Positions 1-42,302 of a stretch of 42,302 nucleotides of DNA are shown piece by piece; positions within the stretch are counted from its first letter, which is position 1; each line of letters starts with the position of its first letter. A model generated the notes under the pieces. That model searched no databases. It saw nothing but the letters and a program-made list of their open reading frames with translations, and was not told the DNA's origin. The stretch is from an uncultured Eubacteriaceae bacterium (lineage in GTDB: Bacteria; Bacillota; Clostridia; Peptostreptococcales; Anaerovoracaceae). A program made the position numbers and the translations under genes. The stretch spans positions 1-42,302 of the forward strand of contig CAIFEY010000028.1 of the NCBI GenBank assembly GCA_903789635.1, in the 5' to 3' direction.

Positions 1-684
1 ATCACAGGTGGTCATAAAGTTGCGAACAAGTGGTCAGATCACGAATAATATACAGGTGGAACGCGATTTACCGAATTCCATAATAGTGAAAAATCGACGT
101 CACTACATAACAGGTTCTGAGAGCCGCTTATCCTTATAGAATTATCACCATTGTAATTGAATGTGTCCTCAGAAATCCAACTGCTTTGCACGGCCTTTTC
201 AGACAAAAAATCGTCCGCGACGACCTCATGGCGATTCAAATTTATACGCCGCGCGCAAATATACAGTTAATTTGAATGATTATTCACCGCTGCGGACGCT
301 TACAGGGAATATCCGAGCCATATCAGTACCGCCCGCGGGCTATTTCCATGCAGCATCGAGTCCATTATAATTTGTCAGACTACTTCACCCGCTTTTTGGC
401 GGCGAAAAAGTTCCACCAAGGCTCAGAAAAATACGCATTGCTGAAAATCGGAAAATCCGTTCTGCCAAACTTGAAAATTTCGCTCCCTGCTGAAAAGCCG
501 AAGGCACGAATGGCTCTCAGAGTGTTTCTCCCATTGATAAAATCTATGCATACAAAATACACATGTATGATCGAGGCCCGTGCGCGGCGGCATGCCAATC
601 GCACCGCATCATCGCAGAGCACAGGGAGCGGGCCCGCGCACGGCGGCGCACCGGTCGCATCGCACCGCCGCGGGCCTGTGGAAA
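1..684. other. Left-edge intergenic region, no gene recognised
   Basis: No open frame here has a convincing start, a ribosome-binding site or family resemblance. The first 60 bases carry the heptamer GTGGTCA twice (8-14 and 30-36, 22 bp apart), followed by a related GGTGGA near 56. Repeated TGGTCA-type motifs occur at the ends of some IS21-like elements, so this could be the edge of an element lying mostly outside the window, but that is only a suggestion. The rest is moderately AT-rich and turns very GC-rich after about 570. Confidence 0.5.
631..676 (-). terminator. GC-rich hairpin after yigZ, possible terminator
   Basis: The 8-bp arms GGCCCGCG (631-638) and CGCGGGCC (669-676) enclose further GC-rich pairing. 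The hairpin begins 8 bp beyond the yigZ stop codon. There is no U-run on the minus strand after it, so intrinsic termination is uncertain; it may instead protect the 3' end of the mRNA. Confidence 0.35.
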
Positions 685-1320
685 CTATAATTCAATAGGT
701 GCCGCGAACAGGCGGTGCTCCTCGCCTAAGGGCTGGATCTGGCCGTTGGTCAGGCCGGCCATGATCTCGGTGATGGCGGCGCGGTCGGATTCCTCGAGGA
801 AGAGGTGGAAGGCGACCTGGTCGGTGTATTCGACGTCGGCGATCTCGGCTTTGCCGTCGAACGGGAAGGCGGAGATGCGGCTGAAGGTGCTGTAGTCGGT
901 CGCGTAGGAGATCGCGAGCTTGTCCTGCATCGCGGCAGGCTGGGATGCGGCGAGGCCGGCCTTGGCGGCCTGGGTGTAGGCTCTGACCAGGCCGCCGGTT
1001 CCGAGCTTGGTGCCGCCGAAGTAGCGCGTCACGACGATCACGAGGTTGGTGAAGTGCTCATTGACCAGCATCTGAACGATCGGCGCGCCGGAGGTTCCCT
1101 GCGGCTCGCCGTCGTCGCTCCCCCACTGCAGCTGGAATTTGTCGCCGATGACCATCGCCGGGACGTTGTGGGTCGCGTTGTAGTGTTTTTTTCTGATCGT
1201 CCGGATGAACTCCTCCGCCTCCTCCCTGCTCGATGCGGGAGAGGCGTATGCGATGAACCGGGATTTTTGGATGACGATTTCTGCGCTTCCCTGTTCCAGT
1301 ACCGTTCTGTATACTTCCAT
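685..1320 (-). CDS. yigZ: YigZ/IMPACT family protein
   Basis: A 211-residue protein of the YigZ/IMPACT (UPF0029) family, of normal length. The N-terminal UPF0029 domain shows the hallmark DGEPQGTSGAPI at about residues 70-81 and VVTRYFGGTKLGTGGL at about 97-112. The C-terminal ~70 residues fit the DUF1949 ferredoxin-like domain. Family members are linked to translation control, and E. coli YigZ is a cytosolic protein of unsettled biochemistry, so no specific reaction is assigned. The start has a GGAGGA ribosome-binding site 6 bases upstream. It is a single gene set between repeat-rich non-coding stretches, with a 15-bp tandem duplication (1344-1373) immediately upstream of its ribosome-binding region. 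Confidence 0.9.
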   Translation of the reverse strand: MEVYRTVLEQGSAEIVIQKSRFIAYASPASSREEAEEFIRTIRKKHYNATHNVPAMVIGDKFQLQWGSDDGEPQGTSGAPIVQMLVNEHFTNLVIVVTRYFGGTKLGTGGLVRAYTQAAKAGLAASQPAAMQDKLAISYATDYSTFSRISAFPFDGKAEIADVEYTDQVAFHLFLEESDRAAITEIMAGLTNGQIQPLGEEHRLFAAPIEL

Positions 1321-1343
1321 CCGAATTTCCTCCGTTTTCTATA

Positions 1344-1373
1344 TTCTGTCGATTAGTGTTCTGTCGATTAGTA
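1344..1373 (-). repeat. 15-bp tandem duplication upstream of yigZ
   Basis: Two head-to-tail copies of CTAATCGACAGAA plus two bases (minus-strand reading) lie 24-53 bp before the yigZ start. Related CTAATCGA words occur at about 1846-1853 and 42175-42182, inside the two copies of the long repeat. It could be a double protein-binding site or a replication-slippage duplication. Confidence 0.6.
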
Positions 1374-1570
1374 ATTGATAGCAGTTGATAATAACTGAAA
1401 AAATGACGGCGCTGGCGGCTGATGCAGTGCACTTGTATGCACCATACACCATTTCTTGGCAATAACGATAGCTCGATTGCGATTCCGGCGCCCGGATCTC
1501 CCTGATCGACGGGGGTATGACTCGCCGCCGTTGGGAATTTTGCCTGCTCAGATGCCATTTTCCCAACGCT

Positions 1571-1921
1571 CCAAAAAAAGTTAGGTAAAACGGCGCCGAA
1601 AATCCATTATTCCTACATCACGGAGCGGCCGGCGGGCGGTCCGGTCGCTGCGGGCAGGTCCCAATCACTGATTTGATCATCGCGTCCGCCGACATTGACT
1701 GCACCGCCGCCATCATCCTTGACAAACCGTACAATCCGCCGCACAATACAGCCTCATTGACATACGTTTTCCAACGGCGGCGGCATTGTTCCTAACGCCC
1801 GTCGATAATCACCGCCCTGTCTATACCCCTATAAGGTATAGTCGATTCGATTAGTCACTGCAGGCGATTTTGGAATTTGGGCCCATATGAGCCATTTTCC
1901 CACATTTCCGGAGGCGCGTTT
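1571..1921 (-). repeat. Long dispersed repeat element, copy 1
   Basis: Read on the minus strand, this ~351-bp segment aligns with 41931-42279 on the plus strand, largely without gaps. Shared blocks include GCGCCTCCGGAAATGTGGG-like sequence at one end, the invariant TTGTGCGGCGGATTGT in the middle, GTGCAGTCAA a little further on, and GGATTTTCGGCGCCGTTTT followed by AACTTTTTTTG at the other end. It contains a hairpin (CTATACC 1821-1827, GGTATAG 1835-1841) whose position, but not exact sequence, is kept in copy 2. In-frame stops interrupt the frame left open in copy 2, so this copy is not coding. It could be a structured RNA, a non-autonomous mobile element or remains of an old insertion. Confidence 0.75.
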
Positions 1922-1985
1922 GGAAACATGCGTTCTACCCCTGCTTTTTCCCAAATTTCAGGCATCCGTGCGCCATCGCCCGTGC

Positions 1986-2060
1986 CCATTATTCCTAAAG
2001 CCGCCGAATCCCTGCATTTTCCTGAAATATGCAGTATACAGGCATCGCCCCACGCCGCGT
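1986..2060. repeat. Direct repeat unit a (~70 bp)
   Basis: It begins CCATTATTCCTAAAGCCGC and runs through CATTTTCCTGAAATATGCAG to a GTATACA block. Unit b lies 123 bp downstream and shares the central 29-bp core almost perfectly. The opening word is also present in the long repeat copy 1 (1604). Confidence 0.7.
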
Positions 2061-2108
2061 CAGTCAACAGCCCCGCCGCGCGCCCTGACATTCACTTGCG
2101 CCGCGCGG

Positions 2109-2180
2109 CCATTATTCTTAAAACCGCTGAATCGCATCATTTTCCTGAAATATGCAGTATACACGTATCCCCATACGCGT
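2109..2180. repeat. Direct repeat unit b (~70 bp)
   Basis: Second copy of the unit at 1986, in the same orientation, starting CCATTATTCTTAAAACCGC. The copies differ by scattered substitutions at the left and are near-identical across CATTTTCCTGAAATATGCAG and GTATACA. The reading frame is not kept between copies, which argues for non-coding repeats. Confidence 0.7.
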
Positions 2181-2525
2181 ATCACCCCACTCCCCGCAAC
2201 TCAGCAGCGCTCTCACGATTTCTATTATATTACGAATGCCGCGGGGATGCCTTATTGATTTTCAGAACACCGGCGGCGCCGGGCACGCCGGCATGGAACA
2301 GCAGGGACGGCGGCTCTTTGCGGAGGCAGTGGCTTTGCCCGGGAAGGCGGGAAACGCAAAAAAGGCGGAAGGCGATGGGCGGGCCCATCATCTTCCGTCT
2401 GATATATTCTGCGGGGTTTGGCGCCCGCAAGAGCAGATTCTGTACTGCCTGTTTTCTTTATCTATGCGTCAACACGATTATCGGTTAACACGCCCTGCAT
2501 CGGCAGGTTGGCCGGCTCAGCCGAC

Positions 2526-3299
2526 TTAAATGTCGATGTTTGCGATCTGGTCACGCAGGAAGTTGTTCGTGATCTTGATCCTGGTTCCCTTCATTCCGAG
2601 GGATCTGGACTCGATTACGCCGGCACTCTCCAGCTTGCGCAGAGCGTTGACGATGACCGAACGGGTGATGTTGAACTTGTCCGCTACCTTGCTGGCAACG
2701 AGCAGTCCTTCGTTTCCTTCCAGCTCGCCGAAGATCTTGACGACGGCGTCCAGCTCGGAGTAGGACAGTGCCTCGAGTGCCATGTCTACGGCATTCTTCT
2801 CTCTGCTGTCTGCCTCTTCCTCCAGAGCGATGCTTCTGGAAACTTCCAGTCCGACGACAGTTGCGCCGTACTCAGTGATCGCGATGTCTTCTTCATCGTA
2901 TGGCTCGTTCTCACGGAGAAGAACGACGGTAGCAACACGATTTCCGCCGAAGATCACCGGAACGATAATGTGATAGAACTCGTACTTGTTGTAGTCATCC
3001 CCGATAATTGCTGTGATGTCATCTCCGGTGATATTCTCTCTCGTCGAAGTGACCTTCAGCAGGCGGGAATTGATTTCTGGTCTCAGCACCTCGGTGCCGC
3101 TCTCATCCTTAATGATGAGGTTGTCAGGATCGCCGACTCTTGCAGCCAGGATCTTGCCGCGCTTGCTCATAACCAGAACTTCGGAATCCAGCATTTCGCC
3201 TACGGAATCGCAAAGCTCGTCAAATGCGACGTATCCTGTGGTGCTCTCGGACAGCATCCTGTTTAGCTCTCGGATTTTCGATAATAAACTTTTACTCAT
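2526..3299 (-). CDS. codY: GTP-sensing global transcription regulator CodY
   Basis: CodY, 257 residues, the usual length. The N-terminal two-thirds match the GAF domain that binds branched-chain amino acids. The C-terminal winged helix-turn-helix spans about residues 202-245, with the motif ASKVADKFNITRSVIVNALR and the SLGMKGTRIKI wing. CodY represses or activates nutrient, motility and competence genes while GTP and isoleucine are high. The start has AGAAAGG about 10 bases upstream. It follows hslV and hslU, as in the Bacillus codV-clpQ-clpY-codY operon, but a 242-bp gap with its own promoter-like and CodY-box-like sequences suggests separate, possibly self-controlled, transcription. Confidence 0.97.
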   Translation of the reverse strand: MSKSLLSKIRELNRMLSESTTGYVAFDELCDSVGEMLDSEVLVMSKRGKILAARVGDPDNLIIKDESGTEVLRPEINSRLLKVTSTRENITGDDITAIIGDDYNKYEFYHIIVPVIFGGNRVATVVLLRENEPYDEEDIAITEYGATVVGLEVSRSIALEEEADSREKNAVDMALEALSYSELDAVVKIFGELEGNEGLLVASKVADKFNITRSVIVNALRKLESAGVIESRSLGMKGTRIKITNNFLRDQIANIDI

Positions 3300-3356
3300 A
3301 CTTCATCAGCCTTTCTCTTACCACGCACACAATAATAAGTTTATCGATTTAATATT

Positions 3357-3386
3357 TTATTAAAAACACTGTATCTAGATTGCCAA
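3357..3386 (-). promoter_or_regulatory. Candidate codY promoter
   Basis: On the minus strand TTGGCA (3381-3386) is followed after 18 bases by TAATAA (3357-3362). The match to the sigma-A consensus is moderate, and the -10 lies about 58 bp before the codY start. It sits directly downstream of a CodY-box-like sequence. Confidence 0.4.
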
Positions 3387-3391
3387 ACTAG

Positions 3392-3406
3392 TAAATTCAG
3401 AAATCT
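3392..3406 (-). promoter_or_regulatory. CodY-box-like sequence upstream of codY
   Basis: The minus-strand sequence AGATTTCTGAATTTA matches the CodY consensus AATTTTCWGAAAATT at 10 of 15 positions. It abuts the candidate -35 box. Autoregulation of codY is known in Bacillales; here it is a weak suggestion given five mismatches. Confidence 0.3.
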
Positions 3407-3442
3407 GACAGTATTCCTAAACAATTTGATATGGATTTGGTT

Positions 3443-3481
3443 AGGTTTCCTGTTAGTACTTATCTCACATACAGGAAACCT
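3443..3481 (-). other. Perfect 11-bp inverted repeat between hslU and codY
   Basis: AGGTTTCCTGT (3443-3453) and ACAGGAAACCT (3471-3481) pair perfectly around a 17-base spacer. It lies about 60 bp beyond the hslU stop and is not followed by a U-run. It may be an operator, an mRNA-stabilising hairpin or a processing site separating hslVU from codY. Confidence 0.55.
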
Positions 3482-3541
3482 GCGCCCTCCACCGGCGGCT
3501 TTCGCCTCCGTCCTATGTGCACAGCACACTCTGCATCAGCA

Positions 3542-4987
3542 TTACAGAATGTACTTTTGAATGTCATCTCTTTCGATGGTATCCGCGAATTTCTCTTTCA
3601 CAAATTCCTGAGTGATAACGGTCTTGCCTTCCGGTCCCTCTTCCGGCATGTCGTAGGAGATATCCTCCAGCAGGCGTTCCAGAATCGTCGACAGGCGGCG
3701 TGCACCGATGTTCTCGTTCTGCTGGTTCATCAGGGATGCGATCTCTGCGATCTCTTCAATCGCGTCGTCGGTGAACTCCAGATGAATCCCTTCTGTTGCC
3801 AGCAGAGCCTGGTGCTGTTTTACAATTGCGTTCTTAGGAACGGTCAGGATCTGCATCAGGTCATCCTTGGTCAGATTCTGGAGCTCTACGCGGATCGGGA
3901 AACGACCCTGCAGCTCAGGAATCAGGTCCGTCGGCTTGGAGACGCTGAACGCGCCCGCTCCAATGAACAGGATGTGATCGGTCTTAACCGAACCGTACTT
4001 GGTGTTGACAACGCTTCCCTCTACGATCGGCAGAATGTCACGCTGTACACCCTCCCTGGAGACATCCGCGCCCGATCCGTATCCGGATCCTGCGGCGATC
4101 TTATCGATCTCGTCAATGAAGATGATTCCGTTCTGCTCCGCGTTTTCGATCGCGTCGTCGGTAACGGTATCCATGTCCAGGAGTTTGGACGCCTCCTCCT
4201 CGCGGAGGACTTTTCTGGCATCCTTGACCTTCATCTTCTTGGTCTTGGTCTTCTTAGGCATCATATTGCCGAAAATATTTCCGATTGCGATACTCATGCC
4301 CTCGTTGCTCATATCCAGCTCGTTGCTTCTCGGTACATCTTCTACCTTGATTTCCACGAACTGATCTTCCAGCAATCCCTTGCGAAGCTGATCTCTGACC
4401 TGCTCCCTCGCCATCTGAATGTCCGATGACTCGTTTGCCGTCTCCTGCTTCTGCTGGTTCTGCTCGTAAAGCTGTTTCTGACTCGGGTAGCCGCCGCTGT
4501 TCCTCAGAAAATCGAACGGGTTGCTGTTCTGATTCTGCTGATTGGCAGCTGTTCCGGATTTTCCCGGAACCATGGCCTCTACGATTCGGTCCTCTACCAT
4601 GCGGTCAGCGATGTCGTATTTCTCCTGCATCGCGTTCTGCTTGGTGATGCGCATCGATGCCTCCACCAGGTCTCTGACCATGGAGTCTACATCTCTTCCT
4701 ACATAGCCGACCTCCGTAAACTTGGTCGCCTCGACCTTTACGAACGGAGCTTTCATCAGCTTGGCAAGTCTCCTTGCAATCTCTGTCTTTCCGCATCCGG
4801 TAGGACCCATCATCAGGATATTCTTAGGTGTGATCTCCTCTCTCATTTCTTCCGGAACCAGATTCCGTCTGTAACGATTTCTCAGCGCTACTGCTACGGA
4901 ACGCTTAGCCTTGTCCTGTCCGATAATATATTTATCCAGTTCGGCTACAATTTCCTTCGGAGTCAAACCCTGGATCTTATCCGCCAT
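3542..4987 (-). CDS. hslU: ATP-dependent protease ATPase subunit HslU (ClpY)
   Basis: AAA+ unfoldase of the two-component HslUV protease, 481 residues from the chosen start. Walker A is GPTGCGKTE at 61-69 (the family usually has V where this has C), and Walker B IIFIDEID is at about 287-294. The intermediate domain (about 110-250) holds an Asn/Gln-rich stretch near 145-185. The C-terminus ends DDIQKYIL, consistent with the tail that docks into HslV. The frame is open 13 codons further upstream, but the start MADKIQ has a strong purine-rich ribosome-binding site (AAAGGGGGAAG). It lies downstream of hslV in the same orientation. Confidence 0.96.
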   Translation of the reverse strand: MADKIQGLTPKEIVAELDKYIIGQDKAKRSVAVALRNRYRRNLVPEEMREEITPKNILMMGPTGCGKTEIARRLAKLMKAPFVKVEATKFTEVGYVGRDVDSMVRDLVEASMRITKQNAMQEKYDIADRMVEDRIVEAMVPGKSGTAANQQNQNSNPFDFLRNSGGYPSQKQLYEQNQQKQETANESSDIQMAREQVRDQLRKGLLEDQFVEIKVEDVPRSNELDMSNEGMSIAIGNIFGNMMPKKTKTKKMKVKDARKVLREEEASKLLDMDTVTDDAIENAEQNGIIFIDEIDKIAAGSGYGSGADVSREGVQRDILPIVEGSVVNTKYGSVKTDHILFIGAGAFSVSKPTDLIPELQGRFPIRVELQNLTKDDLMQILTVPKNAIVKQHQALLATEGIHLEFTDDAIEEIAEIASLMNQQNENIGARRLSTILERLLEDISYDMPEEGPEGKTVITQEFVKEKFADTIERDDIQKYIL

Positions 4988-5126
4988 GATTATTCTTCCC
5001 CCTTTATATATATTAATTATACCCACTTTTATCTGAAAAAGTCAAACAATTTCGTTCTGTTCCAACTTTATAACATTAATGACAATTAACCCATATTTGT
5101 GTATAAAGTTGATTGTTATAAAGCTA

Positions 5127-5669
5127 TCAATCGAGCTTTTCTACAGTAATGTGATCATTTGTGTAGACGCAGATGGAAGACGCAATCTTCAGAGACTCCC
5201 TGACGATATCCTCGGCCTTCATATCCGTGTGGTTGTACAGCGCGTTAGCCGCGGAGTATGCGTAGTTTCCGCCGGATCCGATCGCGACAAACTGCTCGTC
5301 CGGCTCGATGATCTCGCCGTTTCCGGACAGGACCAGGATGTCGTCCTTATCCATGACGATCATCAGCGCCTCCAGGCTTCTCATGCCCTTGTCGGAGCGC
5401 CACATCTGCGCTAAATCAACGGCTGCACGTCTCAGGTTTCCGCCGTGCTCCTCCAGCTTGCTCTCGAATTTCTCCGTCAAAGTAAACGCGTCAGCTACCG
5501 AACCGGCGAACCCGGTCAGTACTTCGCCGTGGTAAATCTTCTTGACCTTGACGGCTCCGTTCTTCATAATTGCGGTCTCGCCCATCGTGACCTGGCCATC
5601 GCCTCCGATCGCCACATCGTCCTGGCCTCTTCTTACGGCACAAATCGTCGTTGCGTGGAATTCCACCAT
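5127..5669 (-). CDS. hslV: ATP-dependent protease catalytic subunit HslV (ClpQ)
   Basis: Proteasome-beta-like peptidase of HslUV, 180 residues. The N-terminus reads [14 protein letters not shown]. In most HslV the catalytic Thr follows the initiator Met, but here, as in Bacillus ClpQ (MSSFHATT), six residues precede the TT pair. Unlike Bacillus ClpQ there is no Ser at position 2, so either the MVEFHA segment is removed to expose Thr7 or the start is used differently. Conserved family segments include [20 protein letters not shown] and IGSGGNYA. The start has AAGGAGG 9 bases upstream. A good promoter (5768-5796) and two palindromes (5802-5829) lie upstream, suggesting its own regulated promoter rather than readthrough from topA. 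Confidence 0.95.
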
Positions 5670-5767
5670 AACTTCTTTGCCTCCTTAATCATACTTTGCC
5701 GTATTCTCAGCGAACTTGACGATTATGTACAAGTTCTGATGCACGCGGCATTTGATTAATTCTACTC

Positions 5768-5796
5768 ATTATTATTGATTTTCAAACAACGTGCAA
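5768..5796 (-). promoter_or_regulatory. Candidate hslVU promoter
   Basis: On the minus strand TTGCAC (5791-5796) and AATAAT (5768-5773) are separated by 17 bases, about 100 bp before the hslV start. This is a good sigma-A-type arrangement. Confidence 0.55.
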
Positions 5797-5801
5797 GCAA
5801 T

Positions 5802-5829
5802 ATTTTCGAAAATTCATTTTGCGAAAATG
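5802..5829 (-). promoter_or_regulatory. Tandem palindromes upstream of hslVU promoter
   Basis: ATTTTCGAAAAT (5802-5813) is a perfect palindrome, and CATTTTGCGAAAATG (5815-5829) is a second one with 6-bp arms. They lie side by side immediately upstream of the -35 box, a typical place for a regulator. The sequence does not match the CIRCE or CtsR consensus I know. Confidence 0.4.
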
Positions 5830-5988
5830 TCAATATAAAATATTGTATACACACATACACGTTTTCGATGTATTTTTATGCACAGGCACAAGGGGTGCCG
5901 TGCGGTCATTTCCGTATTCCGGCAGCCGAGGTCGTGCCCCTGGCCCGGTTTATTTTGTCCCTCGGAGACGCTATTCAGTTCCTCAGGA

Positions 5989-6025
5989 CAAAGTTAACCA
6001 GCAGCAGAGTTAAAGGAACTGCTGG
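5989..6025 (-). terminator. Possible topA terminator
   Basis: CCAGCAG (6019-6025 on the plus strand reads CTGCTGG) pairs with CTGCTGG (5998-6004 reads CCAGCAG), followed on the minus strand by TTAACTTT. The stem is good but the U-run is weak. It starts about 22 bp after the topA stop. Confidence 0.4.
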
Positions 6026-6047
6026 GTATCTTTTGTCTGAAAAGACG

Positions 6048-8384
6048 TTACTCCTTATACTTGCAGGTCGGATTGGAGCAGGCCAGCGTCGTGGTCTTGG
6101 TCTTCTTCTCGACCAGGATGCTTCCGCAGAGCGGACATTTCTTGTCGACCGGCTTGTTCCAGAATGACTCCTTGCACTCCGGCCATCCGCTGCAGCCGTA
6201 GAAAATGCGGCCCTTGCGGGTGTGCTTCTCGATCAGGTCCTTTCCGCAGGACGGACACTTGACCCCGATCTTGACGACCAGAGGCTTGGTGTTCTTGCAC
6301 TCCGGATAACCGCTGCAGGCGATGAAATCACCGAACCTGCCGCTCTTGATGACCATCGGCCTTCCGCAGAGTTCGCAGGTCTCGCCGGTCGGACGGTCCT
6401 GGACCTCGACCTTCTGGATTTCCGCGTCGGCGGCGTCGAGCTCTTTCTTGAACGGTCCGTAGAAGTCGCTGATGACCTGTTTCCAGTCGGTCCCCTTGAC
6501 TTCGACGTCGTCCAGCGTGTTCTCGAGCTCGGCCGTGAATCCGGAATCGACGATGTCCTTGAAGTAGTTCTCCATCAGGTCGTCGACGATGAATCCGAGG
6601 TCGGTCGGAACCAGGCTCTTCTTCTCGCGCTTGACGTAGCGTCTTCCGGTCAGCGTGTTCACGATCGGCGCGTACGTGCTCGGGCGGCCGATGTCCCTGG
6701 TCTCGAGTTCCTTGACCAGGCTCGCCTCGGTGAATCTCGCCGGCGGCTGCGTGAAGTTCTGCTCGCCCTCGAGCTTCTGCAGGTTCAGCTGCTCGCCCTC
6801 CTCCAGAACCGGCAGAATCTTGCTGCTGTCCTCGGAGTTGACGTGGTAGACCTTTCTGCATCCGTCGAACAGCATGCGGGAGCCCGATGCGCGGAAACCG
6901 TAGTTGGCGCATGCGATGGATACCTGCAGGCTGTCGTAGCGTGCCGGCGCCATCTGGCTGGCCAGGAACCTCGTCCAGATCAGGTTGTAGAGTTTAAACT
7001 GGTCGTTGGACAAAGACTCCTTAACGTCTTCCGGAGCCAGGCTGACGTCTGCCGGGCGGATCGCCTCGTGCGCGTCCTGGATGTCTTTCTTCTTGTTCGA
7101 ATATATTTTGCCGCCGTAGTACTCCGGTCCGAAGCTCCCGTTGATGTAGTCCTTGGACGCTGCCCTCGCCTCATCCGAGACGCGGACGGAATCGGTACGC
7201 AGGTAGGTGATCAGTCCGACCGTTCCCCTGCCCTTGATGTCGACTCCTTCATACAGCTGCTGGGCGATCATCATCGTCTTTCGCGTGGCGAAGTTGATGC
7301 GGTTCGCGGCGTCCTGCTGCAGGCTGGAGGTCGTATACGGCGGGTACGGATTCCTGACCGTCTCCCTTCTCGTGAGTTTCTCGACGGTGTACGGCTTTCC
7401 GCTGAGGTCGTTCATCACCTCGTCCTTCTCGGCTTCCGTGTGGATGGCAAGCTTCTTGCCGTCCCTGGTCGTCAGCTTGGCCTGGAAGATCTCGCCCTTC
7501 TTAAAGGATGCGGTGACCGTCCAGTATTCCTCCGGGATGAAGTTCTGAATTTCCTTCTCGCGGTCGCAGATGATCTTCAGCGCCGCCGACTGCACGCGTC
7601 CTGCGGACAGCCCGCGCTTCACCTTCCGCCAGAGCAGAGGGCTGATCTGGTATCCCACGAGTCGGTCGAGCACGCGGCGCGCCTGCTGCGCGTCGACTAG
7701 GCTCTGGTCGATCGGACGCGGATGCTTGATCGCTTCCTTTACGACCGGCTTGGTGATCTCGTTGAAGGTCACACGGCACGGCTCCGTCGGATCGATGCCG
7801 AGCAGGTAGGCCAGATGCCAGGAAATCGCCTCTCCCTCGCGGTCCGGGTCGGTTGCCAGGTACACGCGGGAGGCCTTCTTGGCTTCCTTCTTTAATTCCT
7901 TGATCAGATCTCCTTTACCGCGGATCGAGATGTACTGCGGTTCGAAGTTGTTGTCGATATCAATTCCAAGCTTGCTCTTCGGAAGGTCCCTGACGTGGCC
8001 GACGGACGCGACGACGCGATAGGTCGAGCCTAAGAACTTTCCGATTGTCTTCGCCTTGGAAGGAGACTCCACGATGACGAGCTTCTTTTTCTTCGCGGCT
8101 GCCTTGGACTTCGTCGTCGACTTCTTTTTTGTCGTTGTCTTCGACGCCGTCTTGGCCGTCGTCTTTTTCGCCGTCCTCGAGGCGGTGGTTTTCTTCGCCG
8201 TCTCTGCGGCAGTCTTTGACGCTGTCTTCTTCGTGGTTTTCTTCGCCGCCTTCTTAGGCTGATCCGGGGCGGCCACATCGTCAGCAGCCGGGAGGCTGTC
8301 CTCCGTGCTGCCAGCGGTGACCAGGCCGGATGTTTCTATATTTTCTGCTGCAGCCTCAGCGGCTGCGGATTGAACAAATTCCAT
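6048..8384 (-). CDS. topA: DNA topoisomerase I with basic N-terminal extension
   Basis: Type IA topoisomerase that relaxes negative supercoils, 778 residues. The catalytic core starts at about residue 100 with the Toprim motif LVIVESPSKAKTIGKFLG. The active-site tyrosine lies in YLRTDSVR at about residue 390. Three C-terminal C4 zinc ribbons follow (CELCGRP...CSGYPEC, CPSCGKD...CSGWPEC, CPLCGS...CSNPTC). The first ~100 residues are unusual: an acidic/Ala-rich 40 residues, then about 60 residues made almost only of Lys, Ala and Thr (KKTTAKTASK-type repeats), like histone H1 tails. Comparable Lys-rich tails are known at the C-terminus of actinobacterial TopA. The start MEFVQS is preferred to an in-frame Met 19 codons upstream because the promoter -10 (8430-8435) would place the transcript start close to that Met. 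Confidence 0.95.
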   Translation of the reverse strand: MEFVQSAAAEAAAENIETSGLVTAGSTEDSLPAADDVAAPDQPKKAAKKTTKKTASKTAAETAKKTTASRTAKKTTAKTASKTTTKKKSTTKSKAAAKKKKLVIVESPSKAKTIGKFLGSTYRVVASVGHVRDLPKSKLGIDIDNNFEPQYISIRGKGDLIKELKKEAKKASRVYLATDPDREGEAISWHLAYLLGIDPTEPCRVTFNEITKPVVKEAIKHPRPIDQSLVDAQQARRVLDRLVGYQISPLLWRKVKRGLSAGRVQSAALKIICDREKEIQNFIPEEYWTVTASFKKGEIFQAKLTTRDGKKLAIHTEAEKDEVMNDLSGKPYTVEKLTRRETVRNPYPPYTTSSLQQDAANRINFATRKTMMIAQQLYEGVDIKGRGTVGLITYLRTDSVRVSDEARAASKDYINGSFGPEYYGGKIYSNKKKDIQDAHEAIRPADVSLAPEDVKESLSNDQFKLYNLIWTRFLASQMAPARYDSLQVSIACANYGFRASGSRMLFDGCRKVYHVNSEDSSKILPVLEEGEQLNLQKLEGEQNFTQPPARFTEASLVKELETRDIGRPSTYAPIVNTLTGRRYVKREKKSLVPTDLGFIVDDLMENYFKDIVDSGFTAELENTLDDVEVKGTDWKQVISDFYGPFKKELDAADAEIQKVEVQDRPTGETCELCGRPMVIKSGRFGDFIACSGYPECKNTKPLVVKIGVKCPSCGKDLIEKHTRKGRIFYGCSGWPECKESFWNKPVDKKCPLCGSILVEKKTKTTTLACSNPTCKYKE

Positions 8385-8422
8385 AGTCAATAATACCCCT
8401 TTTAGTTTTCTGATTTCTTGTA

Positions 8423-8444
8423 AGGATGTATTATAGCACATCCT
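8423..8444 (-). promoter_or_regulatory. Inverted repeat spanning the topA -10 box
   Basis: AGGATGT (8423-8429) and ACATCCT (8438-8444) are perfect inverted arms around 8 bases that contain the -10 hexamer of the topA promoter. A dimeric repressor bound here would block the promoter. I know no named regulator with this exact site. Confidence 0.5.
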
Positions 8445-8457
8445 ACGAACAAGTCAA
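8430..8457 (-). promoter_or_regulatory. topA promoter
   Basis: TTGACT (8452-8457), 16-base spacer, then TATAAT (8430-8435) on the minus strand, with an extended -10 TGC. It is among the closest matches to sigma-A consensus in the window, 46 bp upstream of the chosen topA start. Confidence 0.75.
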
Positions 8458-9034
8458 ACATATCTGATAATTGCACCATATTCCGATATATTTTCCAATT
8501 CGTAATCCTGGGCTTTTTGTTCTCTTTTTTAACATATGGATGATCATATGTCAATAAAAATTTTTTAAACTTGGGTGATTTTCGTCAATCCTTCACTATA
8601 TTGAACGTTATTTTGTTCACGAGAATAATTTTACCATCTCGTATTTTCAGATTTCAATCCCCAAATAATTCCGAATGTTTTCCAGTTTCATCCATTTCAC
8701 AACACATAAACTATATACTGCCTACATTAAATATGTCATACCCAATATGTTGTTGTTACAACAGATTTTTATGGCAAAAATTTCCTGTAAAATTTTTAAA
8801 TTTCGTGTCTGATGGCATACCTGATATCCGCCTTCCGCGAAGCCGCGTAATTAGATGTTCACGGCAGGTCCTGGGCGGACGGCGCGGGCACTGCGGTTCG
8901 AGGCGGAGCGCAGCGTACATTGCGCTCCACTGCGGCACGCTGTTCACCATGAATGAGCACGCTGCGGTACTCGGTTCATCATCATTTATCAGCGCGGAGC
9001 ATTACTGCCCGCGGCAGAATTCGGTGCCCCGCGT
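8458..9034. other. Divergent intergenic region between topA and yraN
   Basis: The left ~350 bp are strongly AT-rich with no gene. It contains AATTTCCTGTAAAAT (8779-8793), which matches the CodY consensus AATTTTCWGAAAATT at 12 of 15 positions. A hairpin GGAGCGCA/TGCGCTCC spans 8905-8928. From about 8820 composition turns GC-rich. No small gene is supported. Confidence 0.5.
8779..8793. promoter_or_regulatory. Candidate CodY box
   Basis: Three mismatches from the 15-bp CodY consensus, in the AT-rich region shared by divergent topA and yraN. It lies about 330 bp from yraN and 395 bp from topA, so it is far from either start. AT-rich DNA produces such matches by chance, so confidence is low. Confidence 0.3.
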
Positions 9035-9071
9035 TGGAAAATGTTGAAAAATGTTGATGGTTTCCACGCGT
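9035..9071 (+). promoter_or_regulatory. Shared 37-bp upstream motif, copy A (yraN side)
   Basis: A block with the core GTTGAAAAATGTTG and the end TTCCACGCGT. It is 31/37 identical, without gaps, to 35513-35549 (minus strand) upstream of the Tad operon. It ends 36 bp before the yraN start. In this copy the outer parts form an inverted repeat (GCGTTGGAAA and TTTCCACGCG). A possible -10 element CATAAT follows at 9082-9087. The most likely role is a regulator-binding site or a promoter of a specific sigma factor. Confidence 0.6.
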
Positions 9072-9107
9072 CCGGCCGGCGCATAATGATGGCGGGAGGA
9101 CGGTGCG

Positions 9108-9575
9108 ATGCAGACGAAGAGACAGACAAGTGCCAATTCAGCCGGTCGTGTAAATGATGTCCGGACCGGGCAGAGTCCGGCCGGTACAGCGAAAGCCGGG
9201 CATGGATTCGCCGGGCCTGTGATAACCGGGCCGGCGAAGGCCGATAAGAAACTGATCGGCGATCTCGGCGAGCAGTTCGCAGCCGGTGTGCTGTTCTCGG
9301 AAGGCTGGCGGATCCTGGAGCGCAAGTTCCGGTGTCCGCTCGGCGAGATCGACATCATCGCCGAGGGAGAGGACGGGTGCCTGTGCTTCATCGAGGTGAA
9401 AACCAGGATGAGCAGCCGCATGGGTCTGCCCGCGGAAGCCGTCGACGCCAGAAAGCAGCGGCGGATCAGGCGCACCGCGCAGTGGTATCTGCACGATCGC
9501 AGATTGGACGGCAGGCCGGTTCGGTTCATGGTCTTCGCCCTTTCCGGCAGCGAGATTGACACTTCCTTTTCCTGA
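9108..9575 (+). CDS. yraN: YraN family (UPF0102) endonuclease-fold protein
   Basis: A 155-residue UPF0102 protein with the restriction-endonuclease-like fold. The domain begins near residue 42 (KKLIGDLGEQFAAGVL) and carries the predicted nuclease core GEIDIIAE...CLCFIEVKTR at about 78-100. The family is usually ~120 residues, so the first 40 residues (Ala/Gly/Ser/Thr-rich) are an extension. The start has GGGAGGA 7 bases upstream. YraN is often encoded beside yifB and dprA, and members are implicated in DNA processing during recombination, although the biochemical role is not settled. The 37-bp motif shared with the Tad operon lies just upstream. Confidence 0.85.
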   Translation: MQTKRQTSANSAGRVNDVRTGQSPAGTAKAGHGFAGPVITGPAKADKKLIGDLGEQFAAGVLFSEGWRILERKFRCPLGEIDIIAEGEDGCLCFIEVKTRMSSRMGLPAEAVDARKQRRIRRTAQWYLHDRRLDGRPVRFMVFALSGSEIDTSFS

Positions 9576-10148
9576 GTGGCCCGCGGCGGGTTCGCCGCTG
9601 CAGGATCTGCACAGCGGGCTGACTGCTTCTTTTCCTCCGGCAGCAGCCACGCGGAAACGACTGCCAATTTCGACTGTCCATTCATCGAGACAGGCAGCGC
9701 GGACCGCCCTCCCGCCATGAACAAAAAAACGAAACGCGGCTGCTGACACGCCGCGTATGAACACGTACGAAAACACATTCATCTTTCATCGCGATATTAT
9801 TCGCACAATGCAACAGTATATCTCATGAATTAAGAATAAGCAAATCTGCTATCAATACATTCACACAAAATCCATAATAATAGAAATGACAGATTAAAAA
9901 AGTGATATTAACGACGAAAATTGCGATCAAACGAATCGCCGGATACGAAGGTCCGTGAACGAATACGAACGGATTTGAATGGATTTGATGGTAGGGTAAA
10001 TTCCATCCATTGGAAATGGCGAAATAAGAATGACATACACAATTACCAAAAATAACAGAAAGGAGGTTCGCCCGGCACACAGGAAGCGGCTGCTTCAGCA
10101 GCGCAGGCAGCAGTCAAGGCTTCGGCAGTGCGGGCGGCAGGAATTGCG
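9576..10148. other. Intergenic region between yraN and yifB
   Basis: 573 bp with no convincing gene. The left third is GC-rich and the centre (9780-10050) is AT-rich. A very strong ribosome-binding sequence AGAAAGGAGG ends at 10066, but no start codon follows within 20 bases. The yifB frame is open back to 10056, which would add an Ala-rich segment if translation began there at a non-standard codon. No hairpin with a U-run was seen. Confidence 0.4.
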
Positions 10149-11669
10149 ATGCTTTCAAAGCTCAACACAGCTGTAGTACAGGGAATTCAGGGACAGGCGG
10201 TGACGCTCGAGACGGACATCGCCTTCGGACTGCCGTCGGTCACGATCGTCGGGCTGGCGGATAAATCGGTCCGCGAGGCGCGGGACAGGATCCGGCCGGC
10301 GCTGATCAACAGCGGGTACTCGTTCCCCGCGTACCGGATCACGATGAACATTTCTCCGGCGGACGTGACCAAGCACGGCAGCCACCTGGACCTTCCGATG
10401 GCGATCGGGATCCTGCTGTCCTGCGAGGAGCTGGAGCCTTCAGTATCAGCCAGGTTCGCGTTCTTCGGTGAGCTGTCCCTGGACGGCTCGCTCAAGCCGG
10501 TCACGGGGATCCTGCCGATGGTCCGCGCGGTCAGGCAGAAAGGGATCCGCCGAGTCATCGTGCCGATGGAGAACGCGCAGGAGGCCTCGCTCGTGGACGG
10601 CGTGGAGGTCTACGGGATCTCGTGCATCAGGAGGATCGTGGACTTTCTGCAGGGTGAACTTTGTCTGAAGCCGCTCACGCGCGACCTCAGCCGATACGAG
10701 GAGACACGGGAGGACGACGGGATGGACTTCCTGGACGTGCGCGGGCAGGAGGCGGCCAAGCGCGCGCTGACGGTCGCGGTCGCGGGCGGACACGGGATCC
10801 TGATGACCGGAAGTCCTGCAACCGGCAAGACGATGCTCGCCGAGAGAGTGCCGGGGATCCTGCCGCCGATGGACCTCGAGGAGAAGCTTGGGCTGACGGA
10901 GATCTACTCGATCTGCGGGATGCTGGATCGGCGCCGTCCGTTCATGCACTGCCGGCCTTTCCGGCGTCCGCATTCGAGTCTGAGCCGGGCGGGAATGATC
11001 GGCGGCGGGGCGGAGCCGAGGCCTGGGGAGGTGCCCTTTGCCGACCACGGCGTGCTGTTCCTGGACGAGATGCCGGAGTTCCCCACCGCAACTCTGGAGA
11101 GCCTCCGCCTCCCGCTGGAGGAGCGGACCGTGCGCCTGATCCGGCGCGGGAGGACATTCGAGTTCCCGGCAGACTTCCTGCTCATCGCGGCGGCGAACCC
11201 CTGCCCGTGCGGCTACTACGGCGACCCGGACCACGAGTGTAAATGCAGCGCCGCGGACATCCGCCGCTACCAGAAGCGCCTCTCGGGCCCGCTGCTCAGC
11301 CGCATCGACATGCAGATCCACCTTCCTTCCCTGACTTACGACCAGGTGATGGAGGAAGGCCGGCTGGATTCGAGGGCGATGCGAGAGATGGTTGCCCGCG
11401 CCAGGGATGCGCAGACAAAGCGGTTCCGGAGCACAGGCATCCGCCTGAACTGCCGGATGGACGGTAAGATGCTCCGAAAATGGGCGCGCCTGGACAGCGA
11501 CTCTGAGCTGATTTTAAGAGACGCCTACGAGAAGCTGAACATGGATCCGCGTATGCTGGACAAGACCGTCAAGGTCGCCCGGACGATCGCGGACATCGAT
11601 GGCAGCGGGAAGATCCGCATGGACCACCTGACCGAGGCCCTCGCCTACCGCAGGAAGGAATCGATCTAG
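10149..11669 (+). CDS. comM: YifB/ComM family Mg-chelatase-like AAA+ helicase
   Basis: A 506-residue member of the YifB/ComM family. The N-terminal ChlI-type domain occupies about residues 1-125. The AAA+ domain has Walker A GSPATGKTM near residue 220 and Walker B VLFLDEMPEF near 302. A zinc-ribbon-like insert CPCGYYGDPDHECKC lies near 350, and the C-terminal Mg-chelatase helical domain follows. ComM proteins are hexameric helicases that promote branch migration when incoming DNA is integrated during transformation, and they also occur in species not known to be competent. The ATG at 10149 has AGGA 6 bases upstream and is preferred to a GTG seven codons earlier. The gene sits between yraN and dprA on the same strand. 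Confidence 0.92.
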   Translation: MLSKLNTAVVQGIQGQAVTLETDIAFGLPSVTIVGLADKSVREARDRIRPALINSGYSFPAYRITMNISPADVTKHGSHLDLPMAIGILLSCEELEPSVSARFAFFGELSLDGSLKPVTGILPMVRAVRQKGIRRVIVPMENAQEASLVDGVEVYGISCIRRIVDFLQGELCLKPLTRDLSRYEETREDDGMDFLDVRGQEAAKRALTVAVAGGHGILMTGSPATGKTMLAERVPGILPPMDLEEKLGLTEIYSICGMLDRRRPFMHCRPFRRPHSSLSRAGMIGGGAEPRPGEVPFADHGVLFLDEMPEFPTATLESLRLPLEERTVRLIRRGRTFEFPADFLLIAAANPCPCGYYGDPDHECKCSAADIRRYQKRLSGPLLSRIDMQIHLPSLTYDQVMEEGRLDSRAMREMVARARDAQTKRFRSTGIRLNCRMDGKMLRKWARLDSDSELILRDAYEKLNMDPRMLDKTVKVARTIADIDGSGKIRMDHLTEALAYRRKESI

Positions 11670-11785
11670 CGCCGCCGAAACGACACGGAATGACTCGCAG
11701 CTGCACGAGAAGATCGTGGAAACGCTGCCCACGGAAACGAACGCGACGAGCAGCTGCCTATGCAGCCTCGTACAGCCCATACATA

Positions 11786-11820
11786 AGATGAGCCATATGC
11801 CATATATAGATGAGCCATAT
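11786..11820 (+). repeat. 13-bp direct repeat upstream of dprA
   Basis: AGATGAGCCATAT occurs at 11786-11798 and again at 11808-11820, 22 bp apart (two helical turns). Spacing by whole turns is what a cooperative regulator would need. It lies about 120 bp before the dprA start, in an otherwise featureless 270-bp gap. Confidence 0.5.
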
Positions 11821-11940
11821 ATAAATGATAGGATAATTGCAACAGAAACGGAATAATCCCGGAGAACGGCATGAATGGAACGTTTTCCTGGATTTTATTC
11901 CGCATGCATAAAAATAACTATAGAAAATCAGGAGAATACT

Positions 11941-12810
11941 GTGATTAAAGAATATAAAAAAGGAGAGGCGGGGTACCCGGAGCAGTTCCTGGACCCCGCG
12001 TTATCAGACCCGCCGGATAAGGTCTACCTGGAGGGAAACCTCGATCTGCTGAACACGCCGATCCTCGCGGTCGTCGGGAGCCGCAAGTGCAGCCCCTACG
12101 GCGGAGCGATCAGCCGTGAAATCGGCGAGCAGGCGGCGAACGCCGGGATCACGGTCGTCAGCGGGCTCGCGGCAGGGATCGACTCCAGCGCGCAGCGCGC
12201 CTGCCTCCACCACGGCGGGAACGTCATCGCCGTGCTCGGGAACGGGCTGGACCTCTGCTACCCCGCGGAGAACCGCCGCCTGATGGAAGAGATCCGGGAA
12301 CAGGGGCTGCTCATCTCGGAGTACCCGCCCGCTTTCCCCGCCAGGAAGTGGACGTTTCCGGCCAGAAATCGGCTGATCACCGCCCTTTCCAGCGTCGTGA
12401 CCATCGTCGAGGCCTCGTTCCACAGCGGTGCCCTGAAGACCGCCGAGTTCGCGATCGACCAGGGCCGGACGCTGCTGGTCGTCCCAGGCAACATCACGAG
12501 CCGCTGCAGCGTTGGCACGAACCGGCTGCTGCCGTACATCGGCGGCGGCGACGTCTACCCGGTCTGCTCGGTCAGCGACATCTTTCAGTTCTTCGACCGC
12601 CGGCCGACCCAGAAGAACCGCGCAAAGCTCGGCGGCGACGAGAAGAAGATCCTCGACGCCGTCACGGCGTCCGGCGAGATTATGGTGGAGCGAATCAGCG
12701 CGGTCACCGGCTTCTCCCCGCAGTACGTGAACAGTCTCGTGACGATCCTGGAGATGAAGGGATTCGTGAATACCGGAATGGGCAGGGTTTTCGCGGCTGA
12801 AACCGAATAA
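11941..12810 (+). CDS. dprA: DNA-processing protein DprA
   Basis: DprA/Smf, which loads RecA on incoming single-stranded DNA during transformation. From the GTG at 11941 (AGGAGA 6 bases upstream) it has 289 residues. The frame is open back to an ATG at 11875, but that start lacks a ribosome-binding site. The Rossmann-like DprA domain starts near residue 40 (VVGSRKCSPYG) and includes GLAAGIDSSAQRACL, AVLGNGLDLCYPAENRRL, ISEYPP and VVPGNI. A C-terminal winged-helix (DML1-like) domain follows at about 225-285. The N-terminal SAM-like domain found in many DprA proteins is essentially absent. In many Firmicutes dprA lies just before topA in the same direction; here it is separated and divergent. 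Confidence 0.93.
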   Translation: MIKEYKKGEAGYPEQFLDPALSDPPDKVYLEGNLDLLNTPILAVVGSRKCSPYGGAISREIGEQAANAGITVVSGLAAGIDSSAQRACLHHGGNVIAVLGNGLDLCYPAENRRLMEEIREQGLLISEYPPAFPARKWTFPARNRLITALSSVVTIVEASFHSGALKTAEFAIDQGRTLLVVPGNITSRCSVGTNRLLPYIGGGDVYPVCSVSDIFQFFDRRPTQKNRAKLGGDEKKILDAVTASGEIMVERISAVTGFSPQYVNSLVTILEMKGFVNTGMGRVFAAETE

Positions 12811-12828
12811 GAACTGCCGGGGCGTGAA

Positions 12829-13689
12829 TCAGAGCACGTAGTTCTCGAATGCCTTTGCCACGCCGTCTTCCGCGTTGCTCGCGGTCACGACGTCGGCGAT
12901 CTGCTTGATCTCGTCGCAGCCGTTTTCCATCGCGACGCCGAGACCGGCGAGCTCGAGCATCCTGGCGTCGTTCATGCTGTCGCCGCAGGCCATCAGCTCT
13001 TCCCTCTTCACGCCGAGCATGTCCATCAGGAACTGGAGCGCGGAGGCCTTGCTCGTGCCGCGGCCGCCGATTTCCATGTTGTACCAGACGGACGAGGTCA
13101 GCGTGACGTCGCCGCGGCGACCCAGGAAGTCGAACATCTCCTCCCTCTGCTTCATGTCGGAGAAGTTCAGGCTGATGTTTTCGATCTCGCCGTGGTGCTC
13201 CTTCATGTAGGCGAGGATGTCGTCCTTAGGGGTCCTGGTGCTGAGCACGTACTTTCTCGAGACTTCCGAGCGGTAGTCGACTCTGCCCGCCTCGAGCTCC
13301 CGGTAGGCGTCCAGGTTCATGTACGCGCCGCCCAGGGTGAAGACCTCGACGTCGAACTTCTGCCCCTTCAGAAAGTCCGCGAGGTCGTCGACAGCCGCGG
13401 GCTCCAGCAGGCTCTTCCTCAAGATTTTTCGGTCGGAGAGCCTGGTCACGATGGCGCCGTTGGAGTTGATCATATACTCGAGTCCGTCCATGTTTTTCAG
13501 TTCTTCCGGGGCGGCGGAGAACACCCTGCCCGTGGTCACGACGACGTGGACGCCCTGGCGGCTCGCCTGCTGCAGCGCGCTCCTGGTCGCCTGCGAGAGC
13601 GACTTGTCCGGTCTCAGCGTCGTGCCGTCCAGGTCCAGGGCCGCCATCTTGATTTTATGCGTGTGATAATAACGTTCCTGCTCGTTCAT
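12829..13689 (-). CDS. Cof-type HAD-IIB phosphatase
   Basis: A 286-residue haloacid dehalogenase-superfamily phosphatase of the Cof/subclass IIB type, usual length. Motif I is ALDLDGTTL (Asp19 and Asp21), motif II is VVTTGR, the motif III lysine lies near GTSKASAL, and motif IV is GDSMNDARML near residue 240. The IIB cap sits between motifs II and III. Such enzymes dephosphorylate sugar phosphates, FMN or pyridoxal phosphate. The nearby riboflavin genes do not identify the substrate, since they lie 22 kb away. It is convergent with dprA; the stops are only 18 bp apart and no terminator fits between them. Confidence 0.9.
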   Translation of the reverse strand: MNEQERYYHTHKIKMAALDLDGTTLRPDKSLSQATRSALQQASRQGVHVVVTTGRVFSAAPEELKNMDGLEYMINSNGAIVTRLSDRKILRKSLLEPAAVDDLADFLKGQKFDVEVFTLGGAYMNLDAYRELEAGRVDYRSEVSRKYVLSTRTPKDDILAYMKEHHGEIENISLNFSDMKQREEMFDFLGRRGDVTLTSSVWYNMEIGGRGTSKASALQFLMDMLGVKREELMACGDSMNDARMLELAGLGVAMENGCDEIKQIADVVTASNAEDGVAKAFENYVL

Positions 13690-14110
13690 TTTTCGTGTCC
13701 TTATTTCTTATTTCATTATCCTATAATATTGTGATGTATTTATTTATGTTTGGCATACGTCCGGTCGACTGCGCCGGCAGCCGCTGCGTCAGCGGGGACT
13801 GCCGGGAAAACGCTGCGCGTCTCTGCCTCCTATGGTACGCCGGACGCGCCGGCGGTGCAAGCCGAAAGGGGCAGGAATTGCAGCAGCGGGACTGCGATTT
13901 CCAGGCCGCGGTCGTAATTTCAGTACATTGAAAAGAGGCTGTGTTTTTTCACAGCCCCTGGAATGACGTTATTCTCTCTTATATATACGCTTAGAATTCA
14001 GGTATGCCGAGGCGGCCGCCTGTGCGGCAGGTGCGGCTGTTTCGCTGGGCGGGTGTATTTTGCCCGGTAAACGGCTTGCGGTGCGCGAGTGCCACGCGGG
14101 ACCGGAACAG
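13690..14110. other. Intergenic region between HAD gene and metallo-hydrolase
   Basis: 421 bp. The main feature is the terminator-containing repeat at 13899-13962. The flanking GC-rich stretches (13750-13890 and 13990-14100) have no supported gene. Confidence 0.5.
13899..13962 (-). repeat. Terminator-containing repeat, copy 1
   Basis: The minus strand has GGCTGTG, a six-A loop and CACAGCC, then TCTTTT, forming an intrinsic terminator for the metallo-hydrolase gene (14111-14725). The sequence after the terminator (CAATGTACTGAAATTACGAC and on to GCGGCCTGGAA) is also conserved in the copy at 41834-41898, although it would not be transcribed if termination works. The unit is bounded by TTCCAGG and CCTGGAA, a 7-bp terminal inverted repeat in this copy. 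Confidence 0.7.
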
Positions 14111-14725
14111 CTATCTGCTGTGACCGGAGAGCAGCGCCAGGAACTCGCCGTTGTACTGGCGGACGTCCTTCATCGTGCAGTCGCCCTCGTGGCCCGGGTA
14201 GATGTGGACGTCGTCTGCGAGTCTTTTGTCCAGCAGGCGCACGGAGCGGATCATGTCCGCCTCGCGGCCGCCCGGGAGGTCCGTCCGGCCTAAGTCCGTG
14301 TCGAACAGCGTGTCGCCGGTGAAGCAGACCCTGCTCTTTCTGGAATAGAAGCAGACCGAGCCCTTGGTGTGACCGGGCGTGTGCAGGACGAGCAGAAATT
14401 CCTCGTCGTCGCCGTCGCTGATGGAGATCACGTCCTCCTCCTCGAACAGCTGGTCGATCGGGAGCATACAGCCCAGCATGTCCTCCTTATGCATTGCCGC
14501 CGGGCACTCGTACTCCTGCATCAGGGGCAGCGCCGCGCCGATGTGGTCGTCGTGCCTGTGGGTCAGCAGAATCTCCCTGAGATGCAGGTCGTGCTCGAGC
14601 ATGAAGTCCTCGTATAGTTTTGGCTGATAACCCGGATCGATAATCCAACATTTTCCGTGGTCATGCTGATAGATGAGGTACCCGTTCTCGAGGATCGGAC
14701 CGCATTGAAAACGCTTGATTTTCAT
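14111..14725 (-). CDS. Glyoxalase II-like metallo-beta-lactamase-fold hydrolase
   Basis: A 204-residue MBL-fold hydrolase. The zinc-binding signature THRHDDHIG (HxHxDH) is at about residues 55-63. HTPGHTKGSVCFY follows at about 115-127, the bridging Asp lies in GDTLFDTDLGRTDLPGG, and the last His in IYPGHEG near 180. This pattern fits the YcbL/glyoxalase II-like group that hydrolyses thioesters such as lactoylglutathione analogues. It lacks the long C-terminal domain of classical glyoxalase II, so the true substrate is unknown. It is a single gene with its own terminator repeat downstream. Confidence 0.88.
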   Translation of the reverse strand: MKIKRFQCGPILENGYLIYQHDHGKCWIIDPGYQPKLYEDFMLEHDLHLREILLTHRHDDHIGAALPLMQEYECPAAMHKEDMLGCMLPIDQLFEEEDVISISDGDDEEFLLVLHTPGHTKGSVCFYSRKSRVCFTGDTLFDTDLGRTDLPGGREADMIRSVRLLDKRLADDVHIYPGHEGDCTMKDVRQYNGEFLALLSGHSR

Positions 14726-15374
14726 CTTCTTACTCTCTCCTCCTGCCGCAGAATATTTCCCGCGGCCTCCATTATTCGAAACTATTGTCGCTTTTGTCTC
14801 TATAATTTCTTTCTATTATTGTACTTCCGAATGAAATTATTCCCTATTTGTTATTAGTATATCCCATATTTTCTTTCAAGGAAATTGTTTTCCGGTACGT
14901 TTTTCCGCACTTTATTCCGGGAATCCGGGGTTCAGCACCCGAGCTGCCGCCAAACACGTTGAAATTTCAACAGTTAAACGTGATTTCTTTCGATTGGCGC
15001 GAAATTGCCTTGCATGCAAGATTTCCTTGCAAAAACACACCTTCTGACTTAGAATGTTGATATTTAGGAAACGCTGTTTTTTGCATGCGCTTAAACGGAT
15101 TCGGGCTGTCCGGGAACTGGTATTTACACCGGTGAACGGCAGGTCGGAATGGCGCCTGCGGAGAGTCGCTTTCCTGCTTCTTTCTTTTTGGCGTTTTTTG
15201 ACAAAACCAAGTCAATACAAAGCCGATTGGATAGAAAAAAACAATTTCACCTATTATTCGAAAACATGCGGATGCGCGGCCGGCCGGAAACGGAAGGCGT
15301 GCAGGCATGAAATACACGAACCAGCCGCAGGGGCAACATCACAGCCGCCCCTGCCTCGATAAGGAGCATACAGA
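14726..15374. other. Intergenic region between metallo-hydrolase and trkA
   Basis: 649 bp without a supported gene. A 116-codon minus-strand frame (14967-15317) lacks any domain or clear ribosome-binding site and is Phe/Lys/Arg-rich like translated non-coding DNA. Two small palindromes (TTGAAATTTCAA near 14960 and TTGCATGCAA near 15010) and a TTGACA at 15198-15203 are visible, but no matching -10 box. It could hold the trkA leader; I see no recognisable c-di-AMP riboswitch. Confidence 0.45.
15327..15354 (+). promoter_or_regulatory. Hairpin just before the trkA ribosome-binding site
   Basis: GCAGGGGC (15327-15334) and GCCCCTGC (15347-15354) form a perfect 8-bp stem that ends 6 bases before the AAGGAG ribosome-binding site. 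It is not followed by U residues. It may shield the region upstream of the start or mark the 3' end of a leader. Confidence 0.45.
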
Positions 15375-16721
15375 ATGGAAGTAGCAATCGTAGGTGCCGG
15401 CAAACTCGGTTATAAAGTTGCCGAGGCGCTGTCCAACGGAGATTATTCCGTTACGATTATCGACAGAAAAGAAGCGCTGCTGGATAAGATTTCCCAGCAT
15501 CTCGATGTTATGACAATCAACGAGGATGCGAGGCGCATGTCTGTGCTGCAGGATATCGGCATCGAACATTTCGATTACCTGCTTACGGCAACCTCCAACG
15601 ACGAGATGAACATCGTCATCGCCGCGATGGCGAAGAAGCTCGGATGCCGCCACGTCATCGCCAGGGTCAGGGACCCGGAGCACATGAATCAGATCGACCT
15701 CCTGCGCGAGACGTTCAACCTGGACGTCATCGTCAACCCGGACCTCGCGATCACGGAGGAGATCTACAAGTACCTCGCGGAGAAGTACACGCTCCAGAAC
15801 GGAATCTTCACGACCGGACGCGTCTCGATGATCGAGTTCGAGGCAAAGAATTACTCGCGCCTCATCGGATGCTCCATAACTGATGTCCGCACGATTTTCC
15901 CGGACTTCCTGGTGCTCGCCCTCTCCAGAAACGGAAAGGTCATCATCCCGCACGGAAACGACGTCATCGAGAAGAACGACCTCCTCTACATGCTCGGCGA
16001 GCGTGAGAAGATGGCCGTCCTGCACCAGAAGGTCAATAAGAAGCGCAGCAACATCCTGCGCAAGGTCATGATCATCGGCGGCGGAAAGACGGGCTACTAC
16101 CTGTCCAAGAAGCTCGGCGACTTCGGCGCGGCGGTCAAGCTGGTCGAGCAGGACCTGGCACGCTGCCAGTACCTCGCGACGCAGCTGGAGAACGTCATGA
16201 TCCTCCACGTCGACGGCACGGACATCTCGACCTTGGAGGACGAGAATATGGACGGCATGGACGCCTTTGTCACCGCAACCGGATACGACGAGGAGAACCT
16301 GCTGCTCGCACTCACCGCCAAGAGAAGGGGCATCCCGGACGTCATCGCCAAGGTCAGCCACGAGAACTACGTCGACCTGATCGAGGAGATGGGCGTCGAC
16401 ATGGTCCTGAACCCGCTCGACATCACGGCGAGCAACATCCTGCGTGAGATCCAGGGCACCAGCCGGATCATCACGTCGGTCCTGATCCAGGGCCAGGCGG
16501 AGCTGATCGAGGTCCGCGCCCAGAGCGGCATGAACTTCCTCGGAAAGCCGATTTCCGAGCTCCCGCTTCCGGACAGCATCCTGATCGCGGCGATTGACCG
16601 CGCGGGACAGCTGATCATTCCTGACGGCGACACGAAGATCAAGCGTAATGACCACGTCATCATGCTCTCCCTTCTGTCCAGCATCAGCAATCTTGAGAAG
16701 CTCCTCAAGCCGAAGCATTAA
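15375..16721 (+). CDS. trkA: Trk potassium transporter NAD-binding subunit TrkA
   Basis: Cytoplasmic regulatory subunit of the Trk K+ uptake system, 448 residues, the usual two-module length. RCK-N module 1 opens with VAIVGAGKLGYKVAEAL (residues 3-19). A TrkA-C domain follows (about 140-220). Module 2 opens with VMIIGGGKTGYYLSKKL near residue 230, and a second TrkA-C domain ends the protein (about 370-445). Both glycine-rich loops needed for nucleotide binding are intact. AAGGAG lies 8 bases before the start. It precedes two trkH genes on the same strand, so it probably gates one or both channels. Confidence 0.95.
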   Translation: MEVAIVGAGKLGYKVAEALSNGDYSVTIIDRKEALLDKISQHLDVMTINEDARRMSVLQDIGIEHFDYLLTATSNDEMNIVIAAMAKKLGCRHVIARVRDPEHMNQIDLLRETFNLDVIVNPDLAITEEIYKYLAEKYTLQNGIFTTGRVSMIEFEAKNYSRLIGCSITDVRTIFPDFLVLALSRNGKVIIPHGNDVIEKNDLLYMLGEREKMAVLHQKVNKKRSNILRKVMIIGGGKTGYYLSKKLGDFGAAVKLVEQDLARCQYLATQLENVMILHVDGTDISTLEDENMDGMDAFVTATGYDEENLLLALTAKRRGIPDVIAKVSHENYVDLIEEMGVDMVLNPLDITASNILREIQGTSRIITSVLIQGQAELIEVRAQSGMNFLGKPISELPLPDSILIAAIDRAGQLIIPDGDTKIKRNDHVIMLSLLSSISNLEKLLKPKH

Positions 16722-16756
16722 GTATTCCAAGACACCGAAATACCAAAGAATCCTTC

Positions 16757-16780
16757 TGCCTCGCGAATTTTCGCGGGGCA
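16757..16780 (+). terminator. Hairpin after trkA
   Basis: TGCCTCGCGAA and TTCGCGGGGCA form an 11-bp stem with one G-T pair, 36 bp after the trkA stop. No U-run follows, so it may only attenuate or stabilise the transcript between trkA and trkH. Confidence 0.4.
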
Positions 16781-16955
16781 TCTGAATATCACAGGTACAG
16801 AATGCACGGAAGATACACCGCATCCGTGGATCGCCGCCTGCGTATCACACGGATGAATAATTGATACGGAAGATATAGAGATTAATTATAGAAGGAAGAT
16901 CATCGAAAGATAAAAGATAATAGATAGAAGATATAGTTAGGATAAGAACACGGCA

Positions 16956-18425
16956 ATGAACATCACCATGAAAAACATCATCCGAGTCATCGGCGTCATC
17001 ATATTCGTGACGGGCATCTGCATCGCGCCTTCCCTCCTCACGGCACTGATTTATCACGAGGTAAGGTCGGCGGTCTGCTTCGGGGCCACGATGGTCTGCT
17101 GCATCATACCGGGATTCATCATCATGAAGATCCTCCCGGCGGACTCGTTCAAGATGCACGCGAGAGACAGCTTCCTGTTCGTCACGCTGACCTGGTTCCT
17201 GGTCTCCTTCGTCGCGGCAGTCCCGCTGACCGCATCCGGGGCGATCCCGAAGTTTTACGATGCGTTTTTTGAGACCTGCTCCGGCTTCTCGACGACGGGC
17301 TCGACGATCCTCGGCAACATCGAGGCGCTCCCTAAGTCGATGCTGTTCTGGCGCTCCTTCACCCACTGGCTCGGCGGAATGGGAATCATCGTCTTCACGG
17401 CGGCGCTGATGCCGAGCTTAGGCATCTCCGGCCAGTCGATCGCGGAGGCAGAGGCCCCGGGACCGACCATGGACAAGCTGACGGCACGCTACTCGGATAC
17501 GGCTAAGAATCTCTACCTCCTCTACTTCGGCTTCACCTTCGCAGAGACGGTGCTGCTGATGTTCGGCGGCATGAGCCTCTACGACGCGCTGATCCAGACC
17601 TTCGGAACCGTCGGAACCGGAGGATTCTCCAACTACGGCGACAGCATCGCGCACTGGGGAAACAGCCCGTACATCCAGTGGGTCATCATCATCTTCATGC
17701 TGATGTGCGGCACCAACTTCAACCTCTACTTCGGCATCCCCAAGCACGGTCCCAAGGCCCTGCTGAAGGACTCGGAATTCCGCCTCTACATGGCAATCGT
17801 CATCGCGACCACGGCGGGCATCACGATCGAGCTCATGGCGAGGGGCATCATCACGAGCCCTGGCAAGAGCCTGACGGCTGCCGCGTTCCAGGTATCCTCG
17901 ATCATCACGACGACGGGATATGCGACCAAGAACTACGACCTCTGGCCGACCTTCTCCAAGATGATGCTGATGATCGTCTTCCTGACCGGCGCCTGCGCCT
18001 CCTCCACCGGAGGCGGCCCTAAGATCATCCGCGTGCTCGTCACGCTGAAGATGATCCGAAGGAGCATCGCCCTGAAGATCCACCCGTCCCGCGTATACAC
18101 GATCAAGGTGAACGGAAAGCCGGTCGAGCGCGACGTGATGACAAATATTACGAACTTCATCTTTTTCTACATCCTCGTGCTGTTCGTCGGGTGCATCATC
18201 ATCGGCATCAACGGCTACGACGTGATGACGACCTTCTCCTCGGTGCTGACCTGCCTCGGCAACATCGGGCCGGGATTCAACAAGGTCGGGCCGATCTACA
18301 ACTTCGGCTTCTTCGCCCCATGGGCCAAGATCGTCCTGGCCGTCCTCATGATCGCCGGACGTCTGGAACTGTTCGCCGTGCTGACGCTGCTGTCGCCGCA
18401 CTACTGGAACTCCAACAAGAATTAA
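16956..18425 (+). CDS. trkH: TrkH family potassium channel subunit (first copy)
   Basis: Membrane-embedded K+ channel of the Trk system, 489 residues, the family's usual length. The four pore loops with their filter glycines are visible: CSGFSTTGST (about residues 107-116), TFGTVGTGGFS (about 216-226), ITTTGYATKN (about 315-324) and CLGNIGPGF (about 432-440). About ten hydrophobic helices surround them. The start has only a weak ribosome-binding site, and a second Met lies four codons in. The 230-bp gap after trkA contains a purine-rich tract of GATA/AGA repeats (16855-16945). K+ selectivity and TrkA control are inferred from the family. Confidence 0.95.
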   Translation: MNITMKNIIRVIGVIIFVTGICIAPSLLTALIYHEVRSAVCFGATMVCCIIPGFIIMKILPADSFKMHARDSFLFVTLTWFLVSFVAAVPLTASGAIPKFYDAFFETCSGFSTTGSTILGNIEALPKSMLFWRSFTHWLGGMGIIVFTAALMPSLGISGQSIAEAEAPGPTMDKLTARYSDTAKNLYLLYFGFTFAETVLLMFGGMSLYDALIQTFGTVGTGGFSNYGDSIAHWGNSPYIQWVIIIFMLMCGTNFNLYFGIPKHGPKALLKDSEFRLYMAIVIATTAGITIELMARGIITSPGKSLTAAAFQVSSIITTTGYATKNYDLWPTFSKMMLMIVFLTGACASSTGGGPKIIRVLVTLKMIRRSIALKIHPSRVYTIKVNGKPVERDVMTNITNFIFFYILVLFVGCIIIGINGYDVMTTFSSVLTCLGNIGPGFNKVGPIYNFGFFAPWAKIVLAVLMIAGRLELFAVLTLLSPHYWNSNKN

Positions 18426-18676
18426 TGGATTCTGCGGTGTCCCGGACGATGCCGCCTGAATCGGATGAACTTCTGACAAAGACCGATGGAATCAGAATCT
18501 GACCGAATCTGATGGAATCCGGCGGATCTGCTAAATCCGATGGATTCTGCTAATGAAAATTGATGGAAAAATAACAAATCGTCGCTGCCCATCAGGGGCT
18601 TCTCCCCTCCTGCCCGCTTCGATTTTGTCTGAACAGACTCCGTCTGCAATGCTTAGAGATAAACTGAGGTTTTGAT

Positions 18677-20143
18677 ATGAAACTCAATAACCGATTATTG
18701 TATAAAACGTTCTCGGTGATTCTGCTGCCGCTCGGCGTGACGCTGATGATCCCGATGATCTTCGCGTTCGTGCAGGGGCAGGTGACTGTCGCGCGGGCGT
18801 TCCTGATCCCGGGGCTCGTGAGCCTGGCCGGCGGCGCGGTCGCCCTTCTCTTCCTGAAAAAGAGGCAGGGAATCACGGAGAGAAAGATGCTGATCAAGGA
18901 CGGCTACCTGATCGTGTCCGCGGGAGCGGTGCTGCTCCTGCTGCTCTCGGCGGTCCCGTACTGGCTCTGCGGTAAACACATCGGGCCCGTCGACGGCTGG
19001 TTCATGTCCGTCTCGTCCTGGACGACGACCGGCGTGGTCTCGATCTCGCTGAAGGGCATCCCGTGCGCGGTCATCCTCTGGAAGGCGATGACGTGTTGGA
19101 TGGGCGGCTTCATCATGCTGGCGGTCGCGATCACGATCTTCAACAAGCTCGGCATCAACGAGCAGGGCCTGCTGAGTGGACCGTCTTCGATCAGCCAGCA
19201 GAACGCCAAGGTGACGGCGCACTTCACGGGCACGGTCAAGATCCTGCTGATCTTCTACGTCGTGATGACCATCGCGGAGCTGATCCTGCTGTCGCTGTCC
19301 GACATGAGCTTCTTCGCCGCGCTGCTGAACACGCTCAGCAACGTCAGCACGTCCGGCATGATCGACGTGTCGAGGTCCTCGAACTACTTTGTCAACACGA
19401 CCTACATCCGAATCGTGATGTCCGTGTTCGCGCTGCTGGCCTCGATCAACTTCTTCGAATACTACTACGTCCTTACGCGTCATCGTATGGCAAAGAATTA
19501 CGAGGTCCGCTCCTACTTCAAGATCCTCGCGGCCGCAGTCGTGCTGATCACGCTGGACCTGATGTTTACCGGAACGTACCACAGCTTCTTCCCTGCCCTG
19601 CGCGACTCGGTCGCCGTAGTCGTCTCGAACGCATCGACCTCCGGCTACGCGTCGACGATCGCGGTCAACTGGCCGACGACGAGCCTGTTCATTCTCCTGA
19701 TCCTGATGATGATCGGCGGATGCAGCGTCTCCGCGGCGAGCGGAATCAACGTCACGAGGGCGGTCGTCTTCTGGAAGCTGATCATGCGCGGCATGTACAA
19801 GCGCATCCACCCGCGTTCGACCAAGGCGGTCATCGTCCACGGCCATAAGATTTCCGCGGGCAAAGCCTCCTCGATCACGATTTTCATCATGCTGTTCCTG
19901 ATGATCATCATCCTCGCGGCGGTCGTCGTCAGCCTGGACGACAAGGGACTGCTCACGACGTTCTACGCGGTCATCGCGTCGATCACGAACACGGGAACCT
20001 TCAGCGGCACGCTCGCGACCGGAGACTACAGCATCTTCAGCGCGCCGATCCGCTTCTTCCTGTCGATCCTGATGGTCGTCGGACGCGTCGGCATCTACCC
20101 GGTCGTCGTGCTCTTCTCGACCTCCTTCTGGAGCGAAAAATAG
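18677..20143 (+). CDS. TrkH family cation channel subunit (second, divergent copy)
   Basis: A 488-residue TrkH paralogue. All four pore-loop glycines are kept but in altered surroundings: SSWTTTGVVS (about 113-122), SNVSTSGMID (about 226-235), SNASTSGYAS (about 318-327) and ASITNTGTFSG (about 437-447). The first copy has the standard FSTTGST-type loops, so ion selectivity or affinity may differ. GAGG lies 6-9 bases before the start. The 250-bp gap before it is full of degenerate GATGGAATC-type repeats and a small hairpin AGGGG/CCCCT near 18590. No second TrkA is encoded nearby; both channels may share the TrkA at 15375. Confidence 0.9.
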   Translation: MKLNNRLLYKTFSVILLPLGVTLMIPMIFAFVQGQVTVARAFLIPGLVSLAGGAVALLFLKKRQGITERKMLIKDGYLIVSAGAVLLLLLSAVPYWLCGKHIGPVDGWFMSVSSWTTTGVVSISLKGIPCAVILWKAMTCWMGGFIMLAVAITIFNKLGINEQGLLSGPSSISQQNAKVTAHFTGTVKILLIFYVVMTIAELILLSLSDMSFFAALLNTLSNVSTSGMIDVSRSSNYFVNTTYIRIVMSVFALLASINFFEYYYVLTRHRMAKNYEVRSYFKILAAAVVLITLDLMFTGTYHSFFPALRDSVAVVVSNASTSGYASTIAVNWPTTSLFILLILMMIGGCSVSAASGINVTRAVVFWKLIMRGMYKRIHPRSTKAVIVHGHKISAGKASSITIFIMLFLMIIILAAVVVSLDDKGLLTTFYAVIASITNTGTFSGTLATGDYSIFSAPIRFFLSILMVVGRVGIYPVVVLFSTSFWSEK

Positions 20144-20450
20144 AATCTCAGGGCCCGCGGCGCCTCCAACTTCACCGAATCCTGCCGGCAGCACCGGAAT
20201 CACCCGGAATCTACTCGGAATCTAAAGCTGCTTTCCGATCATGACCTAGGCCGGCAGGAACTCGAGGAGCGGAGGCGCCTCCCGGGTCCTTGTTTTCAAA
20301 TACGAACATCTGAATTTTCTGCAAGGTACCGCGCGGTGATTTCGAATTCGACCATCCGAAGTCGAACGTCGGAAATCTGCCATCGGAACCGAAATCCGAA
20401 TACGAATCCGCGCGGCCCCCCGCAGAAGGCGCAGAAAGGAGAATCTCCAC
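20144..20450. other. Intergenic region between trkH copy 2 and rarA
   Basis: No gene. The sequence is dominated by CGGAATC/CCGAAT words (about 20190-20225 and 20330-20410), resembling expanded simple sequence. A perfect 12-bp palindrome GGAGGCGCCTCC lies at 20271-20282. Confidence 0.5.
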
Positions 20451-21740
20451 ATGCAGCCACTGTCAACCAGAATGCGGCCGACGAGCCTGGAAGAATTCGC
20501 CGGGCAGACGCATTTCCTCTATCCGGGCTCGCTCTTTGTCCGCTCGATTGAGAACCACACCTTCCACTCCGCGATCTTCTTCGGCCCGCCGGGAACGGGC
20601 AAGACCACGCTCGCGCGCATCATCGCGAGCACGATGGACAGCGCGTTCCGCGAGATCAACGCCTCGGTCTCCGGCACCAAAGAGCTCAAGGAGATCCTCG
20701 AGGACGCCCGCCTGAAATTCTACGGCCTGCAGCGCCAGTCGACCGTGCTCTACGTCGACGAGGTCCACCGCTGGAACAAGCTCCAGCAGGACACCCTCCT
20801 GAAGGCGCTCGAGGAAGGTATGATCCACCTGATCGGAAGCACCACGGAAAATCCGTATTTTTCCGTGAATAAAGCGATCTTAAGCCGTGTAAGAAATATC
20901 TATGAGTTTCAGCCGCTGAAGCCTGCTGACCTGCTGGTCCTGCTGCGCCGCGCGCTGGAGGATCCGTCGAGGGGCTTAGGCTCCCTCTCGCCAAAGGTCA
21001 CCGCGGACGACAGCGCCCTGACCCTGCTTGCTGAGCTCTCCCAGGGAGACGCCCGCGCCGCCCTGGACACGCTCGGGTTCATCGCCGAGAACCTGCCTGA
21101 GGACGACCGCGTGATCACGCGCGATCGCGTCGGCGAGGCGCTTCAGCGCAAGATCAACAACTACGACGAGTCGACGGAGTACGACCTGCTGTCCGCCCTC
21201 CAAAAATCCATCCGCGGCAGCGACCCGGACGCGGCGATCTACTACTTCGCCTGCATGGCGGACGCGCGCTGCGACCTGATGACGATCGGGCGCCGGCTCC
21301 TCGTCATCGCCTCGGAGGACATCGGCATGGCCTACCCTTCCGCGATCTCGATCGTGACGTCGTGCGTGCAGGCCGCGCAGATGGTCGGCTGGCCGGAGGC
21401 ATCGATCAACCTCGGCCAGGCGGTGATCCTGCTCGCCTCCTCCCCGAAGTCCAACTCCGTCGTGACCGCACTGCAGGCGGCTTCCGCCGATGTCGCGTCC
21501 AAGGACACCGGTCAGATCCCCGCCCACCTGCGTGATGCGCACTACAGCGGCGCGAGCAGCCTCGGCTACGGCAAAGGCTACCTCTACCCGCACGACTTCG
21601 GCGGCTACGTGAAGCAGCAGTACCTGCCGGACCGCCTCGCAAACGCCGGCGTCCGCTACTACCGCCCGACCGAGAACGGCTCCGAGGCCAAGTTCAAGAG
21701 CTTCCTCGAGCAGCTCAGGAAGCGCCTCGGCATGAATTAA
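20451..21740 (+). CDS. rarA: Replication-associated recombination protein RarA (MgsA)
   Basis: AAA+ ATPase of the RarA/MgsA/WRNIP1 family, 429 residues, which acts at stalled replication forks. The N-terminal [14 protein letters not shown] motif is typical. Walker A is GPPGTGKTT at about residues 45-53, and Walker B with the following residues is [11 protein letters not shown] at about 98-108. Sensor 1 is [10 protein letters not shown], and the C-terminal tetramerisation domain includes SEDIGMAYP and [18 protein letters not shown] precedes the start. It is followed after 114 bp by ispH-rpsA; a small stem CGGCAT/ATGCCG overlaps its stop codon. Confidence 0.95.
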
Positions 21741-21772
21741 TGCCGGGCAGCAGCAACAGATTATTATTTTAC

Positions 21773-21791
21773 CTACTATATATAATAGTAG
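21773..21791 (+). promoter_or_regulatory. Inverted repeat and AT-rich promoter region of ispH-rpsA
   Basis: CTACTAT and ATAGTAG are perfect 7-bp arms around ATATA. A TATAAT (21802-21807) preceded by TGTA follows 11 bp downstream, about 48 bp before the ispH start. No clear -35 box is present. The inverted repeat is a candidate operator for this promoter. Confidence 0.4.
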
Positions 21792-21854
21792 TTACGCTGT
21801 ATATAATAATATCTATACAACCATTTATCACCAATATCATTAACAAAGGACATT

Positions 21855-23846
21855 ATGGAAATCATCAGAGCGAAAAACAGCGGTTTCTGCTTCGGCGTCA
21901 GGAAGGCCGTCGAGACCGCATATGAAGAGACCGAGAAGAGCGACGGAAACCTGTACACGCACGGCCAGCTGATCCACAACCGCGACGTGACCGACGAGCT
22001 AGAGCGCAAGGGTGCGCGCATCATCGAGGACCTCTCCGAGGTACCGGGCGGATCGACCGTCATCGTCCGCTCCCACGGCGAGACCAAGGCGTTCTATCAA
22101 GAGGCGGAGCAGGACGGAATCCGGCTGGTCGACACGACCTGCCCGTTCGTCTCCAGGATCCACGACCTGGTCAGCGAGGCGCACGCGCAGGGCAAGCACG
22201 TCGTGATCATCGGCGACCCCGAGCATCCGGAGGTCATCGGGACGAACGGCTGGTGCGACGACGGGGCGATCGTGCTCCATGAACCGGCAGACGCGGATAA
22301 CTTCCCGTACCGTTCGGCCTTTGTCGTATGCCAGACCACACTCCGCCAGGCGGCATTCCAGGAAATCATCGACCGGCTCGAGGCACAGAACGTCGAACTC
22401 GAGATCCACAACACGATCTGCAACGCGACCACGGAACGCCAGAATGCGGCGGCCGAACTCGCGAAAACATGCGACGCAATGGTGGTTATCGGGGGCAAAA
22501 ACTCTTCAAATACGAGAAAACTTTACGAAATTTGCCGAAAGTACTGTCCGAAGACCTTTTTTGCTGAAAATATTAGTGATTTGCCATTGAAAGAACTCAA
22601 AAAATGTATTAGAATAGGTGTTGCGGCAGGTGCATCGACGCCTGAACGTACTATCAAGGAGGTTACTACTGTTATGAGTGACAATATCACTAATGAAACT
22701 GCAAATTCGATGGAAGCTTTCATGGACGAAATCGATGCATCTTTGAGACTCCCACATTCCGGCGAAATCGTTACCGGAAAGGTTGATCAGGTAAATGACG
22801 ACGAGGTCATTGTCAACCTGGGATGCAAAAAGGATGGAATCCTCACAGCGCGCGAGGTTACGCTGGAGGAAGGACAGACGCTGACAGACATGTTCCATGT
22901 AGGCGATGAGATCCAGGCAAAGGTCATCAAGACGGATGACAACGACGGCGGAATTCTGCTGTCCAAGAAGAGACTGGAAGTCAACAAACACTGGGATGAG
23001 ATCAATGAGGCACTTGAAAATAAGTCAAATATTGAGGTTAAGGTTGTCAGAGTCGTTAAGGGCGGCGTAATCGCTGCTTACAAGGAAGTATCCGGATTCA
23101 TTCCGCTGTCTCAGCTGTCCAACAGATACGTTGAGAGCGCAGATGAATTCATGGGTCAGGTCCTGACAGTCAAGGTATCCAGAGTAGATCAGAGAAGAGG
23201 CAGAGCTGTATTCTCCCACAAGGCTGTACTGGCTGAGGAGAGACAGAAGAAGCTCGATCAGATCTGGGATACACTGAAGGTCGACGACATCGTCGAGGGT
23301 ACTGTAATGAGATTTACAGACTACGGCGCATTCGTAGATCTGGGCGGAATCGACGGACTGCTCCACATCTCCGAGATTTCCTGGGGAAAGCTGAAGCATC
23401 CTGATGAGGTTCTGAGCATTGGACAGAAGATCAATGTCAAGATCCTGAACATGAACCGCGAGAAGGGAAAGATTTCCCTCGGCCTCAAGCAGACAACACC
23501 GGAGCCATGGTCCGTAATCAACGATACCTATCACGTTGATCAGATCGTAAAGGGCAAGGTTGTTCAGCTGAAGGAATACGGTGCATTCGTTGAACTTAAG
23601 CCGGGTCTGGATGGACTGGTTCATATCTCTGAAGTTGCGAACAAGCACGTCAACAACATCAGCGATGAACTGACACTGGGCCAGGAAGTTTACACGAAGA
23701 TCCTGGATATCGATACAAATAGAAGAAGAATCAGCCTTTCCATGAAGCAGGTTCCGGAAGATTATCAGCCGGAAGATGAGGAAGCTCCTGCCGAGGCAGA
23801 AGCAGAGGCTCCTGCTGAAGAGGAAACTGCTGAGGACGCTGAATAG
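21855..23846 (+). CDS. ispH-rpsA: Fused IspH (HMBPP reductase) and ribosomal protein S1
   Basis: A 663-residue bifunctional protein, an arrangement known from Clostridia. Residues 1-~275 are IspH, the [4Fe-4S] enzyme that makes isopentenyl and dimethylallyl diphosphate. The three cluster cysteines lie in GFCFGVRKAV (Cys12), DTTCPFVSRIHD (about 96) and NTICNATTERQ (about 193). The motif GASTPERTIKEV is also intact. Residues ~274-663 are S1 with four S1 repeats (from GEIVTGKVDQV, KVVRVVKGGVIAAY, GTVMRFTDYGAFVDLGGIDG and GKVVQLKEYGAFVELKPG) and an acidic Glu/Ala tail. AAAGGA precedes the start. Codon use changes near 22490: the ispH part is GC-rich with CGC arginines, and the S1 part uses AGA and A/T endings like highly expressed genes. 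An internal ribosome-binding site at 22656 may give free S1. A terminator follows. Confidence 0.96.
   Translation: MEIIRAKNSGFCFGVRKAVETAYEETEKSDGNLYTHGQLIHNRDVTDELERKGARIIEDLSEVPGGSTVIVRSHGETKAFYQEAEQDGIRLVDTTCPFVSRIHDLVSEAHAQGKHVVIIGDPEHPEVIGTNGWCDDGAIVLHEPADADNFPYRSAFVVCQTTLRQAAFQEIIDRLEAQNVELEIHNTICNATTERQNAAAELAKTCDAMVVIGGKNSSNTRKLYEICRKYCPKTFFAENISDLPLKELKKCIRIGVAAGASTPERTIKEVTTVMSDNITNETANSMEAFMDEIDASLRLPHSGEIVTGKVDQVNDDEVIVNLGCKKDGILTAREVTLEEGQTLTDMFHVGDEIQAKVIKTDDNDGGILLSKKRLEVNKHWDEINEALENKSNIEVKVVRVVKGGVIAAYKEVSGFIPLSQLSNRYVESADEFMGQVLTVKVSRVDQRRGRAVFSHKAVLAEERQKKLDQIWDTLKVDDIVEGTVMRFTDYGAFVDLGGIDGLLHISEISWGKLKHPDEVLSIGQKINVKILNMNREKGKISLGLKQTTPEPWSVINDTYHVDQIVKGKVVQLKEYGAFVELKPGLDGLVHISEVANKHVNNISDELTLGQEVYTKILDIDTNRRRISLSMKQVPEDYQPEDEEAPAEAEAEAPAEEETAEDAE
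22656..22676 (+). promoter_or_regulatory. Internal ribosome-binding site and start for free S1
   Basis: AAGGAGG (22656-22662) lies 11 bases before an in-frame ATG (22674-22676, Met274) that begins MSDNITNETANSMEAF, exactly at the IspH/S1 junction. The surrounding ~200 bp are AT-rich, favouring an open mRNA. This would yield a 390-residue S1 without IspH. Confidence 0.55.
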
Positions 23847-23864
23847 TTTGATATGAGTTCATTT

Positions 23865-23898
23865 CAGGCAAGTGCGCTAAGTGCTTGCCTGTTTTTTA
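23865..23898 (+). terminator. Intrinsic terminator after ispH-rpsA
   Basis: CAGGCAAG (23865-23872) pairs with CTTGCCTG (23884-23891), followed by TTTTTTATT. A textbook terminator starting 19 bp after the stop codon. Confidence 0.85.
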
Positions 23899-24055
23899 TT
23901 ACCGGGGTTTTGCCTGCTGCGGCAAAGGCTGCCAAAACTGCAGCACAACTGCCATTTCTGCACTGCAATATCCGCTGCCCTGCTCAGGTGAAGTTCATCA
24001 CCTCCATCAGGCAGCGGTCACAAGGCTTCCGCCCTGGCAGACACCAAGGAGAAAT

Positions 24056-26347
24056 ATGAGTAAAAAGAAAAATACACGCGCAATTCAGGGCCGCCTGGAC
24101 AAGACGAAGTCCGGAAACGGCTTCGTGGTTATGGAAGACGGAGACGACATTTTCATCGACCAGGAAAACATGAAGGGCGCGATGCACGGCGATCTGGTGC
24201 AGGTAGACCTGCTCCCGAGAGCCTTCTGGAACCGCCGCCCCGAGGGCCTGGTGGACCAGATCCTGAACCGTTCACAGGAAACCGTGATCGGCACCTACCG
24301 CCGCACCGGAAAGAACGGCATCGTCATCCCGGTCGCGAAGAACGACCGCGAGGGCGTATTCATCCGCGGACGCGCGAACGGCAGGGCCAAGGACGGCGAC
24401 AAGGTCATCGCACAGATCACCAGCTACCCTTCCCGCCCGGACCAGAACGCGGAGGGTAAGATCATCGACGTGATCGCGAAGAAGGGTGCCAAGGACGCCG
24501 AGATCAAGGCGCTGATCCGCGCGGCCGGACTGCAGGAGCAGTTCCCTGGCCCGTGCGAGGCGGAGGCCGCGGCCTGCGCCAAACAGGCACCGAGCGAGCA
24601 GGACCTGTCTAACAGGCGCGACCTCAGGGACGAGCTGATCCTGACGATCGACGGCGCGGACTCCAAAGACCTGGACGACGCCGTGTCCGTAACCCGCTTC
24701 CCGAACGGGAACTGGCTGCTCGGCGTCCACATCGCCGACGTCGCGGAGTACGTCAGGCCGAAGAGCCGCCTCGACAAGGAGGCGCGCAAGCGCGGAAACA
24801 GCGTCTACCTGCTGACCCGCGTCGTACCGATGCTGCCTAAGTCCCTGTCCAACGGCATCTGCTCCCTGTTCGAGGGTGCGGACCGCCTGACCCTCTCCTG
24901 TGAAATGGAGATCACCCCGGACGGCAGGATCGTCAACCACGACATCTTCCAGAGCATCATCCGCTCCAAGGCCCGCATGGTTTATGACGACGTATCCGAC
25001 ATGCTGGAGGACGGCGACCCTGCCCTCTCCGAGAAGTACTCGAACTACAACGACTGCGACATCCTGGGCGCACTGAAGGACATGGCCGAGCTCGCAAAGG
25101 CGCTGAACAGCCAGCGCATGGAGCACGGCAGCATCGACTTTGAGCACCAGGAGCCAGAGATCGTCCTGGATGAACAGGAGAACCCGATCGACGTCCCCCC
25201 GGCCGAGCGCCGCGTCGCGAACCGCCTGATCGAGGAGTTCATGCTCGCCGCAAACAAGACCGTCGCAGAACATTTCAGCCGCCTGAAGGTTCCGTTCGTC
25301 TACCGCGTGCACGAGCAGCCCGAGGCGACCAAGATCATGGAGATGAAGAACTTCCTCTCTTTCTTCGGCATCACGCTGCACACGAAGAACGACGACCTCG
25401 CCCCTTCCGAGCTCGGACGCATCCTGAAGCTCGCCGAGGGACAGCCGTACGAGAACATCGTCACGTCGGTCCTGCTGCGCTCGATGACCAAGGCCTACTA
25501 CAGCCCGGAATGCACCGGCCACTACGCCCTCGCCTTCCGCTACTACTGCCACTTCACCTCGCCGATCCGCCGCTACCCGGACCTGATGATCCACCGAGTG
25601 ATCAAGATGGTCCTGAACGGAAACAAGAACGAGCTGCGTAGGAGCGCATGGGCGGACGACGTGCTGAAGGTCTCCGAGCACTCGTCCGAGACCGAGCGCG
25701 CCGCACAGGAACTCGAGCGCGACGTCGACAAAATGAAGATGGCCCAGTACATGAAGAAGTTCATCGACGAAGAATTCGACGGCATCATCAGCGGCGTCAC
25801 CGAGTTCGGCATCTACGTCCAGCTCGCGAACACCGTAGAGGGCCTCGTCCCGATCTCCTCGATGAACGACGACTACTACAACTTCGAGGAAGGCCGCTAC
25901 CGCCTGATCGGCTCCCACACGAACAAGATCTACGCCTTAGGCGACAAAGTCAGAATCCGCGTCACCGACGCCCGCCCTGATGAGCGTCAGATCGACTTCC
26001 GCCTCGCGGACCCGGTCGACGATGATTTCAGAAGCGAAGACCGCTCTGATGCCGATGACGCCGGCGGCACGAACACGGGCAGCGGATCCGGCAGTTCCAG
26101 CAGGTCCAGCCAGTCCGGCAGATCCAGAAAATCCGGAAGATCCAACCGATCCGACCGTTCGAGTAAATCCAGCAGATCCAGCAGATCCGACAGATCGGGC
26201 AAGTCCGGAAGATCCGGCCGATCCAGCCGTTCTGACCATTCCAATCGCTCCGGCCATTCTAATCGGTCTAAGCGCTCCGGCCGCTTCGACGTGGACTACG
26301 GCCCGGGCGAATTCTTCGGTCCTGGCTTCCACAAACCGGGAAAATAA
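24056..26347 (+). CDS. rnr: Ribonuclease R with Arg/Ser-rich tail
   Basis: 3'-5' exoribonuclease RNase R, 763 residues from the ATG at 24056 (AAGGAG 4-9 bases upstream); the frame is open 57 codons further back, across the preceding terminator, which is unlikely to be translated. Cold-shock-like RNA-binding domains come first. The RNB catalytic domain carries DGADSKDLDDAVS near residue 200 and RRYPDLMIHR near 505. A C-terminal S1 domain spans about 572-650. The final ~85 residues are unusual: about 60 consist of Ser-x-Arg/Lys tripeptides (RSGKSGRSGRSSRSDHSNRS and similar), then FDVDYGPGEFFGPGF. RNase R usually ends in a Lys-rich tail that contacts RNA, so the RS tail may serve the same purpose. 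The encoding DNA is a 9-bp-periodic GATCC/AGATC repeat. Confidence 0.94.
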   Translation: MSKKKNTRAIQGRLDKTKSGNGFVVMEDGDDIFIDQENMKGAMHGDLVQVDLLPRAFWNRRPEGLVDQILNRSQETVIGTYRRTGKNGIVIPVAKNDREGVFIRGRANGRAKDGDKVIAQITSYPSRPDQNAEGKIIDVIAKKGAKDAEIKALIRAAGLQEQFPGPCEAEAAACAKQAPSEQDLSNRRDLRDELILTIDGADSKDLDDAVSVTRFPNGNWLLGVHIADVAEYVRPKSRLDKEARKRGNSVYLLTRVVPMLPKSLSNGICSLFEGADRLTLSCEMEITPDGRIVNHDIFQSIIRSKARMVYDDVSDMLEDGDPALSEKYSNYNDCDILGALKDMAELAKALNSQRMEHGSIDFEHQEPEIVLDEQENPIDVPPAERRVANRLIEEFMLAANKTVAEHFSRLKVPFVYRVHEQPEATKIMEMKNFLSFFGITLHTKNDDLAPSELGRILKLAEGQPYENIVTSVLLRSMTKAYYSPECTGHYALAFRYYCHFTSPIRRYPDLMIHRVIKMVLNGNKNELRRSAWADDVLKVSEHSSETERAAQELERDVDKMKMAQYMKKFIDEEFDGIISGVTEFGIYVQLANTVEGLVPISSMNDDYYNFEEGRYRLIGSHTNKIYALGDKVRIRVTDARPDERQIDFRLADPVDDDFRSEDRSDADDAGGTNTGSGSGSSSRSSQSGRSRKSGRSNRSDRSSKSSRSSRSDRSGKSGRSGRSSRSDHSNRSGHSNRSKRSGRFDVDYGPGEFFGPGFHKPGK

Positions 26348-26447
26348 CAAGGGTCCTGGTGTCACCCTCCCGCTGCCCATATGGCGTCGCGCATGCAGCC
26401 GCGATGCTGCAGTCGATGGCCGGAACGGATCGGCGCGGCGCCCTCCG

Positions 26448-27074
26448 TCATCCCGGCATACGGGACGAATCCGCGACGCGGCTTCCCGACGGCGCCGGCC
26501 TGCTGTACCCGCAGAGGAACGCCTCCTCGCGAACCCGGAAGATGCGCATCTTCAGCGCCCCGGCGTGCAGACCCTCCCCGGCCGCGATCTCCCAGGCGTG
26601 GCGGAGATACCCTTCCCCGTCCCCCTGGAGGTTTCCGGCCAGCATGTCGATGATGCTGCAGATCCCGTCGTGGAACTGGTTCATGGCGCAGATGTAGCTC
26701 TTCCTGTCGAGGCCCGCGCCCGTCCACGCGAGCGCGGCCTCCGGCGTCCTTCCCGCCCTTCGCCTGACAAAGACCAGGTCCGGGTGGATCAGATAGTCCC
26801 CGATGAACAGGAAGACGTCCTCCGCCCGCAGCATCCGGTCCAGGAGCGAGATCACGACATCGAGCGCCTCGCAGACGTCGAGCGGCCTGAAATCACGCAG
26901 GCTGACGTACCCTTCCGTCCGGAAGAGCCCGCAGACCCGCTCCTCGCCGTCCTCGCCGCGAATCCCCATGAATCTCACCGGCAGGAACAGCCCGGTGAAT
27001 CCCGTCTCCAGAATCTGCATGTGATAATTCTTGATATCTTCCTTTATATATTGAATCTCCAACCGTTCTTCCAT
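26448..27074 (-). CDS. DUF6382-type protein of the Tad locus, lacking an FHA domain
   Basis: A 208-residue cytosolic protein. Residues ~1-155 resemble the DUF6382 N-terminal domain found in Clostridial proteins encoded in Tad loci: an opening like IKNYHMQILETG, a FRPLDVCEALDVVISLLDRML helix region and a FLFIGDYLIHPDLVFVRR strand region. Relatives usually continue into a phosphothreonine-binding FHA domain after a linker; here the protein ends after about 50 more residues with no FHA motif. It is the last gene of the Tad operon, 61 bp after the TadE-like gene. Frame loss at the C-terminus is possible because the downstream DNA (26350-26447) is coding-like in composition, but I see no FHA remnant. 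Function unknown. Confidence 0.6.
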   Translation of the reverse strand: MEERLEIQYIKEDIKNYHMQILETGFTGLFLPVRFMGIRGEDGEERVCGLFRTEGYVSLRDFRPLDVCEALDVVISLLDRMLRAEDVFLFIGDYLIHPDLVFVRRRAGRTPEAALAWTGAGLDRKSYICAMNQFHDGICSIIDMLAGNLQGDGEGYLRHAWEIAAGEGLHAGALKMRIFRVREEAFLCGYSRPAPSGSRVADSSRMPG

Positions 27075-27134
27075 AATTAAACCCCTTTTTCGTCTTATAA
27101 TTTTATTTTTATACTGTTACATTATTATATCACT

Positions 27135-28058
27135 CTAACCGCCGCAGACCGTGCAGGGTGTGTAGCCGAGCTCCTCGGCGTGCGAACGGGTCGCCTGCTC
27201 GCACCAACGGTCGACCGAGCGGCAGTCGCCGTAATGGTACGCCTCCCCGTCCCGATCGAAGACGTACACCGGCGTCCCGATCGAGGCCGTCTTGGCGCTG
27301 CAGTTCGGGCACGGGTGGTACGACGATCGGACGTCCTCCGACAAAGGCACCATCCTGCAGGACGCCTTCACGTGCTGGCAGCTGCCCTGATGGTAACGGA
27401 CCCCATCCTCCGGGAAGATCCAGACCAGCGAGTCGTCGTCCTCGAAGCTCGACCTCGCGCTGCCGTCCCTGACCCTGCCCGTAAACGCGCGTCCGACGAC
27501 CGTCCCGCGGAACCTGATGTCGTCGAAGTTTCCGAGCGGGTCGTGCACACCGCCTTTTGCGCGGAAGCGAATCCGGATCAGGTCCTCGATGTTCCCGTGC
27601 GGGACGAGGTAGTCGTAGCTCTCGATGTAGAGGTGCTTGAGCGCGCTGCTCTCGCTGTGCGCCCTGGCCTCCAGCAGCACCGGCATCCGGCCGGGCGACT
27701 GATTCACCCTGCACAGCACGCCCTCCTGCCGGATCTCGTCGGCGGCGCACCAGACCACGTTCTCCCCCATCGCGATCACGGGAACGATCCCGATCAGCGC
27801 GATCGTCGCGAGGATGAACATCGGGACGATGATCGCCGCCTCCGTGATATAGCCGCCCTGTTTCGTACGGAGCTCCGCAGGCCGCAGTCTTCCCTGCCCA
27901 AGCTTTCCAAAGCAGGCACTGATACTGCGGAGCCCTTTCGCGGGCGCCGAAAGTATTCGCTTCCATAACAGCGGCAATGACGGCCGCCCGCCGCCCCGGC
28001 GGACATCAGGCGGGTGAACGTGGGATTTCCGGTATATTTTTTGTCTGCGGGGCCGCAT
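27135..28058 (-). CDS. Long TadE-like minor pseudopilin with C-terminal cysteine pairs
   Basis: 307 residues. A type IV prepilin-like site TKQG|GYITEAAIIVP is present after Gly68, with Glu at +5 and a following membrane helix (about 74-95). This fits TadE-type pseudopilins, but the leader of 68 residues is very long. The ~200-residue extracytoplasmic part ends in two zinc-ribbon-like pairs, CPNCSA near residue 255 and CTVCGG at the end, each with nearby His and Cys (HQGSCQHVKASC; HYGDCRSVDRWC). These cysteines could bind metal or form disulphides. I do not recognise a named family for the C-terminal part. It lies between the DUF5702 and DUF6382 genes; GAGGGTG precedes the start. Confidence 0.65.
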   Translation of the reverse strand: MRPRRQKIYRKSHVHPPDVRRGGGRPSLPLLWKRILSAPAKGLRSISACFGKLGQGRLRPAELRTKQGGYITEAAIIVPMFILATIALIGIVPVIAMGENVVWCAADEIRQEGVLCRVNQSPGRMPVLLEARAHSESSALKHLYIESYDYLVPHGNIEDLIRIRFRAKGGVHDPLGNFDDIRFRGTVVGRAFTGRVRDGSARSSFEDDDSLVWIFPEDGVRYHQGSCQHVKASCRMVPLSEDVRSSYHPCPNCSAKTASIGTPVYVFDRDGEAYHYGDCRSVDRWCEQATRSHAEELGYTPCTVCGG

Positions 28059-28107
28059 GATGGTTTCACCCTCTTTCTGTACATAATTTCCCTTATTTTC
28101 CTTCCTT

Positions 28108-29628
28108 TTATTTTCCTTCTTTCTGCGGGTAGTACTCGCGCCGGATCGTGATGTCGTTCGAATTGACCGTGAGGGTTGCCTGGATGCCGCAGTAGTGGTC
28201 GCGAAGCTGGAAGTCGCCGTACCAGCCGTACTGCAGGTTCAGCTGGATCAGGTCCATCATGCGCAGCACGCGGAGCTCTTCATCTGTCATAGCGACAAAA
28301 AACCGCAGATAATCCTGATAATCCTCACCCCGATCGGATCCCGTATCGATGTACGGCACCTTCTCACGAAAACTGAGTTCAGTGTCCGAATGATCATCAT
28401 GATCATTTTTTGTCTCCTTTCCTTTCCCTTTGCTGTCGCTGGTCTCCTGCGCCTGTTTCTTCTGCTTCGCAGACAGGATCGAGTCGAGGTCGACCGCCCA
28501 GGTTGCCGCGTCCTTTCGGAACGCCACCTTCTTCCCGTTGAGCAGGAGCTGGACGTCGTTGTGGCTCTCCGCGAGTGCCCATGCGGCCTGCAGGAGTTTG
28601 GCCGTGGCGGCGGCCGGAGGTCCCGGCGTCAAAATCTCCGCCAGCAGCGTCGTCTCCTCGACCATCTTGGGATCCTGCATGATGTACCAGAGGTTCATCG
28701 CCTCCCGGACCGCGAGGATCCTGAGCTTGACGCCCCTCAGGTTCTGCTTGTCGTCCGGGTGGCCGCAGATCACGTACTCCACCTCGTTGTCGAAGTAGCA
28801 GCAGTCCCGGCCGCGGTCGTCCACGTGATCCCGGAAGTGGGCAAAGAGATACTGGTCCAGGAAGAATTTATCCGTCCCCTTCTCGATGACGTCTCCGAGC
28901 GACTGCATCCCCTTGACCGTACGTTTCAGCCGGTCTGCGGAGAACCCGTCCGAGACGCCGCTCGACGGCAGCGTGCCCAGGACCGCCTGGTTCGCGATTC
29001 TGCCCGTACGCTCCGCACTCGGGTGCGGGGCGACATAATTGTCCCCGCCGGAGCTTATCGAATCCGAAACATCGGAAACGTCCGGATCGCCCGACCCTCC
29101 GGAACCGCCGGAGCCGGTTGACCCTTTGGAAGAGCCCGAGTCGCCTGACGGCAGCCTCGGAACAGCAGAATCGGATGAGGAACCTGCGCCTCCTCCTTTG
29201 CCGCCTTTAGACGCGAGATCCGCCCCCGCCGTGATCAGCCTCTTTCCCGCGACGAGCTTTCCGACGTGGACCATCTGCTTCTTCATCCGCTCCTCGCTCC
29301 CGAGCGAATACGGGTCCAGGAAGACCTTGCTTCCGCCGTACTCGATGTAGTTCTTCTCCTGGAAGCTCTCGTTCGCGTAGAAGTCAAGCCGCGCGCGGGT
29401 CTCCCTGCTGGAGCCGTAGAAGCCGAAGATGTGGTACTGCTGCTGAAGAGGGAGGTCGTACTCCGCCAAAACCGACTCGCACCAGAGCCCGCCGAGCGCG
29501 TTCGCGCAGCTCGCCGTGCCGGTCCGCTTGGCCATCGTGACGAAGGCAAAGATCAGCGTCACCAGGGAAACGAAGAACAGCATGACGAACACTGTGACGG
29601 ATCCCTTCCTATTTCTGAACATACGCAC
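28108..29628 (-). CDS. DUF5702-type Tad locus membrane-anchored protein
   Basis: 506 residues. The N-terminus RNRKGSVTVFVMLFFVSLVTL looks like a pseudopilin or TadG-like anchor, with Gly9 and a membrane helix at about 10-32, but it lacks Glu at +5 (Phe instead). The large extracytoplasmic part resembles the DUF5702 family found in Clostridial Tad loci. It contains an early LPLQQQYHIFGFYGSS motif and a Gly/Ser/Asp-rich segment at about 150-200 that is likely a flexible linker. The gene overlaps the end of tadE by 20 bases, indicating translational coupling. Likely a minor pilus or surface component; the exact role is unknown. Confidence 0.7.
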   Translation of the reverse strand: MRMFRNRKGSVTVFVMLFFVSLVTLIFAFVTMAKRTGTASCANALGGLWCESVLAEYDLPLQQQYHIFGFYGSSRETRARLDFYANESFQEKNYIEYGGSKVFLDPYSLGSEERMKKQMVHVGKLVAGKRLITAGADLASKGGKGGGAGSSSDSAVPRLPSGDSGSSKGSTGSGGSGGSGDPDVSDVSDSISSGGDNYVAPHPSAERTGRIANQAVLGTLPSSGVSDGFSADRLKRTVKGMQSLGDVIEKGTDKFFLDQYLFAHFRDHVDDRGRDCCYFDNEVEYVICGHPDDKQNLRGVKLRILAVREAMNLWYIMQDPKMVEETTLLAEILTPGPPAAATAKLLQAAWALAESHNDVQLLLNGKKVAFRKDAATWAVDLDSILSAKQKKQAQETSDSKGKGKETKNDHDDHSDTELSFREKVPYIDTGSDRGEDYQDYLRFFVAMTDEELRVLRMMDLIQLNLQYGWYGDFQLRDHYCGIQATLTVNSNDITIRREYYPQKEGK

Positions 29629-29986
29629 TCACTTCCTCCCCGACCAGGATCGCGTCCGCCGGGCGCAGCAGGTACAGCCTTCCCCGGCTCTCGTGCCGCA
29701 TCCCGATCGAGGTGATTCCGCGCATCGTCCGCTCCGTGGTCTCCGACGTCTTCGTGATCTTGTATACACCGGTGAATGTCTCCTGGCGCGTCAAAAGCTC
29801 CTTGTGCACGCCGATCTGCGTCTGCAGGCAGGCGTAGAAGTAGATCAGGAGCAGGATCATGCTCAGGATCACGAGGATGACCAGCGGCAGCACGATCGAT
29901 GCCTCTACAATCTCCTCGCCCCTCTTGTTCAGGATTTTCGGCATTTTGCCACGCATAAACCGCGCCATTCCCTTCCGTTCGAACAT
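29609..29986 (-). CDS. tadE: TadE-family pseudopilin
   Basis: 125 residues. The motif NKRG|EEIVEASIVLPLVIL gives a prepilin cleavage site after Gly23 with Glu at +5, followed by a ~22-residue membrane helix, as in TadE minor pseudopilins. The mature extracytoplasmic part is about 75 residues. The ribosome-binding site GGAGGAGG lies 8 bases before the start. Downstream overlap of 20 bases with the DUF5702 gene. It would need a prepilin peptidase (TadV/CpaA type) that is not encoded in this window. Confidence 0.8.
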   Translation of the reverse strand: MFERKGMARFMRGKMPKILNKRGEEIVEASIVLPLVILVILSMILLLIYFYACLQTQIGVHKELLTRQETFTGVYKITKTSETTERTMRGITSIGMRHESRGRLYLLRPADAILVGEEVSAYVQK

Positions 29987-30036
29987 AGTGAAATCCTCCT
30001 CCCGATGCCTGTTCTTACCGCCTTAATCCCTGGAAT

Positions 30037-30222
30037 TTAACCGTTCAGCGTCTTGAACGTCTTGTTGATGAACGCTGTGATCTGCTCGTCAAAGATGATT
30101 CCCAAAGCGACGGCAAGCGCAATCAGAATCGCGACCTGGACCATCTCCATTCCCTGCTTATTGTTCGATTCCCGCAGGAATTCCTGAATCTTGAGTTTGA
30201 GCAAAAGAAGTCTCATATACAT
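30037..30222 (-). CDS. flp: Flp-type major pilin precursor
   Basis: 61 residues from the ATG at 30222 (AAAGGA 8 bases upstream); a longer open frame reaching 30291 has no ribosome-binding site. A basic leader of 24 residues ends NNKQG, followed by the hydrophobic stretch MEMVQVAILIALAVALGIIF and a short tail. This fits Flp1-like pilins of Gram-positive Tad systems. The residue at +5 after the predicted cut (Gly24/Met25) is Gln29 rather than the usual Glu, with a Glu at +2 instead. Pilin subunits are normally the most abundant product, and 190 bp of partly AT-rich DNA upstream could hold its own promoter. Confidence 0.8.
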   Translation of the reverse strand: MYMRLLLLKLKIQEFLRESNNKQGMEMVQVAILIALAVALGIIFDEQITAFINKTFKTLNG

Positions 30223-30412
30223 GTTTTCTGTCCTTTCTTGCTGTTCGCGGAGGCATGCGGTTCCGGCCGGCTTTGCCGCGCGCGGATGCACGCCTCGCGT
30301 GATTACATTGTTTATCGAATATTATCAATACTGTTTAGAAATAATAAATTGGCGAATATTTCTGCGACAAGCCGCGCCGCCGAGCCATCAACGCCGTCGA
30401 CACCGTCATCTG

Positions 30413-31621
30413 CTACATCTGAAGCGCGGCCGGTGCCGCGGTCACGGTGATCAGCACGAGCAGCAGCAGAGCCAAAGGCACCGCGAGGCGAGTCTCCGCG
30501 AGCTTTCCTCGCTTTTCCGCCGCGCCCTTGCGCTCCTCCCAGAGGCGGCTTCGCTCCTTCTCCAGGATCTCCAGTATGTCCGTACCGCGGATCTGATTCG
30601 CAGCGACCGTCTCCGCGAAGCGGCTGAAGTTCTCGTTCTTCTCCTCCTCGGCGATGTCGGACAGCACGCGCATCAGGCTCCTTTTGCTGTTCTCCGCGCG
30701 CGTCTGCACGCGCAGGATCAGGCCGTAGAAATACCCGTTTCGCTCCTGCCGGCGGTAGCCGTCCGCGATCATCTGAAACGCGTCGTGGAACACGAGGCCG
30801 CAGTTCAGCAGCAGGATCAGCTGGTCGTTGAACGCCGGAAGCGCGCGAGAGATCGACTCCCTCCTCTCCTTCTCCTCACGCTTCAGCTTGTCTTTGTCCT
30901 GAATGTAGAGGAAGGCGCAGAGCAGCGGCCCCATCGCGAGCAGGAGCAGGAACTCGTAGCTGGACTTCTTCTTCCACGTCATCACGGTTCCGTCCGCCAT
31001 GCGCGATGGGAGCGAGACCTTCCTGGTCCCCGCCGTCTCCGCGTCGCGAACCGCCTGCTGGATCGCACGCCTCAGCTCCTCCTTCGGGTCCTGCTTCTCC
31101 TCAACGCGGACGCTCCCGTCCCCCTCCAGCACGACCGTCACGTCCTTCTTCACGCTGCGCCGGCCCTTCTTCGCCTCGACGGACAGCGGAAACGACGCCT
31201 GCTCACTCTTCTTTTCCCGCAGAAGCCCCGAAACCAGCCCGTCGCCGCCGACGATGTACTTCTCCGCCGACGTCATTCCCTTGCCGACCTGCATCCCCGC
31301 CAGCAGGATCGCCGCGGCCAGCAGCAGGCAGACATACTGGAAATTTTTTCCCCTTTTCAGGAACGCCTGCACCTCCGCCGCCTTCTGATCGGCGATCTCT
31401 GACAGGTCGCTCTCCTCCCAAAATTGCCGCAGCCCCTCCAAATGTTTGAATCTGAGCCGGTCCCTCGGCCTGCGCGGTTCCTTCTGTTCTCTTCGGCTGC
31501 TCTGTTCATTGTCTGCGCTGTATTCGCCGTCTCTGCTGTATTTGCTGCGATCGTCGTGATCGTTCCGGCCGGCCTTTTTCCCGGTCCGTTTTCTCTTTCC
31601 CGACAAAATTTCCCCGTGCAT
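30413..31621 (-). CDS. tadC: TadC-like pilus assembly membrane protein
   Basis: Type II secretion F-domain platform protein, 402 residues from the ATG at 31621, which has AAGGAGGTG 7 bases upstream; an earlier in-frame Met lacks one. The first ~95 residues are highly charged (Arg/Lys/Asp/Glu). A membrane helix (YVCLLLAAAILLAGM) follows, then a ~110-residue extracytoplasmic segment, a second helix (FLLLLAMGPLLCAFLYI), the cytoplasmic F domain (ALPAFNDQLILLLNCGL...RGTDILEILEKE) and a last helix at the C-terminus. The extracytoplasmic insert is longer than I expect in TadC. It pairs with TadB to form the inner-membrane platform for Flp export. Confidence 0.78.
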   Translation of the reverse strand: MHGEILSGKRKRTGKKAGRNDHDDRSKYSRDGEYSADNEQSSRREQKEPRRPRDRLRFKHLEGLRQFWEESDLSEIADQKAAEVQAFLKRGKNFQYVCLLLAAAILLAGMQVGKGMTSAEKYIVGGDGLVSGLLREKKSEQASFPLSVEAKKGRRSVKKDVTVVLEGDGSVRVEEKQDPKEELRRAIQQAVRDAETAGTRKVSLPSRMADGTVMTWKKKSSYEFLLLLAMGPLLCAFLYIQDKDKLKREEKERRESISRALPAFNDQLILLLNCGLVFHDAFQMIADGYRRQERNGYFYGLILRVQTRAENSKRSLMRVLSDIAEEEKNENFSRFAETVAANQIRGTDILEILEKERSRLWEERKGAAEKRGKLAETRLAVPLALLLLVLITVTAAPAALQM

Positions 31622-31644
31622 TTCTTCACCTCCTTTTCTGCCGC

Positions 31645-32388
31645 CTAGACGGCGATGTCCGTAATCCGGTCGATTAGCCGGTACGCGGCCGCGGCCATCA
31701 GCAGACATACGGTCATGGTGATCCTCCCCGCAAGACTTGTATACAAAACCGCGATGTACTCGGGCGAGACCAGCCTCAGGAACAGGATGACCAGTGCCGG
31801 CATAACGGTAATTATTTTCCCTTCATATTGTTTCTGTGCGATCATCAGCTCGATGTCCTGTTCGATTTTAATTTTGTCCTGCAGGACGGATGCGCATTTT
31901 CTTACCGAACTGCAGAAGTCTCCGCCCGCTGTACGCGAACCCTGAAACACCTGAACGAGGTCCTGCGCGTCCTCCAGATCCGCCCGCGCCGCGAACCAGC
32001 GCAGCGCCTCCAGGTCCGTCATGCCGGCCAGGTCCATCTGCGTGCGCATCTCGCGGACCGCGAGGATGATCGGCTGACCCTCGTCGTAGACGTTCAGCAG
32101 CTCCTTCTCGACCTCGCCCAGTGCCTCCCGCATGTGGCGCCCGGTCTCCATCGAAGACGCGAGGCACCGCAGGAAGTCCTGAAACTGCCTGCGCAGGATT
32201 TTTTTCTGCCTCCTGCACAGGAACTCGGCCGCGAGCTTTTCTGCCGGCTTGAGCAGAAACGGGACCAGCAGGAGGGGCAGCAGACTGCTGTAGAACAGCA
32301 GCCCGACCAGCAGGATGAACACGGCGAGCAGGGTTATCGTCCTGCACCGTTCGGCCTTTGTCAGCTGAAAATCAGAGTAATCCCTCAT
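31645..32388 (-). CDS. tadB: TadB-like pilus assembly membrane protein
   Basis: 247 residues, type II secretion F family. Two N-terminal membrane helices (about 18-45), a cytoplasmic F domain with FLRCLASSMETGRHMREAL and AGGDFCSSVRKCASVL, and two C-terminal helices. Shorter than many TadB proteins because the N-terminal extension is minimal. It overlaps the end of tadA by 17 bases and is followed by tadC after 23 bp, so the three are probably translationally coupled. Confidence 0.8.
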   Translation of the reverse strand: MRDYSDFQLTKAERCRTITLLAVFILLVGLLFYSSLLPLLLVPFLLKPAEKLAAEFLCRRQKKILRRQFQDFLRCLASSMETGRHMREALGEVEKELLNVYDEGQPIILAVREMRTQMDLAGMTDLEALRWFAARADLEDAQDLVQVFQGSRTAGGDFCSSVRKCASVLQDKIKIEQDIELMIAQKQYEGKIITVMPALVILFLRLVSPEYIAVLYTSLAGRITMTVCLLMAAAAYRLIDRITDIAV

Positions 32389-33835
32389 GCCCGTACCCTC
32401 CCTGCAATAGCTTCTGCCTCCTCATCAGCCGGTTTCCCGTCGCCCTGAGGCCGGTGTCCGGTTCGTAGAGAAACAGCGGATTCAGGTTGTATTCATGCGC
32501 CTCCACGCCGACGATCTCCTCGACCTCGGACACGACGCGCCGCCCGTCCGGAAGGCGCGTCAGGTGAACCATCACGTCGAGCGCCTCCACGATCTGGCAC
32601 CGGATCGCGTCGATCGGCACGTTCGCGTTCATCAGGCACATCGCCTCCAGGCGCCGTAGCATGCCGCTCACGGAGTTGCCGTGACCCGTGGAGAGCCCGG
32701 AGTGACCGGTGTTCAGCGCCTGCAGCATCAGCGCTGCCTCGGCGCCTCTTACCTCGCCGACGATGATCCGACTCGGCCGCATTCGGAGGCTCGTCCGGAT
32801 CAGGTCGGCCATCGATACAACGCCCTTTCCCGCGGAGTTCGCCTGGCGGCACTCCATCTGGACCAGGTTCGGAATCTGCTCCATCATGAGCTCCCTCGAG
32901 TCCTCGATCACGATCACGCGCTCCTGCCTTGGAATGTAGTCGGTCAGCGCGTTCAGGAACGTCGTCTTTCCCGAGGACGTCCCGCCGCTGATGAAGATGC
33001 TGCAGCCGCACGCGGTCAGGATCTTCAGCGCCTCCGCGCACTCCTGCGTCATAGACCCTGTTCTGACCAGGTCGTCCGCCGTCATCCTCCGCTGCCCGAA
33101 CTTACGGATCGTCAGCACCGGTCCGTCCGCCGCCACGTTTCGGTAGACGGCGTTCACGCGCGAACCGTCGGGCAGACGGGCGTCCAGAATCGGGTTCATC
33201 TCGTTGATCTCACGGTGCACGCCTGCCGCGATCCTTCGGATGTACTCCTCGAGCTCCTCCGTGCTCTCAAAGCTTTCGCCGCACCGGACGATCCCCTTCC
33301 CGGTCTCGATAAAGATCTTCTCCCTGCCGTTGACCATGATCTCGGAGACGTCCTCGCTCTTCAGGTACGGATCCAGGATTCCCCGCTCCGCCCGCACGTG
33401 CAGGTCCATGTACTCCAGGACCTGGTCGTACTCCTCTACGCTCAGGTTCTCATGCGCGTCCAGGATCACCTCCTCGACTATCCTTTGAAAATCGGCGTCC
33501 GCGATCCGCTCCTCCCTGCCGTCCAGATAGGCCTCGCGGATGCGCCGCCTAACCGCACCCAGGTTCTTAGGATCGCGGCAGAACCGCATCGCCCGCGCGG
33601 ACGCCCTGCGCCGCGCCTCCATCAGCTCACCCGTGTCCGCCATCGCCAAAGGCCCAGGCCGTTCCATCGTCCCTTCCGCTCCTGCCGCCTGAGCTGCCGC
33701 CGCAGCGGGTCCCGCATCTGAAAACATTCCCGTATACAGAGCAGCATCTCCCTCCGGCGATCTCGGCGCGCGCGGCGCATGATCATCCTGCGGCGGTCCG
33801 CCCGTTCTCCTGCTTACGAATTCCTCGATATTCAT
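32372..33835 (-). CDS. tadA: Tad pilus assembly ATPase TadA/CpaF
   Basis: 487-residue secretion ATPase that powers Flp pilus assembly, and in some systems retraction. Walker A is GGTSSGKTT at about residues 284-292. The Asp box and Walker B region read VIEDSRELMM and IIVGEVRGAEA. His-box sequence TGHSGLSTGHGNS follows. The N-terminal domain has RIAAGVHREINEMNPILDARLPDGSRVNAV. The first ~100 residues are a variable Ala-rich linker. It lies between tadZ and tadB on the same strand. Confidence 0.92.
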   Translation of the reverse strand: MNIEEFVSRRTGGPPQDDHAPRAPRSPEGDAALYTGMFSDAGPAAAAAQAAGAEGTMERPGPLAMADTGELMEARRRASARAMRFCRDPKNLGAVRRRIREAYLDGREERIADADFQRIVEEVILDAHENLSVEEYDQVLEYMDLHVRAERGILDPYLKSEDVSEIMVNGREKIFIETGKGIVRCGESFESTEELEEYIRRIAAGVHREINEMNPILDARLPDGSRVNAVYRNVAADGPVLTIRKFGQRRMTADDLVRTGSMTQECAEALKILTACGCSIFISGGTSSGKTTFLNALTDYIPRQERVIVIEDSRELMMEQIPNLVQMECRQANSAGKGVVSMADLIRTSLRMRPSRIIVGEVRGAEAALMLQALNTGHSGLSTGHGNSVSGMLRRLEAMCLMNANVPIDAIRCQIVEALDVMVHLTRLPDGRRVVSEVEEIVGVEAHEYNLNPLFLYEPDTGLRATGNRLMRRQKLLQGGYGHEGLL

Positions 33836-33940
33836 TCTCCCTGCCTCATTATAGTTATTCCTTACGCTTTTATTAATTTCTCAATATTTCAAACACAATT
33901 TCTTCCCGGCCTTACGATTTTATTCGCCTATTTGCTGCTG

Positions 33941-35467
33941 CTAGCCGCGTTCCTCCAGCCACGCGGCGATCTGTCCGAAGTCCAAGCCGATGCACCCGGA
34001 CAGGTCGATCCGAAGCCGCCCGCCCATCCGGATAAACGCCTCCGGGCAGTCCGAGACGGAGAACGACGGGTGCGGATCGTCCGCGTCCCGCGGCCTCTCG
34101 CCCTGCTCCGCGCCCTTCTTCCGTCCGTTCCCGGCCGAGGAGCGGCCGTATCTCTTGTCTTCGTTGTCCTCGCTGTCGCCTGCCCGGTAATCGAATCTGT
34201 TTATGCGCTCCCCGCGCTCGTATGGATGCCCGCGTTTGTTCTCCGTCTTATGCGCGCGCCTGCCTTCGGATTCCCGGCCGCGATTGTGATTATCTTCACG
34301 ATTGTATTCATGATCGTCCTCCTCGACTTCGCCGCCTTCCCCCGCGCCGTACAGCACCGAGCGGAACTGGCTTCCCTCCCCGTCGTCGCGGTTCTGGATC
34401 ATCGCGGCCTGCGGGAACAGGTCCAGCATCCGCTTCTCCCAGTTCCTGCGGAACGTCGTCCGGTGGACCTCCGGACCCTCGCCGACGACCAGCACCGCGC
34501 CGCAGCTCTGCATCAGCTCGATGTGGTGCTCCGTCAGCCCGGTCCCGAAGTCGAGCAGAATGTGGTGAAAACCGCCCTGCCTCTGCAGTTCGGCGATCAG
34601 CATGTCCAGGTCGGCCGCGCCGACGTGCTCGTCCAGGCCCGTCACCGTTCCGCGGAAGTACCAGACGCCCGCGTCCTCGGCCAGGTACGGCAGAATCGGG
34701 ACATGGCGTCCTCGCTTCAGCGCGTAGAGCAGCGGCAGGAGGCTGCAACTCCCCTCCTTCTTCAGGTAATTCCCCGAGTCGTCCACCGGCGTCATGTTGA
34801 GATACAGGCACTTCCTGCCGTAGACCTCGTGCAGCATCCGCGCGCACGAGAGCGCGCAGGCCGTCACCCCGCTGCCGCCGCCCGCGCCGCAGAAAGCCGC
34901 AGACGAAACGCGGGAGAGCGACAGGTACTCCGCCGGCCTCCCCATCCGCCAGAACCACAGCTGGTTCAGCGCGTCCAGGATCAGCTTCCTGGTGATCAGA
35001 GGAGGCTGGTCGGACGGGAGATCCTCGCCGTCCGCATCACCGCTGTAACGGCGGTTCTCATAAGGCTCTTCAGCATCCAACCAGCTGCCGCCGCTTTTCG
35101 CAGTGCCTTCTCCAGTGCCTTCTTCAGTGCCTTCCTCCCGATCTTCTATTATTTTTTCCTTTTCGTCCCAGTCGTCCGGCTCGCACGAGCCGCTACTCCA
35201 GGGCAGATCTTCCTCCGCGAACGCGAGCGTCAGGCCGCGCCCGGCGCTCGGCAGGTACACGCAGCGGTCAGAATACCGCTCCTCGATCTCCTTGATGTCG
35301 GTAATCCAGAGGTCGGCGCCGTCGGCGCAGTCGCCGCGGCACTGTAAATATTCCGGAACGTCCGCCTGGCGAAAGCGCATCCTGCGGGAAACCGCACTCA
35401 TGCCGCGCACAATCGCCGCGCCTAATTGTTTGTCAGAAGACACAATATTTACGCGAATCTGTCTCAA
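33941..35467 (-). CDS. tadZ: TadZ/CpaE-like polar localisation protein with degenerate P-loop
   Basis: 508 residues starting at TTG (35467), which has AAGGAGG 9 bases upstream; the next ATG is 18 codons in. The N-terminal receiver-like part (1-120) and the central ParA/MinD-like domain fit TadZ/CpaE, which places the pilus machine at a cell site. The expected deviant Walker A (KGGxGKT) appears as GAGGGSGVT near residue 195, without either lysine, so ATP binding is doubtful. A very charged low-complexity insert (HEYNREDNHNRGRESEGRR and on, about 375-460) precedes the last segment. It is the first gene of the Tad operon and follows the 37-bp motif shared with yraN. Confidence 0.75.
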   Translation of the reverse strand: MRQIRVNIVSSDKQLGAAIVRGMSAVSRRMRFRQADVPEYLQCRGDCADGADLWITDIKEIEERYSDRCVYLPSAGRGLTLAFAEEDLPWSSGSCEPDDWDEKEKIIEDREEGTEEGTGEGTAKSGGSWLDAEEPYENRRYSGDADGEDLPSDQPPLITRKLILDALNQLWFWRMGRPAEYLSLSRVSSAAFCGAGGGSGVTACALSCARMLHEVYGRKCLYLNMTPVDDSGNYLKKEGSCSLLPLLYALKRGRHVPILPYLAEDAGVWYFRGTVTGLDEHVGAADLDMLIAELQRQGGFHHILLDFGTGLTEHHIELMQSCGAVLVVGEGPEVHRTTFRRNWEKRMLDLFPQAAMIQNRDDGEGSQFRSVLYGAGEGGEVEEDDHEYNREDNHNRGRESEGRRAHKTENKRGHPYERGERINRFDYRAGDSEDNEDKRYGRSSAGNGRKKGAEQGERPRDADDPHPSFSVSDCPEAFIRMGGRLRIDLSGCIGLDFGQIAAWLEERG

Positions 35468-35512
35468 TTGCCCCTCCTCCTTTCGTCCTCAACCCCAGCC
35501 TAACACGGCGGC

Positions 35513-35549
35513 ACGCGTGGAAGAAACCAACATTTTTCAACCTTTTCCC
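35513..35549 (-). promoter_or_regulatory. Shared 37-bp upstream motif, copy B (Tad operon side)
   Basis: Minus-strand counterpart of 9035-9071: core GTTGAAAAATGTTG is identical, and the end TTCCACGCGT is identical. It ends 45 bp before the tadZ start and points toward it, as copy A points toward yraN. Confidence 0.6.
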
Positions 35550-35653
35550 ACTATTGTGAAACGATTATCAAAGTTGCATATGTATCTTTCCGCATACAAG
35601 ACTGCCTGATTTCCAATGTTTTAGGGCCCTTATTATAAATTACGAAAAAAAGC

Positions 35654-35681
35654 TTGATTTTTTTTTGGAAGCGTCTACAAT
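35654..35681 (+). promoter_or_regulatory. Candidate rib operon promoter
   Basis: TTGATT (35654-35659), 16 bases, TACAAT (35676-35681). It would start transcription about 10 bp before the FMN riboswitch. The spacer is mostly a T-run. Confidence 0.55.
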
Positions 35682-35698
35682 TAATATCAGAAAAGTTA

Positions 35699-35807
35699 AA
35701 TCTTCAGGGCCGTGTGAAAGTCACGACCGGCGGTACAGCCCGCGAGCCGAGAGGCATGATTCGGTGAAACTCCGAGGCCGACAGTAGAGTCTGGATGGAA
35801 GAAGATT
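35699..35807 (+). promoter_or_regulatory. FMN riboswitch (RFN element)
   Basis: The conserved RFN core is clear: GACCGGCGGTACAGCCCGCGA, GATTCGGTGAAACTCCGAGGC, CCGACAGTAGAGTCTGGATG and GAAGAAGA blocks in order (each part shown is at or just above the known consensus). The closing P1 helix is AATCTTC (35699-35705) with GAAGATT (35801-35807). It binds FMN and here sits before ribD, so it shuts the operon when flavin is plentiful. The expression platform is the terminator at 35933-35973. Confidence 0.95.
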
Positions 35808-35932
35808 GAACGTATCGAGCGTGAACTTCAAATGTTCCGGGGTTATCCCCTGGAGAATCTCAGAGCGCAGATATCAGCATAATGCGTTATGACTTTCACT
35901 TGAACATTCATCACCGTCTCGTCACACACTTC

Positions 35933-35973
35933 AAAGCCCTGAAATCAATCGATTTCAGGGCTTTCTATTTTTT
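35933..35973 (+). terminator. Riboswitch-controlled terminator
   Basis: A perfect 14-bp stem (arms at 35933-35946 and 35951-35964) with a 4-base loop and a U-rich tract (CTATTTTTTT) 56 bp before ribD. Its 5' arm contains GCCCTGAA, complementary to TTCAGGGC at 35703-35710 in the riboswitch P1 strand, giving a plausible antiterminator pairing. Confidence 0.85.
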
Positions 35974-36028
35974 TACGGCCTGCCCCGCCGAAACCGGGCC
36001 CGACAAAATCAGAAGGAAGGCAGAAGAC

Positions 36029-37318
36029 ATGCCTGAGACATATGCAAGAACATCTTCCAATTCTTCCACAGAAGCGGAAACCTATATGAGAAAAGCGATT
36101 CAGCTCGCAAAGGACGCCGGAAATCACATGCATCCGAACCCGCTGGTCGGCGCCGTCATCGTCAAGGATAGCCGGATCATCGGATCGGGCGCACACGAGA
36201 CCTACGGATCGCTCCACGCCGAGCGGAACGCGCTGAAATCCTGCACCGAGGACCCTGCGGGCGCCGACATCTACGTCACGCTCGAACCCTGCTGCCACCA
36301 GGGTAAGCAGCCTCCGTGCACGCAGGCGCTGATCGACGCGGGAATCTCCCGCTGCTTCATCGGCTCCCCCGACCCGAACCCGCTGGTCAGCGGCAAGGGC
36401 ATCAAAATCCTCGAGGACGCCGGCATCACAGTGTTCACCGAGGTCCTGAGGGAGGAATGCGACGCGCTGAATCCGGTCTTCTTCCATTTTATGGAAACTC
36501 ACCGGCCGCTCGTCACGCTGAAGTACGCGATGAGCCTCGACGGAAAGATCGCCTGCTACACCGGGAAATCCCAGTGGATCACGGGCGAAGAAGCGCGCGC
36601 GAACGTCTCAGTAAGCCGCGCGGCGCACATGGCCGTCCTGACCAGCGTTGCCACCGTGACCTGTGACGACCCGCTGCTGACCGCCCACGGGAAAGCGGCG
36701 CCGGACCCGATCCGAATCGTCTGCGACTCTAAGCTCACGACCCCGCTCGACGCCAAGATCCTGCGTGATCTTCCGGTCCGCCCGGGAGATCAGCCGAATC
36801 AGAATTCGAATCAAGATCAGAATTCCGATCCGAAAGCCGCGGCTTCGGCAAAGTCCGCCGCCCCAGCATCAGGCGGCGCCGATGCACTGCCGAAGGTCAG
36901 CTTCGATGGGAATTCCCGCTATCCGCGGACGATCATCGCGACCTGCGAAACCGCGCGCGAGAAGCAGCTCCCGTACCTGGAGAAGGGCGCGGTCATCCTG
37001 ACCGTCCCGGAGGACGAGAGCGGCCGCGTCGACCTGAACGTCCTGCTGGACAAGCTCGGGGAAATGGGCATCGACAGCCTGTACACCGAGTGCGGCGCGG
37101 GCCTCCTGGGCTCGCTTCTGGACAATCGCCTGGCGGACCGCGCGGAGGTCTACGTCGCGCCGAAGATACTCGGAAATCCATCAGCCAAGTCGCCGGTCGG
37201 AGGGATCGGATGCGGCGACCCTAACCTGGCGGGTAAACTTTGTCCCATGGAAACCAGGAGAATCGGGGACGATCTGCTCATCACCGGATCGTTCTGTTAC
37301 CCGGGAGAGGAGGCGTAA
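36029..37318 (+). CDS. ribD: Bifunctional deaminase/reductase RibD
   Basis: Diaminohydroxyphosphoribosylaminopyrimidine deaminase and 5-amino-6-(5-phosphoribosylamino)uracil reductase, 429 residues from the ATG at 36029 (AAGGAAGG 8 bases upstream). The frame is open further back through the terminator, which is not a plausible start. The zinc site of the deaminase is HAERNAL (about 67) and PCCHQGKQPPCTQAL (about 90-103). The reductase starts near 152 (VTLKYAMSLDGKIA). A ~45-residue Gln/Asn/Asp then Ala/Ser-rich insert (about 253-295) interrupts the reductase domain, and its DNA shows CGAATC/GATC simple repeats. The stop codon is directly followed by the ribE start. Confidence 0.95.
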   Translation: MPETYARTSSNSSTEAETYMRKAIQLAKDAGNHMHPNPLVGAVIVKDSRIIGSGAHETYGSLHAERNALKSCTEDPAGADIYVTLEPCCHQGKQPPCTQALIDAGISRCFIGSPDPNPLVSGKGIKILEDAGITVFTEVLREECDALNPVFFHFMETHRPLVTLKYAMSLDGKIACYTGKSQWITGEEARANVSVSRAAHMAVLTSVATVTCDDPLLTAHGKAAPDPIRIVCDSKLTTPLDAKILRDLPVRPGDQPNQNSNQDQNSDPKAAASAKSAAPASGGADALPKVSFDGNSRYPRTIIATCETAREKQLPYLEKGAVILTVPEDESGRVDLNVLLDKLGEMGIDSLYTECGAGLLGSLLDNRLADRAEVYVAPKILGNPSAKSPVGGIGCGDPNLAGKLCPMETRRIGDDLLITGSFCYPGEEA

Positions 37319-38038
37319 ATGTTCACCGGAATCATTGAAGAAATCGGAACCATCGCAGCGATGCCGCCTTCCGGATCACCCGGACAGCTGACCATCAGCT
37401 GCAGCAAGGTCCTCGAGGGGAGCAACATCGGCGACAGCATCGCGGTCAACGGGATCTGCCTGACGGTCACGCAGATGACGGCGGCGACGTTCTCCGCGGA
37501 CGTCATGCCGGAGACGGTCAGGCGGTCGTCATTATCCGGCCAGGCGGTCGGCGGCCACGTCAACCTAGAGCGCGCGATGCCGATGAACGGAAGGTTCGGC
37601 GGCCACATCGTGTCGGGGCACATCGACGGGACCGGGACAGTCACATCGGTCAGGCGCGAGGCCAACGCGGTCTGGTACCGCATCGAATTCCCTGAGGAGA
37701 TGCTCCCGTGCATCATCGAGAAAGGCTCCATCGCGATCGACGGCATCAGCCTGACCATCGCAGAGACCGGAAGCAGACCGCAGCCGTTCTTCTCCGTCTC
37801 GATCATCCCCCACACCATCGGGGAGACGGTCTTAAGCGAGAGGAAGCCGGGCGACACGGTCAACCTCGAGACCGACGTGATCGGAAAGTACGTCCAGCAC
37901 AACCTCGAGCTCACGAGAACAGACTACGGGATCAGGACGCTCGGAGCGTCGACCGGATCATCGGGATCATCCTCATCCGCGGGCGCAGACAAAGCAAGCT
38001 CCGACAAGGAGTGGGAAGCCCTGCTGATGACCCTGTAA
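37319..38038 (+). CDS. ribE: Riboflavin synthase alpha chain
   Basis: Riboflavin synthase, 239 residues, converting two 6,7-dimethyl-8-ribityllumazine molecules to riboflavin. Two lumazine-binding repeats are visible: MFTGIIEEIGTI...VNGICLTV...GGHVNLERAM, then GGHIVSGHIDGTG...SIAIDGISLTI...NLETDVIGKY. A C-terminal tail of about 30 residues rich in Ser/Gly (GSSGSSSSAGAD) is an addition. The start ATG overlaps nothing but follows the ribD TAA without a gap, with GGAGG upstream. The next gene, ribBA, is 330 bp away across a tandem repeat. Confidence 0.95.
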   Translation: MFTGIIEEIGTIAAMPPSGSPGQLTISCSKVLEGSNIGDSIAVNGICLTVTQMTAATFSADVMPETVRRSSLSGQAVGGHVNLERAMPMNGRFGGHIVSGHIDGTGTVTSVRREANAVWYRIEFPEEMLPCIIEKGSIAIDGISLTIAETGSRPQPFFSVSIIPHTIGETVLSERKPGDTVNLETDVIGKYVQHNLELTRTDYGIRTLGASTGSSGSSSSAGADKASSDKEWEALLMTL

Positions 38039-38048
38039 ATCGCTTTTT

Positions 38049-38127
38049 CCGAAAACAGCTTCCGCAAAACTAAAAATAACGCACTGCCGAAAACAACTTC
38101 CGCAAGACTATAAAAAATGCGCACTGG
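38049..38127 (+). repeat. Tandem repeat between ribE and ribBA
   Basis: Two imperfect copies of a 38-41-bp unit beginning CCGAAAACARCTTCCGCAA (38049-38086 and 38087-38127), with a partial third (CGAAAAATCCGCGCAC). It fills a third of the 330-bp gap 38039-38368. The rest of the gap is AT-rich and ends in purine-rich sequence before ribBA. No gene is seen. Confidence 0.65.
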
Positions 38128-38368
38128 CGAAAAATCCGCGCACGCGTGACGGAGCACCGGCAGCGCAGAACGGAAACGAGCTTAATAACCAAATATAGAA
38201 AATACGAATCCGACCGCAGCGCGCGATCGAATATCCAGATAAACCGCATTCACCCGCATTTATTCCGATGAGTTCCTGTGCGTTTCTAAAAGTTCACACG
38301 ATCACGAACAGAACTCAGGAAAAATCAGAAAAGATCAAGAGAGATCAGGAAAGAAAAGAGGCTACATC

Positions 38369-39583
38369 ATGAAAAATACCGAAGACTTCAAGTTTGCAAC
38401 CATCCCACAGGCGATCGAGGATCTGAAGAACGGAAAGATCATCATCTGCACGGACGACCCGGACAGAGAGAACGAGGGCGACATGATCTGCGCCGGCGAG
38501 TTCGCGACGACGGAGAACATGAACTTCATCGCGTCCAAGGCTAAGGGCCTGATCTGCATGCCGATGGGTAAGGAGGCGATCGACCGCCTGCGCCTGCCGC
38601 AGATGGTTGCGGACAACCAGGACAACCACGAGACGGCGTTCACCGTTTCCATCGACCACGTCGACACGACGACCGGAATCTCCGCAGTCGAGCGCGGCCT
38701 CACCGCACGCAAGGCAGCGGACCCTGAGAGCCGTCCGGAGGACTTTCGCCGCCCTGGCCATATGTTCCCTCTCCTCGCCAAGAAAAACGGCGTATTCGAG
38801 CGTCAGGGCCACACAGAGGCAACTGTGGATCTGCTCAGACTCGCCGGCATGGAGCCGGTCGGCATCTGCTGCGAGATCATGCGCGACGACGGCACGATGA
38901 TGCGCACCGGAGAGCTGAAGGAACTCGCCATGGAGTACGGCCTCTCCTTCATCACCCTCCACGACCTGCAGGAATACAGGAAGAAGCATGACGTCCTGGT
39001 CGACCGCGTGGTCACCTGCGACATGCCGACGCGCTACGGAAACTTCCGCGCATACGGCTACGTCAACCGCCTGAACGGCGAGCATCACATCGCCCTCGTC
39101 AAAGGTGAAATCGGCGACGGAAAGGACATCCTCTGCCGCGTACACTCCGAGTGCCTGACCGGAGAAGTCTTCGGCTCCATGCGCTGCGACTGCGGCCAGC
39201 AGCTTGCGTCCGCGCTGAAGCAGATCGACGCCGAGGGACGCGGCGTTCTCCTCTACATGCGCCAGGAGGGACGCGGAATCGGCCTGATCAACAAGCTGAA
39301 GGCCTACAAGCTCCAGGATCAGGGCATGGACACGCTCGAGGCGAACATCGCCCTGGGATTCCCTGGTGACGCGAGAGAGTACTACATCGGCGCCCAGATT
39401 CTCAAGGACCTCGGCATCCACACGATGCGCCTGCTCACCAACAACCCGCAGAAGGTCTACGACCTGAAGGAGTACGGCATGGAGATCATCAAGCGCGTGC
39501 CGATCCAGATGCAGGCCAACCCGAAGGACCTCTTCTACCTGAAGACCAAGCAGAACAAGATGGGCCACCTGCTCGACTATTAA
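38369..39583 (+). CDS. ribBA: Bifunctional DHBP synthase/GTP cyclohydrolase II RibBA
   Basis: 404 residues. The N-terminal half is 3,4-dihydroxy-2-butanone-4-phosphate synthase, with [12 protein letters not shown] (about 30-41) and the later [16 protein letters not shown]. The C-terminal half is GTP cyclohydrolase II, with [20 protein letters not shown] (about 255-274; the cysteines bind zinc), [10 protein letters not shown] and LTNNPQK. It supplies both precursors of lumazine from ribulose-5-phosphate and GTP. AAAGAGG lies 7 bases upstream. It is separated from ribE by 330 bp and from ribH by 160 bp, so it may have its own promoter in addition to riboswitch control. Confidence 0.97.
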
Positions 39584-39743
39584 TCGTTCGGACCCCGCGC
39601 CATGCAAATCCTATGGATCTTGCAAGGCTGTGAAAATGCTGCAAATACAAACTGCAATCGCAGAGACCTATTACAACTATAGAATCTAATTATAAAATTT
39701 ACTTATAGAAAATTATCAAGAGACGAATAAGGAGACAACCACC

Positions 39744-40208
39744 ATGAACATCTTAGAAGGAAAAATCGTTGCGGAACAGAACGTGAAGATCGGCATCATC
39801 GTCGCCCGTTTCAACAGTTTCATCACCTCTCACCTGCTGGACGGCGCGGAGGACGGACTCCTCCGCCACGGCGTAAACACCAATGACATCGACGTCGCAT
39901 ACGTCCCTGGCGCGTTCGAGATTCCGCTCGCAGCCAAGAAGATGGCCGACTCCGGCAAGTACGACGCGGTCATCTGCCTCGGCGCGGTCATCCGCGGCCA
40001 GACCCCGCACTTCGACTACGTCTGCGCAGAGGCTTCCAAGGGCATCGCACAGACCTCCCTGCAGGCGGGCATTCCGATCATGTTCGGCGTCCTGACGACC
40101 GATACGATCCAGCAGGCCGTAGAGAGAGCCGGCAGCAAGGCCGGAAACAAGGGCTTCGAGTGTGCCGAGGGCGCGATCGAGATGATCAACCTTCTGCACC
40201 AGATGTAA
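39744..40208 (+). CDS. ribH: 6,7-dimethyl-8-ribityllumazine synthase
   Basis: Lumazine synthase, 154 residues, normal length. Typical segments: [18 protein letters not shown] (22-39), [14 protein letters not shown] (about 56-69), [20 protein letters not shown] (about 82-101) with the catalytic His, [17 protein letters not shown] and [20 protein letters not shown] lies 9 bases upstream. It completes the riboflavin pathway, but no flavin kinase (ribF) is in the window. The 160-bp leader holds repeated ACTTATAGAAAAT-like sequences resembling -10 elements. Confidence 0.97.
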
Positions 40209-40227
40209 GCCGCGCGGCGGCCTAATC

Positions 40228-40251
40228 CCCTGCAGGGCTGTAACTGCAGGG
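40228..40251 (+). terminator. Hairpin after ribH
   Basis: CCCTGCAG (40228-40235) and CTGCAGGG (40244-40251) form a perfect 8-bp stem 20 bp after the ribH stop. No U-run, so it may only strengthen the 3' end ahead of the terminator at 40337. Confidence 0.4.
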
Positions 40252-40336
40252 CTTCGGCGCCCAGGCAGCGCATCGCCGCGGCCTTCAAGTTCCTTGCCGC
40301 AGCTGACTCCTTCGGATACAAAGAATACCGTACAGA

Positions 40337-40370
40337 AAACGCACCAAATTTGGTGCGTTTTTCTTTATTT
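40337..40370 (+). terminator. Palindromic terminator overlapping the pezAT promoter
   Basis: AAACGCACCAAA (40337-40348) and TTTGGTGCGTTT (40349-40360) form a perfect 24-bp palindrome followed by TTCTTTATTT. As RNA it is a terminator for the rib operon. As DNA it lies immediately upstream of the pezA -10 box, where an antitoxin operator is expected, so it may do both jobs. Confidence 0.7.
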
Positions 40371-40380
40371 ATGCTATAAT
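40371..40380 (+). promoter_or_regulatory. Extended -10 promoter of pezAT
   Basis: ATGCTATAAT: a perfect TATAAT at 40375-40380 with an upstream TGC, 24 bp before the pezA start. TTGGTG at 40350-40355 is a possible -35 but at 19-base spacing. The overlapping palindrome could let PezA repress it. Confidence 0.65.
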
Positions 40381-40404
40381 GTTGGGGTATGCAGGAGGTG
40401 CTTT

Positions 40405-40881
40405 ATGATTGGAGAGAATATTAAATCGCTGCGGCGGACGCTGGATCTGACGCAGCCGGAATTCGCGGCGATGGTCGGCATTTCGAGGAACAGTCTCAGC
40501 AGGTATGAGAACGGGACGAGCTCAGTCTCGACCGACCTGATCGATCGGATCTGCCAGAAATTCAACGTTTCCTACGTCGACATCGTCGGGAAGGACAAGA
40601 TGCTGAGCCCGGCGGAGGACTTTCAGCTGTCGATGCGGATCGAGGTGATGAAGGAGCGCGGTTCGGCGATCCTTGCCCGGCTGTACCGGTACCTCGACAG
40701 TCTCGGTATCGACTTTGACGACGACACCAACCCGTGGGTCCTGATCTGCGACGACCTGGCCGACCTCATCAACACTAGGCTCTACCTCGCCGACACGTTC
40801 GAGGAGCTGGAGCGCTGCGGCGGGTACCTGGACGGCATCGAGCGCATGCTGAACCTGGCCGGTGACCGGGTGACTGCCTGA
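40405..40881 (+). CDS. pezA: PezA-like antitoxin, HTH regulator
   Basis: 158 residues from the ATG at 40405, with AGGAGGTG 5 bases upstream; the frame is open to 40294, but that part crosses the terminator and promoter. An XRE-type helix-turn-helix lies at about residues 4-58 (IKSLRRTLDLTQPEFAAMVGISRNSLSRYENG). The C-terminal ~90 residues are mostly helical and acidic, as expected for a domain that wraps around the zeta-type toxin. The last base of its stop overlaps the pezT start (TGATG), so the two are translationally coupled. It probably represses its own operon through the palindrome at 40337. Confidence 0.82.
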   Translation: MIGENIKSLRRTLDLTQPEFAAMVGISRNSLSRYENGTSSVSTDLIDRICQKFNVSYVDIVGKDKMLSPAEDFQLSMRIEVMKERGSAILARLYRYLDSLGIDFDDDTNPWVLICDDLADLINTRLYLADTFEELERCGGYLDGIERMLNLAGDRVTA

Positions 40882-41717
40882 TGCGCCCTGGAGATTTCAG
40901 CGAAGCCGATTTTCAACGCGCCCTGCGGCGCAACATCCGCGCGCTGACCCGCGCCAAGACGCCGCCACACAGTCCCGAGGCCATCCTGCTCGGCGGGCAG
41001 AGCGGCGCCGGTAAGACGATCATTCACCGTATCAAGCAAAAGGAATTTTTCGGAAATATCATCATCATCGACGGTGACAGCTATCGCTACCAGCACCCCT
41101 CCTACAGCAGCCTCCAGGCGCGCTACGGCAAAGAATGCGTGACCTACACACGAAAGTTTTCCGGGAAAATGGTCGAGCGCCTGATCGACGAGCTCAGCCT
41201 CTCAGGCTACCATCTCTTGATCGAAGGGACCCTCCGAACCGAAAAGATCCCGCGCCGGACCGCGCAGCTCCTGAAATCCAGGGGCTACCGCGTCTCCCTC
41301 GCCCTGATCGCGACCAAACCCGAACTTTCCTGGCTCGCCACAAGGATCCGCTACGAGGAGCTCTACAGCATCAACCCCGGCCGCGCCCGCGCGACCCCGA
41401 AGGCGCACCACGACGCCATCGTCTCCCACCTGGTGGACAACCTGCGCCGCCTCGAGGCTGAGAACCTCTTCGACCGCATCCAGATCTACCAGCGCGACAA
41501 GACCTGCGTCTACGACTCCGACGCCGCAGAATCGGACAACTCCGAGGTCACCGGGTCCGCAGTTCCCGGCGGCGGAGGATCTCATATCGCCGACTCCCCC
41601 GCCGCGGCCAAGATGCAGGAGATCCTGTTCGGAAAGTGGACCCCGGCGGAGAAGGAGATCCTCCGCCAGGGCGAGATCCAGCTGCGGGAACTCCGCGAGC
41701 GGAACGACCATTTTTAA
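40881..41717 (+). CDS. pezT: PezT/zeta-type toxin kinase
   Basis: 278 residues. Zeta/PezT toxins phosphorylate UDP-N-acetyl sugars, blocking cell-wall synthesis. The P-loop GGQSGAGKT is at about residues 38-46. The putative catalytic Asp is in IIDGDSYRYQHP near 64-75, and GYHLLIEGTLRT (about 108-119) and an Arg-rich SWLATRIRYEE follow. The family is usually ~250 residues; the extra ~60 C-terminal residues include a Gly/Ser-rich stretch (VPGGGGSH). It directly follows pezA. Such pairs are common on integrative elements, but here it sits between the rib operon and a repeat cluster, with no integrase in the window. Confidence 0.82.
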   Translation: MRPGDFSEADFQRALRRNIRALTRAKTPPHSPEAILLGGQSGAGKTIIHRIKQKEFFGNIIIIDGDSYRYQHPSYSSLQARYGKECVTYTRKFSGKMVERLIDELSLSGYHLLIEGTLRTEKIPRRTAQLLKSRGYRVSLALIATKPELSWLATRIRYEELYSINPGRARATPKAHHDAIVSHLVDNLRRLEAENLFDRIQIYQRDKTCVYDSDAAESDNSEVTGSAVPGGGGSHIADSPAAAKMQEILFGKWTPAEKEILRQGEIQLRELRERNDHF

Positions 41718-41833
41718 CACGGCCATTCCGAACTGAAACACCGCCGTGACGAGCGGGTCGCATAAACGCGGACTTATCCAGGGACTTATCTTATGAATTC
41801 ACATTGCGGATTTATATTAATGAAGACAGAATT

Positions 41834-41898
41834 AAATGGGGCTGTGAAGAAATGCAGCCTCTTTTCAATGTGCTGGAATTACGACAGCGGCCTGGAAG
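41834..41898 (+). repeat. Terminator-containing repeat, copy 2
   Basis: Plus-strand counterpart of 13899-13962. GGCTG (41840-41844) and CAGCC (41855-41859) form the stem, followed by TCTTTTC. The tail CAATGTGCTGGAATTACGAC and GCGGCCTGGAA is conserved. It terminates pezT about 120 bp after its stop. The stem is 5-6 bp here against 7 bp in copy 1. Confidence 0.65.
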
Positions 41899-41930
41899 TT
41901 GGGAATTTCCCTGATATCTCGTCATTTTCA

Positions 41931-42279
41931 CAACGCACCTCCGAAAATGTGGGAATATGACGCCAATAGGCTCAAATTCCCAATTCCCCTGCGACGGATC
42001 ATGAGTTTTATATACCCCTCCAGGGTATATAAAATGCGATGATTATCGATATGTGATAGAAGCACAGCCGCCACCGCTGGAAAATAGGCGACGATACGAC
42101 CACGTTGTGCGGCGGATTGTGCAATTCGTCCAGAACGACGGCGGCAGTGCAGTCAACGCCGGCAGACGCACTGGTCTAATCGATGATCGTGCTCTGTCAG
42201 AAGCTGTGGAGGCGTCCGCCGGCTGCCCCGGAATTTGGGAAGAATGGATTTTCGGCGCCGTTTTCCCCAACTTTTTTTG
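41931..42279 (+). repeat. Long dispersed repeat element, copy 2
   Basis: Aligns with copy 1 (1571-1921, minus). The hairpin TATATACCC (42009-42017) and GGGTATATA (42023-42031) matches the position of the copy 1 hairpin but with a different stem sequence. The core TTGTGCGGCGGATTGT is identical in both. The element ends with the AACTTTTTTTG block. Sequence upstream (TTGGGAATTTCCC at about 41899-41911) may also belong to it. Confidence 0.75.
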
Positions 42280-42302
42280 ATCAGGTCCCTGTCAAGTAGA
42301 CA

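Follow-up and report, generated by a model that had tools for sequence, protein, structure and literature searches.

A control element common to a Tad pilus operon and DNA-processing genes suggests a competence regulon in a Clostridial lineage

The window, which is the whole stretch of 42,302 nucleotides analysed here, carries two copies of one element, site A ahead of the yraN-comM-dprA group and site B ahead of a Tad pilus operon (Table 1), and a control element was found to be common to genes for a potential uptake filament and genes for DNA processing. With a probability of roughly two in three, this element combines a promoter with an activator-type operator and controls a competence regulon in which the Tad pilus would serve as the DNA-uptake filament. 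Joint regulation of the Tad and transformation genes had been proposed in a sequence-only reading of the window, and it gained support from further sites before radA and a MinD-like ATPase gene, and from common control sequences of relatives at tad, yraN-comM-dprA, recA, comEC, comEA and PC4-like genes.

Table 1. Positions in the window of the two sites, their candidate promoter boxes and the genes behind them.
Feature	Coordinates	Strand	Basis or remark
Site A left part	9034..9056	+	tandem 10-bp repeats TTGGAAAATG TTGAAAAATG TTG; 14-mer GTTGAAAAATGTTG at 9043-9056
Site A right part, TTCCACGCGT	9062..9071	+	contains TTCCACGCG
Candidate -10 box CATAAT, yraN operon	9082..9087	+	by eye; spacing from motif
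yraN, first in group	9108..9575	+	NCBIfam YraN family 3.8e-29, 101 bits vs cut-off 109
comM (YifB family Mg-chelatase-like ATPase)	10128..11669	+	TIGR00368 7e-156
dprA	11875..12810	+	TIGR00732 3e-60
Two more genes, co-directional, after Tad operon	26448..28058	-	ORFs only; no Pfam match
DUF5702 protein, Tad operon	28108..29628	-	PF18960 5.5e-53
TadE-like minor pilin	29609..29986	-	PF07811, below cut-off
Flp-type pilin	30037..30291	-	PF16982 6e-8, just under cut-off
tadC-like platform gene	30413..31708	-	PF00482 2e-8
tadB-like platform gene	31645..32388	-	PF00482, below curated cut-off
tadA, pilus ATPase	32372..33835	-	PF00437 1e-45; TIGR03819 5e-80, below its cut-off
First Tad gene, TadZ/CpaE-like	33941..35467	-	name inferred from position and P-loop; no Pfam/NCBIfam match
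Candidate -10 box TAGGCT, Tad operon	35497..35502	-	by eye
Site B right part, TTCCACGCGT	35513..35522	-	sequence
Site B left part	35528..35549	-	contains GTTGAAAAATGTTG (35541 to 35528)

The Tad operon encodes the set expected of a Tad (type IVc) pilus, namely the TadA ATPase, two single-domain platform genes, an Flp pilin and TadE, of which the tadB-like, Flp and TadE genes scored below the curated Pfam cut-offs. No A24 prepilin peptidase was seen among the nine Tad-operon proteins scanned against Pfam. Elsewhere the window has a PezA-like antitoxin gene (NCBIfam 3e-84, just under the cut-off) followed by a 278-aa P-loop ORF, possibly, by eye, a PezT-like toxin (40294-41717), and an imperfect direct repeat with 59 of 72 bases identical (1986-2057 versus 2109-2180).

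Direct alignment of 9035-9071 (plus strand) with 35513-35549 (minus strand) reproduced the match first reported for these blocks, an ungapped 31/37 that takes in the perfect 14-mer GTTGAAAAATGTTG and TTCCACGCGT. As had also been described, both blocks are oriented toward the first gene of their group. The yraN ATG (9108) follows its block by 36 bp, and the TTG at which the first Tad gene starts (35467) follows the other by 45 bp. The identity of 31/37 alone is unremarkable, because other, longer repeats of the window reach up to 35/37 as 37-mers; the evidential weight was therefore placed on the genome-wide count and the gene context. A strict motif, GTTGAAAAATGTTG-N5-TTCCACGCGT, with 24 fixed positions and at most three mismatches allowed, gave two matches in the window versus none in any of 100 dinucleotide-preserving shuffles. 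Across the genome (2,635,323 bases) it gave four matches, with 0, 0, 2 and 3 mismatches, at a calculated chance expectation of 0.002-0.004 (for 23 fixed positions and at most three mismatches), and the reversed motif gave none. Fisher and hypergeometric values were also calculated but, depending on assumed totals, were set aside. The four sites precede the yraN-comM-dprA group, the Tad operon, radA (TIGR00416 3e-160) and a lone gene for a MinD-like ATPase, which lies upstream of ftsE (CpaE homolog family TIGR03815 4e-4, far below cut-off). A Tad role for this ATPase is a guess, since it has only a short P-loop match in common with the first Tad gene. That a repeat or mobile sequence lies before the two operons by chance, as two near-identical copies within 27 kb might suggest, is next to negligible as an explanation: the 2.64-Mb genome has only four copies, all of them a short way before a gene and followed by a -10-like box at 9-10 bases, rather than the scattered copies expected of a generic repeat.

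TTCCACGCG is invariant across all four genomic sites, and the -10-like boxes behind them read CATAAT, TAGGCT, TATAAT and TATGCT, at 10 bases from the motif in three cases and at 9 at the radA site. No good canonical -35 box was visible by eye at these sites, TTCCACG filling that region, and the architecture looks like that of an activator-dependent promoter.

The genome also holds comEC, comEA, dprA and recA (recA by eye). Matches had been expected mainly before comEA/comEC, ssb, recA or Tad genes, and as worded this expectation fails: radA and the MinD-like gene were the further sites, comEC showed no clear operator site, comEA had the left half alone, in diverged form, and at recA the operator was weak and inverted. 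When a matrix of the four sites was scanned over 273,492 positions of stretches from this genome, the leader of a second pilus operon (contig C30) ranked fourth and the comEA leader eighth, with further matches at the tandem copy in site A and at a place on contig C21 (locus L210, rank 7). The C30 leader carries the motif's left half, GTAGAAAAATGTTG, some 80 bp ahead of the second pilus-type operon (L215 3769-3784, C30 at about 16.77 kb), which encodes a SAF-domain protein, a MinD-like protein (by eye), a T2SSE ATPase and more. Because C30 carries two more T2SSE ATPases, Tad is not the sole candidate filament in this genome.

Conservation before the orthologous operons had been anticipated as well, and as worded this too fails: in its strict form the motif is absent, with no match in 147 other genomes of the family, three of them of the same genus, yet related control sequences stand at the same operons in most same-genus relatives. 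The 16 other genomes of the genus are distant, with best matches 41-53% identical for ComM and 55-65% for TadA. A ComM match and a TadA match were found in all 17 genomes (as fragments only in G160), and of 15 Tad loci read, nine have riboflavin genes, named by eye, in divergent orientation next to the Tad operon, as in the window. Scoring of relatives' loci with the window's own pattern was dropped, its scores being at shuffle level; with the strict motif absent too, orthologous promoters were read singly. Most of the relatives' Tad promoters read ATGGnAAATAATGGTTGAC-N5-TATGGGGAA-N2-TGnTA (the fit is poor for G004 and G093, and no promoter came from G160).

Model R2 was built from 12 of the relatives' Tad promoters only and scanned over the 17 genomes. 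Its eight non-training matches at E<=0.02 comprised four at the distal recA promoter after cinA (G149, G153, G154, G159), two at yraN (G153, G154), one at tad (G156) and one other, an unrelated odd leader in G153 that scored best. Model R3, from 22 tad, yraN and recA cores, gave 35 matches at E<0.01, namely the 22 training sites and 13 new ones: one recA, two yraN, four PC4-like genes (three by Pfam, one by eye only), one groES and five others. The tad rows of G004 and G093 (L072, L073), poor or different, are absent from both models; L080, L083 and L075 are in R2 and not in R3, which also leaves out the yraN rows L012, L017, L024 and L026.

In 148 genomes of the family, R3 gave seven matches at E<=0.003: the Tad operon in two species of another genus, a PC4-like gene in two species of a third genus, groES in the same two, and one place in coding DNA. 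Tad of another genus and the PC4-like genes of two genera were thus recovered by a model without training on them. One PC4-like product of the third genus was scanned (PF02229 2e-10) and the other is nearly identical; the 75-aa gene behind the element there matches YdbC / SP_0782 (PDB 2ltd, 2l3a) at 8e-21 and 3e-19. Among 80 TadA loci from public records, the five best-ranked have a place ahead of TadA that R2 or R3 marked (E 5e-11 to 0.1); two of the five are apparently genomes already used. Three other candidates among the 80, L270, L293 and L296 (E 0.005-1.7), were rejected as not being Tad promoters. Misses in these scans prove little, because at most 150 candidate places were scored per genome in the genus scans and stricter filters were applied in the family scan.

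Several matches lie outside the expected genes. They include places inside yraN coding DNA (G009), in the leader ahead of citrate synthase (G153:C17, no Rfam match), beside a transposase-like gene (G151:2163145), at a contig end (G152:C81) and before unknown proteins (G153:C48, G151:1461976), and groES, named by eye, is matched in three genomes of two genera (G152, G011, G095). Rfam searches of six loci returned only a lysine riboswitch. At the groES promoters L189, L222 and L223, from two genera, the same element is present as TTGAC-N5/6-ATGGGGAA. In L197 and L199 the element stands ahead of two unknown proteins for which Pfam gave no match; in L199 a gene for an A24 prepilin peptidase follows (PF01478 2e-14).

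These matches bear on the question whether the element is simply the generic sigma-A promoter style of the genus, marking these genes by chance and with no special regulator. The relatives' element does include TTGAC, a spacing of 17 bases and an extended -10, and some unrelated promoters match it. A 29-base promoter matrix was made from ten Tad promoters, with a threshold of 10 bits. It was reached in 9 of 12 yraN windows and 9 of 14 recA windows, as against 0 of 41 control windows of radA, comEC and comEA, which argues against a generic style. Judged by the spacer bases alone, yraN stands above the controls (p 5e-6), but recA, in keeping with a generic style, fails to do so (p 0.14). Widening of the window raised the recA count from 7 to 9 of 14; the seven loci previously found by a model all pass, and of the other seven, fetched through synteny with comEA, two pass, G148 and G150, whose sequences are near-identical. 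The yraN windows omit G152, G156, G157 and G160 (in G156 comM has no preceding yraN), the 14 radA windows omit G149 and G160, the 12 comEC windows omit G142, and neither G152 nor G160 contributed recA. The promoter model has no match at comEC and comEA, and the element is absent from the relatives' radA promoters.

A 16-base operator matrix was derived from the upstream part of 13 of the relatives' Tad promoters, AATGGnAAATAATGGT, and here comEC and comEA are carriers, the controls being only radA and the other windows of a set of 257. At 15 bits or more it marked comEC in 6 of 12 windows, comEA in 4 of 15, yraN in 2 of 12, recA in 2 of 14 and radA in 0 of 14, with a background of 1 in 153,342 positions of other loci, mostly coding. 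All 15 of the 257 distinct promoter windows that reached 13 bits are tad (9), comEC (3), comEA (2) or a recA leader (1), eight of them non-training sites; the 257 are not random promoters, the loci having largely been fetched because of these genes. Taken with the apparent lack of a canonical -35 box at the window's own sites, these counts make a generic sigma-A style quite improbable.

Returning to the operator of the proposed competence regulon, the matrix placed site A (9040-9055) third among the 84,574 positions of the window, at 8.4 bits, and the best 16-mer of site B sixteenth, at 3.2 bits; among 2000 composition shuffles, 2 and 83, respectively, reached these scores. The radA and MinD-like sites are not distinct under this matrix (419 and 410 of 2000 shuffles). 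By eye, the local and the relatives' forms both fit TG-N2-AAAT-N2-TG, and on this ground the 14-mer GTTGAAAAATGTTG may be taken as a diverged local form of the relatives' operator, with the left part of site A likewise read as a local form.

Of the relatives' 14 recA leaders, nine show the operator by eye, inverted and beyond the distal promoter on its downstream side; six do so with a score of at least 13 bits. Nearer to recA, and separate from the element, stands a GAAC-N4-GTTC box, present in all 15 leaders printed, that of the window's own genome included, which we take to be an SOS-type box for LexA. By eye, the common motif has no resemblance to this SOS box and no likeness to the ComK or ComX/CIN-box consensus sequences. 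An inverted repeat such as AAATGGTAATTA...TAATTACCATTT overlaps the distal recA promoter (by eye; L330, L334, L194, L201), and in L334 both arms change together (GGCAATT/AATTGCC). Such co-changing arms suggest a dimeric DNA-binding protein.

The genes might also form a joint regulon for colonising surfaces, or for general stress and DNA repair, rather than for transformation; Tad would then mediate adhesion, GroES would answer stress, and RecA, RadA, ComM and DprA would carry out repair. RadA, RecA and ComM also act in repair, and the groES matches in two genera would fit such a regulon. The operator, on the other hand, stands also at the relatives' comEC and comEA, whose known role is DNA transport, and recA keeps its separate SOS-type box in every leader printed, which makes a stress or colonisation regulon unlikely.

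The competence regulon is the preferred reading. ComEC was found in 14 of 17 genomes, including all 13 of the nearly complete ones, and ComEA above cut-off in 16 of 17. In nine (G004, G148, G149, G150, G151, G152, G157, G158 and G159, G152 being only 83% complete) no T2SSE ATPase other than TadA exceeds the Pfam cut-off, and Tad is accordingly the only evident filament there. The matches to groES and several unrelated promoters count against this reading, as do the five R3 matches at E<0.01 to unrelated or unknown genes. Further points against it are the absence of the strict motif from the 147 other family genomes, the pass rate of just two in seven among recA loci fetched without the models, the weakness of the relatives' matrix at site B, the lack of a clear comEC site in this genome and the two more T2SSE ATPases on its contig C30.

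The following mechanism is proposed. The left half of the motif (TG-N2-AAAT-N2-TG, with the 10-bp tandem at site A) would be a locally diverged version of the operator present in relatives at the promoters of tad, comEC, comEA and recA and at some of those of yraN-comM-dprA. The right half, TTCCACGCG, occupies the expected -35 place, 9-10 bases before the -10-like box, and appears lineage-specific. On this reading a single operator would stand behind both forms, and a single putative regulator would bind it and turn on the Tad pilus together with the proteins that receive and integrate single-stranded DNA, namely ComM, DprA and RadA here, and RecA and the PC4-like ssDNA-binding protein in relatives. 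The Tad pilus would then act as a DNA-uptake filament feeding ComEA and ComEC. A wider prediction, for and against which we see about equal odds, is that species of this Clostridial family, probably Anaerovoracaceae to judge from named neighbours such as Candidatus Crickella equi, are naturally transformable by way of Tad, and that the putative regulator binds TG-N2-AAAT-N2-TG at tad, comEA, comEC, comM-dprA and recA and also governs the PC4-type ssDNA-binding gene, the regulon having been kept in the window's lineage despite drift of the operator.

To our knowledge, many Clostridia have ComEC, ComEA and DprA without a known DNA-uptake pilus. If Tad is wired into a competence regulon, it becomes a candidate for the missing uptake filament in Clostridia. 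The model, if true, would predict which species may be transformable, promoter activity would report the competent state, and the genetics of gut anaerobes that are hard to transform would be aided.

In streptococci, ComX (SigX) places the uptake pilus, comEA/comEC, dprA, radA and cinA-recA under one control, the pilus there being ComG and the promoter the CIN box. The arrangement proposed here is like this regulon in its single control over an uptake pilus and DNA-handling genes, and differs from it in having Tad with TG-N2-AAAT-N2-TG or TTGAC-N5-TATGGGGAA elements instead of ComG with the CIN box. A further likeness is YdbC / SP_0782, a PC4-like ssDNA-binding protein as is the 75-aa product of the third genus; SP_0782 may act in transformation, though the literature searched gave no confirmation of this.

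Excerpts from the literature describe Tad pili that serve DNA uptake or transformation in other phyla. In Micrococcus luteus, an actinobacterium, the Tad (Flp) pilus is required for transformation (PMC6668835, PMC6916266), and in Liberibacter crescens, an alphaproteobacterium, Tad was reported to be essential for motility and DNA uptake, being paired with ComEC in genomes that have no other type IV pilus (PMC8513845). Bulleidia extructa, of the Bacillota, has tad and comG loci side by side, with competence assigned to comG and Tad to adhesion (PMC12786226, in the text excerpted), and a Tad locus alone therefore does not imply DNA uptake. Its genome resembles the present ones in combining a Tad pilus and competence genes in a low-GC Gram-positive bacterium, and differs in that 9 of the 17 genomes here have no filament ATPase above cut-off other than TadA. 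A link between Tad and competence in Clostridia was found in none of the literature matches listed and is not described in the excerpts of PMC8467076, PMC12786226 and PMC6916266. As in Liberibacter, a Tad pilus occurs here together with ComEC. Unlike in the accounts of Micrococcus and Liberibacter, the link here is a common control element with comM-dprA, recA, comEA and comEC, and the host belongs to a Clostridial family.
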